From: Anaerolineae bacterium
GTDB taxonomy: Bacteria > Chloroflexota > Anaerolineae > DRVO01
Direction: 5' to 3'
Assembly (NCBI GenBank): GCA_013178015.1
Contig: JABLXR010000015.1
Location: forward strand, 1 to 64,000
DNA length: 64,000 bases
Shown: in pieces, positions 1 to 64,000 of the stretch
How the letters are laid out: every line of letters begins with the position of its first letter
Numbering within the stretch: the first letter of the stretch is position 1
The notes under the pieces: generated by a model
Database searches by the model: none
Told to the model about the DNA's origin: nothing
Seen by the model: the letters and a program-made list of their open reading frames with translations, nothing else
Position numbers and translations under genes: made by a program

Positions 1-237
1 ACGGGCAAAAGCGGTAAGGGCGCCAGCTGGGATGGTGTTGATGGACCTGGTGCAGGCGGTTTGACGGGGACTCCCAGGAACACACAGCCAGGGGGATGGG
101 TTCTGATGGACTCTGGGAGCCGCACTCGGAGCTAGCAGGATAGGGCTAGGATAGGTTTGGCGAGCGGAAACGGGACATAGCGGGACAGTACGCTCTCAGC
201 CCTGGTGACGGGCACGTAAGGTAAGGCGCTAGTCCCT
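1..237. other. No recognisable gene at left edge
   Basis: A short open frame on the plus strand enters from the left edge and stops at about 63. It could be the C-terminus of a gene outside the window, but its roughly 20 residues are too few to assign. Nothing else convincing is seen before 238. Confidence 0.3.
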
Positions 238-498
238 CTACGGCGCTGGCGAAGGTGCCGCCCGCTTCACCGTCTGGGCCTGCCGCACCTTCCGCTCGGA
301 TACACTGGCAGCCTTGGCCGCTTGGGTGCGGGAACGCTCTTGGGGTTCGGATTGCTTGGAGGACGATGCGTCCTCCAAGCATCCGGTGCTGTCATTGTCA
401 AGAGTGCTGTCATCCCACCGTGTTTCCGCTGCCCTCTTTGCTCTATCCCGTTTCGCCCGTTCGCTCAGCAGCTCTGCCAGGTCTGTGGCCACGGTCAT
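238..498 (-). pseudogene. Truncated phage/plasmid-like protein with HTH remnant
   Basis: The reading frame from an ATG at 498 gives about 86 residues. The N-terminal half is charged (LAELLSERAKRDRAKRAAE). The C-terminus carries VSERKVRQAQTVKRAAP, which resembles the helix-turn-helix of ParB-like or phage replication proteins, where the motif normally continues for many residues. Here the frame stops three codons after the motif, so the gene looks cut off. No good ribosome binding site precedes the ATG; an in-frame GTG at 582 is an alternative start. I read it as a relic of an integrated element, possibly one that used the nearby tRNA-Val. The identification rests on one short motif. Confidence 0.35.
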
Positions 499-632
499 TG
501 ATGACGCCCCGGCCTGGTGCAGGGCCAGAACCGGTGCTGCCGCAGTTGACGGCTCTCTGGAGTGGTAGTAGAATGGGGCCACCTTACCAAACGAAAAGCC
601 CCGGCGCTGGTGTTAGCAGCCCAGGGCACGGC

Positions 633-652
633 CAGTCAGAGTGCACTGACTG
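633..652. repeat. Short perfect inverted repeat
   Basis: CAGTCAG and CTGACTG are separated by 6 bases. This could be an operator or a small hairpin; its function is unknown. Confidence 0.3.
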
Positions 653-670
653 ACGGGAGAAGCCTAACAG

Positions 671-706
671 CAAAAGCCCGCCAGAGCAAGCGCACCTGGC
701 GGGCTT
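671..706 (-). terminator. Intrinsic terminator downstream of tRNA-Val
   Basis: A perfect 11-bp stem (AAGCCCGCCAG at 674-684 with CTGGCGGGCTT at 696-706) encloses an 11-base loop. Read on the minus strand, the stem ends in a short T run. It lies about 120 bases downstream of tRNA-Val, so it probably ends the argS/tRNA-Val transcripts. Confidence 0.7.
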
Positions 707-823
707 CGTGCTTCTGGGTTGACAGCAATCTGACAGCAACGTGATGGCGGGGGAAAGGGCACCCGGCCCGACCCTCTACCACTACCGGTAGTAGCCAGGC
801 CAGGCCGCACCTACTGCCAACAG

Positions 824-897
824 TGGGCGAGACAGGACTCGAACCTGTGGCCTCTTCCTTGTAAGGGAAGCGCTCTGACCAACTGAGCTACTCGCCC
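824..897 (-). tRNA. tRNA-Val (anticodon UAC)
   Basis: Read on the minus strand, the sequence folds into a full cloverleaf. The acceptor GGGCGAG pairs with CTCGCCC, the D arm is GCTC/GAGC, the anticodon stem CTTCC/GGAAG encloses loop CTTACAA (anticodon TAC), and the T arm is ACAGG-TTCGAGT-CCTGT. The discriminator is A and no CCA is encoded. The gene is 74 bases long. It lies 138 bases downstream of argS on the same strand but has its own promoter-like sequence. Confidence 0.95.
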
Positions 898-911
898 CTA
901 CCTACCCTTCC

Positions 912-941
912 ATCATACAGCCGCCGTGGCCCGCCCAGCAA
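912..941 (-). promoter_or_regulatory. Putative promoter of tRNA-Val
   Basis: On the minus strand TTGCTG (936-941) and TATGAT (912-917) are 18 bases apart, just upstream of the tRNA. This is a reasonable sigma-70-type match. Confidence 0.5.
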
Positions 942-1035
942 CAACTCCATGGTTCGTAGCTCGACTCCGGCGCCCCAAAACGCCCTCCTCTCCCTGATAG
1001 GCCCGTCTCGGCGATCTCGGTCGCGACATCTCCCC

Positions 1036-2712
1036 CTACATCCGCTCCGGGGCGCTCATCCCCATTACCTCCAGAGCCCGCGCCAGAGCCACCTTGGCCG
1101 CCAGCGACAGCCGCAGCCTGGCCTTGGTCACCTCCGCATCCTCAGCCAAACTGCTCACGATGCGACAGTCACGGTAGAAGGCGTGGAACGCCCGCGCCAG
1201 GTCATAGGCGTAGTACGCCAACCGATGGGGCGAGAAGTCCGCCGCCGCGTCCACCAACACCTCGGGGAACTGGAGCATCTGCCGGATGAGCGCCATCTCG
1301 CTTGGGTGTCCCAACAGGCTTAGGTCCGCCTGGTCATAGTCGAGAGAAGACGCCTGGGCCAGCCGCAGCACACTGGCGATGCGAGCGTGCGCGTACTGCA
1401 CGTAGAATACCGGGTTCTCCTCGCTTCGCTTGACCGCCAACTCCAGGTCAAAATCCATCTGGCTGTCGGGCGAGCGCGAGACCAGGAAGTAGCGAATCGC
1501 GTCCGGGCTGACCTCGTCAATCAGCTCCCGCAGGGTAATCATATCGCCCGTCCGCTTCGATAGGCGCACCACCTCCCCGCCCCGCTTCAGCGTCACCAGC
1601 TGGTAGATGACGATGCGCAGCCGATCCGGGTCCAGACCCAGACCCTCCATCATGGCCTTCATCCGAGGCAAATGCCCCTGATGATCGGCACCCCACACGT
1701 CAACGACGAGGTCAAAGCCGCGGTTGACGAACTTGTCGTAGTGATATGCGATATCGGAAGCGAAGTAGCCCGGCAGGCCGGACGAGCGGATCACCACCTC
1801 GTCCTTGTCGGCCCCCAGCTTAGTGGCCTCGAACCAGACGGCCCCCTCGCGTTCCACTAGGTACCCTCCCTGGCGCAGTACCTCCATGGCCCTGTCGAAA
1901 GTCCCGTCGCGGTAGAGGTCGCGCTCCGAGAACCAGCGGTCGTAGCGGATGCCCATAGCCTCGACATCGGCCCGCACACTGGGCAGCACCTTGTTCTGCA
2001 GGCCGTACTCGCCGATCTCCGCTAGCGCCTCCTCGTATGGAAGGTCCAAGAAGCGTCTGCCCTCTGCCTCTGCGATCTCCCGGCCCCACTGCGCCAGGTA
2101 CCAGCCCTGGTATCCCGTCTCTGGCACCGGGACATCCAGTCCCAGAGCCTGGGCGTAACGGGCGTACAGGCTCTCCTGGAACTGACGCATCTGCGTGCCG
2201 GCGTCATTGACGTAGTACTCTCTCTGGACGTCGTACCCCACCTCGGCCAGGAGGTTCGCCAAGGCGTCGCCCAGCACCACGTTCCGGGCAAACCCTACGT
2301 GGAGAGGGCCAGTGGGGTTGGCGCTGCCGTACTCCACCTGTACCCTCACGCCCTGCCCCATGTTCGTCCGGCCGAAGCGCTCCCCCTCGGCAAGCACGGT
2401 TTCTACCTGAGATGCAAGCCAGGCGTCGCTCAGGGTAAAGTTCAGGAAGCCCGGCGGCGCTACCTCAACCGCGCCAATGAATGGCTCCCGGGGAAGGTGA
2501 GCCCGCACCGCTTCGGCGATCCGCACCGGCGCCATACGGGCCAGCCGGGCCGCCTGCATGGCAGCCGGCGAGGCGTAGTCGCCGTGACCCCCCTGGCGCG
2601 GCCGCTCCACCGGGATCTCCGGGATTTCGAAGGCGGGCAGCGCCCCGGCTGCCTGCGCCTGCTCAAATCCCCTCCTCACTGCATCCGCCACTCTCTCTCG
2701 TACGGGCTGCAC
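1036..2712 (-). CDS. argS: Arginyl-tRNA synthetase
   Basis: Cytoplasmic class I synthetase that charges tRNA-Arg with arginine using ATP. The 558-residue protein has the N-terminal Arg-tRNA additional domain (residues 1-110) and the HIGH region as SANPTGPLHVGFARN (about 130-144), in which Phe replaces the usual second His. The KMSKS-like loop is RLSKRTGDMITL near 385. The C-terminal DALR anticodon-binding domain begins around YVQYAHARIASVLR. Its length is normal for the family. The start is a GTG preceded by GGAGGAG. The gene lies 176 bases downstream of polA on the same strand, with tRNA-Val following. Confidence 0.96.
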   Translation of the reverse strand: MQPVRERVADAVRRGFEQAQAAGALPAFEIPEIPVERPRQGGHGDYASPAAMQAARLARMAPVRIAEAVRAHLPREPFIGAVEVAPPGFLNFTLSDAWLASQVETVLAEGERFGRTNMGQGVRVQVEYGSANPTGPLHVGFARNVVLGDALANLLAEVGYDVQREYYVNDAGTQMRQFQESLYARYAQALGLDVPVPETGYQGWYLAQWGREIAEAEGRRFLDLPYEEALAEIGEYGLQNKVLPSVRADVEAMGIRYDRWFSERDLYRDGTFDRAMEVLRQGGYLVEREGAVWFEATKLGADKDEVVIRSSGLPGYFASDIAYHYDKFVNRGFDLVVDVWGADHQGHLPRMKAMMEGLGLDPDRLRIVIYQLVTLKRGGEVVRLSKRTGDMITLRELIDEVSPDAIRYFLVSRSPDSQMDFDLELAVKRSEENPVFYVQYAHARIASVLRLAQASSLDYDQADLSLLGHPSEMALIRQMLQFPEVLVDAAADFSPHRLAYYAYDLARAFHAFYRDCRIVSSLAEDAEVTKARLRLSLAAKVALARALEVMGMSAPERM

Positions 2713-2822
2713 CGCTCCTCCGAAGGCAAGAAGGTATCATGGGCAGACACGACACACTCGTGCCCCACGCCCACCCGCCAGGGACCCTGCCCTGGCCGGC
2801 GTTCCATTCTACACCGGGAAGC

Positions 2823-2879
2823 GAGGAAGCGCGGCTTCGACCGCGCTCCCTGACGCCGCCACCTAGCGAGCGCTTCCTC
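2823..2879. terminator. Inverted repeat after polA, possible terminator
   Basis: GAGGAAGCGC (2823-2832) and GCGCTTCCTC (2870-2879) are perfect 10-base complements separated by 37 bases, directly beyond the polA stop codon. No T tract follows, so termination is only a guess. Confidence 0.35.
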
Positions 2880-2888
2880 TACCCGCTA

Positions 2889-5651
2889 CTACTTGGCCTC
2901 CAGCCAGTTCGGGCCCACCGCCACGTCAACCTTCAGGGGCGCGTCCAGGGGGAAGGCGTTCTCCATCACTTCGCGTACCAACGGCACCACCACCTCGACC
3001 TCGTCCTCAGGCCCCTCCAGAACCAGCTCGTCGTGGACCTGGAGGATCATCCGCGTCAGCAGGTCCCTGGCCTTCAACTCCTGGCTGAGACGGATCATAG
3101 CGATCTTGATGATGTCGGCGGCCGTTCCCTGGATGGGCATGTTGATGGCTGCCCTCTCCGCTTCCGCCCTCTGTACCCGCGACAGCCTCTCCCTACCTGA
3201 CAACTGCGGGAAGTACCGCCGCCGCCCCAGCAGGGTCTCCACATAGCCCTTCTCGGCCACCGAGGCCCGCACCCCCTCGATATACTCGCGCACTTTGGGG
3301 TAGTTGCGGAAGTAGGCCTCGATGAAGGCGCGGGACTCGGCCTCGCTCAGGTCGGACTGACGCGCCAGGCCGAAGGCACTCACTCCGTAGATGACGGCGA
3401 AGTTCACCGTCTTGGAGATGCGCCTCATCTCCGGCGTTACCTGCTCGATGGGGACCCCGTACGTGAGGGCGGCCGTGCTGGCGTGAATGTCCAGTCCCTC
3501 AGCAAAGGCGCGCAGCAGCCTCGGGTCCTGGGACACATGAGCCAGTATGCGCAGCTCCACCTGCGAGTAGTCGGCCCCGATGAGGAGACTGCCCGGCTCC
3601 GCCGTGAAAGCCCGCCTTATCCGGCGGCCTAACTCGGTGCGGATGGGGATGTTCTGCAGGTTAGGATCGCTAGAGGAGAGACGGCCAGTCACCGTTGCCG
3701 TCTGGTTGTACGAAGTGTGCACCCTACCCGTATGGGGATTGACCAATCCCGGGAGTGCCTCGGCATAGGTAGATTTGAGCTTGGAGAGTTGGCGGTGCTC
3801 CAGAATGAGGTCCACCACCTCGTGCTCCCCCCGAAGCTCTTCGAGCACCTCCGCCGCCGTGCTGTAGTGGCCGCTGGCGGTCCGTCGCAACCCCCCGCAC
3901 GGAAGCCTCAGCTGGTTGAACAGAAGATCGCTCAGCTGCTGCGTGCTGTTCACGTTCAGTGGATACCCGGCCAGCAGCCTGATCTGCGTAGTGATCTCCT
4001 CCAGCCGTCGCTCCAGCTCGGCAGAGAACTCTCTCAGGTAGTCCACGTCAATGCGGACGCCCTTAAGCTCCATCTCCGCCAATACCGGCACGAGGGGCAT
4101 CTCCACTTCGCGGAAGAGACGCCACTGCTCTCGCTCCCGTAGTTCCCGTTCCAGGAGCGGACGCAGTCGCAAGGTGGCATCGGCGTCGGCCGCCGCGTAG
4201 GGCGCCACCTCGCGCACCTCGCAGTCCGCCATGGACCGTTGCCTCCTGCCCTTGCCGATGATGTCGGTGATGGGAGTCATCTCTACCCCCAGGCGGCCCC
4301 AAGCCACTGCTTTCAGCCCGAAGCTGCGCTGGTCGGGATTGAGGATCCACTCCGCCACCATGGTGTCGAAATCCGGCCCTGAGGCATGCAGACCGTGCCG
4401 CTGCAGCATCTCCCAGTCATACTTGCTATTGTGGGCCACCTTCTCCACCGCGGGGTCCATGAGCACGGGGCCCAGTACCCTCCGCACCTCATCGAGGTCC
4501 AGGTTGCCGTTACCTTCGCTTCGGTGGCCCACCGGGATGTAGTACCCTCGGCCCTCTTCCAGAGCTAGCGATATGCCCACCAGCGCCGACGACACGGCAT
4601 CAAGAGCGTCGCTCTCCACGTCCAGAGCTATCATCTCGGCGTCGGCCGCCGCGGCGGCCAGCTTCTCCAGGGCCACCACCGAGTCTACGATCTCGTACTC
4701 GGTGGTGGCTTCCGAAGCCGACGTCTCCCTGGGACCCTCGGCCGGAGCGGGAGCCGTGAACAGGCTCAGCTGCCCCTCCTGCTGCTCCGTCAGCCGACCC
4801 ATCAGGCTGCGGAAGTCCAGCTCCCGAAAGAGCTGCTCTAGTGCCGCCATGTCGCCCTGCCCAACCCGGCACTGGTCTAGATCCAGCTCCAGAGGCACAT
4901 CGCGCCAAATGGTGACCAACTCGCGATTGCGGAGAGCCTCCGCCTCTCTGCCCTCTAGAGCCCGGCGAGCCCGGGCATTCTGAATCTCATCCAGGTGCTC
5001 GTAGATCCCCTCCAGCGTCTTGTACTGCCTCAAGAGCTCGGCCGCCGTCTTCTCGCCGATACCCTTGACCCCAGCCACGTTGTCCGACTTGTCCCCCACC
5101 AGGGCTTTGAAATCCGCTAGTTGCTCCGGCTCAAGGCCATAGCGCTCCACCACGCGCCTCCGGTCGTATACCACCGGATCCGAGAAGCGACGCCCGGGGG
5201 TTAGCACTCTGACGCCGCCGTCCACGAGCTGGAGGGCGTCCGTATCGCCCGTAACGATGAGGACCTCTATGCCCCTCTCGTTGGCTTTCTCCGACACCGT
5301 GCCGATGATGTCGTCCGCCTCCCAACCCTCCAACCCTACGGCGGGGATGTGAAGGGCCTGTAACAGCTCTCGGGCCCGCTCCAGCTGCGACCGGAGGCTG
5401 TCCGGCATCTGCTCCCGGTTGGCCTTGTACTCCTTGGCCTTCTCATGCCGGAACGAACGCCCGACGTCCATCGCCACCAGGGCGTAAGTCGGATGCCAGT
5501 CTCGAAGGACGTTCAGCAGCATAGCGGTGAAGCCGTAGATGGCGTTGGTGGGCTCCCCCTGACGGCTGGCCAGCGCATCGGGCACGCCGTGGAAGGCCCG
5601 GTACAATAGGGAGTGACCATCCACGATCATGAGCAAAGGACGCGAGGACAC
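2889..5651 (-). CDS. polA: DNA polymerase I
   Basis: Repair and Okazaki-fragment polymerase of about 920 residues with three domains. These are a 5' nuclease (1-290, LLMIVDGHSLLYRAFHG and VGDKSDNVAGVKGIGEKT), a 3'-5' exonuclease (about 330-510) and the polymerase (520-920). The exonuclease appears active: IALDVESD supplies the DxE pair, HNSKYDWE the second motif and YAAADADAT the third. Polymerase motifs are DYSQVELRILAHVSQD (A), KTVNFAVIYG (B; Phe retained) and QVHDELVLE (C). I chose the GTG at 5651, reading SSRPLLMIVDG, because AAGGAG lies 9 bases upstream; in-frame starts up to 5711 overlap the promoter. Confidence 0.96.
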   Translation of the reverse strand: MSSRPLLMIVDGHSLLYRAFHGVPDALASRQGEPTNAIYGFTAMLLNVLRDWHPTYALVAMDVGRSFRHEKAKEYKANREQMPDSLRSQLERARELLQALHIPAVGLEGWEADDIIGTVSEKANERGIEVLIVTGDTDALQLVDGGVRVLTPGRRFSDPVVYDRRRVVERYGLEPEQLADFKALVGDKSDNVAGVKGIGEKTAAELLRQYKTLEGIYEHLDEIQNARARRALEGREAEALRNRELVTIWRDVPLELDLDQCRVGQGDMAALEQLFRELDFRSLMGRLTEQQEGQLSLFTAPAPAEGPRETSASEATTEYEIVDSVVALEKLAAAAADAEMIALDVESDALDAVSSALVGISLALEEGRGYYIPVGHRSEGNGNLDLDEVRRVLGPVLMDPAVEKVAHNSKYDWEMLQRHGLHASGPDFDTMVAEWILNPDQRSFGLKAVAWGRLGVEMTPITDIIGKGRRQRSMADCEVREVAPYAAADADATLRLRPLLERELREREQWRLFREVEMPLVPVLAEMELKGVRIDVDYLREFSAELERRLEEITTQIRLLAGYPLNVNSTQQLSDLLFNQLRLPCGGLRRTASGHYSTAAEVLEELRGEHEVVDLILEHRQLSKLKSTYAEALPGLVNPHTGRVHTSYNQTATVTGRLSSSDPNLQNIPIRTELGRRIRRAFTAEPGSLLIGADYSQVELRILAHVSQDPRLLRAFAEGLDIHASTAALTYGVPIEQVTPEMRRISKTVNFAVIYGVSAFGLARQSDLSEAESRAFIEAYFRNYPKVREYIEGVRASVAEKGYVETLLGRRRYFPQLSGRERLSRVQRAEAERAAINMPIQGTAADIIKIAMIRLSQELKARDLLTRMILQVHDELVLEGPEDEVEVVVPLVREVMENAFPLDAPLKVDVAVGPNWLEAK

Positions 5652-5682
5652 CTGGCAATTCTCCTTATCATGTAACTGTACC

Positions 5683-5711
5683 ATTCTACGCCGGCACCCC
5701 GCCCCCAGCAA
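5683..5711 (-). promoter_or_regulatory. Putative polA promoter
   Basis: On the minus strand TTGCTG (5706-5711) and TAGAAT (5683-5688) are separated by 17 bases, about 30 bases before the chosen GTG start. Confidence 0.6.
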
Positions 5712-5896
5712 CGCAAGCCCGGCTGCCCTCGCCAGTTCGAACTGGCCCGGCGCCCCTTCAGGGGCAGCTAGATGGAGAGGCTTTCAGGAGCGCAAGCCCC
5801 CTCACACCGAGGTCCCCTGAGCTCGTCACCAATCCTCGCCCCAGAATCTGGGAAGGCCTCCCTGCCCCGAGGGAGCGGGCACCCTTCAGCACTGCC

Positions 5897-6352
5897 TCAG
5901 GCGACTAGCCCGCGGGAGCGCAGCAGATCGCCCAGAAGCCCTTGCAGCCTGTCCCTCACCTCCCGGAACACCTGCATGCGAGCCTCGTGACTGCCCGTGG
6001 CCGCTGCCGGATCGGGCAAACTCCAGTGCACGTACTCAGGGGCCCCGGGAAACACGGGGCATGACTCGCGGGCGCTGTCGCACACAGTCAGCACCAGGTC
6101 GAAGCGCTGCCCCAGGAACTCGGTGACGCTTTTGGACCTCTGGCCGCTTATGTCCACTCCGATCTCGGCCATGGCCTGCACCGCCAGCGGGTTGAGCCCC
6201 GCCGGTGCGATGCCAGCGCTGTGCACCTCGACCGCGTCCCCGGCCAGCTTGCGCACGATCGCCTCAGCCATCTGGCTCCGGGCCGAGTTGCCCGTACACA
6301 GCACCAACATCCGGAACGGCCGCTCGCCTTCGGGACCCACAGCACCCTCCAT
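5897..6352 (-). CDS. arsC: ArsC-type arsenate reductase / low-molecular-weight phosphatase fold
   Basis: Small cytoplasmic enzyme (151 residues) of the low-molecular-weight tyrosine phosphatase fold. The P-loop is CTGNSARS (Cys19). VCDSARESC (Cys91 and Cys98) carries the second and third cysteines, seven residues apart as in thioredoxin-coupled arsenate reductases. WSLPDPA supplies the general-acid Asp. All three redox cysteines are present, so arsenate reduction is more likely than plain phosphatase activity. No arsenite pump or ArsR is adjacent, so the role is less certain than the family. GAGGT sits 8 bases before the ATG. It is divergent from the glycerophosphodiesterase gene. Confidence 0.85.
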   Translation of the reverse strand: MEGAVGPEGERPFRMLVLCTGNSARSQMAEAIVRKLAGDAVEVHSAGIAPAGLNPLAVQAMAEIGVDISGQRSKSVTEFLGQRFDLVLTVCDSARESCPVFPGAPEYVHWSLPDPAAATGSHEARMQVFREVRDRLQGLLGDLLRSRGLVA

Positions 6353-6409
6353 TGACCAGACCTCAAGCCCTCCCTACCATGCCTGTACGTCGCCCGCGGG
6401 AGGGAGCCT

Positions 6410-7129
6410 ATGCACATCATAGCACACCGAGGTGCCTCAGCCTACGAGCCCGAGAACACTCTGCGCGCCTTCGAACGCGCCCTGGAGCTGGGGGCCGACT
6501 GGGTAGAACTGGATCTGCGTCTCACGGCCGACGGACAGGCCGTGGTGCTGCACCCGGAGGACCTGGGTGAGACTACCGACGGGAGAGGCCCCGTCTCTGA
6601 GAAGACCCTGGCGGAGGTGCGCCGCTTCCACGCTGGCCTGGGCGAGCGCGTGCCCACTCTCATCGAGGTCCTGGACTCATTCGGAGCCAGGTGCGGGCTC
6701 TACGTGGAATTGAAGGCGCCCGGCACCCCGCGAGCCCTGGCCGAAGCCCTGGCACGAGTACGACCACCGGTCGGCCTCGTAGCTGCTTCCTTTCAGGCAA
6801 CACTGGTGCGTCAGGCAGCAACACTCCTGCCTAGCATCCCCGCATCCATACTCAGCAGTGACCCTGCCGTCGACCTAACGGTGCTGGCCAAGCGCATCGG
6901 CGCCAGGATGGTGCATCTGTGCTGGGAGGATGCCTCGTCCCGGCCTGACACCTTGGTTACGCCCGATCTCCTCAGCCGCTTCGCTCGTCACGGCCTGGAG
7001 GTAGTGCTATGGCACGAAGAGAGGCCAGAGGTGCTCGAGGCCATGCTTTCGCTGCCCGTCTGGGGAGTGTGCACCAACACTCCCGATGCCGCACGGGCCT
7101 TGCTCAAGAAGGCGAAGGCAGGACGCTGA
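6410..7129 (+). CDS. Glycerophosphodiester phosphodiesterase
   Basis: A 239-residue GDPD-family TIM barrel predicted to cleave glycerophosphodiesters to glycerol-3-phosphate and an alcohol. The catalytic start is HIIAHRGASAYEPENTLRAF (His-Arg plus Glu at the PENT turn), followed by WVELDLRLTADGQ and VLHPED. The usual second catalytic His of the HD motif is seen as His-Pro. No signal peptide is present, so it should be cytoplasmic, like UgpQ. GGAGGGAG lies upstream of the ATG. No transporter is adjacent. Confidence 0.88.
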   Translation: MHIIAHRGASAYEPENTLRAFERALELGADWVELDLRLTADGQAVVLHPEDLGETTDGRGPVSEKTLAEVRRFHAGLGERVPTLIEVLDSFGARCGLYVELKAPGTPRALAEALARVRPPVGLVAASFQATLVRQAATLLPSIPASILSSDPAVDLTVLAKRIGARMVHLCWEDASSRPDTLVTPDLLSRFARHGLEVVLWHEERPEVLEAMLSLPVWGVCTNTPDAARALLKKAKAGR

Positions 7130-7141
7130 ACCATTGGCGTC

Positions 7142-7165
7142 CTGCCGCGACCGGTCGCTCGGCAG
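7142..7165. terminator. Hairpin between convergent genes
   Basis: CTGCCG and CGGCAG flank CGACC/GGTCG, forming a nearly continuous stem between the two converging stop codons. There is no T run, so it may be a shared weak terminator. Confidence 0.45.
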
Positions 7166-7168
7166 TCC

Positions 7169-7987
7169 CTACCGACCTACCATTCTGCGGAACGCCTCGG
7201 CGTACTGCCTCAGAACCCCCTCGGCATCGTGCTGGCTGCCCGGGGCGTGGATAACCTCGACCGAGAAGTAGCCGTCGAATCCCGCTTCCTGCAGCAGTCT
7301 CAGGGGAGTAGCGTGATCGAACACGCCCTCCCCCAGCGGGACCATCTGCACCCGGCTCCCGCCCGCGGGATAGATCCCGTCGTGAGCATGCAGGTGCCGG
7401 GTCAGCGCCCCTATCACCGAGAACGTCTCCTCAGGTTTCTCCATCATCCGCTGCGGATGCATGATGTCCCACAGGACTTTCAGGTTGGGGTGATCTACCC
7501 TCTCCACCACCGCCGCCACTTCGCTGGAGTGGGACCAGTCGTCGTGGGTCTCCATCAGCACCACTACACCCCGGTCGGCCGCTCGGCTGAGCACCGACCG
7601 GTAGGCCTCCACCACATAGTCAATCACATACTTGAGCTCACGATCCCTCGGACGCTGTCCCCCGAAGGTGCGCACGTAAGGCGCCCCCAGGTCGGCTGCC
7701 AGGTCCACGTAGGTGACCAGGTCGCGCATGTGCTTGGCCCGAGCCTCCTCGTCCGCTTCCGCCGCTCGCACGCCAGTGGCGATGGCGCAGACGGTTAGGC
7801 CTGCGTCCTCCACCTTCTTGCGAACATCGGCCCGCTCTGTCGGAGAGAGAGAAGCCTCGATGCCGGACCGGTGGCCCCACTCCACCCGGGCCTCCAATCC
7901 CTCATAGCCGTACCGTTTTAGCGCTGCCAGACCCTCATCCAGAGTCATGTCAGGAAAGATGCTCGTCATACCGGCCAGACGTATCAC
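7169..7987 (-). CDS. Sugar phosphate isomerase/epimerase-like TIM barrel
   Basis: A protein of about 272 residues of the xylose-isomerase-like TIM-barrel superfamily (AP endonuclease family 2 fold). Recognisable stretches are the N-terminal strand IRLAGMTSIFPDMTL, YEGLEARVEWGH, LMETHDDW and VLWDIMHPQRM, with FSVEVIHAPGS near the end. Glu, Asp and His residues are placed for a divalent metal. Substrate cannot be told from sequence. The GTG start at 7987 is preceded by GGAGGTGAG; earlier in-frame starts would run through a strong inverted repeat. Confidence 0.8.
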   Translation of the reverse strand: MIRLAGMTSIFPDMTLDEGLAALKRYGYEGLEARVEWGHRSGIEASLSPTERADVRKKVEDAGLTVCAIATGVRAAEADEEARAKHMRDLVTYVDLAADLGAPYVRTFGGQRPRDRELKYVIDYVVEAYRSVLSRAADRGVVVLMETHDDWSHSSEVAAVVERVDHPNLKVLWDIMHPQRMMEKPEETFSVIGALTRHLHAHDGIYPAGGSRVQMVPLGEGVFDHATPLRLLQEAGFDGYFSVEVIHAPGSQHDAEGVLRQYAEAFRRMVGR

Positions 7988-8010
7988 TTGCTCACCTCCG
8001 CCACCACGGC

Positions 8011-8033
8011 TGTGGCAGATGCCCTCTGCCACA
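8011..8033. promoter_or_regulatory. Perfect 9-bp inverted repeat in 5' leader
   Basis: TGTGGCAGA and TCTGCCACA are separated by 5 bases, 24-46 bases upstream of the isomerase-like gene's GTG and just before its ribosome binding site. It could be an operator or an mRNA hairpin. Confidence 0.45.
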
Positions 8034-8038
8034 ACCAT

Positions 8039-8364
8039 GCCTCGTGGTTGAGGAGTCTAGCCAGCGTGCGGGAGCCGGTCAAGGCACCTGCTCAGGCATA
8101 GGTTTCTCTGCCCCACGCCCCCGCCCTCCTCGCGGCCTTTGCCTGCCACCCATGCCTGTGCTAGCATGCCGAAAGGCGCTCGCAACCTCGGGGTACGCCT
8201 TGCCCGACGGTGGCCGGGCGTCAGCATCGAGTCGATTAGGAGGCTCCCTGGGGTAGGCTGCCCAGCCGGACGTCGTAGGAGCCCATGGATAGCGAAGACC
8301 CTCATCTCCCCCCAGGCCGTCGGCACTCGTTCTTCCGCCGGTGCCTTCTGGACTTAGGTAGCCC
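8039..8364. other. Divergent intergenic region
   Basis: This separates the isomerase-like gene from the ABC exporter operon. No convincing gene or strong promoter match was found. The weak AGGT before the exporter's GTG start lies at its right end. Confidence 0.4.
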
Positions 8365-10182
8365 GTGGACACGCTGAAGCGCCTCGTAGCTCAGTACCTG
8401 CTCCGCTATTGGAGGCACGCTGTTCTCACCTACTTCTGTATGACCGTGACCACCGTGACTGGGCTGGTGGTGCCTCTGGTGATCCGCAGTGTAATAGACC
8501 TTGGCCTGACCGGGCGCGATCCCGCCCTCATAGACCGGGCTGGCCTGATCATTGTGGGCATCAGTGCTGCTTCCGCCCTCTTCTCCTTCGGGCACCGCTA
8601 TCTGCATGCCTGGCTGGCCGAGCATATGGCCTACGACATGCGCAACGACCTGTACGATCACCTGCAGCGGCTCTCCTTCTCTTACCACGACCGCACCGAC
8701 ACCGGCCAGCTCATCTCCCGCTGCACCTCCGACGTCAACGCGGTGCTGCGCTTCTCCGGCTGGGCCATCATGCAGGCCGTCAACATCGTCCTGCTCTCCG
8801 CCATCGCCCTCACCATCCTCTTCACCACCGACTGGCGTCTGGCAGCTGTGTCGCTCCTCCCGCTCCCTGTGGTGGCCGTGATGGCGGTGGTGTTCCGTCA
8901 GCGGATTCGCCCTGTCTTCCGCGCCATACAGCAGCAGTTTGCCGTCATGACCACCGTCCTGCAGGAGAATCTGCTGGGAGCCCAGGTGGTGCGGGCCTTC
9001 GCTCGACAGGACTATGAGATCTCCAAGTTCAACACCGAGGTGGACCGAGTTCGCCGTCACCGGCTCCAGGCCATACGCTACTGGGTCACGAACAACCAGC
9101 TCAATATCTTCCTGTTCGGGCTTTGCACTACCTTGCTCCTGCTCTACGGCGGCCCCCGCGTCATGGCCGGCGAGCTGACCGTGGGCATCCTGGTCGCCTT
9201 CAGCGGCTACCTGGCCCTCCTCTCCGGTCCCATCCAGAGCATTGGCGAGATCGTCAACTCGGCCACCGAGGCCACCGCGGCCGGAGAACGCATCTTCGAG
9301 ATCCTGGATACCCGGCCCGAGGTGGCCGACCGGCCCGGCGCCATCGAAGCCCCCACCTTCCGGGGCAACGTGACGTTCGATCATGTGAGTTTCCGCTACA
9401 CCAGTCGCGACCTGACGCACGAGGGACCGTACTCGGTGCATGACGTGTCCTTCACCGCTGAGCCCAACCAGGTAGTAGCGATCGTGGGCCCTACCGGCTG
9501 CGGCAAGAGCACCCTCGTCAGCCTGATCCCCCGCTTCTACGACGTCACCGAGGGTGCGGTGCGGATTGACGGGATGGACGTGCGCGACCTGACCCTCGAG
9601 TCCCTGCGCCGGCAGGTAGGCATCGTGTTCCAGGAGCCTCTACTCTTCACCGGCACCATCCGAGAGAACATCGCCTACGGCCGTCCCGAGGCGACCATGG
9701 ATGAGATCGAGCGCGCCGCCAGGATCGCCCAGGCCCACGACTTCATCACCGCCTTCCCCGAGGGCTACGATACCTTCGTGGGCGAGCGTGGGTACACCCT
9801 CTCCGGGGGACAGCGCCAGCGTGTGTCTATCGCCAGGGCCATCCTGCTGGATCCTCGCATCCTTATCCTAGACGACGCCACCGCGGCGGTGGACACCGAG
9901 ACCGAGCACCTGATACAGCTGGCCCTGGCCGAAGTCATGCGTGGACGCACCACCTTCGTCATCGCCCAGCGTCTCACTACGGCGAAAGCGGCCGACATGA
10001 TTCTGGTGATGGACCACGGGAGGGTGGTGGAACGAGGCACTCACGAGGAGCTTCTGCAGCACTCCGGCCTCTACCGGCGCATCTACGACCTGCAGCTGCG
10101 TGATCAGGAAGAGCAACTAGCGAGAGACGGGCTGGCCGGAAGGCCTCTCAGTGCCTTGTCGCACCGGAGGGTGAACTCGTGA
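8365..10182 (+). CDS. ABC exporter subunit with degenerate ATP site (half-transporter 1)
   Basis: A 605-residue fused permease-ATPase of the multidrug/lipid exporter type: six membrane segments (about residues 15-310) and an ATPase domain (about 340-590). Walker A is GPTGCGKST and the signature LSGGQ is intact. In Walker B, ILILDDATAAVD, the catalytic Glu is replaced by Asp. The H-loop, VIAQRLTT, has Gln instead of His. These are the marks of the degenerate half of heterodimeric exporters such as TM287/288. It starts with GTG and overlaps the next gene by 4 bases (GTGA), so the two subunits are translationally coupled. Substrate is unknown. Confidence 0.9.
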   Translation: MDTLKRLVAQYLLRYWRHAVLTYFCMTVTTVTGLVVPLVIRSVIDLGLTGRDPALIDRAGLIIVGISAASALFSFGHRYLHAWLAEHMAYDMRNDLYDHLQRLSFSYHDRTDTGQLISRCTSDVNAVLRFSGWAIMQAVNIVLLSAIALTILFTTDWRLAAVSLLPLPVVAVMAVVFRQRIRPVFRAIQQQFAVMTTVLQENLLGAQVVRAFARQDYEISKFNTEVDRVRRHRLQAIRYWVTNNQLNIFLFGLCTTLLLLYGGPRVMAGELTVGILVAFSGYLALLSGPIQSIGEIVNSATEATAAGERIFEILDTRPEVADRPGAIEAPTFRGNVTFDHVSFRYTSRDLTHEGPYSVHDVSFTAEPNQVVAIVGPTGCGKSTLVSLIPRFYDVTEGAVRIDGMDVRDLTLESLRRQVGIVFQEPLLFTGTIRENIAYGRPEATMDEIERAARIAQAHDFITAFPEGYDTFVGERGYTLSGGQRQRVSIARAILLDPRILILDDATAAVDTETEHLIQLALAEVMRGRTTFVIAQRLTTAKAADMILVMDHGRVVERGTHEELLQHSGLYRRIYDLQLRDQEEQLARDGLAGRPLSALSHRRVNS

Positions 10183-12071
10183 ACAGCGCCCGAGGTGGTG
10201 TGGCCAGCTCGCCCGCAACCGCCCGGATGGAGCGGGAACGTCGGTCCGTAGCGCCGCCGGCGCCCCGCCCGGACGAGGTGGAGGACCGGTATGCCGAATA
10301 CGACCCCGACATCGCTCGTCGGCTGGCGGGCTACATCCGTCCCTACTCCCGCATGCTGGGGACAGCCTTGGTGCTGGTCCTCACCGCCTCCGCCCTAAGC
10401 CTCGCCGGCCCCTATGTGGTGAGACTAGCCATAGACGAGGGCATCGTTGCCCGGAACCTCACCGCCCTCGTCGTGTCGGCCTTGGGTTTCACCGGCCTCA
10501 ACCTGATCGCGTGGCGCATCCGGGTGAAGCAGGCCGACATCCTGTCGCGCACCGGCCAGGGTATCATGTACGACATCCGCACTCAGCTGTTCGCCCACCT
10601 TCAACGCCTGTCCATGCGGTTCTTCGATACCCACGAAGTCGGGCGCATCATCTCTCGCATGATCTCAGACGTTCACGTGCTGGAGGACTTCGCCACCTGG
10701 GCCATCGTTCAGGTGGTCAACGACACCTTCGTGCTGGCGGGCATCGTGGCCGTGATGTTGGCGATGGATGTGCGTCTCTCCCTTCTGACCTTCACGGTAC
10801 TGCCGTTCATGGCCGTGGGCACCTTCATATGGCGAGCCAAGGCCCGCGACAGCTACCGCGAGGTGCGCCGGGCCATCTCCCGCATCAACGGGAGCCTGGC
10901 CGAGAACATCAGCGGGGTACGGGTAGTGCAGGCGCTGGTGCGGGAGCGGCTCAACTTCGACATCTTCAAGGGCATCAATCGCCACAACCTGGACATCAAC
11001 CTGTACGCCGCTAGGCTCTCCGCCATCTACTTCCCTTCAGTCGAGTTCGCCAACGCAGTCGCTACTGCTATGGTGGTGTGGTTCGGCGGCCGCCAGGTCC
11101 TCGCCGGCCACATCACCGAGGGAGCCCTGGTGGCCTTCCTTCTCTACGTAGGTCGTTTCTTCATGCCTGTTCGCGACCTGGCCATGCGCTACAACTCCCT
11201 CCTCGCCACCATGGCTTCCGGCGAGCGCATCTTTCAGTTGCTGGACACACCGCCGGACATCGAAGACAAACCTGACGCCCAGCCCCTTCCTCCCATCCAG
11301 GGACGGGTGACCTTCGATGACGTTAGCTTCAGCTACTCTCCGGACAAGCCTGTCATCGAGCACGTTTCCTTCGAGGTGGAGCCAGGCCAGACTGTCGCCT
11401 TCGTCGGCTCCACCGGCGCCGGCAAAACCTCCCTCATCAAGCTACTGGCCCGCTTCTACGACGTGACTGGAGGCGCGATCAGGATCGATGGGCACGACAT
11501 CCGCGATGTGACTCAGGAGTCGCTGCACCGCCAGATCGCCATCGTCCTCCAGGAGAACTACCTCTTCTCTGGGAGCGTCCTCGACAACATCCGCTACGGC
11601 AGGCTCGAGGCCACTGAGGAAGAGGTGGTGGAAGCGGCTCGGGCGGTGGGGGCACACGAGTTCATCAGCCAGCTACCTTATGGCTACCACACCGAAGTAC
11701 AGGAGGGAGGCGCCATCCTCTCTACTGGGCAGCGCCAGCTCATCGCCTTCGCCCGCGCCCTGTTGGCCGACCCCAGGATACTGGTTCTGGATGAAGCCAC
11801 CGCCAACATAGATACCGAGACGGAGAGGCTAATCCAGCAGGCCCTCAGGCGACTGCTTCAGGGACGCACTTCGTTCGTAATCGCCCACCGCCTGTCCACC
11901 ATAGTCCAGTCGGATATGATCGTGGTGATCGAGCGGGGGCGGGTGCAAGAGATGGGCACGCACGAGGAACTGCTGGCCAGGCGGGGCCGATACTACGAGC
12001 TCTACACCTTGCTGTACTCGCGCCAACAGCAAGCCCTCTCAGTAGGGAACAGCTGGGGCAAGACCGCCTGA
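10179..12071 (+). CDS. ABC exporter subunit with catalytic Glu (half-transporter 2)
   Basis: A 630-residue partner of the preceding subunit. An extra hydrophilic N-terminus of about 45 residues precedes six membrane helices (about 55-340) and an ATPase domain (370-610). Walker A is GSTGAGKTS, Walker B ILVLDEATANID keeps the catalytic Glu and VIAHRLST keeps the His. The signature is altered to LSTGQ. Together with subunit 1 this gives one competent site (this Walker A/B with the LSGGQ of subunit 1) and one degenerate site. The GTG start overlaps the upstream stop. The operon ends here, against the convergent rnhB. Confidence 0.9.
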   Translation: MNSARGGVASSPATARMERERRSVAPPAPRPDEVEDRYAEYDPDIARRLAGYIRPYSRMLGTALVLVLTASALSLAGPYVVRLAIDEGIVARNLTALVVSALGFTGLNLIAWRIRVKQADILSRTGQGIMYDIRTQLFAHLQRLSMRFFDTHEVGRIISRMISDVHVLEDFATWAIVQVVNDTFVLAGIVAVMLAMDVRLSLLTFTVLPFMAVGTFIWRAKARDSYREVRRAISRINGSLAENISGVRVVQALVRERLNFDIFKGINRHNLDINLYAARLSAIYFPSVEFANAVATAMVVWFGGRQVLAGHITEGALVAFLLYVGRFFMPVRDLAMRYNSLLATMASGERIFQLLDTPPDIEDKPDAQPLPPIQGRVTFDDVSFSYSPDKPVIEHVSFEVEPGQTVAFVGSTGAGKTSLIKLLARFYDVTGGAIRIDGHDIRDVTQESLHRQIAIVLQENYLFSGSVLDNIRYGRLEATEEEVVEAARAVGAHEFISQLPYGYHTEVQEGGAILSTGQRQLIAFARALLADPRILVLDEATANIDTETERLIQQALRRLLQGRTSFVIAHRLSTIVQSDMIVVIERGRVQEMGTHEELLARRGRYYELYTLLYSRQQQALSVGNSWGKTA

Positions 12072-12090
12072 ACCGCCTGCGAAGGGGGTT

Positions 12091-12720
12091 CTAGTCGTGT
12101 CCTGAAGCCAAGAGGGCGGCCACTGGCGCGAAGCTGCGGCGATGCAGCCGAGTGGGGCCTAGGCGCTGCAACGACGCTAGGTGTTCGGCCGTCGAGTAGC
12201 CCTTGTTACACTCCAGAGAGTAGCCGGGGAAGATCGTCGCCAGCTCGCACACCAGGCGGTCGCGCGCCACCTTGGCCACGATGGAGGCCGCACTGATGCT
12301 GGCACACAGGGCGTCGCCATCAATGAGAGCGCTCGTCCTGTAGCCCTGGGGGCAAGGACCCAACCCATCTACCAGCACCAGGTCCGGCCTCACGGGCAAC
12401 GCTTCCAGCGCTCTCGTCATGGCCTCTACGTTGGCCTTCTGGAGGCCGGCCCGGTCCACCGTGGCCGCGCTCACTGCACCCACCCCAACAGCCTCGGCCT
12501 CGGCCAGGATGCGGTCGTACAGGGCCTCGCGGGCGTGGGGCGACAATAGCTTGGAGTCCGCCAGGCCGGGGAGTCGGCTCAGGTCCAGGTCCGGCGGGAG
12601 GATGACCGCGGCCGCTACGAGGGGCCCGAAGAGAGCTCCGCGCCCGGCCTCATCCACCCCGGCCACCCTGCGGTATCCCTCTCGCCACCAGGTACACTCA
12701 CAGACCAGGTCCGGGCGCAC
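12091..12720 (-). CDS. rnhB: Ribonuclease HII
   Basis: Removes RNA primers and misincorporated ribonucleotides from DNA; cytoplasmic. The 209-residue form has VAGVDEAGRGALFGPLVAAA (the DEAGRG metal-binding motif), LVDGLGPCPQGY with a catalytic Asp and DGDALCASISAASIVAKVAR. The start is uncertain: I chose the GTG at 12720 because it gives the usual family length and begins 46 bases after the rplS stop. The longer frame to 12906 would overlap rplS. The rplS-rnhB order is common in bacteria. Confidence 0.9.
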   Translation of the reverse strand: MRPDLVCECTWWREGYRRVAGVDEAGRGALFGPLVAAAVILPPDLDLSRLPGLADSKLLSPHAREALYDRILAEAEAVGVGAVSAATVDRAGLQKANVEAMTRALEALPVRPDLVLVDGLGPCPQGYRTSALIDGDALCASISAASIVAKVARDRLVCELATIFPGYSLECNKGYSTAEHLASLQRLGPTRLHRRSFAPVAALLASGHD

Positions 12721-12766
12721 CCCGCCACTCGACCCAGGTTGCTCGGGGCTGTTCCCTTCACCGGCC

Positions 12767-13105
12767 TCAGCGAAGCCGGGCCTTCTTGCCAACACGCTCT
12801 CGCAGGAAGTAGAGCTGCTTGCGGCGGACCTTAGCCGGGCGTAGTACCTCAATGCTCGCCAGCCGAGGCGAGAGCAGAGGGAACGTTCTCTCCACGCCGA
12901 TGCCATGGCTGGCGATACGCCTCACCGTGGCCACCGGGCCGGCTCCCGTGTTCCGCATGCGGATCACAGTTCCCTGGAACGGCTGTAACCTTTCCCTCTG
13001 ACCTTCGACTATCCTGACCTGCAGACGAACCGTGTCGCCGCTGCGGATGTCGGGAATCTCCTTATTCGCCACTTCGGGCGATACCACCGACAGGAAGTCG
13101 GTCAT
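12767..13105 (-). CDS. rplS: 50S ribosomal protein L19
   Basis: A 112-residue component of the large ribosomal subunit at the 30S-50S interface. Diagnostic blocks are IRSGDTVRLQVRIVEGQRER, FQGTVIRMRNTG and RRIASHGIGVERTFPLLSPR, with LYFLRERVGKKARLR at the C-terminus. The ATG at 13105 is preceded by GAGGAGG. The frame continues upstream but without similarity. trmD and rpsP, frequent neighbours, are not present. Confidence 0.96.
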   Translation of the reverse strand: MTDFLSVVSPEVANKEIPDIRSGDTVRLQVRIVEGQRERLQPFQGTVIRMRNTGAGPVATVRRIASHGIGVERTFPLLSPRLASIEVLRPAKVRRKQLYFLRERVGKKARLR

Positions 13106-13272
13106 GGCGCTGGCCCTCCTCACTTGGTGCTCTGCCAAAGCCGGACTATAGCACGCGCTCAAGGCTCCGAGCAAAGCACCAGCAAGAAGAGGCTGAAGCC
13201 CGCCATCTGCGCCAGCAGCTACCGCGGCCTTGAGCGCCAGAGCCGCCGCGCCTGGCTCTAGCTGCGGCCAGC

Positions 13273-13302
13273 TTGACAGGGACCCTCTACCTATGGTGTA
13301 CT
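13273..13302 (+). promoter_or_regulatory. Putative promoter of peptide-binding lipoprotein gene
   Basis: A perfect TTGACA (13273-13278), an 18-base spacer and TGTACT (13297-13302) lie about 50 bases upstream of the ATG. Confidence 0.5.
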
Positions 13303-13353
13303 GCTGCAGTCGGATAAGCACAAGCGCATAGCATCCTTTGGGAGGCACGCGAG

Positions 13354-15345
13354 ATGACTACCAGCCGCCTCAAGCGTCGGAGCTTCCTTCGGACAGCGGG
13401 AGTGGCCACCGCATCTGCCGCGATCGCCGCCTGTGGGACGAGCCCCGCTCCTACGGAGGCACCGTCCGCCACCGCCCCAGCGGCGACCCCGGAGCCGGCA
13501 GCCACCACCGCCCCAACGCCCACCCCAGCTCCGGCCTCCAAGTACGCCGAGGCCCCCAGCCTGGCAGCCAAAGTGGCGGCTGGCGAGCTGCCCCCGGTGG
13601 AGGAGCGCCTGCCCAAGGAGCCAATGATAGTCGAGCCCTACGAGGAGATCGGGCAGTATTGCGGCGACCTGCACCGCGTGCTCACCGGTCCCGCCGACCT
13701 CACCGGGCATCGTGTTCTGGTCTACGAGTCCTTCGCTCGGTGGGACTACCACGGAGAGGAGCTCAAGCCCATCCCCGACATCGTCAAGGGCTGGGACGTT
13801 AGCAGCGATGGTCGCACCTACACCTTCTACATGCGGGAAGGGATGAAGTGGTCGGACGGCGAGCCATTCACCGCCGACGATATCCTCTTCTGGTACGAGG
13901 ACATTGCTCTCAACAAGGAGCTCTCGCCCAGCTTCCCCGCCTGGCTGGTAGTGGGTGGCGAGCCGGTGGTAATCGAGAAGGTGGACGACTACACCGTGAC
14001 CTTCACCTTCGGCGTTCCCTACGGCATCCTCATCGAGTTCATGTGCTTCATGGGCTCGGGCATCATCGCTCCCAAGCACTACCTGTCCCAGTTCCACCCG
14101 ACCTATGCCGACCCGGACGAGCTGGCCACCAAGATCAAGGATGCTGGCTTCGAGCAGTGGTACGAGCTGTTCGCCAACCGCAACGATACCATGAACAACC
14201 CCGATTGCCCGGTCTTGTGGGCCTGGAAGGTCGAGCAGCCGTTCCCCGGTCAGCGCATGACCAATGTGCGCAACCCTTACTACTACAAGGTAGACACTGC
14301 CGGACAGCAGCTGCCGTACTTCGAGAGGGTCGTGATTGATCTGGCCGAGAACAACGAAGTGATCATGATGAAGACCATCGCCGGGGAAGTGGACATGCAG
14401 TACCGGCACATGGGCTTCGCCAACTACCCGCTCCTCACCCAGAACGAGGAGAACGGCAACTATACGGTCCGCTCGTGGATCGGCGGGCCGAACCCCTGCG
14501 TCTACGTCAACCAGAGCTGGCCCGATGATCCGTTGCGTGAGATCTTCCAGACCAAGGAATTCCGTCACGCCCTGTCTTACGGGCTGAACCGGGAAGAAAT
14601 GAACGACCTGTTCTGGTATGGCATGGGCTACCCGTACAACCCGTGCGCCACGCCTCGCGATCCCTTCTGGATGGAGGGTTTCGGCACCAACGCCATTGAG
14701 CATGACCCAGATCGGGCCAACGAGCTCCTGGACAGCATCGGACTGGACCAGCGCGACGATGACGGCTTCCGGCTGCGGCCAGATGGTGAACGCTTGCAGC
14801 TCCTGCTGGAGTGCTATCCCAGCGAGATGGGCGTGCCGGCCATAGACATCTTCAACCAGGTCGCGATGTATTGGCAGCAACTGGGCATAGACGCTCAGGC
14901 CCGCGAGATCGAGCGCTCTCTGTGGAGCCAGCGGGCCAATGCCAACGAGAGCATGATGCCTTCTTACAGCATCGCCAAGATCCTCTGGATCCTGGATCCC
15001 GGCTGGTTCGTCCCGTACGGCTGGTGCTACTGGGCCCCGGCCTACGCCCAGTGGGCCCTGAATCCCGAGACGGGGATGGAGCCACCCGAGGAGATCAAGC
15101 AGATCATTGACTGGTACAACCAGCTAAAGGCGGAACCGGACGAGCAGAAGCGTCTGGAGCTGGGGCGCAACATCCTGGCTCGGCACCACGAGAACATCTA
15201 TATCATCGGGACTTGCGCCATCGACGTCCAACCGATGATCGTCAAGAACGACATCGTCAACGTGCCGATGTCGGCGCCGGCCGAGTATCGAACCTACCAT
15301 GAAGGGCTAGCCTGGCCATTCCAGGTGTGGCGGCGCGAGTCCTAG
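13354..15345 (+). CDS. Extracellular solute-binding lipoprotein, family 5 (peptide/oligosaccharide ABC type)
   Basis: A 663-residue secreted binding protein. The N-terminus RRSFLRTAG is a twin-arginine motif, followed by a hydrophobic stretch and the lipobox AIAAC, then a Pro/Thr/Ala-rich linker to about residue 65. The body shows family-5 features, such as WDVSSDGRTYTFYMREGMKWSDGE split over residues 145-170 and FRHALSYGLNREEMNDLF. The C-terminus lies in FQVWRRES. It should be anchored on the outer face of the membrane. No permease or ATPase lies beside it. It is a close paralogue of the gene at 19186-21207. GGAGG precedes the ATG. Confidence 0.92.
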   Translation: MTTSRLKRRSFLRTAGVATASAAIAACGTSPAPTEAPSATAPAATPEPAATTAPTPTPAPASKYAEAPSLAAKVAAGELPPVEERLPKEPMIVEPYEEIGQYCGDLHRVLTGPADLTGHRVLVYESFARWDYHGEELKPIPDIVKGWDVSSDGRTYTFYMREGMKWSDGEPFTADDILFWYEDIALNKELSPSFPAWLVVGGEPVVIEKVDDYTVTFTFGVPYGILIEFMCFMGSGIIAPKHYLSQFHPTYADPDELATKIKDAGFEQWYELFANRNDTMNNPDCPVLWAWKVEQPFPGQRMTNVRNPYYYKVDTAGQQLPYFERVVIDLAENNEVIMMKTIAGEVDMQYRHMGFANYPLLTQNEENGNYTVRSWIGGPNPCVYVNQSWPDDPLREIFQTKEFRHALSYGLNREEMNDLFWYGMGYPYNPCATPRDPFWMEGFGTNAIEHDPDRANELLDSIGLDQRDDDGFRLRPDGERLQLLLECYPSEMGVPAIDIFNQVAMYWQQLGIDAQAREIERSLWSQRANANESMMPSYSIAKILWILDPGWFVPYGWCYWAPAYAQWALNPETGMEPPEEIKQIIDWYNQLKAEPDEQKRLELGRNILARHHENIYIIGTCAIDVQPMIVKNDIVNVPMSAPAEYRTYHEGLAWPFQVWRRES

Positions 15346-15946
15346 AGACGGCGCTGCGCCGGGGTCCAATCACGAAGGCCGAGAGTCCAGAGCCCGCCGC
15401 CTTCTGCCGTCCACCCTCGACTGGGCTGCCAGTATCTCCGTGGAGCCAACGTCTTGGCCAAGGGCCTCAAAGCCCGGACCGCAGCCTTGCAGCGTGGCCA
15501 CCTACCTTACGCATCTGTTCACCATCGGCGGGCGATAGGCAGCTGCGGAGCGCGGCAACTCCCGAGGAGTTCGCGGGCCCACGGGAGAGGTGGGCCCGCC
15601 ACCGGGCGTCCCTGGCCGGTACCACTAACGCTGACCGCCAATGCGAGACCCCGGCTCACCAGGATGCCATGGTCTTGCCCACCCATCGGGCAGCAGAGCC
15701 TGCCCCGAATGCATTGCCGCTACGCCCGCCTTGGAGGAGTGCGCGTGCCCGGGCGCGCCGTGTCTAGACCTGCCCACCGCGCCTGCGGCTCTCGCTCCTC
15801 AAAGGGGACGTGAACGACATCGCCCTGCCCTCGTGGCCGGCCGAGGAGCAGGCCCTGAGAGCCTGCGTAGAAGCCGCCTGCGCGGGTCGACCCGGTGCCA
15901 CTGCCGTCTCAATGCGCTCTTCCCTCCGATCCTGAGTTCTCCCCAT
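15346..15946. other. Gene-free stretch with a degenerate palindromic repeat
   Basis: I see no supported gene here. A degenerate copy of the dispersed 'GAGGAGTTCGCG' repeat (family A) lies at 15561-15604 and contains a perfect 10-bp stem, GCGGGCCCAC (15573-15582) with GTGGGCCCGC (15590-15599). Confidence 0.5.
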
Positions 15947-15975
15947 TTGACCGTGCCACACTGCTGCCGTAGAAT
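15947..15975 (+). promoter_or_regulatory. Promoter of tRNA-Lys
   Basis: TTGACC (15947-15952), exactly 17 bases, then TAGAAT (15970-15975), some 50 bases upstream of the tRNA. This is one of the best promoter matches in the window. Confidence 0.75.
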
Positions 15976-16027
15976 GGGAACGCGCTCAAGTGATCATCGT
16001 GACGACATAGACAGCCACGACCATCCG

Positions 16028-16103
16028 GGGCCGCTAGCTCAACAGGCAGAGCAACTGACTCTTAATCAGTGGGTTACAGGTTCGACTCCTGTGCGGCTCA
16101 CCA
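16028..16103 (+). tRNA. tRNA-Lys (anticodon CUU)
   Basis: A complete cloverleaf: acceptor GGGCCGC/GCGGCTC with one G-T pair, D arm GCTC/GAGC, anticodon stem ACTGA/TCAGT with loop CTCTTAA, and T arm ACAGG-TTCGACT-CCTGT. The discriminator is A. Unlike the tRNA-Val gene in this window, CCA is encoded (16101-16103). Confidence 0.96.
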
Positions 16104-16107
16104 ACAC

Positions 16108-16133
16108 GAGGCCGGGAACTCAGTCCCGGCCTC
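16108..16133 (+). terminator. Hairpin terminator after tRNA-Lys
   Basis: GAGGCCGGGA (16108-16117) and TCCCGGCCTC (16124-16133) form a perfect 10-bp stem starting 5 bases after the tRNA. It is only weakly followed by T residues. Confidence 0.65.
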
Positions 16134-16287
16134 ACTTCGTGCATATCGTCCTTGGTAATCACCATCGCCGGGTCATACAGTTGGCATAGCGCCGACAGTG
16201 CGCCACCGACCCGCCTGAGTCTGGTTCGGAACGATCTCCTGCAACTGCTAGTAGGTCGGGACCGGTCCGTACCTCCACTGGTCTCGC

Positions 16288-17235
16288 TTAGCCGACACTG
16301 TCGCTCCCTTTGTCCAGGGCCCGCAAGGCCAGCCGGGCGGCACCGAGCGCCGGCGGCTTCTCCGAGACGTAGACTTGCGCGCCGGGCATCCCTGCCCTGA
16401 CCACGCCGGCTAGCGGCTCCGTGATAAGCGCACCTGCCGTGAATACGCTACCGCTCAGAGCCAGGTCGAACTCGCGCTCGCCCAAGCCAAGGGAGCTGGC
16501 CACAGCCGTCCCCATCAGCGCCAGCTCCCGCCCTGCCCTGTGGAGGATGCGCCTCGCCACTTCGTCGCCGGCCTCGGCGGCGGCTACAACGACAGGGGCG
16601 AACCCGGCGATCTGGCTCTGAGGTGTCCCGCTGGCGGGCCGGTAGATGGGGGCTACCACTTCCCGCGCCGTGTCGACCTCGAAGTACTCCAACAGCCGCT
16701 CCAGCAGGACCGTAGGCCGACCGCGGCCGTCAGAGGCTCTCAGCGCGGCCGCGATCCCACGACGCCCGATGTCGAAGCCGCTGCCCTCGTCACCCAGCAG
16801 ATAGCCCCAGCCCCCGCTGTACGCCGTTCGACCGTCAGGCCCCACGCCGTAGGCGCAGGAGCCCGTACCGGAGATGATCACCACGCCGAAATCCCCCCGA
16901 ATCGCCGCCCAGAAGGCAACGACCACGTCGCTGACAACCGACACCGGCCGCCCCTGCACCAGGTCCGCCACGGCAGCCCGGATGACCTCTTCGCTCCCCA
17001 TGCTGCCGGCCATGCCCAGGCATATGGCGGCAACCGACGATAGGGGCACACCCGCCGAGCCCAGGGCCCCGGCGATCGCCTGGTGGAGCGAGGCCCGCAT
17101 CTGTTCCGCTGGAACGCGCGTGGGGTTGGAGGGCCCACCGTCTCCCCAGGTGATGGCGCGCCCATGAGCGTCGGCCAGTACCGCCCGGGTCTTGGTCCCC
17201 CCGCCGTCTACGCCGATAACGTAAGGCCCGGCCAT
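16288..17235 (-). CDS. BadF/BadG-type ATPase, N-acetylglucosamine kinase-like
   Basis: A 315-residue sugar kinase of the ASKHA fold. The phosphate-1 motif is VIGVDGGGTKTRAVLAD, and VVSDVVVAFWAA and VVIISGTGSCAYG mark the linker and phosphate-2 regions. WGYLLGDEGSGFDIGRRGI matches the family's N-acetylglucosamine/glucosamine kinase branch. It probably phosphorylates an amino sugar in the cytoplasm, perhaps from peptidoglycan or chitin turnover. That specificity is inferred from family only. Only a weak AGGGCG precedes the ATG. Confidence 0.82.
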   Translation of the reverse strand: MAGPYVIGVDGGGTKTRAVLADAHGRAITWGDGGPSNPTRVPAEQMRASLHQAIAGALGSAGVPLSSVAAICLGMAGSMGSEEVIRAAVADLVQGRPVSVVSDVVVAFWAAIRGDFGVVIISGTGSCAYGVGPDGRTAYSGGWGYLLGDEGSGFDIGRRGIAAALRASDGRGRPTVLLERLLEYFEVDTAREVVAPIYRPASGTPQSQIAGFAPVVVAAAEAGDEVARRILHRAGRELALMGTAVASSLGLGEREFDLALSGSVFTAGALITEPLAGVVRAGMPGAQVYVSEKPPALGAARLALRALDKGSDSVG

Positions 17236-17599
17236 CGCCCTAGTACACCGGTCACCGTGGCCGCACGGCGCAGTGAGCTCGCCGCCGCTCCAGCCAACTC
17301 ACCACCGAACCAGCGACGGCTGCACTTGCCTCCCCGATATCCATACCCGCTGGCTGCCCAACGGCTGCTGGAACCATCATCGGAACCCGGCACAGCACTT
17401 CAATTGCCAACTGGGCACAGCTGACCATGGTGTGAACCGCAGGACCTTCGCGCGCCGGCAGCAGGCCACAAGCGATCGACGGAAACGGCCATCTCGCTGG
17501 ATGATACCACGCCCGGGAGGGGCTGGATAGCGGAATGCTGACGATGGCGGCACGGCTTGTACGCCTGGCGGCCCGCACGTGCGCCTTCTCGGTGCGTGG
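17236..17599. other. Intergenic region, no gene seen
   Basis: Divergent spacer between the kinase and the ABC operon. No supported coding frame. The operon's promoter lies at its right end. Confidence 0.4.
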
Positions 17600-17627
17600 T
17601 TGCGGGAAGCGGCCGCCAACGTATACT
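17600..17627 (+). promoter_or_regulatory. Putative promoter of ABC operon
   Basis: TTGCGG (17600-17605), 16 bases, TATACT (17622-17627), 25 bases before the GTG start. Confidence 0.55.
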
Positions 17628-17652
17628 CGCCTCCTGAGTCTTCGAGGCGCAT

Positions 17653-18315
17653 GTGCCCCCGATCAACGACGATGCCCTCCTGCGGGCCACCAACATCAGC
17701 CGAGCCTACGGGCCTCACCTGGCCCTGAAGCCAACCGATCTGGAGCTTCGTCCCGGGCAGATGGTCGCGGTGCGCGGCCCCAACGGGTCCGGCAAGACCA
17801 CTCTGCTGCTCTGCCTGGCGGGTCTGCTGCGCCCCGGCACTGGCAGCGTCTCGGTCCAGGGGCATGATCTGTATCGGGACGAGCCGGAGGCCCGTCGAGC
17901 CCTGGCCTTCGTGCCCGACGTGCCTGTCTTCTATGATGAACTGACCGCCTGGGAGCACCTCCGCTTTGTGTGTTTGGCCCACGGGGTGGAGCAGGGCTTC
18001 GAGGAGCGGGCTCGCGATCTGCTGTGGCAGCTTGGCCTGTGGGAAGCGAGGGACCTCTTTCCGCGGGCCTACTCCCGCGGCATGCGCCAGAAGCTGGCCC
18101 TAGCGCTGGCCCTCATCCGCCCCTCGCAGGTGCTGCTCATGGACGAACCCACCTCCGGGCTGGATCCAGAGAGCACGGAGCTCCTGTGCCACATTCTCCA
18201 TGACTTCGCCCACGACGGCGGAGCCGTCCTGCTTAGCAGCCACGACCCGGGCCTGCCCCAACGGTTGCCCGCTGCCACCTGGACCATGCGGGAGGGGTCA
18301 CTTGTCACCCAGTGA
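17653..18315 (+). CDS. ABC transporter ATP-binding protein
   Basis: A 220-residue single ATPase domain of the ABC-2 or heme-exporter (CcmA-like) type. Walker A is GPNGSGKTT. The signature region is [15 protein letters not shown], a common variant in ABC-2 ATPases. Walker B is [15 protein letters not shown] and the switch His is in LLSSHD. The start is GTG with GAGG upstream. It overlaps the start of the downstream permease-like gene. The permease is frameshifted, so the transporter may be non-functional unless that indel is a sequencing error. Confidence 0.88.
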
Positions 18316-18959
18316 TCTGCAGGCAGTGTGGCTCGTCCGCTCCCGCGCGGTGGCAGCTAGGCTGCGGTTTTGGATGCTGCTGGCCGGCCTGGAGGCGCGC
18401 CCGCGCACCCTCAACGACCGCCTGTACCTGATCTACGTGCTGGCATTCTTCTCCTTGTGGGCCTTCGCCCTGCTCACCTTGTTGGCCAGCTTCGCCACCG
18501 CTCTCATCCTCCCTCTGCCGGCAGGGCCTGCCGAGTCTGCCGCCGCTCTCGCTCTCATCGGGCTCCTCGTCTGGGCCCTCTCAGCCGCGTGGCGGGCCTC
18601 CCGCCGCAGCACCATCGTCCTCTCGGACGCCGATGCTCAGCTGCTGTGTCAGACTCCCGTGAGTCGGCGGCAGGTGGCGCTGATATGGCTGTTGACCCAC
18701 TGGCCCGGTGCGGGCCTCCCCGTCTGGGCTGTTGCCGTCGTTCTGGGCTACACTCAGGTTGCAGGCGGGCATCGTGCCGGGGACCACCAGCCTCGCTGTC
18801 CTGCTGGGCCTTGCGGGCGCAGCGGCACCGGCCCTGCTCTACCTCTGGCGCTCCCCCACGGATCTCCCGGGCGCCAGCTTGGCTGCCGCCGCCTCCGCTC
18901 TCGCGATCGCTTCTCTCCTTTCTTGGGTCGTGTGCCGCTGCCTGGACCAAGTCGCGTAG
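18302..18959 (+). pseudogene. ABC permease-like membrane protein, frameshifted
   Basis: From a TTG at 18302 (after GGAGGGG) the frame codes for a hydrophobic protein with segments around LYLIYVLAFFSLWAFALL, AAALALIGLLVWALSAAW and LTHWPGAGLPVWAVAVVLGY. At about 18750 this frame loses its hydrophobic character. The next frame then supplies TTSLAVLLGLAGAAAPALLY and a final membrane segment ending at 18959. A single-base indel near 18750 would join them into about 218 residues. I infer the permease partner of the upstream ATPase. It may be truly broken or an assembly error. Confidence 0.65.
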
Positions 18960-19133
18960 GGGTACCGGGCGCCACCCGACGCGGCAAGCACAACGCGTCA
19001 AAGGCCGGCACTGAGTTGGCTGCCTGACCGCTGCCGCCGCCTCTGAAGAACCGTCTTGGCGAGGCCCTGGTCGTCCTGGCCGAGCTGACTCCCCCCGGGG
19101 TCGGGAGCCAAGTCGAGCGGGTGGCACGAAAGA

Positions 19134-19162
19134 GGCGGGGGCCCCGATGGGCCCCCGCCTTT
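19134..19162. terminator. Bidirectional intrinsic terminator
   Basis: An 11-bp GC stem, GGCGGGGGCCC (19134-19144) with GGGCCCCCGCC (19149-19159), has a 4-base loop. TTT follows on the plus strand and a short T run on the minus side. It sits between the convergent permease-like gene and the second binding protein. Confidence 0.75.
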
Positions 19163-19185
19163 CGAACGTGAAATCGCCGCTGGAA

Positions 19186-21207
19186 CTACGACTGGCGCCG
19201 CCACACTTGGAAGGGCCAGGTGATGGCCTCGTGCCGCAGGCGGTTCTCGCCCACCGCCTGGTCCAGGACGTTCACGAGGTCGTTCTTCACCACCGTGGGC
19301 AGGATGTCAATGGAGCAAGTGCCCACGATGTAGATCTGCTCATTGTGCCGCTGCAGGATCTGACGCCCCAGCTCGATCCTGCGATCGGGATCGGGCTCGG
19401 TCTTGAGAGCATCGTACCACTCGATGATCTCCTTGACCTCGTCCGTCGGCTCCAGCCCTGCCGTCCCACCGGAGCGCTGCCAGAGGGCGTAGTTCGGCGC
19501 CCAGTAGCAGTAGCTGCCGTAGGGAACGAACCACCCTGGGTCAATGACCCACAGGATCTTCGCTATATCGTACGAGGGCAGATCCATCTCATTGCCCAGC
19601 GCCCTCTGCGACCACAGTGACCGCTCCACCTCCCTGGCCTGGGCATCCAGCCCCACTTGCTGCCAGTACATGGCCACTTGAGTGAAGATGTCTATGGCCG
19701 GCACGCCCATCTCGCTGGGGTACGACTCCAGGATCATGGTGAGCCGCTGACCGTCTGGCCGCAGCCGGAACCCGTCACCGTCCCTCTGATCCAATCCCAT
19801 CTCGTCCAGCAACTGGTTGGCCCGGTCCGGGTCGTATTCGATGGCAGTGGTGCCGAAGCCCTCGGCCCAGTAGGGATCCCTGGGGCTGGCCACGGGGTTC
19901 CCTGGCGTCGCCAAGCTGAACCAGAAGAGATCGTTCATCTCCTCCCGGTTCAAGGCATAGGAGAGGGCATGCCTGAACTCCGTGGTCTGGTAGATCTGCC
20001 TCTGGGCTTCGTCGTTGACGCTCTGGTTGATGTACACGCAGGGGAAAGGACCGCCGATCCACTCCTTCACCGTGTAGTTGCCCCGCTCTTCGTTCTCCCG
20101 GAGCAGGCTGTAGTTGGCGAACCCCATGTGTCGGTACTGCAGGTCCACCTCTCCGGCGATGGCCTTCATCAGCGCCACCTGCCCATCCTGGGAAAGGTCC
20201 ACCACCATGCGCTCGAAGTAGGGCAGCTGCTTGCCCTCGGTATCCACTCGCCAGTAGTAAGGGTTCCGCTCGCAGATGACGCGGTCGGCCGGCGGGGCCA
20301 CCGTGACCTTCCACGGTGAGACTACCGGTCGGTCCGGATTCAGGCCCAGGTTGTTGCGGTTGGCGAACAGCTCATACCACTGCTCGAAGTTGGCCTCTTT
20401 GACCTTGGCGGCCAGCTCGTCGGCGTCGGCGTAGGTGGGATGGAACTGCTGCAGGTAGTGCTTAGGGGTGATGATGCCGTCACCCACGAAACAGAGAAAC
20501 TCGAGTAGAATCCCGTAAGGCTGGCTGAACCTGAAGGTCACGGTGTAGTCGTCCACCTTTTCGATTACGCCCGGCTCCCCGCCCACCATCATCCAGGATG
20601 GAACTGCCGGGGTGAGCTCCTCGTTGAGCATGATGTCCTGATACCAGAAGACGATGTCATCGGCGGTGAAGGGCTCGCCGTCGGACCAGCGCACGCCCCG
20701 GCGGAGGTGGAAAGTGTACTCCCTCCCATCAGGGCTGACGTCCCAGCTAGTCGCCAGGTTGGGCACGATCTCGATGGCCCCGGTGCGGTTGTCCCAACGG
20801 GTCAAGCTCTCCAGCAGCATCATGGTGTAGGCGTAAGCGTCCGTCGGGCCAGTGAAGGTTCGATGGAAGTCATCGCAATACTGGCCCACCTCTTGGAAGG
20901 GCACCACTACATCGGGCTCCGCCGGCAGCCGCTCCTCCACCGGGGGTAGCTCGCCCGCGGCCACCTTCGCCGCGAGGCTGGGAGCTTCCTGGTAGCGAGA
21001 GACGGGCGCTTCGGTGGCCGCAGGAGTTGCCGTCGCCTCGGGGGCTGCCGTAGGCTCTGGCGCCTGAGTTGCCTCAGGAGGAACCGCGGTGGGTTCGGGG
21101 GCCTCCGTCGGCGCAGGGCTGGTGCCGCAAGCGGCGAGCGTCGCCGCCCCGGCGGCTATGCCGGCCACCTGCAGGAACTGCCTTCGGTCCAGTCGGTTCG
21201 GGGTCAT
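19186..21207 (-). CDS. Extracellular solute-binding lipoprotein, family 5 (paralogue)
   Basis: A 673-residue paralogue of the protein at 13354-15345. The N-terminus has RRQFLQVAG (twin-arginine), then TLAAC (lipobox) and a long Pro/Glu/Ala/Thr linker to about residue 75. Shared blocks include APSLAAKVAAGELPPVEERL, FRHALSYALNREEMNDLFW and the terminal FQVWRRQS. Expected location is the outer face of the membrane; the ligand is a peptide or another oligomer. It has no adjacent permease. The ATG at 21207 follows AAGGAGGG; the frame extends upstream to 21291 without a signal-like sequence. Confidence 0.92.
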   Translation of the reverse strand: MTPNRLDRRQFLQVAGIAAGAATLAACGTSPAPTEAPEPTAVPPEATQAPEPTAAPEATATPAATEAPVSRYQEAPSLAAKVAAGELPPVEERLPAEPDVVVPFQEVGQYCDDFHRTFTGPTDAYAYTMMLLESLTRWDNRTGAIEIVPNLATSWDVSPDGREYTFHLRRGVRWSDGEPFTADDIVFWYQDIMLNEELTPAVPSWMMVGGEPGVIEKVDDYTVTFRFSQPYGILLEFLCFVGDGIITPKHYLQQFHPTYADADELAAKVKEANFEQWYELFANRNNLGLNPDRPVVSPWKVTVAPPADRVICERNPYYWRVDTEGKQLPYFERMVVDLSQDGQVALMKAIAGEVDLQYRHMGFANYSLLRENEERGNYTVKEWIGGPFPCVYINQSVNDEAQRQIYQTTEFRHALSYALNREEMNDLFWFSLATPGNPVASPRDPYWAEGFGTTAIEYDPDRANQLLDEMGLDQRDGDGFRLRPDGQRLTMILESYPSEMGVPAIDIFTQVAMYWQQVGLDAQAREVERSLWSQRALGNEMDLPSYDIAKILWVIDPGWFVPYGSYCYWAPNYALWQRSGGTAGLEPTDEVKEIIEWYDALKTEPDPDRRIELGRQILQRHNEQIYIVGTCSIDILPTVVKNDLVNVLDQAVGENRLRHEAITWPFQVWRRQS

Positions 21208-21263
21208 GACACTGCCCTCCTTGGAAGTCACACGAGCACGAAAGAACACCATCGTTGTGCCTC

Positions 21264-21291
21264 GTGTAGCAGAGAACAAGGCTACCGTCAA
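21264..21291 (-). promoter_or_regulatory. Possible promoter of second binding protein
   Basis: TTGACG (21286-21291) is followed after 17 bases by TACACG on the minus strand. The -35 is good and the -10 poor. Confidence 0.3.
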
Positions 21292-21324
21292 GTGAGAACT
21301 GGAGGGGTCGGTGCGGTTCCCCTC

Positions 21325-22230
21325 TCAGCCCATGCCCAGAAGCCTCAGCCCGTTACCTGAGACGATCTTCTCGAAAGCCGTCTCGCTAAGACGACCCTCG
21401 CCCCTCAGCTCCTTGAGCCAGCCCAGCTGCGGCATCCTCCCCTGCTCATCGGCAAAGCATACGTCGGTGCCGAACAGGATCTTGTCCTGGAACTCCTCCA
21501 GGAACCGAATCCCATGCTCAGGGTCCCGCGTCAGAGCGTTCCAACCACTCTGTGCCGAAGTGTCGGCGTACAGGTTCGGGTACTCCCGCAACAACCGCGC
21601 CACCGCCCCTTCCCGCGCCACCGGCCCCTGAGGATACCCGCTCATCTCCTCTACCGTGCTCACCACCGCGATGTTGGCCCAAAACCCCGGCCCATGCCCA
21701 ATGACCACGGTGTCCGGAGCCTGCTGCAGCAACCGCTCCAACCGCGGCAGCCCCGGATCGTCTTGATAGCCATAGTGACCCGGCCCAAACACGGCGCTCT
21801 CAATGGTCACCAGCATCCCCCGCTCCCCTAGCTGCCGAAACATGTTGACGTTGCGGGGATCGTCAAAGGGAACGTTGGCCGTGATCTCCCCCACTCCCCT
21901 ACACCCATGCTCCTGGAACCAGTCCAGAATGGGCCCGAAGTCGGTGTCGGGACGGTTGGGCCCCCAGCGAGGGTCCATGTTGCCGAAGGGGATGATCCGA
22001 TCGGGGTACCGACCGGCGTCCACCACCTGATCCCGCACCGAACAGCGCTCCTGGTAGATCATGGGGAAGGGGCAGCCCTCCGGGGAGGCGTTGTACACGG
22101 GCAGGAATACTGCTTTATCTATGCCCTCCTCATCCAGCCGAGCCAACTGGTTCTCCCAAGTCATGGGCACCCGGTCCTCGCGCCCGGTCATACGGAAGTC
22201 ACCTACATGCAGGTGGAAGTCGATCACCAT
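21325..22230 (-). CDS. Amidohydrolase family 2 protein
   Basis: A 301-residue metal-dependent hydrolase or decarboxylase with a TIM-barrel fold. VIDFHLHVGDF carries the HxH metal motif, VVIGHGPGFW the later His and ILFGTDVCFA the catalytic Asp. Substrate is unknown; relatives hydrolyse C-N or C-C bonds of cyclic acids. The ATG at 22230 has GGGAGGAG upstream. It is divergent from a homologue at 22543. Together with the binding-protein gene beyond, the pair may handle an imported compound, which is inference from position only. Confidence 0.85.
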   Translation of the reverse strand: MVIDFHLHVGDFRMTGREDRVPMTWENQLARLDEEGIDKAVFLPVYNASPEGCPFPMIYQERCSVRDQVVDAGRYPDRIIPFGNMDPRWGPNRPDTDFGPILDWFQEHGCRGVGEITANVPFDDPRNVNMFRQLGERGMLVTIESAVFGPGHYGYQDDPGLPRLERLLQQAPDTVVIGHGPGFWANIAVVSTVEEMSGYPQGPVAREGAVARLLREYPNLYADTSAQSGWNALTRDPEHGIRFLEEFQDKILFGTDVCFADEQGRMPQLGWLKELRGEGRLSETAFEKIVSGNGLRLLGMG

Positions 22231-22542
22231 GGCCCGCTCCTCCCAGATCATTGGTGCTGCTCTGCGATGGAAACGAGGGCTGAGGGCCACTCCGGCTCAC
22301 CAGACCCTCTGCAGTCGCTACGATCGCGCCCAGTAGAACACCGATCCCCGAGCAACGTCAAGCGGCGCTCGCCTGTGGGCAGAACCGACCGATCGGGCCC
22401 GCCGGCGGTGACAGGGAGCCAGACGTGGGCATAGGGGATAGATCACTCAGCGGGGCTGGTTCCTGTCGCAGACAGGAAGATGCTTGACCGGCGTCACCGG
22501 CTGCGTTAGAAGGGCATGGCAGGCGGCCAGCGGGAGGATCCC

Positions 22543-23451
22543 ATGACGATAGACTTCCACACTCACATTGGCCAGCTCTACGGGGTGTACACTATAGGCC
22601 AGGGCCAGCCCATCACCTGGGATGAGATACTGGCCCGGCTCGACGCTGAGGGGATAGACCAGGCGGTCATGCTGCCCAGCGGGGTGTCGCCCGAGGCGGT
22701 CACGTTCCCTTCCCTGGTCTACTGCGAGAACATGTCCATCCGGGACCAGTTCCTGGGCGCCGCCCGGCACCGGGACCGCCTAATCCCTTTCGGCAACCTC
22801 GACCCGCGCTGGTTGGGCAACAAGCCCACCGCCGACTTCCGTCCGCTGCTGGAATGGTTCCTCGAGCACGGCGCTCGCGGGATAGGCGAGATCACCGCCA
22901 ACATTCCGGCCGACGACCCGCGCACCGTGAACCTCTTCCGCCAAATCGGCGAACTGCAGCTGCCGGTCCTCATCCACAACGTGGGTTTCCAGCCCGGCAC
23001 CTATGGCCTGCAGGACGACCCGGGCATGCCCCGGCTGGAGAGCCTGCTCCAATCGGCGCCGGACACCATCGTCGTCGGCCACGGCCAGGGCTTCTGGGCC
23101 GAGATAGCCGCTGGGGTTACACCAGAGAGCAAGATGGGATACCCCAAGGAGCCCATCGAGGCCGAGGGGGCGCTCTGCCGCCTACTGCGCGCCTACCCTA
23201 ACCTCTATGCGGACATCTCGGCCAACAGCGGCTACAACGCCCTGACCCGGACTCCCGAGTTCGGCGTCCGCTTCCTGAACCATTTCCAAAACAAGCTCCT
23301 CTTCGGCACTGACCACACCTTCGGCCGGCGGGACCTGCATATGCCCCATCTGGCCTACCTGAAACGGCTCCTGGCCGAGGGCCAGCTCAGCCAGACGGCC
23401 TACGACAAGATCACCGGCCTGAATGCGCTACGCATCCTGCGACCGGCCTGA
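22543..23451 (+). CDS. Amidohydrolase family 2 protein (paralogue)
   Basis: A 302-residue homologue of the divergent neighbour. TIDFHTHIGQL supplies the HxH motif, GVGEITANV in the neighbour corresponds to GIGEITANI here, VVGHGQGFWAE carries the later His and LLFGTDHTFGRRDL the catalytic Asp. It ends in NALRILRPA. GGGAGG precedes the ATG at 22543. The last 180 bases are repeated almost exactly at 24460-24641, beyond a toxin-antitoxin pair. Confidence 0.86.
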   Translation: MTIDFHTHIGQLYGVYTIGQGQPITWDEILARLDAEGIDQAVMLPSGVSPEAVTFPSLVYCENMSIRDQFLGAARHRDRLIPFGNLDPRWLGNKPTADFRPLLEWFLEHGARGIGEITANIPADDPRTVNLFRQIGELQLPVLIHNVGFQPGTYGLQDDPGMPRLESLLQSAPDTIVVGHGQGFWAEIAAGVTPESKMGYPKEPIEAEGALCRLLRAYPNLYADISANSGYNALTRTPEFGVRFLNHFQNKLLFGTDHTFGRRDLHMPHLAYLKRLLAEGQLSQTAYDKITGLNALRILRPA

Positions 23452-23679
23452 GGAAAGCTCCCTGACAGGGCTCACTGCCAGCTTGATCCTGGATAGAGGA
23501 GACCATGACCTCGGCGCCCCTAGCGGCCCGGCGAGTGTGCCTCCGCCCGCCATGTCCGGGGAGCGCCCGTTGGCGATCAGGTGGATCGTGGGCCCACGAC
23601 TGGCGCCACCGCGAGGCTAAGTCCTGACGCGGGCCATGGGCGCGATGGGCCAGCCTGCCTTCCTCCAGAGGAGACGCCA

Positions 23680-24117
23680 TCACAAGTCGCCCATCTGGCA
23701 TACGTCCTCCACCCACAGACAGTGATTGCTCCACTGGCTGCCGCGCACGGCGCTGCACAGCCGCAGGTCAGCAGTCACGAGAGTGCAGCCAGCTTTCAGC
23801 GCCAGCGCCAGGTACAGGCTGTCGTAGAATGTCATCCCCAGAGCGTAGGCCACCGGCCATGCTACATCGTACAGCGACTCGCCAGCGTGCATCCGTAGCG
23901 GCATGCGGCGGAAGCTGACCAGAATGCCACAGGCATCTTCTGCCGCCAGTTCACCTGACCGCCACTTGCGCCACAGAACGTTGCCCACCTCTGCCCAGAT
24001 CAAGTCAGGGGCAAGCAAATCAGTACCATCCTGGAGCAGGCGGCGCGCTGCGTCGGAGTGCACCTCCGGCACGAACCACTTCACGGCCACGCTGGCGTCA
24101 ACGACGATGTCGCTCAT
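23680..24117 (-). CDS. vapC: PIN-domain toxin (VapC family)
   Basis: A 145-residue ribonuclease toxin. It begins SDIVVDASVAVKWFVPE, with the first acidic residue (Asp7) and the typical VKWF. IWAEVGNVLWRK supplies the Glu, FYDSLYLALAL a conserved Asp, and LVTADLRL the last Asp. The ATG overlaps the antitoxin stop as ATGA, so translation is coupled. It likely cleaves tRNA or rRNA when its antitoxin is degraded; the target is unknown. Confidence 0.88.
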   Translation of the reverse strand: MSDIVVDASVAVKWFVPEVHSDAARRLLQDGTDLLAPDLIWAEVGNVLWRKWRSGELAAEDACGILVSFRRMPLRMHAGESLYDVAWPVAYALGMTFYDSLYLALALKAGCTLVTADLRLCSAVRGSQWSNHCLWVEDVCQMGDL

Positions 24118-24344
24118 CGCTCCCGATCGGCGCGTATGGCCTCGGCGCTGTCGCTGTACGTGGCGCCCGCCAGCCGACGCTGCCATTCGTCGGATACCGC
24201 ACGCGCCTCGCTCATGGTGTAGCTGGCGGCCGCCTCAAGGATTGCCTTGACCTCGCTCTGGAGAGAGCGCCCGTGGCGCCGGGCGCGCTCCTTGAGACGC
24301 TCAACAATGTCGCTGTCCAGGCCCCTTACCAGCAAGTCGGTCAT
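24114..24344 (-). CDS. vapB: Ribbon-helix-helix antitoxin (VapB/FitA-like)
   Basis: A 76-residue partner of the PIN toxin. The N-terminus TDLLVRGLDSDIVERLKERA is a FitA-type ribbon-helix-helix, which binds the operon's operator. GRSLQSEVKAILEAAA is the second helix pair. The C-terminal part, with DEWQRRL, should wrap the toxin. The ATG at 24344 lies in a frame that continues upstream through unrelated sequence; only a weak AAGAGG-type site precedes it. The gene order antitoxin-toxin with 4-base overlap is standard. Confidence 0.85.
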   Translation of the reverse strand: MTDLLVRGLDSDIVERLKERARRHGRSLQSEVKAILEAAASYTMSEARAVSDEWQRRLAGATYSDSAEAIRADRER

Positions 24345-24459
24345 GCTTGTCCCTCTTCTTGAGCGCCCGCCGCACCAGCGGGCTGCTATCACAATGATAG
24401 CAGGGGCCAGCACGCTCCGAAAGCAGCGGGCACCAGCCGGTTGTGCCGCCCCCAGCCCG

Positions 24460-24641
24460 CGCTTCCTGAACTTGTCCAGGACAAGCTCCTCTTCGGCACC
24501 GACCACACTTTTGGCCGGCGAGACCTGCACATGCCCCATCTGGCCTACCTGAAGCAGCTCCTGGCCGAGGGTCAGATTAGCCAGACGGCCCCCGACAAGA
24601 TCACCGGCCTGAATGCGCTGCGCCTCCTGCGCCCGGCTTGA
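24460..24641 (+). pseudogene. C-terminal fragment of an amidohydrolase gene
   Basis: The DNA is a close copy of 23269-23451. It encodes KLLFGTDHTFGRRDLHMPHL, followed by a stretch matching the full gene to NALRLLRPA and a stop. A one-base deletion near the left end breaks the frame, and no N-terminal part exists. It is a relic of a tandem duplicate. Confidence 0.85.
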
Positions 24642-24672
24642 CACAGGGCCTTAGCCCGGGTCCCGCACCTGC

Positions 24673-25746
24673 CTACCTCCAGCGGAACGGCTTGCCCAGC
24701 CGCACTACGCGCTCGGCTGGTGCGTACCATCCCTGGGGCGCGTAGTCCGATGTATGCAGATAGCACTGCACCCGAACCTCATCGCTCCCTTCGGTGAAGG
24801 TCAGCAGCCTGCTCATGGGCACTGTCGTCTTCCAGGCGTGGTGCCGGGAGAGCGAAGCCACGTTAATGAAGGTCACGTCCCACTTGCGCTCCGCGTGCGA
24901 GCGCCCACCCTTGCGGTCGTCTGGATGGGTGTGGGTATGCCCGCCCAGCCACATGTCTATGGCGCCTGGATGCCGGGCCAGGTAGCCCTCGAAAGCCTGG
25001 GCATCGGGTCTCCCATCCACGAAGTACAGATATGAGGCTCCTTCAGGACCGCCGTCGGCGAAGTACCCGTGGTAGTGCGAACGCCACCGGCCATTCTCGT
25101 CCCGCTCGAAGCCCTCCCAGGGCCCTGACGCCACCGTAGTCTCTTTCAGCATGTGGTGATGAGCCGAGATGATGACGCAGTCGCGGTTGGCCTCCACCGC
25201 TTCGCACCACCACCGGAACGTCTCTCCCGTGACAGCCCCGGCCGGGTAGCCCCCCTTCTCCCCCCGGCCCACGGGAGGCCCGCCGTCGTTGCGATCCCCC
25301 ATCATAAGGAAGAGCAAGTTCCCCACCCGAAACGAATACCGCTCCCAGGTGCCCTGAACCGGGTACGGCCGGCGCGAGGGATCCACTCCGGAGAACCTGG
25401 TGCTCTCACCGATCGGATCCACCCACTTGCGGAACCACCACTGGCAGGGCTCCCCCGGCCCGCTGGCGTCATGGTTGCCCAGCAGGTTATAGAAGTGCTC
25501 CCGGCGGTGCTTGCGAGCGGCGGCGAACTGCCGCACCACCTCCCGGCCTTCGTCATCCTGCGGCGGCGTCTGGCTGCCGGAGAGATCCCCCAGGTGAAGA
25601 GCGATGTCCCACTCGAAGGGAGGACTGCCCTCGGAGCCGCCGAACTCAGACTGCCGGATCGCCTCCGCCAGGCTTTCCCTTCCGTGCCGCAAGTCGGTGC
25701 CCACGTGGGCGCACCCGCTGGCCCACAACCGGAACTGCTTGGTCAC
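24673..25746 (-). CDS. Calcineurin-like metallophosphoesterase
   Basis: A 357-residue phosphoesterase of the dimetal fold. Motifs in order are SGCAHVGTDLRHG (first His/Asp block), LHLGDLSGS (GD), LLGNHDASG (GNHD), IISAHHHM and WLGGHTHTHPDD (the GHxH metal site). No signal peptide is visible, so it is probably cytoplasmic; the substrate is unknown. I chose the GTG at 25746, 5 bases after the stop of the upstream URO-D-like fragment, giving TKQFRLWASGCAHVG at the N-terminus. The upstream gene is truncated by an insertion sequence, so native expression may be lost. Confidence 0.82.
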   Translation of the reverse strand: MTKQFRLWASGCAHVGTDLRHGRESLAEAIRQSEFGGSEGSPPFEWDIALHLGDLSGSQTPPQDDEGREVVRQFAAARKHRREHFYNLLGNHDASGPGEPCQWWFRKWVDPIGESTRFSGVDPSRRPYPVQGTWERYSFRVGNLLFLMMGDRNDGGPPVGRGEKGGYPAGAVTGETFRWWCEAVEANRDCVIISAHHHMLKETTVASGPWEGFERDENGRWRSHYHGYFADGGPEGASYLYFVDGRPDAQAFEGYLARHPGAIDMWLGGHTHTHPDDRKGGRSHAERKWDVTFINVASLSRHHAWKTTVPMSRLLTFTEGSDEVRVQCYLHTSDYAPQGWYAPAERVVRLGKPFRWR

Positions 25747-25751
25747 AGCCC

Positions 25752-26294
25752 CTACTCGAGCCAGTGGTCCCAGAACTTGGTCCTGCCCGCCTCGCTCACA
25801 TGCCCCGCCAGGTCGGCTTGGGTTGCTCCCTGGGCCAGAGCCCGCTCCACTTCCTGAGCGGCCTCGATGAAGGCGAACACCTTGCTCCGCTGCGGCTCGT
25901 GCACCAGCAGGCTCTCGACGTAGGTGAACACAGCACACGCCCCATCCGCCACCGCCTGGAAGACGAAGTCGCGCACGTCGTCGGCGGTGAGGTTCAAGTA
26001 GTGGAAGCTTCCCAGCCGCCAACCGAACGGCACCCGGCACGAATCTCGGATGATGCGAGGGTTCAGTCGGTGCGAGATGGAGGGATCGTAGTAGCTCAGG
26101 CCGATGGCCTCCAGGTAAGGCAGCTGAGCGGGTCGCAGGTCCTCCACATGTGCGCTGCGCCTGCCGGTGGTCATCCCCCGGTAGAAGCGGTCCCAGGCGG
26201 GCAGCACCAGGTCGCGCCAGAGATAGGGCGGGATGTTGCTGGCGATGTCGTCGCACATGCCAGAGCCACTGGGATTGATGACGGCTGTCCCGCG
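25752..26294 (-). pseudogene. URO-D-like gene, 5' part removed at IS end
   Basis: The frame codes for INPSGSGMCDDIASNIPPYL, LRPAQLPYLEAIGLSYYDPS and a C-terminus in TKFWDHWLE, resembling the C-terminal half of uroporphyrinogen-decarboxylase-like (cobalamin methyltransferase-related) proteins. It is in frame without a start codon right up to 26294, where the IS terminal repeat begins, so about half the gene is missing. The missing part is not found on the other side of the IS. The family call is tentative; the truncation is clear. Confidence 0.65.
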
Positions 26295-27527
26295 AGGGCG
26301 ATTGCATCTTATTGGTTTATGAGGCTAAGTAAGTAGTCCTCATTCCAGCCAGCGGCCTTGCGCTTGGCCTTGATACCGGCCTTGATGGTGGTGTCTTGCT
26401 TGAGCAGGCTCAGGGCCAGGTGGCGCATAAGGGCCAGGTTCTGGGCCCCGTTCCCGGCTCGGGCTCGGCAGCGGTCCTCGTCGAAGGCCACATCCAGCAC
26501 CCAGTGCAGGCCGTTCTCGATGCTCCAGTGGGTGCGGCTGACCTTGAGGATCTTTTCGGCATCGGCCTCCAGGCTGGTGATGTAGTAGAGGGTCTCCTCC
26601 TGCACCTTACCCTCTTGGCCCCAGGTACGCCTTTGCCGCCTCACCATGGCCAGGCTCTTTAGCCCCGCCCACCCTGCGTGTTGGCCCAGGCAGGCCAGGC
26701 ACTCTTTGTCCTGGATGGCCCAGCACTCCCGTGTCTCCAGGCGGCCATGGCCCTTATCCACGCTCCTGGCATGGCTATGGGGCACGTCCTTGAAGTCAAA
26801 CTCCATCGCTGTCTGGAACACATCCTCGATCTCTTCTCGCAGCCCCGGCTGGTTGTCCTTGACGGGCAGGAGGTAGTGAGCCCCGCCCTCCACGATCTGG
26901 TCCACTATGGCCCTTTGGGTCCCTATGGCATCTATAGTAATGATGCAGCCCGACAGGTCCAGCACCCGCAGCAGCTCAGGGATGGCTGCTATCTCATTGC
27001 ACTTGTCCTCTACCTTCACCTGCCCCAACACCAGGCGGTTTCCTGCCGCCCAGGCACTGACCATACAAATGGCGCTCTTGCCCAGCACACCGTCCCTTGA
27101 GCCTCGCAGGCTCTTGCCATCAATGGCCACCACCTGACCCTCTGTAGCCTCCTGTACCGCCTGTACCCAACTCATGAAGCAGCGGCCAAACTCCACTGGG
27201 TCCAAAGCAGCAAACACTCGCCCAAAGGTGTCGTGGGAGGGGATGCCGTTGGGTAGCTCCAGCCAGGTGGCAAACCATTCCTTCTTGCACTCCCCAAAAA
27301 GGGCGATATCCACCCAGTTGTCGGCCCCGCAGATGGTGGCACAAAGGGTGATGGCCACGATATCCACTAGCTTGTGCCAGCGGGTGCGCTCCACCCGAGG
27401 ATCGGTCAGCTCCGAGAAGTGCTCCACCAGACTCGCTCCAGCCATGACAGCCCCCTCTCCCTACATCGCTGCTCCCCACCTCCTGCAGGTTCCTTGCCTA
27501 CACTAACCACTTAGATGCAATCGCCCT
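26295..27527 (-). mobile_element. Insertion sequence, ISAs1 family
   Basis: A 1,233-bp element bounded by perfect 15-bp inverted repeats, AGGGCGATTGCATCT (26295-26309) and AGATGCAATCGCCCT (27513-27527). Complementarity extends imperfectly for about 8 more bases inward. It contains one intact transposase gene. I see no target-site duplication: the left flank ends CCCGCG and the right flank begins ACCGGG. This suggests a rearrangement after insertion. Confidence 0.9.
26309..27445 (-). CDS. ISAs1 family transposase
   Basis: A 378-residue DDE transposase. It opens with HFSELTDPRVERTRWHKLVD and WLELPNGIPSHDTFGRVFA, both characteristic of ISAs1-type enzymes. The catalytic residues fall in VVAIDGKSLRGS (Asp), IITIDAIGTQ (Asp) and HWSIENGLHWVLDVAFDED (Glu). 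The reading frame is uninterrupted and its stop lies inside the left terminal repeat, so the element may still be active. Confidence 0.95.
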   Translation of the reverse strand: MAGASLVEHFSELTDPRVERTRWHKLVDIVAITLCATICGADNWVDIALFGECKKEWFATWLELPNGIPSHDTFGRVFAALDPVEFGRCFMSWVQAVQEATEGQVVAIDGKSLRGSRDGVLGKSAICMVSAWAAGNRLVLGQVKVEDKCNEIAAIPELLRVLDLSGCIITIDAIGTQRAIVDQIVEGGAHYLLPVKDNQPGLREEIEDVFQTAMEFDFKDVPHSHARSVDKGHGRLETRECWAIQDKECLACLGQHAGWAGLKSLAMVRRQRRTWGQEGKVQEETLYYITSLEADAEKILKVSRTHWSIENGLHWVLDVAFDEDRCRARAGNGAQNLALMRHLALSLLKQDTTIKAGIKAKRKAAGWNEDYLLSLINQ

Positions 27528-27923
27528 ACCGGGGGAACCGGCCAGGATGAGAAGACGAGTGATGGCTCCGGGCTGAACCCCAGAGCTGGATGCGGCGAAG
27601 CCGGCCTTTCGGCCAGCTGACAGAGACAAGCGATGGCGTTCTGGCAGGCTGAGCCCCGCCTCGAGGAGGTCGCGCTCCCAGACGCGGCGGCACTCCGACC
27701 GAGAACGTCTGCTGCTGGGGCCTTCTCGCACCTCGGCGCACGAACTCCTCGGGGGGTTACTGGTCCCCGGACCGGGGGGGAGACCAGGGCGGGCCGTTCG
27801 CTCTCCTCAGAGCAGGCTCTTGGCCGGCGCCCCTCGACCGTAAGCTCTCACGGCTCCTGCCGACGGGCGGCGCAGGCCAAGCGCGGCAGGGACGGCGGAG
27901 CGAAGGCCCGGCGTGGAATCGGG
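27528..27923. other. Repeat-containing gene-free stretch
   Basis: No supported gene. It holds a family B double-hairpin repeat (27565-27618) and a partial family A repeat near 27736-27757 (CGAACTCCTCGGGGG). The absence of the missing URO-D half here argues for a deletion next to the IS. Confidence 0.5.
27565..27618 (+). repeat. Dispersed double-hairpin repeat, family B
   Basis: Begins GCTCCGGGCTGAACCC and ends GGCCTTTCGGCCAGCT, with the two hairpins separated by GATGCGGCGAA. Other copies are at 44093-44147, 46417-46464 and 46569-46624, with a half copy at 44250-44271. This is the most diverged copy. Confidence 0.7.
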
Positions 27924-29282
27924 CTACTGCCGGAACTGGGGCAGGTACTCCGCCTGTACCTCCAGCATCTCCTCCATCATCGCCTTGGCCTGGTCCATGT
28001 CGTTGACCATGGGATCCAGCAGCAGCGCCTGCAGCAGCAGCTCCCTGCTGCCCAGCACCCCTGCGTCCACCGCCAGAGAAGCCACGGTCAACTGGGTACG
28101 ACACAGGGAAGCGATGGGCTCGGGCAGCGATCCCACTCCCACGCCCCGGATGCCGAAGCGGCTGGCCACCGCCGGCACTTCGACTATGGCACCGTCGGGC
28201 AGATTGGCGATGTAGCCCTCGTTGGGGATGTCCACCGCCACTTCGTAGGTATTGCGGTTGTGCAGCATGGCGTCAATGATGGGGATGGCCCGCTCCCCGG
28301 AGCCGGACCTGATGCGGCCCCACAGTTCCCCTCCCGCGGCCATGGCTTCGATCTGTTGCCACATCCGGTCCCGGCCCTGCTCGGCCTTGTCCCAGTCATA
28401 GAGGTGGAGGCCGTACTTCTCCCAGGGCTTAGTCTGCGGATCGTGGGTCCAGTGAGTGTACTCGGCCAGGTGCCCGTCTCCAGTGGCGGGACAGACGCCG
28501 AAAGCGTCGTAGATGCGGCGGGTGAGGGGCTGGAAGTCAGCCGGCAGTTCGGCCAGGCGACGGGCGAACAGGGGATAGAGGTCCTCGCCCGTCCGCTTGT
28601 CGCGGATGTCGAGCATGAAGGTGAAGTGGTTGATGCCGGCCGCCTTGATGTCTAGCAGATCGTGTGCCTGACGGCCTAGGCCGTACAGCCCCCATTCGCC
28701 GCCCACCGGGCGCTCCAGGCCCAGGTCCTCCGCCAAGGCGAAGGCGACGATGGCGTAGCCCATGCCGATCTGGTGGCATAGGCCAGCGGCCTTGATCTTG
28801 GAGTAGCGGCTAGCCACCAGGGTCATGCGGGGCACCGGGTTGGTGAAGTTCAGGAGCCAGGCATCGGGGCAGAGCTTCTCCATGTCGCGGCAGATGTCCA
28901 GGATCATGGGAGCATTGCGGGCCGTGTGGAAGGCGGCTCCTGGGCCGCCGTTCTCCCCCAGGGGCTGGCGAACGCCGCATCGAGCGGGGATCTCCCAGTC
29001 CTGGCGCCAGAGCTTCTCCCGGTTCACCGCGATGGAGGTGATCACGAATTGGGCGTCGGGGAGCACCTCTCTGCGATCGGTGGCGGCCTGGATGGTCATG
29101 CCGGCGTCCCATTCGCGGTTGGCCCGCTCCGCCAGCTTGGCGATCAGCTCCAGCCCCTGGGCGTTGAGGTCGCACAGGGCGACGGTGCTGCCCGAGAGCG
29201 AGCGGCACTGCAGTATGTCGCTCAGGATGGCAGGCCCGAAGGAGGCGCTGCCGGCGCCGATGATGACGATCTTGGTTTGCAT
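27924..29282 (-). CDS. Glycoside hydrolase family 4 (alpha-glycosidase-like)
   Basis: A 452-residue cytoplasmic GH4 enzyme, which cleaves glycosides by an NAD- and Mn-dependent oxidation-elimination route. The N-terminus TKIVIIGAGSASFGPAILSD is the NAD-binding GxGS motif. FTNPVPRM and GLCHQIGMGY (the metal-binding Cys and His) follow, then GINHFTFML. The ATG at 29282 has GGAGG. It is the last gene of the sugar ABC operon and probably hydrolyses the imported sugar. The exact glycoside, alpha-galactoside or alpha-glucoside, is not decided by sequence. Confidence 0.88.
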   Translation of the reverse strand: MQTKIVIIGAGSASFGPAILSDILQCRSLSGSTVALCDLNAQGLELIAKLAERANREWDAGMTIQAATDRREVLPDAQFVITSIAVNREKLWRQDWEIPARCGVRQPLGENGGPGAAFHTARNAPMILDICRDMEKLCPDAWLLNFTNPVPRMTLVASRYSKIKAAGLCHQIGMGYAIVAFALAEDLGLERPVGGEWGLYGLGRQAHDLLDIKAAGINHFTFMLDIRDKRTGEDLYPLFARRLAELPADFQPLTRRIYDAFGVCPATGDGHLAEYTHWTHDPQTKPWEKYGLHLYDWDKAEQGRDRMWQQIEAMAAGGELWGRIRSGSGERAIPIIDAMLHNRNTYEVAVDIPNEGYIANLPDGAIVEVPAVASRFGIRGVGVGSLPEPIASLCRTQLTVASLAVDAGVLGSRELLLQALLLDPMVNDMDQAKAMMEEMLEVQAEYLPQFRQ

Positions 29283-29305
29283 GCCTGCCTCCGCGCAGAT
29301 GACCA

Positions 29306-29405
29306 GTGACGAGTGACACGTGACAAGGGATGGGCGAGGGCTGCTCGCTGCCAGATGCGTGAACCGGACCCCACTCATGTTCTCTGGTCACGCGTCACTC
29401 GTCAC
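29306..29405. repeat. Long inverted repeat between malG-like and GH4 genes
   Basis: GTGACGAGTGACACGTGAC (29306-29324) and GTCACGCGTCACTCGTCAC (29387-29405) are complementary over 19 bases with one mismatch, spaced by 62 bases. The arms are built of short GTGAC units. In the operon mRNA it would form a strong stem that could dampen or separate GH4 expression. Confidence 0.6.
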
Positions 29406-29412
29406 GCGTCAG

Positions 29413-30297
29413 CTATCCCTTCACCCCCGTTATCACGATGCCCTGGATGTACGAGCGTTGGGCAATGAAGAACAGGACGAGCACTGGTACCGTCATGAGC
29501 ACCGACACGGCCATCATGGACTCCCACCGTATGGCTCGCGAGCCGGGCCCCGCCTGGAAAGCCCGCAGCCCCAGGGCCAGGGGGAACTTCTCCATCTTGT
29601 TGAGGTAGATTAGAGGTCCCATGAAGGCGTTCCACATGCCGCTGAAGGAGAAAATGGCCGTCACTCCCAGGGCCGGCCGGGCCAGGGGGGCGATGATACG
29701 GAAGAAGAGCCCGAAGGGGCCACAGCCGTCTATCTTGGCCGCATCGTCCATTTCCCTGGGGATGGTGGCAAAGAACTGGCGCAGCAGGAAGATGTAGTAG
29801 GCCTCGCCGAAGTAGGCGGGCACTATCAGGGGCAGGAAGGTGTTCACCCAGCGCAGCTTGGAGAATATGATGAACAGGGGAATCATGGTCACCTGGCCCG
29901 GTATCATCATGGTAGCCAGGATGAGGAAGAACAGCGGCCGGCGGCCACGGAACCGCAGCCGAGCGAAGGGATAGGCCACCACGGCGCTGCTTATCACTGT
30001 GCCCACCATGACCAGGGTGCTGAGCACAATGGAGTTCTTGAGGAAGACCAGCACCGACACGGGCAGGGAAGTGATGGCCCTCGGATAGTTGGCCCATACC
30101 AGACGGCTCGGTGCCCACTTGATGGGATAGGTCACCACCTCATCGGGCGGCTTCAGCGAGGTGGTCACCATCCAGTAGAAGGGAAACATGATGACCACGG
30201 CGCCGGTGATGATGATCAGGTAGAGCACCGCCTTGCCCACCAGCGTCGTCGCCTTCCAGGACGTTCGCCTGGAGGCGGCAACCGAGACTGAGGCCAT
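29413..30297 (-). CDS. Sugar ABC transporter permease, MalG type
   Basis: A 294-residue inner-membrane permease with six predicted helices. The first is around AVLYLIIITGAVVIMFPFYW and the last around AVSVLMTVPVLVLFFIAQ. The cytoplasmic EAA loop is EMDDAAKIDGCGPFGLFFRI, which docks the ATPase. The ATG at 30297 overlaps the upstream stop by one base (TGATG). No ATPase gene is present, so a shared MsmK-like ATPase encoded elsewhere is presumably used. Confidence 0.92.
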   Translation of the reverse strand: MASVSVAASRRTSWKATTLVGKAVLYLIIITGAVVIMFPFYWMVTTSLKPPDEVVTYPIKWAPSRLVWANYPRAITSLPVSVLVFLKNSIVLSTLVMVGTVISSAVVAYPFARLRFRGRRPLFFLILATMMIPGQVTMIPLFIIFSKLRWVNTFLPLIVPAYFGEAYYIFLLRQFFATIPREMDDAAKIDGCGPFGLFFRIIAPLARPALGVTAIFSFSGMWNAFMGPLIYLNKMEKFPLALGLRAFQAGPGSRAIRWESMMAVSVLMTVPVLVLFFIAQRSYIQGIVITGVKG

Positions 30298-31286
30298 CAC
30301 TCGCCTCCCGCAATACCAGCTTCGTAGTAAACCCAGGCTGCGGACGATCGGAAGATCAGCACAGTGAAGAACATGATGATGATGAAGTAGATCCAGGCCA
30401 AAGCGCTGGCGTAGCCCATGCGAAACTGCTGGAAGGCCAGGTTGAACAGGTAAAGCACGTACATCATGGTCGAGTTGTTCGGCCCGCCCTGCGTCATTAC
30501 GTAGGTGTTGGTGAAGACCTGAAAGGACCCAATGATACCGGTGATGAGGACAAAGAAGATGGTGGGGCTCACCATCGGTATGGTGATGTGCCGAAACCGG
30601 GGCCACAGCCCGGCTCCGTCTACCTTGGCCGCGTCGAACAGCTCGGTGGGGATGCCTTGGAGTCCGGCCAAGAAGATCAGCATGGGCCCACCTGCCCCCC
30701 ACAGGCTCATGATGATCAGCGCCGGCTTGGCCCACCTCTCCTCGTATAGCCACGCGGGCCCCTCGATGCCGACGACGGCGAGCACGTTGTTGAGGACCCC
30801 GAACTCCTTGTTGAAGATGAGGATCCACAAGAGCGACACCGCCACGCCGGGGATGATAGAGGGCAAGTAGTAGATGGTGCGCCAGACGCCTCGTCCGACG
30901 ACGTCCTGGTTCAGCATGAGGGCGATAGCGAAGCCGACGACGATGCCCAGGGGGACGCTAATGAACACGTAATAAGAGGTGTTGTAGAGCGTCTTCCAGA
31001 AAAGAGAGGTCACCTCATCGAAGGAGAAGAGGTTGCGGTAGTTGAGCAGCCCCACGTAGACCGGGGGCCTCAGCATGCTAGCTTCGGTGAGGCTGAGATA
31101 GAGCGAGTAAAGCATCGGCCCGGCGATGAAGGCGACGAAGCCAAAGATCCAGGGCAAGACGAAGAGCCAGGAGACCAGCTCCTCCTGCTGCAGCAGAGTC
31201 AGCCTGCGGCCGGCGAACCCCCCGCGCCGCGCCTCTTGCCCTGCACGCCGGGGAATCCCCGCGCGCACCGGCTCGGTTACACCCAT
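30297..31286 (-). CDS. Sugar ABC transporter permease, MalF type
   Basis: A 329-residue permease partner of the MalG-like protein. A basic cytoplasmic N-terminus of about 45 residues precedes helices beginning WLFVLPWIFGFVAFIAGPML. The EAA loop is ELFDAAKVDGAGLWPRFRHI. The ATG at 31286 follows GGAGGGAG; an in-frame start further upstream lacks such a site. It lies 119 bases after the binding-protein gene, with a strong hairpin in the gap. Confidence 0.92.
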   Translation of the reverse strand: MGVTEPVRAGIPRRAGQEARRGGFAGRRLTLLQQEELVSWLFVLPWIFGFVAFIAGPMLYSLYLSLTEASMLRPPVYVGLLNYRNLFSFDEVTSLFWKTLYNTSYYVFISVPLGIVVGFAIALMLNQDVVGRGVWRTIYYLPSIIPGVAVSLLWILIFNKEFGVLNNVLAVVGIEGPAWLYEERWAKPALIIMSLWGAGGPMLIFLAGLQGIPTELFDAAKVDGAGLWPRFRHITIPMVSPTIFFVLITGIIGSFQVFTNTYVMTQGGPNNSTMMYVLYLFNLAFQQFRMGYASALAWIYFIIIMFFTVLIFRSSAAWVYYEAGIAGGE

Positions 31287-31346
31287 ATAGCTCCCTCCGG
31301 CCAGCCTCGATCGGACCAACCGAGCAGCGTCGCCGCCTGCGGCGGG

Positions 31347-31388
31347 GTCGGTGGGCCGCGCCGCCTTGCGGGGACGCAGCCCACCGAC
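31347..31388 (-). promoter_or_regulatory. Intercistronic hairpin after binding-protein gene
   Basis: GTCGGTGGGC (31347-31356) and GCCCACCGAC (31379-31388) form a perfect 10-bp stem. Such hairpins after binding-protein genes commonly protect their mRNA or reduce read-through, giving more binding protein than permease. That role is inferred here. Confidence 0.55.
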
Positions 31389-31405
31389 GGCCTGTTCGCC
31401 CGCGT

Positions 31406-32764
31406 CTAGGTCACCGTAGCGAGGTACTCATTGATCTTGGTGCACAGCTCCGTGAGCCCTTCCTCCAGGCCCATGGTACCGGTGACCCAGATGGAGTCCC
31501 AGATGGGGACGAAGATCTCCCTTACCTTAGCGTGGTTCTTGAAGTAGGGATCCAGCCGGGCGATGGCGGCCATGTCGCTGAAGGCTTTCACATTCAGGCC
31601 CGCTTTCGCTCCCTGCGACTCCGTGTCCCACACCGGGGCCACGCTCTTGCGCGATGGCTGCAGCCCCAGCACTGAAGTACACATCTCCCGCTCCGCCTCG
31701 GGACTGGTCATGAACCGCAGTAGCTTGATGGACTCCGCCTTGTGCTTCGTGCCCGCGTAGACGCCGTAGCCGTCGGCAAAGATGTGGCCCACGCTCAGCT
31801 CCTTGTGGGGCAGGAGGGAGTAGTCGTAGGCGAAGTTGTTGCGAGCGATGAAGTCAGTGACCTGCCAGCTGTGAGCCTCGTGCAAACCGAGCTTCCCAGT
31901 CTGGAAGAAGTCCCAGCTACCGACGCCTTCGGCTTCCTGGGCCGACGGCGAGTACTTGTAGGTGTAAAGTATGTCCCAGTTGAACTTGAGCGCCTCCACC
32001 GCCTTGGGCTGGTCAATGAGGATCTTAGTGCCCATGGCGTCCTTGTCCATCCACTCACCGCCGTTCTGCCACACCCAGTGAGCGATATAGTTCTGCGCCA
32101 CCCGGTAGCCCCACTGGGAGGCTTTGCCGCTGTCGTCCCGGACCGTGAGCTTGTCCGCAGCCATGAGGAAGTCATCCCAGGTCCAGTCATCCGTGGGATA
32201 GTCCAGGCCGGCCTCATCCATCAGGTCCTTATTGTAGGAGAGGGCTACCGTGGACACGTACTTGGGGATCTCGTAGAGGTGGTTGTTGACGTTGAAGGCT
32301 ACCAGCTGCCCCTCGTAGAAGTCGCTCAGTTCGTCGCTGGTGAACTCCTCCTCCAGCGGAAGCAACTGCTCCGCTTCCATCCACTCCCGGGCGGCATTGC
32401 CGTAGGCCACCATGACGTCCGGAGCGTCCCCCGCCGCCATCTGCGCCGTGATCTTCTGCGACCAGTCGCCGATGGCCGGCTCGAAAGTCACCTTGATGCC
32501 CGGGTTCGCCTCCTCGAACTGGGGAATGAGCACGTCGGTGAAGACCTTGAATCCCTCCGGCCCTACCTCTGCCTCGTCCTCGAAGCGAAGCTCTACCACT
32601 TCGCCGGCCGGGGGCGCCGGTGCCACCGTCTCCCCTGCAGCGACGCCGGTGGCCTCGGCCGGCGCAGGAGCCGGGGTCGCTGCACAGGCTGTGAGTAGTG
32701 CGGCGGCAATGCCAGAAGTGGAGAATGCGAGGAACCGTCGTCGGGTCAGAACACGCGTCACCAT
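31406..32764 (-). CDS. Sugar-binding lipoprotein, ABC family 1
   Basis: A 452-residue extracellular binding protein. The N-terminus TRRRFLAFSTSG is twin-arginine-like and LLTAC is the lipobox. The mature protein has QFEEANPGIKVTFEP, AAGDAPDVMVAYG and DDWTWDDFLMAADKLT, all typical of family-1 sugar-binding proteins. It is the first gene of an operon with two permeases and a GH4 hydrolase, so it should capture an oligosaccharide or glycoside. The ATG at 32764 has GGGAGG and a perfect TATAAT upstream. Confidence 0.93.
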   Translation of the reverse strand: MVTRVLTRRRFLAFSTSGIAAALLTACAATPAPAPAEATGVAAGETVAPAPPAGEVVELRFEDEAEVGPEGFKVFTDVLIPQFEEANPGIKVTFEPAIGDWSQKITAQMAAGDAPDVMVAYGNAAREWMEAEQLLPLEEEFTSDELSDFYEGQLVAFNVNNHLYEIPKYVSTVALSYNKDLMDEAGLDYPTDDWTWDDFLMAADKLTVRDDSGKASQWGYRVAQNYIAHWVWQNGGEWMDKDAMGTKILIDQPKAVEALKFNWDILYTYKYSPSAQEAEGVGSWDFFQTGKLGLHEAHSWQVTDFIARNNFAYDYSLLPHKELSVGHIFADGYGVYAGTKHKAESIKLLRFMTSPEAEREMCTSVLGLQPSRKSVAPVWDTESQGAKAGLNVKAFSDMAAIARLDPYFKNHAKVREIFVPIWDSIWVTGTMGLEEGLTELCTKINEYLATVT

Positions 32765-32833
32765 CTCTGCCTCCCTGGAAAGCGCTACAGCAGCACGACG
32801 AGAGTAACCGACCGATGAGGTACCGCTGCTACC

Positions 32834-32863
32834 ATTATACCGGCCCGCGTCCTGCGCTTTCGA
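32834..32863 (-). promoter_or_regulatory. Promoter of sugar ABC-GH4 operon
   Basis: A perfect TATAAT (32834-32839) on the minus strand lies 18 bases from TCGAAA (32858-32863). It is about 70 bases upstream of the binding-protein start, in the divergent spacer (32765-33109), where I saw no gene. Confidence 0.6.
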
Positions 32864-33109
32864 CCGGCATTCGGCGCTCTGGAGCGACTTCCATGCGACA
32901 TGGGTGTGTCGCAAGTGTGTCCCCCGAGCGATCGAGGGGCGCTGCCATCGGCCGAACCTTGGAGGCAAGGCCCAGCTTTCGCCTTCCTGCCGTACGACGC
33001 CGTCGGGCCACACCAGGCGCCGATCGGAGAGTGGCTCTTGCGAGCACCAGCCCCGGCCCGCTATGCTGGCCGCGGGACCCAACGGTGCTTGCGAGGGGGA
33101 GGTGAGGCC

Positions 33110-35314
33110 ATGGACGCTCGCGCTTCTCTGGAGCCGGCTCAGGCGTTTCGGCTCAACAAGCAGGACGTGGACCGGGCGATCTTCAACCGGCTCCTCATGG
33201 CCTTGGTCGCCATCCAGTACGCCATCCTGTGGCACATGGCTCTGGTGACCTCGCAGGACCTCTCCCTCCTCGTCTTCTTCCTTGCCGCAGCCCTGGTCCT
33301 CCTGGCCCTGTGGCGGGTCGGACGACGAAGCCTGCAGGCAGGGAAACTGGGGCTGGTGGGTGCCTGCTTCCTAGGCGCTGTCGCCGTGCAGGCTAGTCAT
33401 TGGGAGGCAAGCTGGCTGCTTGCCCTGCCCGTGCTCGTCGCCGGGGCGCTGTACCGGCCGGTGGTAGCTGCTGTCTTGGCCGTGCTCAGCGTCCTGCTCA
33501 TCGAGCTGCGCCTGCCAGACCCGGTGGCTCTGTCTTCGCTCTTCGTCATCGCCACTGGCGTCTTGTCGTGGCTCACCCTGCAGCCCCTGCACCAACTGCT
33601 CCTTTGGCACTCGCAGCGCAGCCTGGAAGCCACTGCCCTCGCCGAGCAACTGCGCGACCAGCGGGGCAAGCTCAACCGCACCATCAAGGCCCTGGACGAC
33701 TCCTACCAGTTGCTGGAAAAGACCAACCGGGAACTGCTCCTGGCCCGGCGAGAGGCCGACGCCCTCCGCGACCTCAGGAGCCGTTTCGCCACCAACCTCA
33801 GCCACGAGCTGCGCACCCCCCTGAACATCATCCTCGGCTTCAGCCACCTCATCTACACCAAGCCCCAGCTCTACGGCATGGACCGCTGGCCAGATGCCCT
33901 CCTCCGCGACCTCTCCGAGCTGCGGCGCAATGCCGGTTACCTCTCCGATCTCGTGGACGACATCGTTGACCTGGCCCGCGTGGACGCTCTCGCCATGCCC
34001 ATCAGACGGGAGCCGAGCGACCTGGCACACGTGATCCAGGAAGCGGTGGCCATCGCCGAAGCCCTGGCCCAGGAGAAGGGCCTATCCATCCGGGTGTCCT
34101 GCGACGCGGATATCCCACCCTTGGCGATAGACCCGGTGCGCATACGCCAGGTGCTCTTCAACCTGCTCACCAACGCCGTTCGGCACACCGAAAAGGGCTC
34201 GATTCATATCGAAGCCACAACGCGAGAAGGGGAAGTGGTGGTTTCGGTCAGCGACAGCGGCCACGGCATCCCCCAAGAGGAGCTGGCCAGCATATTCGAC
34301 GAGTTCTACCAGGTCGGCCGGCCCAAGCACGGGCCCGACTCAGGCAAAGGGCTGGGCCTGGCCATAGCGCGCCGCTTCGTGCAGCTTCACGGGGGGAGCA
34401 TCTGGGTGGAGAGCACCGTCGGGGTGGGTAGTACCTTCTCCTTCTCCCTTCCCCTGGCCGACAAGCCGGTGAGCCTGAGCCGGCCGGGCAGGCCCCTGCC
34501 CACCCCCAAGGCCCGCAGCAAGCCCCTGGTGCTGGTCCTCAACGACGACGGCACGGCGGCAGGCTACCTGCGGCGACGCTTGGAGAGCTGCGACTTCGCC
34601 CCCGTCCCCGCGGACAGATCCCCGGACGAGATGCTGGTCGGGGAGGCCCCGGCCGCGGTGGTCATAAACACGCCGGTCAGCTCCCCAGCCCCGGCGCAGC
34701 ACCCGCTGGCTGCTCTCCTGCCCGAGGCGGCGCCCGTGATCGAGTGCTCCCTTCCTAGCAGTCAGTGGCTCTCCGGGGCGAAGGAATTCTCCGCCGTGCT
34801 GACCAAGCCGGTGACCCAGGAGAAGCTGCTTGAGGCCCTGAAGGCGATAGTGCCGGAACCGTCCCGCGCCACCGTGCTGATAGCCGACGATGATCGCAGC
34901 TTCGTGCAACTCATTCGCCGCATGCTGCAGTCGTCCTCTGAGGACGGCTACGGAGTGCTGACTGCCTACGGCGGGGCGGAGGCCCTGCGAAAGGCGCGTC
35001 GCTACCGGCCGGACGCCATCCTGCTCGACTTGCTCATGCCGGACATGAACGGCTTCGACGTCCTGGCGGCCATACGTCAAGAGCCGACGCTGCGGGGGAT
35101 CCCCGTTGTCGCGGTGACTGCCGCTACTCCCGGTGAGGATGAGATGGCTCAGAGAGGAGCGTACTTCCGCCTCACCAGGCGCAGCTCCTTCCGTCCGGGC
35201 GAGCTGGTGAGCCTGATCTCGTTGGCCGTAGCCTCCGGCGCTACCTTGCCAGAGGGCCACCAAGACTTCGCTGCAGGGCAGCCAGTAGCTCCTGTTCGGA
35301 CAGGGGCTTCTTGA
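33110..35314 (+). CDS. Membrane hybrid histidine kinase with two C-terminal receiver domains
   Basis: A 734-residue sensor kinase. Five or six membrane segments lie between about residues 25 and 165, then a coiled coil. The phosphoacceptor site is FATNLSHELRTPLNIILGF. The ATPase domain has RQVLFNLLTNAVRHTEKG, DSGHGIPQEE and GKGLGLAIARRFVQLHGG. A first receiver-like domain (about 465-575) lacks the acceptor Asp: VVINTPV replaces the usual LD. The second has DDDRSF and LLDLLMPDMNG but lacks the conserved Lys (FRLTRRS). No periplasmic sensor domain of size is seen. The ATG at 33110 follows GGGGGAGGTG. Its last 24 codons overlap the convergent gene. Confidence 0.88.
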   Translation: MDARASLEPAQAFRLNKQDVDRAIFNRLLMALVAIQYAILWHMALVTSQDLSLLVFFLAAALVLLALWRVGRRSLQAGKLGLVGACFLGAVAVQASHWEASWLLALPVLVAGALYRPVVAAVLAVLSVLLIELRLPDPVALSSLFVIATGVLSWLTLQPLHQLLLWHSQRSLEATALAEQLRDQRGKLNRTIKALDDSYQLLEKTNRELLLARREADALRDLRSRFATNLSHELRTPLNIILGFSHLIYTKPQLYGMDRWPDALLRDLSELRRNAGYLSDLVDDIVDLARVDALAMPIRREPSDLAHVIQEAVAIAEALAQEKGLSIRVSCDADIPPLAIDPVRIRQVLFNLLTNAVRHTEKGSIHIEATTREGEVVVSVSDSGHGIPQEELASIFDEFYQVGRPKHGPDSGKGLGLAIARRFVQLHGGSIWVESTVGVGSTFSFSLPLADKPVSLSRPGRPLPTPKARSKPLVLVLNDDGTAAGYLRRRLESCDFAPVPADRSPDEMLVGEAPAAVVINTPVSSPAPAQHPLAALLPEAAPVIECSLPSSQWLSGAKEFSAVLTKPVTQEKLLEALKAIVPEPSRATVLIADDDRSFVQLIRRMLQSSSEDGYGVLTAYGGAEALRKARRYRPDAILLDLLMPDMNGFDVLAAIRQEPTLRGIPVVAVTAATPGEDEMAQRGAYFRLTRRSSFRPGELVSLISLAVASGATLPEGHQDFAAGQPVAPVRTGAS

Positions 35315-36440
35315 GGTAGGCTCGGGCTCCCAGCGCCTCCCCCAGCTCAGGATCGTACACCACCGAGCAGATCACCACCGGGATGTTCGCCGTGTTGGGG
35401 TGGTTCGATAGCAGCGATAGAACGCTCCACCCGTCCATCTTGGGCATCATGATGTCCAGCACGATCACGTCGGGGCGAACCCTCGTGGCCGCCTCATAGG
35501 CCAGGCGAGGGTCCGACACCCCTTCCACCTCCCACGTCCCGGGGGCCAGGTAGCGACGGTACAGCTCGACAGCGCTGGGGTTGTCCTCGATCACCAGCAC
35601 CGAGAACGGCCTGCTCCGGGGCAGATCCAGAATGATCTCCCACTGATCGTCGGCAACCGCACGCACCTGGCATCCGATTCCCTTGGAAGAGGCGATCCGC
35701 CGAACCTCGCTCAGCTGTTCCAGTCGGAGCCGGCGAGGATCGGAACACAAGCGTACGTGGGCGGTGACCGCACCCTCGCCCTGCTCGACGCCGATGCGGA
35801 CGTCTGCCGCCGTGGAGGACTGGACGGCGGCACTGAGAAGCTGCACCAGGACCTGCTTCAGCACGGCGTGGTCGGCCATGACCCAGACCGAGGCCCCCTC
35901 CGGCGCATCCCAGATGATGCCAGTCCCGTACCGGTCGGCCAGGGGGCGCAAGAGTTCAGCTGCCGTCCTCAGCACCTCGCCCAGCTCGACCGGCCCGGCC
36001 TCGTAGGGAAGGAGCTCCAACTCGTCCCTGAGCGAGTTCCCCTCAGCCACTGGTGCCTGGCCGTACCCGGTCGCGACTCCGGGCAGGGTAGCCAGGACCT
36101 CCGCCAGCTTCCCTTCCGCCTCCTGCAGGTCCCGATGTATCTGGCGCCGCCCGAGCGAGAGCTCTCGGCTCATCTCGGCCACCGCCATCCCCTCGACATA
36201 GCGCAGGGACAGCACGTCGTAATGCCGTGACTCGAGCGAGCCGAAGGCCGCCCGTCGGGCCGGCCGGAGCACCTCGATCGCCTCGAGCAGCCGAGCCCGT
36301 ATGTAGTTGGCCCGCTCATCTATGCTGATGGCGGTGTTGATGTCCGAGAAGTGCTGCGCCAGAGATGCCTTCGCCAGGCCGACGTTGTCGTTGAGGCAGC
36401 TGAGCGCCTCACGTATCTCCTCTCTGCTCAGTGTCCCCAT
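35241..36440 (-). CDS. Response regulator with sigma-like HTH and ATPase-like middle domain
   Basis: A 399-residue protein of unusual order. Residues about 60-120 resemble a sigma-70 region 4 helix-turn-helix (RHYDVLSLRYVEGMAVAEMS, then LSLGRRQIHRDLQEAE). Residues about 170-280 look like a histidine-kinase ATPase domain with weak nucleotide motifs. The C-terminal receiver is complete: VLVIEDNPSA, VIVLDIMMPKMDG, ICSVV and YLKKP. It probably acts with the convergent hybrid kinase. I chose ATG 36440 because GGGGAG is best spaced; ATG 36446 is the alternative. Confidence 0.82.
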   Translation of the reverse strand: MGTLSREEIREALSCLNDNVGLAKASLAQHFSDINTAISIDERANYIRARLLEAIEVLRPARRAAFGSLESRHYDVLSLRYVEGMAVAEMSRELSLGRRQIHRDLQEAEGKLAEVLATLPGVATGYGQAPVAEGNSLRDELELLPYEAGPVELGEVLRTAAELLRPLADRYGTGIIWDAPEGASVWVMADHAVLKQVLVQLLSAAVQSSTAADVRIGVEQGEGAVTAHVRLCSDPRRLRLEQLSEVRRIASSKGIGCQVRAVADDQWEIILDLPRSRPFSVLVIEDNPSAVELYRRYLAPGTWEVEGVSDPRLAYEAATRVRPDVIVLDIMMPKMDGWSVLSLLSNHPNTANIPVVICSVVYDPELGEALGARAYLKKPLSEQELLAALQRSLGGPLAR

Positions 36441-36764
36441 CGCCATGCTCCCCCAGCACCGCCGCGGGCATCGCATCCCCGTACAGCGTGCCTTCGGTGG
36501 CGGCGCAACCCCCGGTAACGTCGGCTCGGCCAGGTGGCGCGTGCCCCGCGAGGGAATGCGTCCCCTGTGCTCTCAGAATAGCGCATCGGCGCCGGCCGGG
36601 GAAAGGAGCGGCAACGGCTCGGGATCAGGCGGGAGGAGTCTGCGAGCGTGCCCCACGCACCCCAGCACCGGGATGGGGCTGTGGTGGCGGGGCCGCCGCG
36701 CGCGTGGGCGCGCGAACTCCTCGGGGGTGGGCGCAAACTCTTTGGGGGTGAGGGCTCGACCCTT
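36441..36764. other. Intergenic spacer with family A repeat
   Basis: No gene seen. The reverse-oriented palindromic repeat is described separately at 36698-36727. Confidence 0.4.
36698..36727 (-). repeat. Dispersed palindromic repeat, family A
   Basis: CGCGCGTGGGCGCGCG followed by AACTCCTCGGGG, the reverse complement of the copies at 46471, 50464 and 50569. A second, decayed half (CAAACTCTTTGGGGG) follows. Confidence 0.7.
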
Positions 36765-38339
36765 CTACCGAGCTACCTCCGCCAACGTGACCTGGACTTC
36801 CATCTCCTCGCCGTCGCGCAGCAAGGTGACGGTGACCTCGTCCCCTGGTTGGCGCTCCGCCAGGAGAGCGCGGACGTCTGCCGGCTGGGCCACCGGCTCC
36901 CCGTCCACCGCGACGATCACGTCCCCTCCCAGCAGCAGCCTTTGGCCATCCACAGTGGCCGGCTCAGAGCCACCCCGGATGCCGGCCTCATCGGCGGGAC
37001 TACCTGGCTGCACCGACTGCACCAGCACGCCCTCCTGGTCCTCGGGCAGGCCCATGGCCTCCGCAATGGCGGGAGTAAGCTCGACCCCCACCACTCCCAG
37101 CCTCGGGCCGGCGGGGACGGTGGGCCCGGGGCTCACCTGTGCCTCCTGCTCTCTGGGCCTGGCCTGTAGGGTGACCTCCACGGTCATCGGCTCGCCCTCT
37201 CGCAGCACAGTCACCGGCACCGTCTGACCTACCTCGGTGTGACGGGACAGGTAGGTGATCAGGTCGTCCACCCCCCGAATCTGCTCCCCGCCCACCGCCA
37301 CGATGACGTCGCCGCCCACGGGGACATTCGTGCCCATGACTTGCACTTCTTCCTCGCCGCCCCGGAGCCCCGCCTCGTCCGCGGGCCCACCGGGAGTCAC
37401 GGCTATCACCAAGGCGCCCCTCTGTCGCTCGGGCAGCCCCATGGCCTCGGCCAGGGCCGGGTTGAGCGTAGTCCCCGTGATGCCGATGTACGGATGCTGA
37501 TACTGGCCCGTCTCGATGAGGGACGGCACCACCTTCGCCACGATGCGCGAGGGCACGGCGAAACCCACCCCGGCGGAGACCCCAGCGGGCGAGATGATCG
37601 AGGTCGGCACCCCGATGAGCCGCCCCTGAGCGTCCACCAGCACCCCACCCGAGTTGCCCGGGTTGATGGGGGCGTCGGTCTGGATGACGTCGGGGACGCT
37701 GTACTGAGACCCGCCGGTCACAGAGGTACCCACCGGAAGGAGCCGCCCCACCGCGCTCACCACACCCAGAGTGAGGGAGCCCTGGAGGCCGAACGGGTTG
37801 CCGATGGCTATGGCAAGCTGTCCCACCTGCACCTGGGTAGAATCGGCCACCTCCACGGGCACCAGTTGCTCGGCCGGCACATCCACTCTGATCACGGCCA
37901 GGTCGCTGTCCGGATCGGTCCCCACCACCTCGGCCTCGACGGTGGTGCCGTCCTGGAAGGTGACCTGAATCAGGTCAGCCCCGGCCACCACGTGGTAGTT
38001 GGTCACCACGTGGCCCTCAGTGTCCCAGACGAAGCCCGACCCCACACCTCTCTGTACTTCGGGCGGCTGGCCGAAGGGGACATCTGGGAGCAAGGACGAC
38101 GGCGCCTGCCGGGCCATCTGGATGTTCACCACCGAGGGAATGAGTCGCTGGTAGACGGAGGTGACAGTTCCCTCGAAGGCCGCAATCACTCCTTGATCCA
38201 CGCCCATGCCGACACCGGGGGCCGTGGCGGTAGCGGTCGCATCCAAAGTAGGCGTTGGGGTCTGGGCAGAAGATGGCAATGCCACGAGCAAGCAGAGCAC
38301 CAGCACCAGCATCAGCGCATTCGCCAACACACGTCTCAT
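36765..38339 (-). CDS. HtrA/DegP-type serine protease with two PDZ domains
   Basis: A 524-residue envelope quality-control protease. A signal peptide or anchor (LANALMLVLVLCLLVALPSS) precedes a Thr/Pro/Ala-rich linker. The trypsin-like domain holds the triad as TNYHVV (His116), DSDLAVIRV (Asp146) and NPGNSGGVL (Ser230). PDZ 1 starts near YIGITGTTLNPALAEAMGL and PDZ 2 near LGVVGVELTPAIAEAMGL. It should act outside the membrane. AGGAGG lies 6 bases before the ATG at 38339; an in-frame GTG at 38342 is also possible. It has no cognate sigma or anti-sigma gene nearby. Confidence 0.94.
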   Translation of the reverse strand: MRRVLANALMLVLVLCLLVALPSSAQTPTPTLDATATATAPGVGMGVDQGVIAAFEGTVTSVYQRLIPSVVNIQMARQAPSSLLPDVPFGQPPEVQRGVGSGFVWDTEGHVVTNYHVVAGADLIQVTFQDGTTVEAEVVGTDPDSDLAVIRVDVPAEQLVPVEVADSTQVQVGQLAIAIGNPFGLQGSLTLGVVSAVGRLLPVGTSVTGGSQYSVPDVIQTDAPINPGNSGGVLVDAQGRLIGVPTSIISPAGVSAGVGFAVPSRIVAKVVPSLIETGQYQHPYIGITGTTLNPALAEAMGLPERQRGALVIAVTPGGPADEAGLRGGEEEVQVMGTNVPVGGDVIVAVGGEQIRGVDDLITYLSRHTEVGQTVPVTVLREGEPMTVEVTLQARPREQEAQVSPGPTVPAGPRLGVVGVELTPAIAEAMGLPEDQEGVLVQSVQPGSPADEAGIRGGSEPATVDGQRLLLGGDVIVAVDGEPVAQPADVRALLAERQPGDEVTVTLLRDGEEMEVQVTLAEVAR

Positions 38340-38436
38340 CACTAACCTCCTGCGATAACGTCAGATCAGCGGTAGCAGCATCAGTCAACCGATCGGCAAC
38401 TCAGCGCCCGTCCCGAACAACGACACTGTCAGGACG

Positions 38437-38465
38437 CATATAGCACACCAGGTCCGGGCCTGCAA
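38437..38465 (-). promoter_or_regulatory. Possible htrA promoter
   Basis: TTGCAG (38460-38465), 17 bases, TATATG (38437-38442) on the minus strand, about 100 bases before the start codon. Confidence 0.35.
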
Positions 38466-38625
38466 AGCCATCGATGCACCCACGCGTCCCTACGGACCAC
38501 CGGGGCAGGAGAGCTTCTGCACCGGGCGGTAGGTCTGGGCTGGCGGCCCAGGCTCAGCGATCGGCAAACCGGCGTGGATCGGCCTCCCTTCAGAAGCGTG
38601 CCGCTGTCCGCGGCCGACCATCCGT

Positions 38626-39903
38626 TCACCCGTGGATGGCGCCCCCTAGCAAGGCCCGCAGAAGGGAGGGGCGGTCGACTATACCCTGGAGTCGGCCTTC
38701 GCCGTCAACCAGAACGATGCTGCGCCTGCCTTCCTGCGCCAGCAAGCGGATTCCCTCGGCGATGGCGGCCGAAGCAGCAACGGTCACCGCCGGTGCCGAC
38801 ATGAGCTCGGCGGCCGTCTGCTGCGCCTCTCGGCCTTCCCCCGGGGCGAGACCGACACGCGATATCAGCGCCCGAATGATGCCAGGACGGGCCTCAGGGC
38901 TCACCCGGGCCATGAGGTCACCGTCGGAGATGACCCCTAATGGCCGTCGCTCGCTGTCGAGTACCACCACCCGCCCCAGATCGGAGCGAGCCATGGCCAC
39001 AACCACCTCGCCGAGAGGGGCCTCAGGTGCGACGGCCGGCACGTCAGAGCGCATCAGGTCACGAAGCACATACAGCTCGCCGACAGGCGCTGGCGCAGCC
39101 TGCAGCCTCTGGGGTTCGTGAGCAACTTGGCGAATGACGTCACTACGGCTCAGCATACCCACCAGGCGGCCCTCGTCGTCCACCACTGGCAGCGTCTTGA
39201 CATTGCGCTGCACCATGAGGCTGGCGGCTTCGGCAAGTGACCGGCCCTGGCTCACGGTGACCACTTCTCCAGTCATGATCTCCTTGGCCGTGTGGCCGAC
39301 CGCCGCCAGCTCTTCCAAGAGGCACACCACGGCATCGTCCGTCAGGGCCTCAGGGCGCCGGAGACACAGGGCCAACTCTGGCCAGCGAAGGAAGTCGGCA
39401 TCGGCCACGATTCCCACCACAGTCCCCGACTGGTCCACCACCGGCACCGAAGTGAATCGGCTCGAGAGCAGGAGCCGAGCCACCTCGGCAAGAGGGGTAT
39501 CAGGCAGCACTGCTACGGGATCGGTGGTCATGACCTCGCTCACCCGGCGCCCCCTTGGGATCTGGGGCAGGTAGCGATGGCCGTACTTCACCACGTGGAT
39601 GGGCTCTAGAGTGATCAGGCCTTCCCCCACCATGGCCGAGACGAGCGGCAATACGGCCTCAATTCTCTCCGTCCGGTCCACTACCACCAACATCAGAGGC
39701 AGATCGGCGGAGAGCCGCACCAGAGTCGCCATCTTGATGCGGCTGTGGGCCCCGAAGCCAGCCAGTCCCCGCAAGACCGTGGCGCCCGCCAGATCCTCCT
39801 GGCGCAGCCGCTCCAGTAGCGCCTGCCACAGCGGGCGCCCGTGCCACTGATCGCTCTCGCCGAGATAGACAGTGAGGCGCTGGTACTGCGGGTGCTCCGT
39901 CAC
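38626..39903 (-). CDS. DUF190 and CBS-domain protein
   Basis: A 425-residue cytoplasmic protein. Residues 1-105 are a DUF190 domain (YQRLTVYLGESDQWHGRPLW and LPLMLVVVDRTERI). Four CBS motifs follow in two pairs, beginning near VSEVMTTDPVAVLPDTPL, AKEIMTGEVVTVSQGRSL, LRDLMRSDVPAVAPEAPL and AAELMSAPAVTVAASAAI. CBS pairs usually bind adenine nucleotides. DUF190 genes often neighbour crcB, and here the gene begins 16 bases after crcB under the same fluoride riboswitch. A role in sensing or adjusting fluoride export is inferred. The GTG start follows AGGAGGAGG. Confidence 0.87.
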   Translation of the reverse strand: MTEHPQYQRLTVYLGESDQWHGRPLWQALLERLRQEDLAGATVLRGLAGFGAHSRIKMATLVRLSADLPLMLVVVDRTERIEAVLPLVSAMVGEGLITLEPIHVVKYGHRYLPQIPRGRRVSEVMTTDPVAVLPDTPLAEVARLLLSSRFTSVPVVDQSGTVVGIVADADFLRWPELALCLRRPEALTDDAVVCLLEELAAVGHTAKEIMTGEVVTVSQGRSLAEAASLMVQRNVKTLPVVDDEGRLVGMLSRSDVIRQVAHEPQRLQAAPAPVGELYVLRDLMRSDVPAVAPEAPLGEVVVAMARSDLGRVVVLDSERRPLGVISDGDLMARVSPEARPGIIRALISRVGLAPGEGREAQQTAAELMSAPAVTVAASAAIAEGIRLLAQEGRRSIVLVDGEGRLQGIVDRPSLLRALLGGAIHG

Positions 39904-39919
39904 AACCTCCTCCTTTGCG

Positions 39920-40294
39920 CTAGATGCCAGCGGCCAGGCGCGCGCCCAGCCAGGCACCCACAAGGCCAAAGCCCACACTGAGGAGAACGTTGGCCAATGC
40001 GAGAAGCCAACTGCCTTCGTCCAGCAGAGCCAGGGTCTCGACGCTAAAGCTGGAAAAGGTGGTATAGGAGCCCAGGAAGCCCACGGCAAGGAGCAGCCTC
40101 CAGCGCGGGCTGAGCGCTATACGCTGAGTGGTGAGGATCAGAAGGAAGCCCAGGACCAAGCTGCCGGTGCAGTTCACCACGAGAGTGCCGAGCGGGAAGC
40201 CGGTGGCGAACCGGCTGTCAACCCAGACGCCCAGCCAGTAGCGGGCGTTGGCTCCCAGAACCGCTCCGATGCTTATGGCTGTGACTTGATCCAA
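39920..40294 (-). CDS. crcB: Fluoride exporter CrcB/Fluc
   Basis: A 124-residue membrane channel that works as a dual-topology dimer to expel fluoride. Four helices are visible. Conserved residues occur in GANARYWLG, TLVVNCTGSLVLGF (pore Asn) and GFLGSYTTFSSFSVE (the TTFSTF-like Phe box). The start appears to be TTG at 40294 with AGGAG about 10 bases upstream. It lies directly downstream of a fluoride riboswitch. Confidence 0.94.
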   Translation of the reverse strand: MDQVTAISIGAVLGANARYWLGVWVDSRFATGFPLGTLVVNCTGSLVLGFLLILTTQRIALSPRWRLLLAVGFLGSYTTFSSFSVETLALLDEGSWLLALANVLLSVGFGLVGAWLGARLAAGI

Positions 40295-40365
40295 AGTCGA
40301 GGCTCTCCTGAACGGCCGTCGGTCCTGGCCGGACCCGAACCCCTACCGGCGACCGCTTGGTCTGT

Positions 40366-40430
40366 GGTAGAGGCTATCAGCCGGACGCACCGACGGTTAC
40401 ACCCTCGCGGGACAGGCGAGCCTCATCGCC
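40366..40430 (-). promoter_or_regulatory. Fluoride riboswitch (crcB motif)
   Basis: On the minus strand the aptamer opens with GGCGATGAGGCTCGCC and ends GGCTGATAGCCTCTACC. These match the conserved ends of fluoride riboswitches such as that of Thermotoga petrophila, with a variable stem and TAAC between. AGGC/GCCT complementarity allows the expected pseudoknot. It ends about 70 bases before crcB. The intervening GC-rich stretch would be the expression platform, but I cannot tell termination from translation control. Confidence 0.88.
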
Positions 40431-40436
40431 AAGACC

Positions 40437-40442
40437 ATTCTA
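40437..40442 (-). promoter_or_regulatory. -10 element for riboswitch transcript
   Basis: TAGAAT on the minus strand lies 6 bases before the aptamer's first base, so transcription would start about at the aptamer. The -35 is poor. Confidence 0.5.
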
Positions 40443-40519
40443 CCCTCCCACCGCACCCCAGGCCAGGCAGCGACTCACCTCAGAGCCGTTGCCTCCAAGT
40501 GCACGCTGTCGTCGCTGCC

Positions 40520-41527
40520 CTACCCCCACTCAAGCACCACCCCCAACCACCCCGCGCGGCCGCGGCGCAGGGTGGCGTAGGCTTTCGGGGCAGCGTCGTA
40601 GGGCAGCCGGTGGGTGATGAGGTGGTCCACCCTGACCGAGCCGTCGCGCAGCAGGTCCAGGAACAGGGCCCGGTTGCGCCGCTGGGTCCAGGGGAAGTAG
40701 GCGTGCCCAACTACGGGCGACGCGGGTTGGAAGCAGCCGATGATGCTCAGCTCCCGCCGCTGCAGCTCGGTGAAGGGGTCTATCTCCACCTTGTCGGGCA
40801 GGCTGCCCACAATCAGGAGCCGGCCGTTCTGGGCCGCGGCCTTCATCATGGTGGGTATGGTGGCCGAGGTCCGGGTGGCGTCGAAGAGAGCATCGGCGCC
40901 CCGGCCGCCAGTGAGGCGCACGATGGCCTCCACCACGTCCTCCCGGCCCGGGCTGACGGTGGCGTCTGCGCCCGAGCGGCGAGCCAGCTCCAGCCGATCG
41001 TCCAGCAAGTCCACTGCGATCACTGGTCGGGCGCCCGATGATCGGGCCATCTGCACGATAAGCTGCCCCACCACTCCTGCGCCGAAGACGGCGACCGCCT
41101 CCCCCAGTTGCAGGTTGGCCCGGCGCACCGCGTGCATGGAGACGCTGCCCAAGACCGCGAACGTTGCCTGCTCCGGGTCCACCGCCGCCGGCACCGTCTC
41201 CCAGTAGGTGAGCCGCTCCGGAGAGAGGTCCAGCAGGAAGTGGGAGGTATGCTGGGATAGGGTAAGGATGCGTTCGCCCACGGCGGGGCGCTCGACACCC
41301 GGCCCCACCGCCTCCACCACGCCGACGTTGGAGTAGCCGGGGTAGACGGGATAGCCAGGGTGGGTGGGCAGCTCGCCCAGGTAGCGAGTGATCTCAGTGC
41401 CGGCGCTGATTAGGGTGTGCTCGGTGCGGACCAGAGCCTGCTGCGGGCCCGGCTCGGGGAGGACGAACTCCTCCACCTCGGCGACGCCGGGGCCGGTGAA
41501 TACGATGCGGTGGCCAGTCTGGGGCAT
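40520..41527 (-). CDS. Zinc-type alcohol dehydrogenase-like oxidoreductase
   Basis: A 335-residue medium-chain dehydrogenase/reductase. The catalytic domain has ISAGTEITRYLG, where most family members carry the zinc-ligand Cys, so it may lack catalytic zinc. The Rossmann motif is VAVFGAGVVGQLIVQMA. VIAVDLLDDRLELA holds the acidic residue expected for NAD preference. Substrate is unknown; relatives act on sugars or polyols. AGGAGG precedes the ATG. TATACT with an extended TGC (41559-41564, minus) may be its promoter. Confidence 0.83.
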   Translation of the reverse strand: MPQTGHRIVFTGPGVAEVEEFVLPEPGPQQALVRTEHTLISAGTEITRYLGELPTHPGYPVYPGYSNVGVVEAVGPGVERPAVGERILTLSQHTSHFLLDLSPERLTYWETVPAAVDPEQATFAVLGSVSMHAVRRANLQLGEAVAVFGAGVVGQLIVQMARSSGARPVIAVDLLDDRLELARRSGADATVSPGREDVVEAIVRLTGGRGADALFDATRTSATIPTMMKAAAQNGRLLIVGSLPDKVEIDPFTELQRRELSIIGCFQPASPVVGHAYFPWTQRRNRALFLDLLRDGSVRVDHLITHRLPYDAAPKAYATLRRGRAGWLGVVLEWG

Positions 41528-41758
41528 AGCGGGCCTCCTGGGTGATGTTTTTGGGGGGAGTATAGCACTCCAGGACCGGGACTCCCTCGCGTCCGGCGTA
41601 AGGAGTAGCCTCTACCCGGGTGCATGCTTTGGCAAGTACGCCACCAGTGTGGTAAGAAAGCTATCGCGTCGCAGCCGAAGTGCGAGGCGCTGCCCCGGGG
41701 CACTCCAGCGCGACGACATGCCGCGCTGTGGGTGCGTCCTCAAGAGGAGGGAGTCCGC

Positions 41759-42523
41759 ATGGTTCGATCACGCGCTTCCGGCCTGAGAGGCCTGGTCTGG
41801 GCACGCTGGAGCCCCCGGGCCGACCTGGCCGTGGTAGCCCTATCGTGGCTTCTGGTAGTAGGGGCGCTCTACACCGCTACCGTGGGGGTGACGGCCGACA
41901 ACGGCATCGGCTACTTCCTGCTCTACGCCGTACTCGGGGCCGGCCTTTTCGGGATCGGCATCCCCCTGTACTGGACAGTCGTCAGGCGGGGCCGACCGCT
42001 CTCTGACCTGGGGATCACCAGTCGCTACCTGATGCCCAGCCTGGTCCTCCAGCTTATCTTCGCCGCCGTGCAGTACCAGGCTACTCTGGCTCGGACTGAA
42101 CTTCCTCCTACGACGCAGCTGGTGCCGCTGGTAGCTCTGGCCCTGACCATCGGCTTCTTCGAGGCCGTGTTCTGGCGAGGATGGGTCTTGCTCCGCCTGG
42201 AGGAGTCCTTCGGGCTCATCCCAGCCGTCTTGGTGGGTTCCCTGTTATATGCCGCCTACCACATCGGCTACGCCATGCCCCTGAGCGAGATCACCTTCCT
42301 CTTCGTGATCGGCCTGATGTTCGCCGTCGTCTTTCGCCTCACCAAGAGCATCTTCATCCTGTGGCCGCTGTTGCAGCCCATGGGACAGTTGGTTACCCTC
42401 CTCCGCGACCGGCTGCAGTTGCCGCTGATTGCCTCCCTGGGCTTCGTGGAAGTGCTGGCCGCTATGTGGGTGCTGGTGCGGCTGATAGGCCGGTATCACC
42501 GGCGCCGAGCTTCAGGGACATAG
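41759..42523 (+). CDS. CPBP-family membrane protein (CAAX protease-like)
   Basis: A 254-residue protein with about seven membrane segments. The first motif of the family (EExxxR) appears as FFEAVFWRGW, with the second Glu replaced by Ala, and LLYAAYHIGY gives the downstream His. The altered glutamate pair leaves protease activity in doubt. Relatives process prenylated proteins or protect against bacteriocins. The ATG at 41759 follows AGAGGAGGGAG. It is divergent from the dehydrogenase. Confidence 0.72.
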   Translation: MVRSRASGLRGLVWARWSPRADLAVVALSWLLVVGALYTATVGVTADNGIGYFLLYAVLGAGLFGIGIPLYWTVVRRGRPLSDLGITSRYLMPSLVLQLIFAAVQYQATLARTELPPTTQLVPLVALALTIGFFEAVFWRGWVLLRLEESFGLIPAVLVGSLLYAAYHIGYAMPLSEITFLFVIGLMFAVVFRLTKSIFILWPLLQPMGQLVTLLRDRLQLPLIASLGFVEVLAAMWVLVRLIGRYHRRRASGT

Positions 42524-42577
42524 GCCAAGACTGCTCGCGCGTGGGCATGCGGTCTCCTGACTCCTGACTCCTCCCCT

Positions 42578-42607
42578 TTGCTTTGGCGAGGTGCGGAGTG
42601 CTATACT
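42578..42607 (+). promoter_or_regulatory. Putative promoter of SRPBCC gene
   Basis: TTGCTT (42578-42583), 18 bases, TATACT (42602-42607) with an extended TGC before it, 53 bases upstream of the ATG. Confidence 0.5.
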
Positions 42608-42659
42608 GCCCGGTGCGGTCTGTAAGTCTGTACGGGACGTTAGTTCAAGGAGAGCAACC

Positions 42660-43154
42660 ATGGCCGAGAGTCAGCCGAGCGAAGTCATCTACTCCGACCT
42701 CGTCGTCACCCGCGTCCTCGATGCCCCCATTGAGAAGGTGTGGCAGTTCTGGACCGAGCCGGAGAAGTTCAGGCGGTGGTGGGGACCGGCGACCTACACC
42801 GCGCCCAAGGTGGAGATGGACCTCCGCGAGGGCGGCAAGCTGCTGTGGTGCATGCAGGCACCTGCCGACCAGGGCGGGGGCGTGTACTGCAATGCCGGAA
42901 TCTTCCGCAGGATCGTTCCCAATGAGCGGCTGGAGATCGACCTCAGGGGCTCCGATGAGCAGGGAGACCCCATCCCGGCCTCGGATTGGGGTGGGCCGGA
43001 GGAGTTCGACGTCGAGGTGCAATTCGAGAGCCTGGGCGGCAAGACAGTCCTGACCTACATCGCGCGCAATTGGCCCCTCACCCAGATGTTCGCCTACGCC
43101 TTCGCCGGCATGAATCAGTCGCTGGACAAGCTGGAGGAGGCGGTGAAGGGGTAA
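42660..43154 (+). CDS. SRPBCC (AHSA1-like) domain protein
   Basis: A 164-residue START-like ligand-binding fold. LVVTRVLDAPIEKVWQFWTE, then FRRWWGPATYTAPKVEMD, are the hallmark first helix and strand of the AHSA1 (Hsp90 activator-like) branch. The end MNQSLDKLEEAV is the long C-terminal helix. The ligand is not known; such proteins often respond to stress or sit beside ArsR regulators, which is not the case here. AAGGAGAG precedes the ATG at 42660. Confidence 0.88.
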   Translation: MAESQPSEVIYSDLVVTRVLDAPIEKVWQFWTEPEKFRRWWGPATYTAPKVEMDLREGGKLLWCMQAPADQGGGVYCNAGIFRRIVPNERLEIDLRGSDEQGDPIPASDWGGPEEFDVEVQFESLGGKTVLTYIARNWPLTQMFAYAFAGMNQSLDKLEEAVKG

Positions 43155-43343
43155 CCTAACCCCCCCAATGCCAGATGCCTCTCGAGCATGCAGCGCCACC
43201 TGTCCTGCCCCAGCGCGAGGTCCCGCGGTCCACTTCGGCCTAAGTGGTGGTTGCGGGAGCGGCCGCGCTCGGAGATGCGCTTTGCGCAGTAAGAGCTTCG
43301 CCGGCACATCCTGACCTCTCGTGTCCCGAGGCATTGGCTCCTC

Positions 43344-43879
43344 GTGTGCGTCCGCAGCCAGACCCGTCCCGATTCGGCTGCCATCGCCCGGGAAGACGAC
43401 CGCGTGATGGGCGTGCTCCACGCCAGCATGCACGAACTCCGGGCTCGAGCTACAGGCACCCGACTGCGTGAGGCGGAAAGCGGCTGCCGGTACCCACAGA
43501 CCACAAGCGTCGGGACCTTCCCCTGGCCGCCCGGCCACGAGCGCCAGGACGATCCGCAGGTGTGCGGACCATCGCCGAGGCCGCCCGCGACCTGGGCCAG
43601 AAGCGGGACCTCTGGCTCGACCCTGCCGGCGCCAGTGAGAAGGAACTGAAGCGCCGCACCCTCACCAACCTGCATAGCCGAGGCCCCACCTGGGTCGACC
43701 TGGCCCACCGGCGGCTGGACGAGGCGGTGCTGGCTGCCTACGGCTGGCCCCACGACCTGGCGGACGAGGAGATCCTGGAGCGCCTGCTGGCGCTGGATCT
43801 GGAGCGGGCGGGAGGGAGAGGCGCGGGGACGCGGAGAGGGGGAGAGGGGACGGCGTGGTGTAGGGGTGGCTGCGGGTGA
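43344..43879 (+). pseudogene. C-terminal remnant of a class I (MmeI-like) DNA methyltransferase/restriction enzyme
   Basis: One frame reads IAREDDRVMGVLHASMHELR, then ESGCRYPQTTSVGTFPWPPG and breaks near 43558. The next frame continues VRTIAEAARDLGQKRDLWLD, ELKRRTLTNLHSRGPTWVDL and LDEAVLAAYGWPHDL, ending by 43879. These blocks follow the order seen at the C-terminus of large class I DNA methyltransferases related to MmeI-type restriction-modification proteins. The N-terminal methylase domain is missing and the frame is broken, so the gene is dead. No gene is seen between 43155 and 43343. Confidence 0.75.
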
Positions 43880-44092
43880 GGAGTGCCTGTGGGTGCCTCG
43901 CAGGGCGGGGTCCGGGCGCAGCGAGCGGGATGCCCGCTGCGGCGTGCTCTGAGCCCGTCGAAGGGGCCTGCGGCCGGAGGGGAGGGGGGCCGGGAGGCAC
44001 ATAGCGCAAGAAGAGCGCGGAGGACTGTTCCTCCGCGCGGCACCCACCGACGGGTCGCCTCCCTCCGGACCATCGGATTGGCGCCAGCTGCC

Positions 44093-44147
44093 GCTCCGGG
44101 CTGAACCCCGGAGCTACGACGAGGCGAAGCCGGCCCTCCGGCCGGCT
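44093..44147 (+). repeat. Dispersed double-hairpin repeat, family B
   Basis: Hairpin 1 is GCTCCGGG-CTGAAC-CCCGGAGC (44093-44114). A 13-base linker, TACGACGAGGCGA, follows. Hairpin 2 is AGCCGGCC-CTCC-GGCCGGCT (44128-44147). Both stems are perfect. Confidence 0.75.
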
Positions 44148-44249
44148 GGGGGTCGGCTGGAAGGATTCTCCACCCACGAGGAGTCCGTCCCCTTCGCTTC
44201 ACTCAGGGCAAGCTCTGAGCCCGCCCTTGGGCGGGCTTCGCTCACTCTA

Positions 44250-44271
44250 GCTCCGGGGTTCAGCCCGGAGC
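44250..44271 (-). repeat. Half copy of family B repeat
   Basis: GCTCCGGG-GTTCAG-CCCGGAGC, the first hairpin in reverse orientation, without the second. Confidence 0.65.
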
Positions 44272-44800
44272 GGCGGGGTGACCAGACACCGGTTGCCCCA
44301 GCCCTGGGCTCACACTCTCGGGCCTCCCAGCACGCTCGCCGGAGCGCTCGACGGGGCTCAAGGGGTGTGCCATGCTGCCGATATAGAGCCCAAGGACAAT
44401 GTCGCGTGCCTCATCAGTGAGCAGGCACCAGTTCCCACGGGTCTGTATATCGTGCATGCGGGTATCAGGCCGGTGCAAGCGAACCGGGCCGTAGGCCGGG
44501 CCGTCGCACGCCATAAGGGGGTATGGACATGGCCGCCACCACGCGGACATGTGTAGACACCTGTCTACTGAGGTAGACATTGAAGGCATCAGGGCGCCTG
44601 CCCTCGTATGTCCTCGCCCCTGGGTTGGCACCGTGCGCGGGGTCGCCCCGCGACCGCGGACACGCCAGACTCCGCCAATGCGCGCGGCGCCGCCCGCCCC
44701 AACCAACGTCGCTCGCTCCTCCCGCCCCCCGCCCACCCTGTGGTACAATACCCCCACACGCAAGCCGAACTCCACCGCACCCATCCGGGAGAGACAGCGC

Positions 44801-45730
44801 ATGCAGTCCACCCTCTTCACCCAGCGCCGCGTCCGGATCGCGGACCACCTCGATCCCGAGGCCGACTGCGTCCTCTTCCAGGGCGACTGCCTCGACTTCC
44901 TCGCCACCCTCCCGGACCACTTCGCCACCCTGATCGTCACCTCGCCCCCCTACAACCTGGGCAAGGAGTACGAGAGCCGCCTCTCAGTCGAGGACTACCT
45001 GAGCCAGCAGCGGCAGGTCATTACCCAGTGCGTCCGGGCGCTTCACCCTCGGGGTAGCATCTGCTGGCAGGTGGGCAACTACGTGGACAACGGGGAGATC
45101 ATCCCCCTGGACATCCTGCTCTACCCCATCTTCAGCGACCTGGGGCTGCACCTCCGCAACCGCATCGTGTGGCACTTCGGCCACGGCCTGCACGCCTCCA
45201 AGCGCTTCTCCGGCCGCTACGAAGTCATCCTCTGGTTCACCAAGACCGACGACTACACCTTCAACCTGGACGCCGTTCGCGTGCCCCAGAAGTACCCTCA
45301 AAAGCGCCACTTCAAGGGGGCCAAGCGGGGACAGCTCTCCGGCCACCCCCTGGGCAAGAACCCGAGCGACGTGTGGGAGATACCCAACGTCAAGTCCAAC
45401 CACGTAGAGAAGACCATTCACCCCTGCCAGTTCCCGGTGGAGCTCATCGAGAGGCTGGTGCTGGCTCTGACTGACCCGGGCGACTGGGTGCTGGATCCGT
45501 TCATGGGCGTGGGGACCACCGCCATCGCCGCCATGATGCACGGGCGCCGGGCGGCCGGGGCTGAGATCGAGCCCGAGTACGTGCGCGTGGCCCGGGAGCG
45601 AATCGCCGCCGCCGAGCAGGGCCAGCTCCGTGTCCGTCCCATGGATCGCCCTGTGTACGACCCCGACGCGCCCCACAACAGCGCGCCGCCAAAGAAGGTG
45701 CGATTGGAGTTGGACGTCCTGCGTGCATGA
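44801..45730 (+). CDS. Solitary site-specific DNA methyltransferase
   Basis: A 309-residue SAM-dependent methylase. The catalytic motif TSPPYNLGKEY comes first (about residue 48) and the SAM-binding motif DPFMGVGTTAIAA near the C-terminus (about 232), the beta-class order. Between them VWEIPNVKSNHVEKTIHPCQ is typical of this family. TSPPY fits N4-cytosine or N6-adenine methylation; I cannot choose. No restriction endonuclease gene is seen. The ATG follows GGGAGAG. The broken MmeI-like gene lies 920 bases upstream. Confidence 0.9.
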   Translation: MQSTLFTQRRVRIADHLDPEADCVLFQGDCLDFLATLPDHFATLIVTSPPYNLGKEYESRLSVEDYLSQQRQVITQCVRALHPRGSICWQVGNYVDNGEIIPLDILLYPIFSDLGLHLRNRIVWHFGHGLHASKRFSGRYEVILWFTKTDDYTFNLDAVRVPQKYPQKRHFKGAKRGQLSGHPLGKNPSDVWEIPNVKSNHVEKTIHPCQFPVELIERLVLALTDPGDWVLDPFMGVGTTAIAAMMHGRRAAGAEIEPEYVRVARERIAAAEQGQLRVRPMDRPVYDPDAPHNSAPPKKVRLELDVLRA

Positions 45731-45797
45731 GTCCTGCTCTCCCGGCCGCCGCTTCACGGACGGCTGACTTTCTCTATTGTGATCGAGGGGATAGACC

Positions 45798-46253
45798 ATG
45801 AACCAGCGAACCGTTACCTGTCCACGCTGCGGCACTGCCAACGCCACCACCGCCGGATACTGCCGCGCCTGCGGCGCCGCCCTCAACCCCGATCTCCCCG
45901 TGCCCGCCCCCATCCGCATCCCCGTCAAGCGCGAGGGCAGCCGAGCCCTCACCGCCAGGGAGGCCAGCACCGGCCTAGCCCTCACCGGGGCCGCCGTGGT
46001 GGCCGGGCTGGGGCTGCGCCTGCTCTCCCGCGGAATCCGGGCCCTAGCTTCCCGGCCCATCTCCTCCCTCACCACCCAGGCCCGACGCCTGCTGCGCCCG
46101 GGCCAGAGAGCCGAAGAGAGGGCCGAGGTCCAGGCGGTGGACGCCGAGCGGCCCACCTTCTGGATGTACGGATGGCGGCGAAGCTACACCCGCTGGCCCG
46201 ATGGCAGCAGCCAGGTGCAGTTCGAGGAGCTACACCGCCGGGGCCGACTCTAG
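45798..46253 (+). CDS. Zinc-ribbon protein of unknown function
   Basis: A 151-residue protein. An N-terminal zinc ribbon (CPRCG at residues 8-12, CRACG at 22-26) is followed by a Pro-rich linker. A hydrophobic Ala/Gly/Leu stretch (TGLALTGAAVVAGLGLRLLS) may be one membrane helix. A basic region and a C-terminal WMYGWRRSYTRW segment follow. No function can be given. It lies 67 bases after the methyltransferase on the same strand, and GAGGGG precedes the ATG. Confidence 0.75.
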   Translation: MNQRTVTCPRCGTANATTAGYCRACGAALNPDLPVPAPIRIPVKREGSRALTAREASTGLALTGAAVVAGLGLRLLSRGIRALASRPISSLTTQARRLLRPGQRAEERAEVQAVDAERPTFWMYGWRRSYTRWPDGSSQVQFEELHRRGRL

Positions 46254-46291
46254 TATCCGGCCCGGGCCGCAGGTGACAGTGCCTCCATTGC

Positions 46292-46308
46292 GGTTGCATA
46301 ATGCAACC
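46292..46308. promoter_or_regulatory. Palindrome upstream of truncated antitoxin, candidate operator
   Basis: GGTTGCA-TAA-TGCAACC is a perfect inverted repeat whose centre includes a CATAAT -10-like hexamer, 35 bases before the ATG. This is a usual position for an operator bound by a ribbon-helix-helix antitoxin. Confidence 0.5.
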
Positions 46309-46342
46309 AGCAGGCGAACGCTGTGCAGCAGGAGGTGAGGGC

Positions 46343-46450
46343 ATGGCCACGCTGCACGTGAGGAACGTGCCCGAGGAGCTATGCCGGCGCCTGGGGGCGC
46401 TGCCTCCTCCAGAGAGAGCCGGCCGAAGGGCCGGCTTCGCCTCGTCGTAG
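46343..46450 (+). pseudogene. Ribbon-helix-helix antitoxin, truncated by a repeat
   Basis: After a strong GGAGGTG site the frame reads MATLHVRNVPEELCRRLGAL, the standard N-terminus of FitA/VapB antitoxins. It then enters the 70-bp direct repeat at 46395 and stops at 46450 after 35 residues. The helix pair that completes the fold is missing and no PIN toxin follows. The antitoxin is therefore a remnant, probably broken when the repeat arrived. Confidence 0.7.
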
Positions 46451-46464
46451 CTCCGCGGCTTCAG
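46395..46464 (+). repeat. 70-bp direct repeat, copy 1
   Basis: Identical to 46547-46616. It contains the second hairpin of a family B element, AGCCGGCC-GAAG-GGCCGGCT (46417-46436), and part of the first hairpin, in reverse orientation. Confidence 0.85.
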
Positions 46465-46470
46465 TGACCC

Positions 46471-46497
46471 CCGAGGAGTTCGCGCGCCCACGCGCGA
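46471..46497 (+). repeat. Dispersed palindromic repeat, family A
   Basis: CCGAGGAGTTCGCG followed by CGCCCACGCGCGA. It lies between the two copies of the 70-bp repeat. Confidence 0.75.
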
Positions 46498-46546
46498 ACA
46501 GGCCCCCGGCACCAGCTGCCCTTGCCCAAGCACCGCCGCGCCCGGA

Positions 46547-46624
46547 GGGCGCTGCCTCCTCCAGAGAGAGCCGGCCGAAGGGCCGGCTTCGCCTCGTCGT
46601 AGCTCCGCGGCTTCAGCCCGGAGC
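46547..46624 (+). repeat. 70-bp direct repeat, copy 2, with complete family B element
   Basis: Bases 46547-46616 match copy 1 exactly. The family B element in reverse orientation spans 46569-46624 and here includes the closing CCCGGAGC. It ends 6 bases before the stop of the CPBP gene. Confidence 0.85.
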
Positions 46625-46629
46625 CGTCC

Positions 46630-47832
46630 CTACTCCCCCACCACCGGCATCTCCGCCATCATCGCCAGGACCAGCACGAAGTCGTACACCCCGTGGACGA
46701 TGACGCTGGTGGCCGTGTTGGTGCGCCTGCGGATCAGCCCCAGCACTGCTCCCAGCAGGAACACCACCACCAACGCATCCCAGTTGTACTGAAAGGCATG
46801 CAGGCTGGTAAAGAGCAAGTTGGAGAGGAGAATGCCCAGGCGGGGCTGGAGCACTCCGCGCACGGCCAGCTCCTCACCCAGGCCAGCAGACAGGCCCAGC
46901 ACCACTGCCCCAATGGGAGTCATGAACGGGGCCAGAAGCGTGCCGAAGGCCTGGTCGAAGCCGGCCCCTCCGGTAGTCTCCCACCCCATCAGCTCCCAGA
47001 GCCACTCGATCACCAGCCCCAGGACGGCCACCAGCAGCACCAGCCCCACCCCCAGGGCCACGCCCGTTGCCGCCTGACCCCCGGTGACTCGCACCAGGCC
47101 TAGTCGTCGCAGCGCCTGCTCCAAGTCGCGCCGGATGCCGTAGCCCACAGCCATGATGGCACCAGGCACCAGCCAGATGAGGCCGTAGATCTCGCCCCGG
47201 AGCACACCCCCGCGGTCGCCCAGGTTCACGTCGCCCACGCCGGTGATCACCCCCGACAGCAGAGTGATGAGGGGCGGCTCGCCCAGAATAATGAGGGGGA
47301 CGAAACTCTCCAGCGTCAGCGTCACCACCGTCACCAGGGCGATGGTGTGCACGAACGAGTCGGGATCCAGGGGCAGGTATCGGGCAGCCAGGCGGCGGAC
47401 GGAGCGCAGGAACCCCAGGGCTCCTACGGCCGCCGCTGCCAGCATCCCCCCCATCACCAGAGCCACCCGACTCAGGTCCGCGGCATCGAGCTCGAGCCCG
47501 CCCGGGGCGCCCAGGGGCAGGCCTACCGAGAGGGCGCCGATGGCCGACCCAGTGGCCAGAGCGGCGATGACGAACACCAGCCCCGCGAGCCACAAGACGG
47601 CCAGGGTCCGCGCCCAGGTGTGGTAGAGCCCGAGGTACGCCAGCACCGCCAGCGGGACGAAGGGAAGCACGCGGTAGCCCTGCTCCACGAAAGCAGCAGC
47701 CTCGCCGCCGATCAGCAGACCACCGACGACGATCACCAGCACCACCAGCGCCACAATGCCCAGCCGCCCCCCACTGAAGCGCGGGCGGGCCCGATCATCC
47801 TGGCGGGGGGTCTCTTCAGGACCGACAATCAT
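46630..47832 (-). CDS. CPBP-family intramembrane glutamic protease
   Basis: A 400-residue protein with about ten membrane segments. The catalytic motifs are intact: GLGEELAVRGVLQPRLG (EExxxR), LLFTSLHAFQYNWD (FxxxH) and VIVHGVYDF (second His). The N-terminal half has extra helices of unknown function. The likely role is membrane proteolysis of the Rce1 type. The gene starts 175 bases downstream of an ABC-2 permease on the same strand. Confidence 0.85.
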   Translation of the reverse strand: MIVGPEETPRQDDRARPRFSGGRLGIVALVVLVIVVGGLLIGGEAAAFVEQGYRVLPFVPLAVLAYLGLYHTWARTLAVLWLAGLVFVIAALATGSAIGALSVGLPLGAPGGLELDAADLSRVALVMGGMLAAAAVGALGFLRSVRRLAARYLPLDPDSFVHTIALVTVVTLTLESFVPLIILGEPPLITLLSGVITGVGDVNLGDRGGVLRGEIYGLIWLVPGAIMAVGYGIRRDLEQALRRLGLVRVTGGQAATGVALGVGLVLLVAVLGLVIEWLWELMGWETTGGAGFDQAFGTLLAPFMTPIGAVVLGLSAGLGEELAVRGVLQPRLGILLSNLLFTSLHAFQYNWDALVVVFLLGAVLGLIRRRTNTATSVIVHGVYDFVLVLAMMAEMPVVGE

Positions 47833-48006
47833 TGACTAGCTCCCAAGCCGGCGTCACGCGTGTCTGGGGCCTGGCCCAAGGGCCACGCGGCCACACCTTC
47901 TACCACACCCCTCGTAGGGGCGAACCTCGTGTTCGCCCTGGGCGGGCACGGCTTCGCCCTGGCCAGCGGTCCTGCCCCTACGGCAGACTGGCCTGTGCCG
48001 GCAAGC

Positions 48007-48852
48007 TCAGCCGCTCCGCTTGAGCTTGCCACTCCGCTTGGCATAGTACTCCGCCTTGGAGAACACGTACAGCCCCAGCGGGATGGCCACCAGCCCCATG
48101 CCCAGGAGGATCCCCAGGTCCGGAAGCAGCCGTCCCCAGTCCGCCCCTTCCAGGATGGCAGCGCGCATGGACCGCAAAGCATAGGTAGCCGGGGACGCGG
48201 CGGCGATGCGTTGCATCCACCCCGGCAGCACGTCCACCGGGTAGTAGATGCCGCTCACCAGCAGCAGCACCGCCTCCACCACGTGGGTCATCTGGTCTCC
48301 CTTCTCTGGGAAGAGCAAGGGCAGCACCGCAGTCACGATGCCGAACCCGATGAAGCTGATGCTCCCGGCAAAGGCGATGGCCAGGGCTCCGGCGAAATTG
48401 GCGCCGCTCACGCTCAGGCGGAAGAACAGGGCCACCACCACGAAGATGACGCTGGTGAACAGGAGCCCATACACGAGCGAAAAGAGCGTCTGCCCCACCA
48501 GATGGGTGCGTCGCGACACCGGCGCCATGAAGGTGTATTCGATGGTGCCCTCCCACCTCTCCCAGGAGATGGTCTCGCTGATGGAATGGAACACCAGGTC
48601 CAGATAGCCCCACACCAGGCTCCCCACCAGCAGGTAGAGCACCAGGTAGTTGGTATCCACCGCCACCCCGGTGATGGCCTCCATCCCGGCGCCGATGTAC
48701 GTGATCGCCAGGGCGTTGACCACGCTGTAGATGAGCCACACCAACTCCCAGCCCCAGTAACGCCGCACCAGGTTGAAGTTGCGCTCGACGAAGGCGTAGG
48801 AGGCGGACGCCTCCCGCACCACCGAACGCGTCACCCCCGCCAGCACGCTCAT
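48007..48852 (-). CDS. ABC-2 type transporter permease
   Basis: A 281-residue permease with six membrane segments, among them LVLYLLVGSLVWGYLDLVFH and LLFTSVIFVVVALFF. GIYYPVDVLPGWMQRIAAAS is the typical ABC-2 end region before the last helix. Basic C-terminus. It starts within the ATPase gene (4-base ATGA overlap), so the two proteins are coupled. The family includes daunorubicin/oleandomycin-type drug exporters. Substrate is unknown. Confidence 0.9.
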   Translation of the reverse strand: MSVLAGVTRSVVREASASYAFVERNFNLVRRYWGWELVWLIYSVVNALAITYIGAGMEAITGVAVDTNYLVLYLLVGSLVWGYLDLVFHSISETISWERWEGTIEYTFMAPVSRRTHLVGQTLFSLVYGLLFTSVIFVVVALFFRLSVSGANFAGALAIAFAGSISFIGFGIVTAVLPLLFPEKGDQMTHVVEAVLLLVSGIYYPVDVLPGWMQRIAAASPATYALRSMRAAILEGADWGRLLPDLGILLGMGLVAIPLGLYVFSKAEYYAKRSGKLKRSG

Positions 48853-49679
48853 ATCACCACCTCTTCGCCCACCAGCCGCTTGCCGGTGAGCTCCATGAAC
48901 ACGTCCTCCAGGGTGACCGAACGATCGCCCACCGGGAGCTGCGCCTTGAGCCCGGCAGGCGTGTCCAGAGCCACGATGCGGCCCTCATCAATGATCGCCA
49001 CCCGGTCGCAGAGGGTCTCAGCCTCGTTCATGTCGTGGGTGGTAAGCACCACCGTGGTATCGTGGGAGTCGCGCAGCTCCCGCACGAACTGCTGCACGTC
49101 CCGCTTGGACCGGGGATCGAGTCCGGTGGTGGGCTCGTCCAGCAGGAGCAGGACGGGCGACGTCAGGAAGGCCCGGGCAATGGCCACCTTCTGCTGCATC
49201 CCCCGGGACATCTCATCCAGCGGGGAGTAGACCGACCGGCCCTCGATGCCCAGGCGCGCCAGGATGGCCACGATCTTCCGCCGAGCCTCTCCGCCGCTCA
49301 GACCGTACAACCGGGCGGCGTACATCAGGTTCTCCATGGGGGATAGCTTCTTGAAGAAGGCTGCCTCCACCGACACCCGGTTGATCATCCGCTTCACCGC
49401 CTCGCTTTCCCGGACCACGTCGTGGCCGAAGACGCGGATCGTCCCTCCGTCGGGAATGAGTAGAGTGGCCATCAGGCGCACCAGGGTGGACTTCCCGCTC
49501 CCGTTGGGTCCCAGGACGCCGAAGATTTCGCCCCTATGGACGGTGAGGCTAACGTGATCCACCGCCATGACCCTCTTCTTCTTGGCGCCCGAGCGACGGA
49601 AGAAGGACGGCAGGGCCAGACGGCCGTTGCCGCCGAAGGCCTTGGCTACCTCGGTGATCTCCAACGCGGTCTCAGACAT
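48849..49679 (-). CDS. ABC-2 type transporter ATP-binding protein
   Basis: A 276-residue ATPase of the drug-exporter (DrrA-like) group. Walker A is GPNGSGKST, the signature is MSRGMQQKVAIARA, Walker B is LLLLDEPTTGLDPRS and the switch is LTTHDMNEAETL. The C-terminal tail SVTLEDVFMELTGKRL is usual for this group. It is preceded by a promoter, a 28-codon leader frame and an intrinsic terminator, so its expression is probably controlled by attenuation. Confidence 0.92.
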   Translation of the reverse strand: MSETALEITEVAKAFGGNGRLALPSFFRRSGAKKKRVMAVDHVSLTVHRGEIFGVLGPNGSGKSTLVRLMATLLIPDGGTIRVFGHDVVRESEAVKRMINRVSVEAAFFKKLSPMENLMYAARLYGLSGGEARRKIVAILARLGIEGRSVYSPLDEMSRGMQQKVAIARAFLTSPVLLLLDEPTTGLDPRSKRDVQQFVRELRDSHDTTVVLTTHDMNEAETLCDRVAIIDEGRIVALDTPAGLKAQLPVGDRSVTLEDVFMELTGKRLVGEEVVI

Positions 49680-49778
49680 TCGCGTCTCCTGCTAACCCGC
49701 AACTGAAAACGACGCGCGGCCGTCGCTACGTCGGCACTCTGACGAAGCTCACGGCCGCGGCTGCACCGCGATGGCAAA

Positions 49779-49811
49779 CAAAAAGGGCCGTGAGCTAGCG
49801 CCCACGGCCCC
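49779..49811 (-). terminator. Intrinsic terminator in leader of ABC-2 operon
   Basis: On the minus strand GGGCCGTG and CACGGCCC form an 8-bp stem with a 10-base loop, followed by TTTTT. It lies between the leader peptide and the ATPase gene. The 3' arm region (49786-49796) also complements 49746-49756 perfectly over 11 bases, allowing an alternative fold. Confidence 0.82.
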
Positions 49812-49825
49812 GAAGTCAGCTCAAG

Positions 49826-49912
49826 TCACTGGGCGATGGGCGCACTACTCCCATGACGGGCCAAGCCGCCGGTCACACGCATGTTGACCAGGGCGCTTCG
49901 GACTCGTGTCAT
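49826..49912 (-). CDS. Leader peptide of ABC-2 operon
   Basis: A 28-codon frame starting 29 bases after the predicted transcript start. GGGAG lies 7 bases before its ATG, and its stop is 15 bases before a terminator hairpin. The peptide is basic at the N-terminus (MTRVRSALVNMRVTGG) and ends SSAPIAQ. The Arg-Val-Arg near the start fits the R/K-x-R/K pattern at which macrolides stall ribosomes in erm leader peptides. It has no resemblance to a functional protein. I infer a ribosome-sensing leader whose translation decides whether the terminator forms. Confidence 0.65.
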   Translation of the reverse strand: MTRVRSALVNMRVTGGLARHGSSAPIAQ

Positions 49913-49947
49913 GTGTAGTCTCCCGACCTCCTCATCAAGCTGGCCGC

Positions 49948-49977
49948 ATTCTAATCGGGGTCGGCTCCGGTCGTCAA
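49948..49977 (-). promoter_or_regulatory. Promoter of ABC-2 operon leader
   Basis: TTGACG (49972-49977), 18 bases, TAGAAT (49948-49953) on the minus strand. Confidence 0.7.
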
Positions 49978-50020
49978 ATCGCCCAGCACCTCGACCCTGG
50001 CAACCCAACCCCCTCACGAT

Positions 50021-50047
50021 GCGAGGAGTGCCCGCGCCCACGCGCGA
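50021..50047 (+). repeat. Family A palindromic repeat, variant
   Basis: GCGAGGAGTGCCCGCGCCCACGCGCGA split as GCGAGGAGTGCCC and GCGCCCACGCGCGA. It is slightly diverged from the consensus. Confidence 0.65.
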
Positions 50048-50125
50048 GCAGCACCTCGCGTCTCGGGACGCTCGCTCTCTACGGGCACTGCCAACCGGCG
50101 CCCCCACGGGGCGTTAGGCTTTGCG

Positions 50126-50287
50126 TCAGCAGCCGGGCTCGCCGTAGTTGCCGCAGCAGGCACTGCCGGTGCGGACTCGAATCCAGAGGTTCTTGGCCAC
50201 CAGCCGCAGCTTGCGCCCCAACGGCATCGGCTGCTTCAGGTTCTCCCACGTCGCACTCACCGTCGGACGGTGCTGCCCATCACACAT
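50126..50287 (-). CDS. Small conserved-looking protein ending CCGNYGEPGC
   Basis: A 53-residue frame starting at an ATG after GAGGTGG. It has a basic amphipathic middle (GRKLRLVAKNLWIRVR) and a C-terminus CCGNYGEPGC with three cysteines. I recall this ending from small uncharacterised proteins of several phyla, but cannot confirm that without a search. The strong ribosome site and the distinctive tail support a real gene. The Cys cluster may bind a metal. Confidence 0.6.
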   Translation of the reverse strand: MCDGQHRPTVSATWENLKQPMPLGRKLRLVAKNLWIRVRTGSACCGNYGEPGC

Positions 50288-50463
50288 TCGACCACCTCGA
50301 TCGGCCCCGCTGCCGCTCAACTGGCGGGGCCGGCGCCTCGCCGATTCTGGCGCCCAGCCGACCCACCCGTCAACCCCGGCGACCGATCCTCACGCGGTGC
50401 CTGGAAGGCGCGGCCACCTACACCGGCCATCGATACGCCGATCCTCAAGAGAGAGCCCACAAC

Positions 50464-50491
50464 CCCGAGGAGTTCGCGCGCCCACGCGCGA
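50464..50491 (+). repeat. Dispersed palindromic repeat, family A
   Basis: CCCGAGGAGTTCGCG followed by CGCCCACGCGCGA; near-identical to 46471-46497. Confidence 0.75.
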
Positions 50492-50568
50492 CAAGACCCC
50501 AACAGCACACCCCCCGTCTGGGCACCCCTTCCACCGCGAGACGCCGACGCCCCAAGCGAGCCCACATC

Positions 50569-50597
50569 CCCCGAGGAGTTCGCGCGCCCACGCGCGA
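50569..50597 (+). repeat. Dispersed palindromic repeat, family A
   Basis: The same 27-base core as 46471-46497 and 50464-50491, in the same orientation. Confidence 0.75.
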
Positions 50598-50768
50598 CAG
50601 CGCCGCAATAACACCCATGCCCGTCTGCCTGCCACGCCGGGACGCCGACGCCTCGGGCGCGAGCCCTGACCCGCCGAAGGCCCAGCCAAGCATCTCCAGC
50701 GCGCGGACTTGCCCCCGACCGACCTGTGGCCAGACCCTCTCGTTCTCAGCCCGAAGCTGCCACTCGAC

Positions 50769-50798
50769 TTGTTCCGCACTGGAGCTGTCCACTATCAT
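50769..50798 (+). promoter_or_regulatory. Possible promoter of thiol operon
   Basis: TTGTTC (50769-50774), 18 bases, TATCAT (50793-50798), about 75 bases before the first gene. Confidence 0.4.
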
Positions 50799-50871
50799 GG
50801 CTACACTGAAGCCCCGGCGAGAGCCCGGAAGGTAAGCCCCGGCGACCCCTCGCGTCACCGTTGGAGGAGAT

Positions 50872-51513
50872 ATGTTTGTGCAGCAATTCCGGACGGGCGG
50901 CGACCGCAACTTCGGCTACCTGGTCGCCGACGAGGACACGCAGCAAGCTGCCGTCATTGACGCGTCGTACTCCCCCGACTCCATCCTCGGCTTCGCCCAC
51001 GACCGAGGCTACCGGATAGCCTACGCCTTCAGCACCCACGCTCACGGCGATCATACCAACGGCAACCCGGTCATAGAGGCCGCCATCGGCAGACCCGTTC
51101 TCCTCTACGGCCACCGGGACCCCGACACCGGTATCACCCTCACCGACGGCGCCAGGCTACCCCTAGGCAACCTGCAGATCCGAGTCATCCACACCCCCGG
51201 ACACACCGAGGACTCCATGTGCCTCTACGTGGGCGATGCCGTCTTCACCGGCGACACCCTCTTCGTGGGCAAGGTAGGCGGGACCGACCTGGGCCAGGGT
51301 GCCCGCCAGCAGTACCACTCCCTGCACCAGAAGCTCATGACCCTCCCCGGCAGCACCACCATCTTCCCCGGCCACGACGTCGGCGTGTCACCCGTCTCCA
51401 CCGTAGCCCACGAACGGGAGACCAACCCTTTCCTGGCCCAGCCGGACTTCGAATCTTTCGTGCTGCTGAAGGCAAACTGGTCGGCCTACAAGGCGGAGCA
51501 CGGCATCAAGTGA
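50872..51513 (+). CDS. Metallo-beta-lactamase-fold hydrolase (glyoxalase II-like)
   Basis: A 213-residue dimetal hydrolase. [10 protein letters not shown] gives the HxHxDH motif, [12 protein letters not shown] the next His, FTGDTLF the bridging Asp and TIFPGHD the final His. The fold includes glyoxalase II, which cleaves thiol esters of glutathione or bacillithiol, and persulfide dioxygenases. It is the first gene of a run leading into bshC, bshB and bshA and overlaps the next gene by 4 bases. A thiol-linked role is therefore inferred from context. Good GGAGG precedes the ATG. Confidence 0.88.
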
Positions 51514-52313
51514 CCGCCTGGTACGAAGAGAGCTTCGGAAGCGAATACCTACGACTGTACGCCCATCGGGACTTGGCCGAGGCCTGCGCCAACATCCGGG
51601 CTATCGAAGCCCTTCTCTCCCCGCCCAAGGACGAGCCCCTGCTCGACCTCTGCTGCGGTGCGGGCCGCTACCTGGTGGCGCTTTGGAGGGCCGGCTTCCG
51701 GCGCTTGGTCGGCCTTGACCTCTCCGAGGATCTGCTCCAGGTGGCGGCCAAGGAGCTCCGGCGGGCGGGGGTCCCTCAGGTGTGCCTTGTCTCCGGGGAG
51801 GCTGTCGGGGATGATGCTCCGGACGCCGAGCGTGTGCTGCTGGTGCGGGAGGACATGCGCCGCATCCCCTACCGCGACATCTTCGCCACCGTCATCTCCA
51901 TCTTCACCTCCTTCGGTTACTTCGAGACGGACGAGGATAACCGGGCCGTCCTGGTGGCGGTGCAGCGGGCCCTGCGCCCCGAGGGCACCTTCCTCCTGGA
52001 TTATCTGAACCGCGACCACGTGATCACCCACCTGGTGCCCGAGGACGAGCGGCTCCTCCCCGACTGCCGCGTCCACAACCACCGGTGGATCACTGACGAC
52101 GGACTGCGAGTGGAGAAGCTGGTCACGATGACGCCAGAGCGTGGGGAGCCCCGCCAGTTCCGGGAGTCGGTGCGCATGTACTCCCAGCGGGAGATGCGGG
52201 AGATGCTGATCTCGGCCGGCTTCGCCGCCGTAAGGGCGTATGGGTCCCTGGCCGGCGAGCCCTATGGGCCCGATTCGCCCCGGCTGGTCCTGGTCGCCCA
52301 GGCTCGGAGTTGA
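51510..52313 (+). CDS. Class I SAM-dependent methyltransferase in thiol operon
   Basis: A 267-residue methyltransferase. Motif I is [15 protein letters not shown] and the acidic motif II is [31 protein letters not shown] is the post-motif substrate region and [14 protein letters not shown] motif IV/V. The GTG start overlaps the hydrolase stop (GTGA) and bshC begins 14 bases after its end. Tight linkage suggests it acts on bacillithiol or a bacillithiol intermediate. N-methylated bacillithiol made by a SAM methyltransferase is known from Chlorobi. This assignment is inference. Confidence 0.8.
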
Positions 52314-52326
52314 GGGGAGCGAGAGC

Positions 52327-53943
52327 ATGGCCCGGAGCCAGACGAAGGTAGAGCTTCCCTGTTCGATCGAGTACGTTCCCGAGCGCGACCTGCCAGCGTC
52401 GGCGGGCAACCAGCTCTACCTCGACTACATCGCCGGCGCCCCGTCGGCACGTCGGTTCTATGGTCACGGTCCTCTGGACTTCACCGCCGCCCTCGCCGAG
52501 CGCCAGGCTGTCCCCTACCCGCGCGCCCGCCTGGCCCACCTTTTGGAGGCCTACAACGCCGGGCTAGGTGCGGCACCCGAGGCCCTGGCCGGGGCGCGCG
52601 ACCTGGCAGATAGCGACACGTACTGCGTCATCGGGGGCTCTCAGGTCGGCTTCCTCGGCGGGCCGGTCTACACCACCTACAAGATCGTGGCCATCATCCG
52701 CCTGGCGCGCCGCCTGGAGGAGAAGTTGGGCGTGCGCGTGGTGCCAGCGTTCTGGCTGGCCAGCGAGGACCACGACTTCCAGGAAGTGAACCACGTCTAC
52801 TACCTCCAGCCCGACGGGGAAGTGGGCCGGGTGCGCTTCACCTGGAACGAGCAGGGCAAACCGATCTCCGCCCTCCCCCTGACTCCCGAGGCGCAGCGCG
52901 CCGCCAACCAGTACTTCGCTGCCCTTGAGCCAGGGCCACACCGGGATGAGACGCGAGCGCTCTTCGCCCCCCGGCCGGGCGAGACTTACACCTCCTGGCA
53001 TGGCCGCGTATGGGCCGACCTCTTCTCGCCCCAAGGGCTGGTGTTGGTGCAGCCCGAAGTGCTCCGGCCGCTGGCGGGCGACTTCTTCGGCCGGGCTCTT
53101 CAGCAGGCGGAGGCCATCGCGACGGCGCTGGCCCAGGTGGCGGGAGAGCTGCGGCAGTATGGCTACCAGCCTCAACTCACTTCGGCCGATGCCGGACGGC
53201 TCTACCTGATAGATGAAAGGGGCCGCCGCCTGCGCGTGGACGATGCGCCCACTCACGTGGAGCGAGCTCGCCGCCAGCCCGAGCACTACTCCACCGACGC
53301 CGCCCTGCGACCCGTGTTCGCCGACGCCGTCCTGCCGGTGCTGGCGGACGTCCTTGGGGCAGGAGAGATCGCCTATCAAGGGATGCTCCAGCCGCTGCAC
53401 GGGTTGTTCGACGTCCCCCAGCCGGTGCTTTTCCCCCGCCCTCACTATACGGTGGTAGGCCCCGAGGAGAGCCAGGCACTAGAGCGCTACGGTGTCACCG
53501 CCAGAGACATCCTTACGGCCCAGCTAGACCCAGCCGGGATCTTCCGTCGCGCGGCAGCCGATCACGACAGGGCCGAGTTCTATCGGGCCCGATCGGAGGT
53601 GAGGAAGGCGCTGGAGCCTCTGCGGGAGCGGGTGGAGCGCATTGACCCCAGCCTGGGTCGCACCTGGGAGGGCACCCTGGCGAAGGCGCTGCGAGCCGTG
53701 GACAAGCTGGAGGAGCGGGCCCAGCGAGCCCAGTTGAGCCAGTCCGGTAGAAGCAGGCAGGGGTTGCACGCCCTGCGCAACGCCCTCCTACCCCGCGGCC
53801 GGCTCCAGGAGCGCATGCTACCTCTGCCTCACTTCCTGAACCGGCACGGCCGTCCCTTCCTCCAGCTCCTCTTCGACGCCGGCCAGCTCTGCCGGTTCGA
53901 TCACTCCATTCTCACCTTGGAGGAGGCTGATGCCCGGGGTTGA
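52327..53943 (+). CDS. bshC: Bacillithiol biosynthesis cysteine-adding enzyme BshC
   Basis: A 538-residue ligase-like protein thought to add cysteine to GlcN-malate, the last step of bacillithiol synthesis. Diagnostic blocks are VIGGSQVGFLGGPVYTTYKI near residue 102 and PAFWLASEDHDFQEVNH near 141. LLPRGRLQERMLPLPHFLNR lies near the C-terminus, and the length matches BshC. The ATG follows GGGGAGCGAG. It overlaps bshB by 14 bases. Confidence 0.92.
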   Translation: MARSQTKVELPCSIEYVPERDLPASAGNQLYLDYIAGAPSARRFYGHGPLDFTAALAERQAVPYPRARLAHLLEAYNAGLGAAPEALAGARDLADSDTYCVIGGSQVGFLGGPVYTTYKIVAIIRLARRLEEKLGVRVVPAFWLASEDHDFQEVNHVYYLQPDGEVGRVRFTWNEQGKPISALPLTPEAQRAANQYFAALEPGPHRDETRALFAPRPGETYTSWHGRVWADLFSPQGLVLVQPEVLRPLAGDFFGRALQQAEAIATALAQVAGELRQYGYQPQLTSADAGRLYLIDERGRRLRVDDAPTHVERARRQPEHYSTDAALRPVFADAVLPVLADVLGAGEIAYQGMLQPLHGLFDVPQPVLFPRPHYTVVGPEESQALERYGVTARDILTAQLDPAGIFRRAAADHDRAEFYRARSEVRKALEPLRERVERIDPSLGRTWEGTLAKALRAVDKLEERAQRAQLSQSGRSRQGLHALRNALLPRGRLQERMLPLPHFLNRHGRPFLQLLFDAGQLCRFDHSILTLEEADARG

Positions 53944-54646
53944 CCTGATGGCCTTCGGGGCTCATCCAGACGATATCGAGATCTGCTGCGGCGGCACTCT
54001 CATCAAGCTGGCCCAGGCGGGCCACTCCGTGGTCATGGTGGACATGGTCCGCGGCGAGATGGGCACGCGAGGAACGGCCGAGACGCGCCTGGCCGAGGCA
54101 GAGGCCGCCCGCCGAATCATCGGCGCGGTGGCCAGAGAGAACTTGGCCCTCGAGGACGGGTTCCTCCAGCCCAGCAAGGAGGCCAAGCGCCGCGTGGCCG
54201 AGGTAGTCCGACGATACCGGCCCAGCATGGTCCTCGTCCCTTACTACCAGGGACGTCACCCCGATCACTACCACGCCAGCGATATCGCCTACGAGGGCGT
54301 GTTCCTCGCCGGGCTGGCCCGCTTCGAGACCGGGCAGGAGGCCTATCGCCCCTCCAGGCTCCTCTACTACATGACCCGACAGGGTTTCGAACCCACTTTT
54401 GTGGTGGACATCAGCGCTCAGTTCGAGCGCAAGATGGAGGCCATCTACGCCTATGCTACCCAATTCCGCCCGGACGTCGGCGACTGGGGCCAGACCCGTC
54501 TCACTGCGCCCGGGTTTCGGACCTCGCTCGAGCACTGGATGGGCTACTATGGCTCCTTGATCGGCACCGCCTACGGTGAGGGCTTCCTCGTACGGGGCAT
54601 CTTGGCAGTAGAGAGCCCCCTGGATCTCACCTTCGCCTCGTTCTGA
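53930..54646 (+). CDS. bshB: GlcNAc-malate deacetylase BshB
   Basis: A 238-residue PIG-L-family zinc deacetylase that converts GlcNAc-malate to GlcN-malate. AFGAHPDDIEICCGGTL carries the AHPDD zinc motif and GRHPDHYHAS the third ligand. MVRGEMGTRGTAETRLAEA is typical of BshB1. The ATG lies inside the end of bshC, with TTGGAGGAG just upstream. Confidence 0.92.
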   Translation: MPGVDLMAFGAHPDDIEICCGGTLIKLAQAGHSVVMVDMVRGEMGTRGTAETRLAEAEAARRIIGAVARENLALEDGFLQPSKEAKRRVAEVVRRYRPSMVLVPYYQGRHPDHYHASDIAYEGVFLAGLARFETGQEAYRPSRLLYYMTRQGFEPTFVVDISAQFERKMEAIYAYATQFRPDVGDWGQTRLTAPGFRTSLEHWMGYYGSLIGTAYGEGFLVRGILAVESPLDLTFASF

Positions 54647-54716
54647 GGGCCGGAGCCAACCCGACCACGTAGCGCGCCCGGCTAGCCGCCTTACCCACCG
54701 AAGCAAGGGAGGAAGT

Positions 54717-55850
54717 ATGCACATCGGGATAACCTGCTATCCCACCCACGGAGGCAGCGGCGTCGTCGCCACTGAGCTGGGCAAGTACTTGGCAGAGCGC
54801 GGCCACGAAGTCGCGTTCATCAGCTACTCAATGCCGCTGCGCCTTACCACGCTTCCGCCTCGGGTCAGCTTCCACGAAGTGGAGATAGTGGAATACCCTC
54901 TGCTCCAGAACTTCCCCTACAGCCTCGCGCTGGCGGCCAAGATGGTGGACGTAGCCCGGACCCGCAAACTGCAGATACTGCACGTTCACTACGCCATACC
55001 CTTTGCCGCCGCGGCCCAATTGGCGCGACGCGCTGCCCCCGATCTCAACCTGAGAGTGGTGACCACACTCCACGGTACCGACGTCACTCTGGTGGGCAAC
55101 AACCCCTCCTTCCGTCCCATTACTGCCTCCATCATAGACAACTCCGACGCCGTGACCGCCGTCTCCCACTTCTTGCGCGAAGAGACCTACCGCCAGTTCA
55201 AGGTGGAGAAGGAAATCCAGGTCATCTACAACTTCGTTGACCCGGAGCGCCACCAGCCACCCTCCCCCGCCTGCATCCCTACGTGCGACCGTGCCCGCCA
55301 GGTGACCCTGATGCACATCTCCAATTTCCGCCCCGTGAAGCGCGTCGCCGATGTGATCCAGATCTTTGCTCGGGTGGCCGCTCGCCTGGATGCCAGGCTG
55401 ATCCTCATCGGCGACGGGCCCGAGGCAGGGATGGCCCTGGAGCTGGCGCGGAGCCTGGGGGTGGGCGATCAGGTGGTGTTCGTGGGCGTGGTGGACGAGG
55501 TGGCGCCTCTCCTCTCGGTGGCGGATCTGTTCCTCCTGCCCAGCGAGACGGAGAGCTTCGGGCTGGTGGCCCTGGAAGCCATGGCCAGCGGCGTTCCCGT
55601 GGTCGCCAGCGACGTGGGTGGATTGCCTGAGGTAGTCGAGCATGGGGTCTCCGGGTACCTTGCCCCGGTGGGCGACGTGGACAAGATGGCCGAGTACGCC
55701 ATCGACATCCTGTCCGACCGGGAGCGGCGGGCCAGATTCTGTCAGGCGGCTCGAGCCCAGGCACGCCGGTTCGACTACCGAGACATCGTTCCCCAGTACG
55801 AGGCCGTGTACGAGAGGGTCCTGGCCGAGGAGACGGTGTCACACGGCTGA
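54717..55850 (+). CDS. bshA: Bacillithiol glycosyltransferase BshA
   Basis: A 377-residue GT4 glycosyltransferase that joins UDP-GlcNAc to L-malate. The N-terminus [20 protein letters not shown] is the BshA signature, with [16 protein letters not shown] following. [13 protein letters not shown] and the EX7E block [18 protein letters not shown] complete the fold. GGAGG precedes the ATG. It sits 70 bases after bshB, on the same strand and probably in the same transcript. Confidence 0.93.
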
Positions 55851-55965
55851 GCCCGTCGCGTGGACACGCACGGATCCCGCCCCTGCACAGATACAGGGTC
55901 GGCAAAAGGATGGCGGGTGGCTTCGGGCTAGCGCGACTCTGGGCAATCCTTAGCCTCTCTCGGTT

Positions 55966-55994
55966 TTGACCCCGCTGGAGCGCAAGGGTAGGAT
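55966..55994 (+). promoter_or_regulatory. Promoter of phosphoglycerate dehydrogenase-like gene
   Basis: TTGACC (55966-55971), 17 bases, TAGGAT (55989-55994). Confidence 0.65.
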
Positions 55995-56001
55995 GATAGC
56001 A

Positions 56002-56026
56002 GCGCGGACGGCCTGGCCGTCCGCGC
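56002..56026 (+). promoter_or_regulatory. Strong hairpin at the start of the transcript
   Basis: GCGCGGACGG (56002-56011) and CCGTCCGCGC (56017-56026) form a perfect 10-bp stem with a 5-base loop, right at the predicted transcript start. There is no T run, so mRNA stabilisation is more likely than termination. Confidence 0.5.
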
Positions 56027-56062
56027 CTTCGCGAGCGATTGCACCTCGAGGGGAGGGTGACT

Positions 56063-57082
56063 ATGCCCGGCGGCACTGGACGGTTCAGAGTAGTGGCTCA
56101 GGCCATGGACTGGGGCGGCCCGGAGGCAGAGAACGAAGCCCTGGCTGGCCTGGATGTGGACTTCGAGGTGAGGGACTTCGGCAACGACGAGGACGCGGTC
56201 ATCCAGGCAGCTCGCGGCGCCCATGGCCTTATCCTCGGCTCCGGCTGGGCCACGCGCCGCGTCATCCACGCCCTGGCTCCGGACCTCAAGGTCATCTCTC
56301 GTTACGGTGTAGGCTACGACCGGGTGGATCTGCAGGCAGCCACCGACCACGGGGTCGTCGTGGCCAACGTGCGAACTGGCGGCGTCTTCAACCAAGAAAT
56401 GTCCAACCACGCCATACTCCTGCTGCTCGCCTGTGCCAAGAAGCTCATGCCGCTCAACCGGATCGGGCACACCGCCAACTGGAGGGAGCGTACCCGCTAT
56501 ACCCGCCCCATGGTGCAGATCTACGATCAGGTGCTGGGCATCATCGGCCTGGGCGACATCGGCGCCATGACCGCCAGGAAGGCCCGTGCCTTTGACCTCA
56601 CCGTCCTCGCCTACGACCCCTTCGCCACTCCGGAGAAGGCCGCCGAGTGTGGCGCCGAGTTGGTGGACCTGGACCAGCTGCTGCGCCAGTCCGACTTCGT
56701 GTCCATCCACTGCCCCCTCACCCCCGAGACGGAGAACCTGATCGGAGAGCGTGAGTTTGGCCTTATGAAGCCCACTGCCTACCTGATCAACACCGCCCGT
56801 GGGCCCATCGTAAACGAGCCTGCTCTCATCAGGGCGCTCCAGGAAGGTCGCATTGCCGGGGCCGGGCTGGACGTCCTGGAGAAGGAGCCTCCGGACCCGG
56901 ACAACCCCCTGCTCGGAATGGAGAACGTCATCATCACCCCTCACTGTGCTGGCATCTCCGACCGGGGCACTTTCAACGTGAAGAAGAAGGCGGCCGAGAA
57001 CGTCGCCCGAGTGCTGACCGGCCGGTGGCCGGAATCGGTGGTCAATCCCGATGTGAAGCAGGTGCTGGGCCTGCAGCCGTAG
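56063..57082 (+). CDS. D-3-phosphoglycerate dehydrogenase-like oxidoreductase
   Basis: A 339-residue D-isomer-specific 2-hydroxyacid dehydrogenase without an ACT domain. LGIIGLGDIGAM is the NAD motif. Catalytic residues lie in INTARGPIVNEP (Arg), LDVLEKEPPD (Glu) and VIITPHCAGIS (His). Serine biosynthesis is possible, but many short forms act on other hydroxyacids. The ATG at 56063 has GGGAGGG; an upstream in-frame start is less likely. Confidence 0.85.
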   Translation: MPGGTGRFRVVAQAMDWGGPEAENEALAGLDVDFEVRDFGNDEDAVIQAARGAHGLILGSGWATRRVIHALAPDLKVISRYGVGYDRVDLQAATDHGVVVANVRTGGVFNQEMSNHAILLLLACAKKLMPLNRIGHTANWRERTRYTRPMVQIYDQVLGIIGLGDIGAMTARKARAFDLTVLAYDPFATPEKAAECGAELVDLDQLLRQSDFVSIHCPLTPETENLIGEREFGLMKPTAYLINTARGPIVNEPALIRALQEGRIAGAGLDVLEKEPPDPDNPLLGMENVIITPHCAGISDRGTFNVKKKAAENVARVLTGRWPESVVNPDVKQVLGLQP

Positions 57083-57185
57083 AGGCACCCTTGTCCCAGG
57101 GGCGACCCCGGGTGCCGCCCCCGGGCCTGTGGCCGCAATGCGAACCCTCTAGAGTATCTAGCCTGCCAGACAGGAGCCAACCGCC

Positions 57186-57725
57186 ATGCCCAGACCGGTG
57201 GTGATACACGATTACGACCCTTCCTGGCCCGCCATGTTCGAGCGCGAGAGGGCCCGAATCCAGGAGGCCCTGGCCGGACGAGGGGCCGTGGTTGAGCACG
57301 TGGGCAGCACCGCCGTGCCCGGGCTGGGAGCCAAACCCATCATCGACATCCTCATCGGGGTCGCGAACCTGCAGGAGGCGGATGGGTGCGTCCCTTGCCT
57401 GGTGGCGCTGGGCTACACCTACTTCCCGGAGCACGAGGCCGAGATTCCCGATCGCCGCTATCTGGATAGGCAGGGCGAGGACGGCTCGTATCATGTGCAC
57501 ATGGTGGAGATCGGCGGGGATTTCTGGGAGCGTCACCTGCTTTTCCGGGACTACCTGCGCGCCCATCCCGAGGTAGCCGCGGAGTACGACCGGCTCAAGC
57601 GCGACCTGGCACAGCGGTACGGCACCGACCGCGAGGGCTACACCAACGCCAAGACCGATTTCGTCCGCGCCATCGAGGAGCGAGCCCGCCGCGACCGCCC
57701 GCGGGGATGTAGCCCCGCCCCCTGA
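57186..57725 (+). CDS. GrpB family protein (UPF0157)
   Basis: A 179-residue protein of the nucleotidyltransferase-like GrpB family. IHDYDPSWPAMFERERARI, VEHVGSTAVPGLGAKPIIDI and YHVHMVEIGGDFWERHLLFR are the three diagnostic blocks. Biochemical role is unproven; the fold suggests nucleotidyl transfer. AGGAG lies 10 bases before the ATG. Its stop codon is the first triplet of the tandem repeat that follows, so the last residues may have been altered by the repeat's arrival. Confidence 0.87.
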   Translation: MPRPVVIHDYDPSWPAMFERERARIQEALAGRGAVVEHVGSTAVPGLGAKPIIDILIGVANLQEADGCVPCLVALGYTYFPEHEAEIPDRRYLDRQGEDGSYHVHMVEIGGDFWERHLLFRDYLRAHPEVAAEYDRLKRDLAQRYGTDREGYTNAKTDFVRAIEERARRDRPRGCSPAP

Positions 57726-58051
57726 GGAGTCCGCGCCCCCAGGCGCGCTACGCACTTCGGGGCCTGGCGCGCGTGGGCGCGCGCACTCCTCAGAGAAGGG
57801 TATGTCCGAGGAAGGGTCGAAGCCTATCCGCGCCACTCCCTCCGTGTCTTTCCTACCCCTCCCTGGTCTCCTCTTGAGGAGTCCGCGCCCCCAGGCGCGC
57901 TACGCACTTCGGGGCCTGGCGCGCGTGGGCGCGCGCACTCCTCAGAGAAGGGTATGTCCGAGGAAGGGTCGAAGCCTATCCGCGCCACTCCCTCCGCGTC
58001 TTTCCTACCCCTCCCTGGTCTCCTCTTGAGGAGTCCGCGCCCCCAGGCGCG
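57723..58051. repeat. 152-bp tandem repeat, two full copies plus part of a third
   Basis: Copies begin at 57723, 57875 and 58027 with TGAGGAGTCCGCGCC. The first two differ by one base (TCCGTGTC versus TCCGCGTC). Each copy opens with a palindromic block of about 70 bases built from two inverted family A-like halves, GAGGAGTCCGCGC and GCGCGCGCACTCCTC. The third copy stops after about 25 bases. Confidence 0.88.
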
Positions 58052-58102
58052 GGGCGCCTTCTGAGGCATGGCGCATCGGCTGGCGCTCTGGGTTCACTAT
58101 GG

Positions 58103-58108
58103 TATACT
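58103..58108 (+). promoter_or_regulatory. Extended -10 promoter of small zinc protein gene
   Basis: TGGTATACT gives an extended -10, 55 bases before the ATG. The -35 is poor. Confidence 0.45.
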
Positions 58109-58162
58109 GCATCGGTAAGGAATTCGGAGGGTACGCGGAAGTCTAGGCAGGGAGACAAACAC

Positions 58163-58432
58163 ATGAATCTAGCCAAGGGTTGCCCGGGCTCGCTGCACTT
58201 GCGGGAGCCGCGCCCGGAGTACGTCGAATGCCCCAACTGCCAGGCCGAAGTCGAGATCTGGACCGACGAGCCCCTGGCCCGGTGCGAGTCCTGCGGCTTC
58301 TGGCTCACCCACGAGGTGGGCGCCTCGTGCATAGACTGGTGTGCCAAGGCGGCCGAGTGCGTCGGGCTCGACCTCTACGAGCGCCTGAAGCAGCGCCGGC
58401 CCCCCGAGACAGGCCAGAACCAGGCCGACTGA
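58163..58432 (+). CDS. Small Cys-rich protein, putative zinc ribbon
   Basis: An 89-residue cytoplasmic protein with eight cysteines. CPNC (about residues 23-26) and CESCG (about 41-45) form a zinc ribbon, and ASCIDWCAKAAECVG follows near residue 60. The last block has CxxxC spacing that could hold a second metal or cluster. GGGAG precedes the ATG. Function is unknown, and it has no clear partner: the next gene is convergent. Confidence 0.75.
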   Translation: MNLAKGCPGSLHLREPRPEYVECPNCQAEVEIWTDEPLARCESCGFWLTHEVGASCIDWCAKAAECVGLDLYERLKQRRPPETGQNQAD

Positions 58433-58514
58433 GGGTCCCCCATCGGGGACACGCCGCTTAGGCGTGAGCCGAAAGAGGATCACACCTGCCGAGCCCAGTT
58501 CTCCAGAAGCAGAC

Positions 58515-58970
58515 CTAGTCGACCCTGTCTGCTCGACCGGCCGAGGTCTGCTGCCGTTGGTGTATCTCGCCCAGGAAGTCCTGCGCCCCCTCGAGGCTGA
58601 TGGCCAGATTGGCAAAGCGCACCGGTCGGCCCAGAAGCCGGGCCTCGATCGGTCGTGAGAGGGCCATCTCCACCACACCCTGGCTGCTAGCTACCAGAGC
58701 CAACCCCTCGGCCTGGCGCACGCACACCCCGAAGTGGCACATCCGCCTCCCGGTGCCAGCTCGAGCCAGGGATATCCCGGACACAGGGATGCGGGCCCGG
58801 AAGTACCGCCCCACCCGCACATCCACCTCGTCGCCCTCTAGCCGGGCATAGGCGTTCTCTCGCCGTACCCCTAAAAGGGCTAGAGAGAGGCGCCAACCAC
58901 GCGCCACCATCATCGGGTAGACTCGACCTGAGCGCTTACCGCCGGCGTCGTCAGATGCGCTACCGTCCAT
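58515..58970 (-). CDS. Hypothetical protein
   Basis: A frame of 151 residues. The central part (ARLEGDEVDVRVGRYFRARI, then ISLARAGTGRRMCHFGVCVR) reads like a compact beta-rich domain and LVASSQGVVEMALSRPIEA follows. I do not recognise the family. Composition and codon use are like its neighbours, so I take it as real. The exact start is uncertain, as several in-frame Met and Val codons occur in the first 25 residues. Confidence 0.6.
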   Translation of the reverse strand: MDGSASDDAGGKRSGRVYPMMVARGWRLSLALLGVRRENAYARLEGDEVDVRVGRYFRARIPVSGISLARAGTGRRMCHFGVCVRQAEGLALVASSQGVVEMALSRPIEARLLGRPVRFANLAISLEGAQDFLGEIHQRQQTSAGRADRVD

Positions 58971-59010
58971 GATCTCCAGTTTTCGACTGTCCTCTGATCC
59001 GCCGCCCCAC

Positions 59011-59937
59011 CTAGACCCGCACCTTCAATGCCTTCGGTATCACCCGCAGGGTAGCCGGCACAGTGCCGACCAGCTCACCGTCGGCCTGTATCAGGATGTG
59101 GTCCTCGCTCTCCACCTTGAGCTCTCGCGCACGACGGATCTCTATCTGTCGAAATACAGTATGCCACCCAAAGTACACTGTCGGCAAGCGCGCCAGCAGA
59201 CCCAGCCGGGAAAGCGCGTGCAGTATCACTACGTCGAATAGACCATCGCTCATGTCGGCCTGAGGGGCCACCTTCATCCCCCCGGCGAAGTAGCGGCCGT
59301 TGCAGGCAAAGAATGAGGTAAACAGCCCCTCCATTCGGTCGCCATCCAGAGTGGCGCGCACCCGCTTGTTGTCATAATGCATGATGGACTGCACCACTTC
59401 GAGGAGGTAGGGCACTGTGCCGCCGATGCGCCTACCAGTCACCCGGCTGCGAAGCAGCCCCTCTACTACCTCACCGTCGAAGCCCAGGCCGGCCGCGTTG
59501 AGGAAGAGGCGGCGCTCCGTACGTCCGTCGCGCTCCATGAGGATCTCGCCCACGTCTATGGTCCTCGTGGTTTCTCTCTCGGTGAGAGCCGAGATCGTGC
59601 GCCGCACGTCCCCCAAGCCCAGCGTCCGCACTAGGTCGCAGCCAGTACCGCGCGAGACGATCGCCAGTTGCGTCGCGGGCACTAGCCCGTTCCCGTTGCA
59701 CAGGCCGTTCACCACTTCGTTGACAGTGCCATCCCCGCCGACAGCCACCACTATCTGACAGCCCTGATGCACCGCCTCGAGCGCCAACTGCGTGGCGTGC
59801 CCGGGCGCCTCGGTAAAGACGTCCCGAAAGCGCAACCCCCGGGCCAATAGATGCGACCGCAGGTCAGGCCACTCGTGCCCCACAGCACCCCCCGCCGCTG
59901 TGGGGTTGACTATCACGCTGATCTCCCCTTTGCCCAT
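59011..59937 (-). CDS. Diacylglycerol kinase-family lipid kinase
   Basis: A 308-residue soluble kinase of the YegS/DgkB type. ISVIVNPTAAGG is the first strand, VVAVGGDGTVNEVVNGL the nucleotide motif and AIVSRGTGCDLVRTLG the conserved Gly-Thr-Gly block. ADGELV near the end is the last motif. It probably phosphorylates diacylglycerol or a related lipid at the membrane surface. I chose the ATG at 59937 (GKGEISVIVNP); a GTG at 59952 is also in frame. It lies 73 bases after degV on the same strand. Confidence 0.9.
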   Translation of the reverse strand: MGKGEISVIVNPTAAGGAVGHEWPDLRSHLLARGLRFRDVFTEAPGHATQLALEAVHQGCQIVVAVGGDGTVNEVVNGLCNGNGLVPATQLAIVSRGTGCDLVRTLGLGDVRRTISALTERETTRTIDVGEILMERDGRTERRLFLNAAGLGFDGEVVEGLLRSRVTGRRIGGTVPYLLEVVQSIMHYDNKRVRATLDGDRMEGLFTSFFACNGRYFAGGMKVAPQADMSDGLFDVVILHALSRLGLLARLPTVYFGWHTVFRQIEIRRARELKVESEDHILIQADGELVGTVPATLRVIPKALKVRV

Positions 59938-60010
59938 GGCCCCTGTCCGCACTACGGTGTGTCGTTGCTTACAACCCGGCTCCCTCGACCGGGTTGCGCG
60001 ATCAGCGTGG

Positions 60011-60865
60011 CTAGACCGCCTCGGCTACTCTGACCAGGCCCAGCGCGGCCAGCAGCCCGGGGCCGCTATGGCTGGCAATGGCTGAGCCGGTCTCAAAGAT
60101 GCGGATCTCCTCCCGCGGGAAGCCCGTCTCGCGCGCGAGCTCGTCCGCGAAGGCCTCCGCCCGTTCGCGTCTGAAGGTGTGCCCTACAGCCAGAGCCTCG
60201 AAGGGAGCCCGCTGCACGAACTCGGCCAGCATCCGCCTGACACCGCGTTCCCAGGTTCGGTTCAGGGCCCCCAGCCTCATCTCACCGTTGGCGAAGGTGA
60301 GGATTGGCTTGATGCTCAGTGCTTTCGCTGCCCGGTCCAGTGCAGCGATGAAGTGGTCGGCCCGACCGCCGCGCCGGAGGAAAGATAGGGTATCCAGCAC
60401 CAACTCGATCCTCACTCGCGACCGCACATCGGCCACCTTCTCCAGTATCTGATCCACCGGCAGGCCCTTTGCCGCTGCTTCGGCAGCCGCCAGAACCTGC
60501 CAGCCCAACCCCCAGGAGAGGCTCTGCGAGTCGCATACGGTCACCTGGTCACCGAACTCGCGCGCCGCAGTCCAGGCGGAGGCATAGACGCTGCTGTGCC
60601 TGCTGGTGAGGGTGAGGCACAAAACGTGATGGCCCTCCTTCACCAGGTTCTGGAAGGCGCTCAGGAAGTAACCCAGGGAAGCTCCTGAAGTGCTAGGAAG
60701 GGTGGCCTCCGAGCGACGCCAGAACTCCTCTCGGGATAGCTCTGTGTCGAGGTAGGTCTCCTCTCCGAACCGCACGATGAGCGGCACCACGGTGATACCA
60801 TGGCTGGCGATTAGGTCCGCTGGCAGGTCGCAACTGGTGTCAGTGACGATCTGAACCCGGTTCAT
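60011..60865 (-). CDS. DegV family fatty-acid-binding protein
   Basis: A 284-residue DegV/FakB-type protein, which binds a fatty acid for phosphorylation by a FakA kinase. VQIVTDTSCDLPADL is the N-terminal block. LPSTSGASLGYFLSAF holds the Thr-Ser contact, and CLTLTSRHSSVYASA is the second ligand site. DTLSFLRRGGRA is conserved. No fakA is seen in the window. It is placed between the CinA-like gene and the lipid kinase. Confidence 0.9.
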   Translation of the reverse strand: MNRVQIVTDTSCDLPADLIASHGITVVPLIVRFGEETYLDTELSREEFWRRSEATLPSTSGASLGYFLSAFQNLVKEGHHVLCLTLTSRHSSVYASAWTAAREFGDQVTVCDSQSLSWGLGWQVLAAAEAAAKGLPVDQILEKVADVRSRVRIELVLDTLSFLRRGGRADHFIAALDRAAKALSIKPILTFANGEMRLGALNRTWERGVRRMLAEFVQRAPFEALAVGHTFRRERAEAFADELARETGFPREEIRIFETGSAIASHSGPGLLAALGLVRVAEAV

Positions 60866-60938
60866 GTCTTCGCCATCATCCTCATTGAATTGCGCCCTCT
60901 ACGGGCCTGGCGGATGCCCGACCGCGCCCGAGGTCAGA

Positions 60939-61763
60939 TCACCCTGCTGCGCCTCCGTCCATCAGGCGCCAGCGTCGCCCCCTGGCCTCCACCATGCCGG
61001 TGAAGGCCCGGAAGGCAGTTTGGGCCGCCTCTTGCGCTCCTCCCTCGCTCTCGCCGGTGGCCACGATGTCAACCGGCAGAAACCCTTCGCCCTGCGACCA
61101 GAGGGCCACGTAGGCCTTGAGGTACGTTCCCCGCTGGTGCGCAGATACCTCATGGATGAGCGGAGCCACCTCCGATTCGTGCATCTCCACTGCCAGCCGA
61201 AGACAGCAAGTGCGCCGGGAAGCCCGCCGGGCCAGGGCCGGCATGACATGGGCCTCGAAGGTTCCCATCATCTCCTTAGGCGGGCCGGGAAGTACGAATA
61301 TGTCGGTCGCCCCACGGTGCAAGTGAAGTTCGGGCGCCGACCCCACCGGGTTCTGCCCCACCTCCGCCCCTGCCGGCACGGTGGCCATCTTCAGCGCCCC
61401 TTGGCTGAGCTCAGACCGATCCTTGAGGTTTCTCCGCTGCACGAATCGCTCCACCGTCTCCTCGTGGAGCTCCAGCGGCACTCCCAGGAGCCGGGCCACG
61501 CAAGCTACCGTCACGTCGTCCTCAGTCGGCCCCATGCCGCCAGTGACGATCACCGCGTCCGGCTGCCGCTCCAAGGCGGAGCGCAGGACGTCCAGGAGGT
61601 ACTCTTCCTCGTCGGGCACGATGGTGATGCGGTTGATGAAGGCCCCCAGCCCCGCCACCCGTCCGGCGATCCACGAGGAGTTGGTGTCCTGAATGCGCCC
61701 CATGGCGATCTCGGTGCCCACAGCCACGATCTCGACCTGAAGCGGTCTCTCGTTATGCTCCAT
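60939..61763 (-). CDS. CinA-like competence/damage-inducible domain protein
   Basis: A 274-residue protein with only the N-terminal molybdopterin-binding-like domain of CinA (COG1058). EIVAVGTEIAMGRIQDTNSS opens the fold. VIVTGGMGPTEDDVTVACVA and VLPGPPKEMMGTFEAH are diagnostic. The usual C-terminal nicotinamide-nucleotide amidase domain is absent, so it may act as an ADP-ribose pyrophosphatase or serve another role. The ATG at 61763 has GAGGTG. Confidence 0.87.
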   Translation of the reverse strand: MEHNERPLQVEIVAVGTEIAMGRIQDTNSSWIAGRVAGLGAFINRITIVPDEEEYLLDVLRSALERQPDAVIVTGGMGPTEDDVTVACVARLLGVPLELHEETVERFVQRRNLKDRSELSQGALKMATVPAGAEVGQNPVGSAPELHLHRGATDIFVLPGPPKEMMGTFEAHVMPALARRASRRTCCLRLAVEMHESEVAPLIHEVSAHQRGTYLKAYVALWSQGEGFLPVDIVATGESEGGAQEAAQTAFRAFTGMVEARGRRWRLMDGGAAG

Positions 61764-61842
61764 GCAGTCACCTCTGCGTAGGACACAGGCTACCAGCGAG
61801 GCGCTACCGCGCCGTCGGGCCCGGTGCCCTACAACCTGCAAC

Positions 61843-62859
61843 CTAACCCCTGTCCCCTATCCCCTGTTCCTCAGGCTCCACTTCGCCGGGGAATATCGCC
61901 GCAGCCCCGTAGTCCTTGCCCTGGAGCCAGTTGCGCACCAGAGCGTTGAAGGCCTTGGGGTTCTCCACCTGGGGCCACTCTCGCGTCCTGTCGAAGGCGC
62001 GATAGCGGGCATCCGGTTTGTATCTCTTGAACCCCTGGATCCCTTCCACGGGCGCGTAGCGCGCCTGCTGGCCCCAGATCACCATGGTGGGCTGCTGCAG
62101 AGCGGCCAGGTCCTGGGCCACGCATAGGTTGAGCAGACCGCTCCAGTACGACAGGGGCCCCCATTTGGCGCCAGGCTGGTGGGAGGTGGTCCAGGCGTAC
62201 TCCACTAGGGACTCGGTGACCTGGCTGGCATCGAAGAAGACGCGGTTCTTCAGGCTCCAGCGCAAGGCCGGCTTTGAAGTCACCAGGTTGAATGCGAAAT
62301 CCCCCACCACCGGCAGCCGGAGAATGTATCGTATCGCCCGCTGCAAGGCATTAGGTGGCTCTGCCAGCTCTTCCACGCCGGTCGGGTTCACCAGTATGAG
62401 GCGGGCCACCTTCTCCGGCTGGCGGTGCGCCAGCCGCGCGGCGAAGGCTGCCCCCGGCCCTGCCGCCACCACGATAGCCGGCGCCTGAATCACGTCGCCG
62501 ATGAAGTCGGCCAGAAGCTGCTGGTAGGCACCGGCCGTGTGCTCGACCGGTGGACGGTTGCTCTGCCCGTACCCCAGCCAATCCACAGCGTAGACCCGGT
62601 AGTCGCGCGACAGCTCGTCGTACACCGGCTTCATCTCGTGGGAGCTGCTAAAGGGGTGGAACCCGTGCAACAGCACCATCGGGTCGCCGGCGCCCTTAGA
62701 GTGATAGTAGACCACCCCATCGCGCCAGACGTAGATGCCCGGCTCGCCGTCCACCTCGCTGTATATGGGCCGATAGGCCTCGGCGAGCCGCCGGTTGACC
62801 AGGACCATTCCGCCCATGGCGGCGCCGGTGAGCAGTAGCAGCTTGCTCAGCTTCCTCAT
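61843..62859 (-). CDS. Alpha/beta-hydrolase fold protein lacking nucleophile Ser
   Basis: A 338-residue protein with an N-terminal hydrophobic anchor (LSKLLLLTGAAMGGMVLV). The core has MVLLHGFHPFSSSHEMKPVY (oxyanion region) and VYAVDWLGYGQSNRP. The nucleophile elbow, normally GxSxG, is VVAAGPGAAFA, so the Ser is missing. It may be non-catalytic or use an altered mechanism. I chose the ATG at 62859, after GAGGAG; an ATG at 62880 is in frame. It starts a minus-strand run with cinA-like, degV and lipid kinase genes. Confidence 0.8.
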   Translation of the reverse strand: MRKLSKLLLLTGAAMGGMVLVNRRLAEAYRPIYSEVDGEPGIYVWRDGVVYYHSKGAGDPMVLLHGFHPFSSSHEMKPVYDELSRDYRVYAVDWLGYGQSNRPPVEHTAGAYQQLLADFIGDVIQAPAIVVAAGPGAAFAARLAHRQPEKVARLILVNPTGVEELAEPPNALQRAIRYILRLPVVGDFAFNLVTSKPALRWSLKNRVFFDASQVTESLVEYAWTTSHQPGAKWGPLSYWSGLLNLCVAQDLAALQQPTMVIWGQQARYAPVEGIQGFKRYKPDARYRAFDRTREWPQVENPKAFNALVRNWLQGKDYGAAAIFPGEVEPEEQGIGDRG

Positions 62860-63093
62860 ACGCTCCTCGACCTCCAGCATGAACCTGTTTCAAATGATGC
62901 CCGGCACGGGGGCCGGTGACCGGCTCAGCCTACCACGGATCTCACGGCCGCGCCGGCCCAGGCCGCCCGCGAGATGTCCTGGCCGCCATCGCCTCCGCGC
63001 CGGTCGGCCCACTTAGCCACCCGGCGGCACCTCCCCCGTAGGGGCGGACCACGGCGCCCTGGACCCGCGCGCGGGCAACCGCAGCCGGTAGCC

Positions 63094-64000
63094 TCACAGC
63101 CATCCGGTTAGCTGGGCCAGCAGCCGGGTGTATTCCACGAAGTTCGGCCACGAGATGTCGGGCGGCACGCCGTGATCGCAGCCGGGGATGAACCCGCCCT
63201 CCTCCAGCAGAGGTGGCACCACCCGCATCACCTCGGCCCGCATCTCCTCCCCACCTTTCGCCAGGCAGCGCTTGTCAATCCCTCCCTGATAGGCCATCTT
63301 GCGCCCAAACCGCCGCCGGAACTCCACGATGTCGTTACCGGCCGCCACCTCGATGGGAGAGCAGCAGTTGATGCCCACCTCGATCCAGATGGGGATCAGT
63401 TCGGCGCTGTACCCGTCAGAGTCCACCTCCACGATGGGACAGCCACTTTCCTTGATGGCCGGCACCCAGCGCTGGTATGCCGGCACCAAGAAGCGGCGCA
63501 CCATCGCCGGCGAGATCATGCTGTGCTCCTTGTAGGCCATGTCTTCCGAGATGAGCACCCGGTCCAGCTCGATCCGGTCCAGTATTGGTTCCAAGGTCTC
63601 CATGACAAACTCAGTCCAGAACTGCACCAGGTACTCGATGAAATCTGGGTCGTCCGCCATGAACAGGCACAGGTTCTCGAAGCCGAGCCACTCCCGTAGC
63701 TGCCAGAAGGGACCGTTGATGCCCACCGTCACCGGGTAGTCACGGTCTTTGAGAGCTTGGGCGCGCTCCTCGAAGTCTTCGGGGAAGCGCTCCGGGTGGC
63801 GCGGGTCGAAGCGCCACTTCATGCGCTCCTCGAAGTCCTCTCGGCTCTGCACCGGGAAGCGGTGCCACTTGCGGGTGACGAAGTCAATGGCGTTGCGGAT
63901 GTAGGTGTAATCGTAGCGGTCGGAGATCTCAGTGATGGCCCCCATCCAGTCTTGCACCACGTAGTGGCCGTCGCGGTGCTCCAACACCTTCTCCTCGAAG
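63094..64000 (-). CDS. URO-D-like protein, partial at right edge
   Basis: At least 302 residues of a uroporphyrinogen-decarboxylase-fold protein; the start lies outside the window. VLISEDMAYKEHSMISPAMV, GCPIVEVDSDGYSAELIPIW and GRKMAYQGGIDKRCLAKGG are typical of the branch that transfers methyl groups to cobalamin or corrinoid proteins, not of true HemE. The end is intact (LAQLTGWL). It is distinct from the truncated fragment at 25752-26294. Confidence 0.82.
   Translation of the reverse strand, partial: FEEKVLEHRDGHYVVQDWMGAITEISDRYDYTYIRNAIDFVTRKWHRFPVQSREDFEERMKWRFDPRHPERFPEDFEERAQALKDRDYPVTVGINGPFWQLREWLGFENLCLFMADDPDFIEYLVQFWTEFVMETLEPILDRIELDRVLISEDMAYKEHSMISPAMVRRFLVPAYQRWVPAIKESGCPIVEVDSDGYSAELIPIWIEVGINCCSPIEVAAGNDIVEFRRRFGRKMAYQGGIDKRCLAKGGEEMRAEVMRVVPPLLEEGGFIPGCDHGVPPDISWPNFVEYTRLLAQLTGWL

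Follow-up and report, generated by a model that had tools for sequence, protein, structure and literature searches.

The window analysed here, a 64-kb stretch of DNA from an Anaerolineae bacterium, holds on its minus strand a crcB gene followed by a gene in which a DUF190 domain is joined to four CBS motifs. Two questions are raised by this locus: (i) whether, and by what means, the two genes are controlled by a fluoride riboswitch; and (ii) what a fusion of this kind might do beside a fluoride channel. A previous reading, made from the sequence alone, placed a fluoride aptamer ahead of crcB and proposed that export is tuned to the energy state of the cell. The features on which the answers depend are the following:

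40437..40442, minus: TAGAAT, a -10-like hexamer 6 bases 5′ of P1 (sequence)
40366..40430, minus: predicted fluoride riboswitch aptamer (RF01734 score and full-pseudoknot pattern)
40430-40427 and 40418-40415, minus: P1, GGCG with CGCC (sequence)
40424-40419 and 40375-40370, minus: pseudoknot, GAGGCT with AGCCTC, giving six Watson-Crick pairs (GAGGCU/AGCCUC)
40402..40411, minus: hairpin insert CCC-GCGA-GGG in the P1-P3 interval (seen in the sequence and as an insertion in the Rfam alignment)
40338..40347, minus: antisense arm GGTAGGGGTT, the complement of the 3′ end of the aptamer (10 bp in the free fold)
40299..40310, minus: Shine-Dalgarno segment CAGGAGAGCCTC, whose complementarity to aptamer GAGGCTCGCCTG (40424-40413) covers 11 of 12 positions
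39920..40294, minus: crcB, a Fluc-type fluoride channel of 124 aa with a TTG start (PF02537, TIGR00494)
38626..39903, minus: gene for the DUF190-CBS4 fusion protein of 425 aa, starting with GTG (Pfam, alignment with 34 relatives, model pLDDT 84.5)
39592..39879, minus: DUF190 (PII-like) domain, with a T-loop-like segment at residues 56-64 (PF02641, fold matches)
38632..39555, minus: four CBS motifs, as two Bateman pairs (PF00571, AMPK-gamma-like fold)

The predicted aptamer and the leader RNA of crcB

The segment at 40430-40366 of the minus strand is almost certainly a fluoride (crcB-motif) aptamer, as judged from its match to the known family. The Rfam model RF01734 aligns to 40439-40361 (minus strand) over model positions 1-64, its whole length, and scores 33.7 bits (E 9.4e-8, or 2.6e-7 for the same match in a search of the whole genome). 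The gathering score is 34 bits, 0.3 higher, and a default Rfam scan of the window therefore omits the aptamer; the shortfall is due to an insert of 13 nt between P1 and P3, within which the listed hairpin can form. Long P1-P3 linkers are found in 22 of 42 distinct related aptamers (L049, L077, L084, L120, L150, L154, L220 and others), many with a stable hairpin, and such linkers may depress Rfam scores and hide members of the family.

The Rfam fluoride model takes no account of the pseudoknot. Because the variable linker of the related aptamers was misaligned by MAFFT, the search used, in place of a covariance model of our own, a pattern in which P1, the TGAT box and the six pseudoknot pairs are all obligatory. 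It matches once in the 64-kb window, at 40430-40366 of the minus strand, and in 43 of 184 related loci, with no match in 6.39 Mb of shuffled sequence. Among the relatives the letters of P1 and the pseudoknot covary, and several other pseudoknot pairings occur there. The pairing on which the sequence-only reading had staked the aptamer can thus form, and that reading was also right about the position of the aptamer, the TAGAAT six bases upstream of P1 and the order of the genes, crcB starting on the same strand 71 nt beyond the aptamer. TANAAT-type hexamers lie at a similar distance 5′ of many related aptamers; near this one, no -35/-10 pair passes a consensus scan. The riboswitch itself is of an ordinary, known kind, sharing with the RF01734 motif P1, the P3 region, the conserved boxes and a 6-bp pseudoknot before crcB, and differing in its 13-nt hairpin insert and in an apparent masking of the Shine-Dalgarno sequence.

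Most related leaders continue from the aptamer 3′ end, AGCCUCUACC, into GGUAGAGGCUUUUU, an intrinsic terminator in competition with the aptamer. Where the relatives carry GTAGAGGCTTTTT the window has its antisense arm, kept as GGUAGGGGUU and followed by CGGGUCC, so that the U-run present in most relatives is absent; the arm is a terminator relic without its U-run. Further downstream lies CAGGAGAGCCUC, which holds the crcB Shine-Dalgarno and whose complementarity to aptamer GAGGCUCGCCUG, that is, the P1 loop and the 3′ side of P1, extends over 11 of 12 positions; the minimum-energy fold contains this pairing and that of the antisense arm together. When the aptamer is imposed on the fold, the AGGA of the Shine-Dalgarno is unpaired with a probability of 0.81-0.95; when it is not imposed, the probability is near 0 for all but one base. 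Matches of the 11/12 grade are expected by chance 1.5 times over both strands of the window, which corresponds to a chance of about 4e-4 within the roughly 30 nt of a ribosome-binding region. The match-count test was used because duplex-energy shuffling does not discriminate in GC-rich sequence; by the latter test the pairing is not significant.

The expression platform appears to have been converted from a terminator to Shine-Dalgarno masking, and translational ON control by the riboswitch is the explanation that we consider probable. Without fluoride, the antisense arm (40347-40338) would bind the 3′ strand of the pseudoknot and GAGGCUCGCCUG, the 5′ strand, would mask the Shine-Dalgarno segment, leaving crcB poorly translated. 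With fluoride, both strands would be locked in the pseudoknot, the Shine-Dalgarno segment would be free, and the channel and its partner would be made. Translational fluoride riboswitches are described from Burkholderia pseudomallei and Pseudomonas syringae (PMC13273304). It is also conceivable, although in our view unlikely, that transcription is the main point of control, the antisense hairpin terminating without a U-run (or through Rho) and the Shine-Dalgarno complementarity being coincidental. The arm still makes its 10 pairs, as would be needed, and most relatives use terminators; the Shine-Dalgarno pairing, moreover, was not found in other related leaders that lack the U-run, and is therefore a local feature. 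However, no terminator-like site was found in 38200-40700, the arm runs into CGGGUCC rather than into U residues, and so close a match at the ribosome-binding site is rare by chance.

The DUF190-CBS4 protein and its association with crcB

The identity of both genes is well supported by profile searches. The crcB product scores 100.7 bits with PF02537 (6.7e-29; cut-off 32.9) and 110.8 bits with TIGR00494 (cut-off 80.45). The product of the gene that begins 16 nt beyond it, which had been read as DUF190 fused to four CBS motifs, is matched by PF02641 (3.6e-35) and, in four stretches, by PF00571 (5.2e-55), and bears out that description. Behind its aptamer, the pair is predicted to be a fluoride-induced two-gene operon.

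AlphaFold2 models the whole fusion with a mean pLDDT of 84.5 and the DUF190 domain alone with 82.7, and the predicted monomer of DUF190 has a PII-like ferredoxin fold. Its first structural matches are PH1503 (2DCL, 42% identity) and TM0021 (1O51, a 'PII-like signaling protein', 34% identity), and further matches include PII, SbtB with AMP, ADP or ATP, SbtA-SbtB and GlnK-AmtB. PH1503 and TM0021, of the family DUF190/UPF0166/COG1993, share the whole domain with its GATV.RG..GFG and LS.DLP segments, but are small, separate proteins, whereas the window protein carries a C-terminal four-CBS module. GlnK (with AmtB) and SbtB (with SbtA) resemble the domain in predicted fold, in the T-loop-like segment and in having a gene that adjoins one for a membrane channel; they differ in that identity is only 12-20%, the candidate target here is the dimeric Fluc, and the CBS module is additional. 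The T-loop-like segment (residues 56-64) has low pLDDT and is poorly ordered, yet it is conserved: GATV.RG..GFG...S and LS.DLP, which surround it, are kept in fused and separate DUF190 alike, and the residues of this region are mostly conserved also in archaeal and Thermotoga proteins.

The CBS part of the model matches MJ1225, SSO3205-AMP and AMPK gamma. Like the AMPK gamma-like proteins MJ1225 and SSO3205, it has two Bateman pairs and a conserved Asp in CBS1-3, where this residue, a candidate ribose contact typical of nucleotide-binding CBS motifs, is 91-99% conserved; it differs from them in a degenerate CBS4, from which the Asp is absent, and in its PII-like fusion partner. In the alignment with 34 relatives, the window's own CBS1 has ADAD in place of TDGD. 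A search of plasmids gave CBS-type matches only, none of which spans the whole fusion protein.

Of the 396 class genomes, 105 have DUF190. About half of the class loci that were fetched encode a fusion that includes four CBS domains and measures some 420 aa; the remainder are mostly separate DUF190 proteins of about 110 aa. About 95% of DUF190 loci, whether fused or separate, have crcB as an adjoining gene. Within the class sample, it is directly upstream of 50/51 separate and 49/52 fused DUF190 genes, and among 80 named fusion loci, a set that overlaps the class sample in some genomes, it is upstream in 67 and downstream in 8. In the phylum of one carrier labelled 'Deltaproteobacteria', the 30 best DUF190 loci include 29 with crcB within 1.5 kb and only three with a fusion. 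Across 41 relatives, the six genomes with DUF190 all fall within the nine with crcB (p ~2e-5, hypergeometric). The statement in the sequence-only reading that DUF190 habitually accompanies crcB is thus supported in two phyla.

Several fusion loci seem to lack crcB when the upstream side alone is considered; eight have it directly downstream. The gene is present in 10 of the 11 genomes whose fusion seemed to lack it as a neighbour, and in two genomes of one genus it is 9-12 kb from the fusion. No ORF fusing CrcB to DUF190 was seen.

The fusion is not unique to the window's genome, but represents a family that is frequent in Anaerolineae and less so in other groups. Among the named carriers, Anaerolineae and other Chloroflexota predominate, including the cultured Anaerolinea thermolimosa IMO-1, together with a few records labelled Deltaproteobacteria, Proteobacteria or Acidobacteriota. 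On a 151-row DUF190 tree, built from a short alignment and with weak forks, the label 'fusion' changes twice, as compared with 44 changes for shuffled labels, and the family is therefore possibly of single origin. In the searchable literature, which holds few of the subscription journals, no report was found that connects DUF190 either to fluoride riboswitches or to CBS domains, and the DUF190-CBS4 protein is undescribed. The placement of DUF190 beside crcB, plain from sequence, is likewise undiscussed there; the available passages of DUF190 papers contain no discussion of crcB.

Further fluoride aptamers and the genes linked to them

The window's genome contains at least five further fluoride aptamers:

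L012 (G000:C58) 8224-8284, plus: further aptamer
L012 (G000:C58) 8951-9011, plus: further aptamer
L012 (G000:C58) 13304-13351, plus: further aptamer
L012 (G000:C58) 17528-17578, minus: further aptamer
L013 (G000:C13) 10250-10314, minus: further aptamer

The genes behind them encode an enolase fragment, a MoxR-like AAA protein, a dynamin-like GTPase, DUF6062 and an MFS protein, the last of which itself precedes a dynamin-like GTPase. The enolase linked to the riboswitch on C58 (L012 8330-8875) consists of the N-terminal domain only and is followed immediately by another aptamer, the full enolase of the genome being on a different contig (G000:C43:14898-15749); the truncation reflects either gene decay or an assembly fault. 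Both DUF6062 copies in the genome (L224 and L225; G000:C58:16702-17358 and C13:87137-87748) lie behind fluoride aptamers, and one of the two forms part of a fusion with a dynamin-like GTPase. The DUF6062 gene of L157 (5371-6147) follows an aptamer-led enolase. DUF6062 may be a fluoride-response family.

A locus labelled Deltaproteobacteria (L195 1927-8838) has two divergent fluoride aptamers, after which genes for a Na+/H+ exchanger, DUF190-CBS, crcB, a dynamin-like GTPase and enolase follow in that order on one strand; the dynamin link hence recurs beyond Chloroflexota. No report of fluoride riboswitches and dynamin together was found in the searchable literature. In four Anaerolineae loci (L055, L144, L169 and L186), two long genes separate the fluoride aptamer from crcB-DUF190-CBS, and in L144 both of these have MutS domain V. 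L062 has a second, diverged DUF190 gene of 98 aa (3070-3363) directly behind the aptamer, ahead of crcB and the fusion.

Possible control of the channel by the fusion protein

From the predicted structures, we infer that the fusion may regulate the fluoride channel as a dedicated PII-like protein that responds to adenylates. The DUF190 domain would act on CrcB through the conserved T-loop-like segment, in the manner of GlnK on AmtB or SbtB on SbtA, and the fused double Bateman module would sense adenine nucleotides, so that fluoride efflux would be set by the energy of the cell. The near-constant pairing with crcB, the PII, SbtB and GlnK matches, and the conservation of the T-loop-like segment and the Asp count in favour of such a regulator; the lack of a CrcB-DUF190 fused ORF counts against it, as do, for adenylate sensing, the CBS4 without Asp and the ADAD of CBS1. 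That DUF190 acts on CrcB while the Bateman module reads adenine nucleotides, adjusting efflux to energy, seems to us a finely balanced possibility. The earlier suggestion that export may be tuned to energy state gains support from the PII/SbtB-type fold of DUF190 and the AMPK-gamma-like fold of the CBS part. More tentatively, DUF190 could be a dedicated PII-type Fluc regulator across prokaryotes, to which the Chloroflexota fusion would add an AMPK-gamma-like module to make a combined PII and Bateman energy sensor. We know of no channel for which a combined regulator architecture of this kind has been described.

PII proteins and their known targets AmtB and SbtA are trimers, and Fluc is an antiparallel dimer; simple plugging of Fluc does not fit this mismatch. 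The chief rival to a channel regulator, which we regard as rather doubtful, dispenses with contact to CrcB altogether: DUF190-CBS would be a soluble adenylate sensor acting on another member of the fluoride response, adjusting enolase, pyrophosphatase, an antiporter or some other enzyme once glycolysis is blocked by fluoride. Such a role would sit well not only with the mismatch but also with related operons that add enolase, pyrophosphatase, a phosphatase-family enzyme, a Na+/H+ exchanger or MutS-like genes, with the loci in which the fusion precedes crcB, and with the two genomes in which crcB is distant. These additional genes vary, however, whereas crcB recurs far more constantly than any other neighbour, in two phyla and for separate DUF190 too, and the PII-fold relatives with known targets include regulators of transporters and channels. 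A further reading, that under fluoride stress the CBS module makes the protein a ribosome-associated dormancy factor comparable to SriA-D and Dri, which are CBS proteins of archaea, is very improbable. Chains of SriA/SriB and Dri do rank with the best hits of the CBS part in both structure and sequence, but AMPK-gamma and MJ1225 fill the same score range, so that the resemblance is to the four-CBS fold in general; nor is there a link between DUF190 and the ribosome, the constant neighbour being crcB.

A guess that DUF190 proteins modulate channels as GlnK does appears in a passage of the Pelobacter genome paper (PMC3543383). A passage on Caulobacter lists DUF190 among czr/zntA genes (PMC4176598), and on that account the family may serve other transporters too.

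Finally, we note what a regulator of this kind would mean. The presence of a PII-fold protein by crcB in nearly all sampled DUF190 loci, from two bacterial phyla, suggests a testable job for an uncharacterised family, and the cultured Anaerolinea thermolimosa carries the fusion, a single-chain protein in which to ask whether energy state controls fluoride efflux. To our knowledge, Fluc channels are treated as ungated. Bacteria may control fluoride export both before and after the channel is synthesized.

Follow-up and report, generated by a model that had tools for sequence, protein, structure and literature searches.

The locus described here raises the question whether a member of the Chloroflexota makes a methylated form of bacillithiol, and what a metallo-hydrolase contributes at the head of the corresponding operon. 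The window analysed is a stretch of 64,000 nucleotides from contig 15 of an Anaerolineae genome (4.57 Mb, 97 contigs). Taken as a whole, the genes at 50872-55850 are read as an N-methyl-bacillithiol operon with a probability of about 0.8, a figure that excludes the substrate of the hydrolase.

Operon layout and surroundings

The five genes proposed in the sequence-only reading are all real and are located on the + strand at the positions given there:

50872..51513, + strand: MBL-fold metallo-hydrolase, 213 aa, first gene of the operon (Pfam Lactamase_B; nearest solved structures are ETHE1-type persulfide dioxygenases)
51510..52313, + strand: nmbA, predicted SAM-dependent bacillithiol N-methyltransferase, 267 aa, GTG start (match to 9RI2 (CtNmbA), tree, reciprocal search)
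52327..53943, + strand: bshC, cysteine-adding enzyme of bacillithiol synthesis, ATG start (TIGR03998, 334.9 bits; cut-off 265.8)
53930..54646, + strand: bshB1, GlcNAc-malate deacetylase (TIGR04001, 266.5 bits; cut-off 182.5)
54717..55850, + strand: bshA, N-acetyl-glucosaminyl L-malate synthase (TIGR03999, 507.9 bits; cut-off 273.7)

BshA, BshB1 and BshC all exceeded the NCBIfam equivalog cut-offs, and a complete bacillithiol pathway is present in one operon. The bshA of the operon was the only TIGR03999 match above cut-off in the host genome. In the window, the hydrolase gene overlaps nmbA by 4 bases and bshC overlaps bshB1 by 14 bases, as described before; the gap between nmbA and bshC measured 13 bases and not the 14 reported earlier, and 70 bases separate bshB1 from bshA. 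The arrangement is not due to chance, since the identical order recurs across many genomes. Promoter and terminator scans of the operon yielded nothing informative. No equivalog of YpdA (bacillithiol disulfide reductase) was found, which counts against the N-methyl-bacillithiol reading.

In a genome of the same genus (G025), nmbA-bshCBA is flanked by the same CAAX-protease-like and dehydrogenase/GrpB genes as in the window, and a binning artefact is unlikely for that reason. This syntenic locus lacks both the hydrolase and the ABC transporter next to it. The hydrolase is thus dispensable, and nmbA is bound to the bsh genes more tightly than the hydrolase is. The ABC transporter pair of the window (ATPase 48849-49679, permease 48007-48852) is encoded on the - strand and is missing in the same-genus locus L062 6200-8001. 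Outside the genus, no further conserved operon neighbours were detected save scattered ABC-transporter ATPase matches; the other matches were mostly open reading frames running antisense to bsh genes.

A dispersed GC-rich repeat, CCGAGGAGTTCGCGCGCCCACGCGCGA, was observed near the operon (46471-46497, 50465-50491, 50571-50597 and 36698-36724), with weaker copies at 15562, 50021, 57767 and 57919. Its core occurs 51 times in the genome at no more than one mismatch, compared with 0 for the reversed control, and the copies are often clustered with a spacing of approximately 105-165 bases.

Identity and distribution of the methyltransferase

The METHYLTRANSFERASE of the operon is, as judged by sequence comparison, NmbA, the N-methyl-bacillithiol synthase. 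In a single-sequence search its best solved relative was 9RI2, the NmbA of Chlorobaculum (9.6e-34, 120 bits; next match 6e-12, 48.5 bits). A profile of 29 NmbA sequences searched against the solved structures gave 9RI2 with 1.2e-82 and 280 bits, the next match reaching 116 bits, and 9RI2 is the sole close solved relative of the operon's enzyme. In the reciprocal direction, the Chlorobium NmbA (L119) ranked the operon's nmbA first in the host genome (2e-33 versus 5e-13 for the next match, 20 orders of magnitude) and likewise the nmbA-locus gene first in G002, G181 and G025. With the same query, nothing better than 2e-13 was obtained in the BshC-bearing genomes G068, G167 and G557.

The residues H19 and R20, conserved in NmbA, are present in the operon's enzyme and invariant in the 29 NmbAs, a YxHRD frequency that is partly selected because the NmbA locus scan employed an HRD-containing pattern together with a CCGA pattern. 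Both residues are absent from the methyltransferase homologues of bshC-less genomes, where the lack of YxHRD was seen in sequences retrieved by whole-protein search and not by the pattern scan. In a tree of 91 rows, with homologues from the same class only as outgroup, the operon's NmbA was placed among the NmbAs and split from the BshC-less homologues of its class at 99% SH-aLRT. It belongs to a group of 10 rows (100%) from Anaerolineae, Lentisphaerales and Bipolaricaulota-type genomes. The structure model of NmbA (pLDDT 93.2) matched 9RI2, but SeMT, CcbJ and others about equally well; in the fold search 9RI2 came third, behind SeMT, and the fold alone therefore does not identify the methyltransferase as NmbA.

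A long-branched group of NmbA-like proteins without the SFGYF motif was noted in Acidobacteria (L133, L136, L137, L125, L128, L139; Geothrix and others), with no bsh genes in the fetched flanks. This group may have another substrate.

Among 199 genomes of the class, BshC was detected in six; in four of these the methyltransferase is located directly upstream of bshC, and the same four genomes provide the four best methyltransferase matches of the sample. Across the phylum, only 3 of 400 genomes scored above the BshC cut-off. The bacillithiol pathway is rare in Chloroflexota. Three genomes of the same class (G068 C99, G167 C204 and G557 C36; L049, L048 and L141) carry bshC and bshB and mostly bshA; as they are without NmbA, plain bacillithiol is predicted for them.

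A wider set of 80 named NmbA loci was retrieved by NmbA alone, without consulting bsh genes. In 52 of them, distributed over many phyla, bshC was the next recognised same-strand gene downstream, and many of these loci run on into bshB and bshA; the operon form is thus common outside the Chlorobi. Among the named taxa are Acidobacteria, Planctomycetota, Gemmatimonadetes, Latescibacterota, Hydrogenedentota and Deltaproteobacteria. Where bshC is not adjacent, the loci belong to Chlorobiaceae and Paenibacillus, among others, or lie at contig ends. With this operon the pathway reaches uncultured phyla whose gene content mostly suggests an anaerobic life; its occurrence there is patchy, probably through horizontal transfer.

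An NmbA-fold enzyme acting on another substrate, for instance a bacillithiol precursor or another amine, was also considered. Identity to CtNmbA is just 36%, although similarity extends over the full length, and this low value was counted against the assignment. Moreover, homologues of 33-40% identity exist in BshC-lacking relatives, and the published network contains some singletons that possibly use other acceptors (PMC12719100). Against this, the operon's enzyme has the positions conserved in NmbA, its gene directly adjoins bshC in each of the four genomes of the class sample that carry nmbA, and homologues from genomes lacking bshC lie outside the NmbA group in the tree. In addition, the NmbA of P. 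polymyxa, from another phylum, has been shown to methylate bacillithiol (PMC12719100). Another substrate is accordingly considered improbable.

The expected kinship with the Chlorobi enzyme was thus borne out: the methyltransferase groups with Chlorobi NmbA and not with unrelated methylases, and relatives retain it as a neighbour of bshC. The match to the solved structure, the reciprocal search, the tree and the adjacency to bshC together lead us to predict that the Chloroflexota host makes N-methyl-bacillithiol.

The pathway itself is known. NmbA and N-Me-BSH were reported or predicted in 2018 for Chlorobi, Bacteroidetes, Acidobacteria, Firmicutes and a basal member of the Chlamydiae (PMC6282198). 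The 2025 survey records NmbA from 1,765 species spread over many phyla, and the activity of the C. tepidum and P. polymyxa enzymes has been proven (PMC12719100). The earlier suggestion that a third major group would use the modified thiol does not stand in view of the many phyla and 1,765 species already published (PMC6282198, PMC12719100). The main text of PMC12719100 makes no mention of Chloroflexota, and a term search of PMC6282198 did not return them. New here are the place in which this known pathway occurs and its uncharacterised, conserved hydrolase partner.

The hydrolase and its possible function

Close orthologues of the hydrolase (E<=1e-30) are rare; they were found in 3 of 199 class genomes, in each case inside the operon. 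In an independent test with the hydrolase as the only query, 14 of 100 genomes of the phylum Bipolaricaulota matched, and the loci fetched from 12 of these 14 all read hydrolase-nmbA-bshC. All 15 close orthologues examined, from two phyla, directly precede nmbA-bshC. In the 10-row NmbA tree group, nmbA is directly preceded by the hydrolase at nine loci. Of nine stop/start junctions read, eight show GTGA or ATGA (4-base overlap) and one TAATG; the overlap is conserved across phyla and suggests translational coupling of the hydrolase to nmbA. A planctomycete outside this group (L070) has the hydrolase downstream of bshA, and the association has thus survived rearrangement. A plasmid search with the hydrolase returned distant relatives only (<60% identity).

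An unrelated MBL gene merely carried along with the operon by horizontal transfer would agree with the patchy occurrence of the cassette over phyla and with the lack of the hydrolase in G025. There is little likelihood of this, given that the 15 examined orthologues adjoin nmbA in two phyla, most of them having been retrieved by the hydrolase alone, and that stop and start codons overlap in the junctions read. The association is plain from the loci and points to a role of the hydrolase in the use of this thiol. The linkage to nmbA is much stronger than the sequence-only reading could have known, whereas the action on thioesters or persulfides suggested there is still a guess. Such a conserved link was not seen in the passages of PMC6282198 and PMC12719100 consulted, nor is it described in the titles or abstracts found for bacillithiol in Chloroflexi or Bipolaricaulota, or for NmbA together with bshC.

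All metal ligands of the hydrolase are present (H56, H58, D60, H61, H111, D128, H168). The function favoured, at slightly below even odds, is that of an O2-independent, glyoxalase-II-like hydrolase of N-methyl-bacillithiol S-acyl adducts. The glyoxalase route that depends on bacillithiol is known to include S-lactoyl-bacillithiol as a metabolite (PMC9686547). Against this role stands the observation that the closest solved proteins, by sequence and by fold, are persulfide dioxygenases and not glyoxalase II.

The main alternative is a persulfide dioxygenase which, like CstB/ETHE1, would convert N-methyl-bacillithiol persulfide to sulfite and free thiol. The best solved sequence matches are 4YSB, 9RHQ and human ETHE1 over nearly the whole length, and the top fold match is ETHE1. 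The His/His/Asp iron ligands (H56, H111, D128) are retained and invariant, which is weak evidence since they are common to most MBL hydrolases. A dioxygenase preferring bacillithiol persulfide is known from S. aureus (PMC6060420). On the other hand, the Arg common to all three types of persulfide dioxygenase (hETHE1 R163, AcPDO R139), whose replacement by Ala left 0.4% activity in AcPDO (PMC6060420), corresponds to Gly137 in 10 of 10 aligned hydrolase members and in 9 further ones. The T-H-hydrophobic-H-A-D-H motif is lost as well (THAHGDH in the window; THDHYDH, THGHEDH or similar in others). Membership in the persulfide dioxygenase family was rejected on the failure of both features.

No heme-copper (COX1) or bd oxidase was found in seven carrier genomes (G002, G181 and those of L065, L067, L068, L069 and L070), which are incomplete MAGs, and an O2-requiring hydrolase is therefore unlikely in most carriers. 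The host genome of the window has three COX1 matches, and that of L063 has fragments; oxygen may thus be available in the host, which counts against the O2-independent argument. On balance, persulfide dioxygenase activity is considered rather unlikely.

With respect to the favoured O2-independent hydrolysis, we tentatively propose, at odds clearly short of even, a distinct MBL family of S-conjugate hydrolases dedicated to N-methyl-bacillithiol, which would have spread with the nmbA-bshCBA cassette through Chloroflexota, Bipolaricaulota, Lentisphaerales and Planctomycetota. To our knowledge, no enzyme using N-methyl-bacillithiol is known, and such a hydrolase, if confirmed, would be the first. 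Because it stands in tandem with nmbA in nearly every known case, the hydrolase is a direct handle on the thiol, and its substrate should reveal a role of methylated bacillithiol.

Proposed pathway and comparison with known systems

In the pathway proposed, gene identities were taken from this analysis and the chemistry from characterised families. BshA would join GlcNAc (from UDP-GlcNAc) to malate, BshB1 would take the acetyl group off the product, and BshC would add cysteine to yield bacillithiol. NmbA would then methylate the cysteine nitrogen of bacillithiol with SAM, giving N-methyl-bacillithiol. The MBL hydrolase may cleave S-acyl adducts, e.g. S-lactoyl-N-methyl-bacillithiol, without oxygen in the manner of glyoxalase II.

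With the NmbA of Chlorobaculum tepidum (CT1040, PDB 9RI2) and that of Paenibacillus polymyxa, the operon's enzyme shares the conserved positions and the presence of bshA-C. The C. tepidum genes nmbA, bshB and bshC lie scattered (CT1040, CT1419, CT1558; PMC6282198), whereas in the window they form a single operon.

The hydrolase has the MBL fold, approximately 30% identity and the metal ligands in common with the ETHE1-type dioxygenases (4YSB, 4CHL, AcPDO) and CstB. Unlike these, it has Gly in place of the essential Arg, lacks the HxHAD motif, and is encoded beside nmbA-bshC in mostly oxidase-less genomes. With glyoxalase II (human GLO2 1QH3, GloB) it shares the MBL fold, a dinuclear-type ligand set and the GNE and GDTLFV stretches. 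It differs in scoring far below the curated GloB cut-off (97.7 versus 200.8 bits) and in the absence of the C-terminal helical substrate domain, the 213 aa protein having short C-terminal helices only. At the GSH-binding position the hydrolase has lost the basic residue (human Lys143). The trypanothione-using glyoxalase II of Leishmania, where Lys143, Arg249 and Lys252 are replaced, offers a precedent for exchanging basic thiol-binding residues along with the thiol (PMC9686547).
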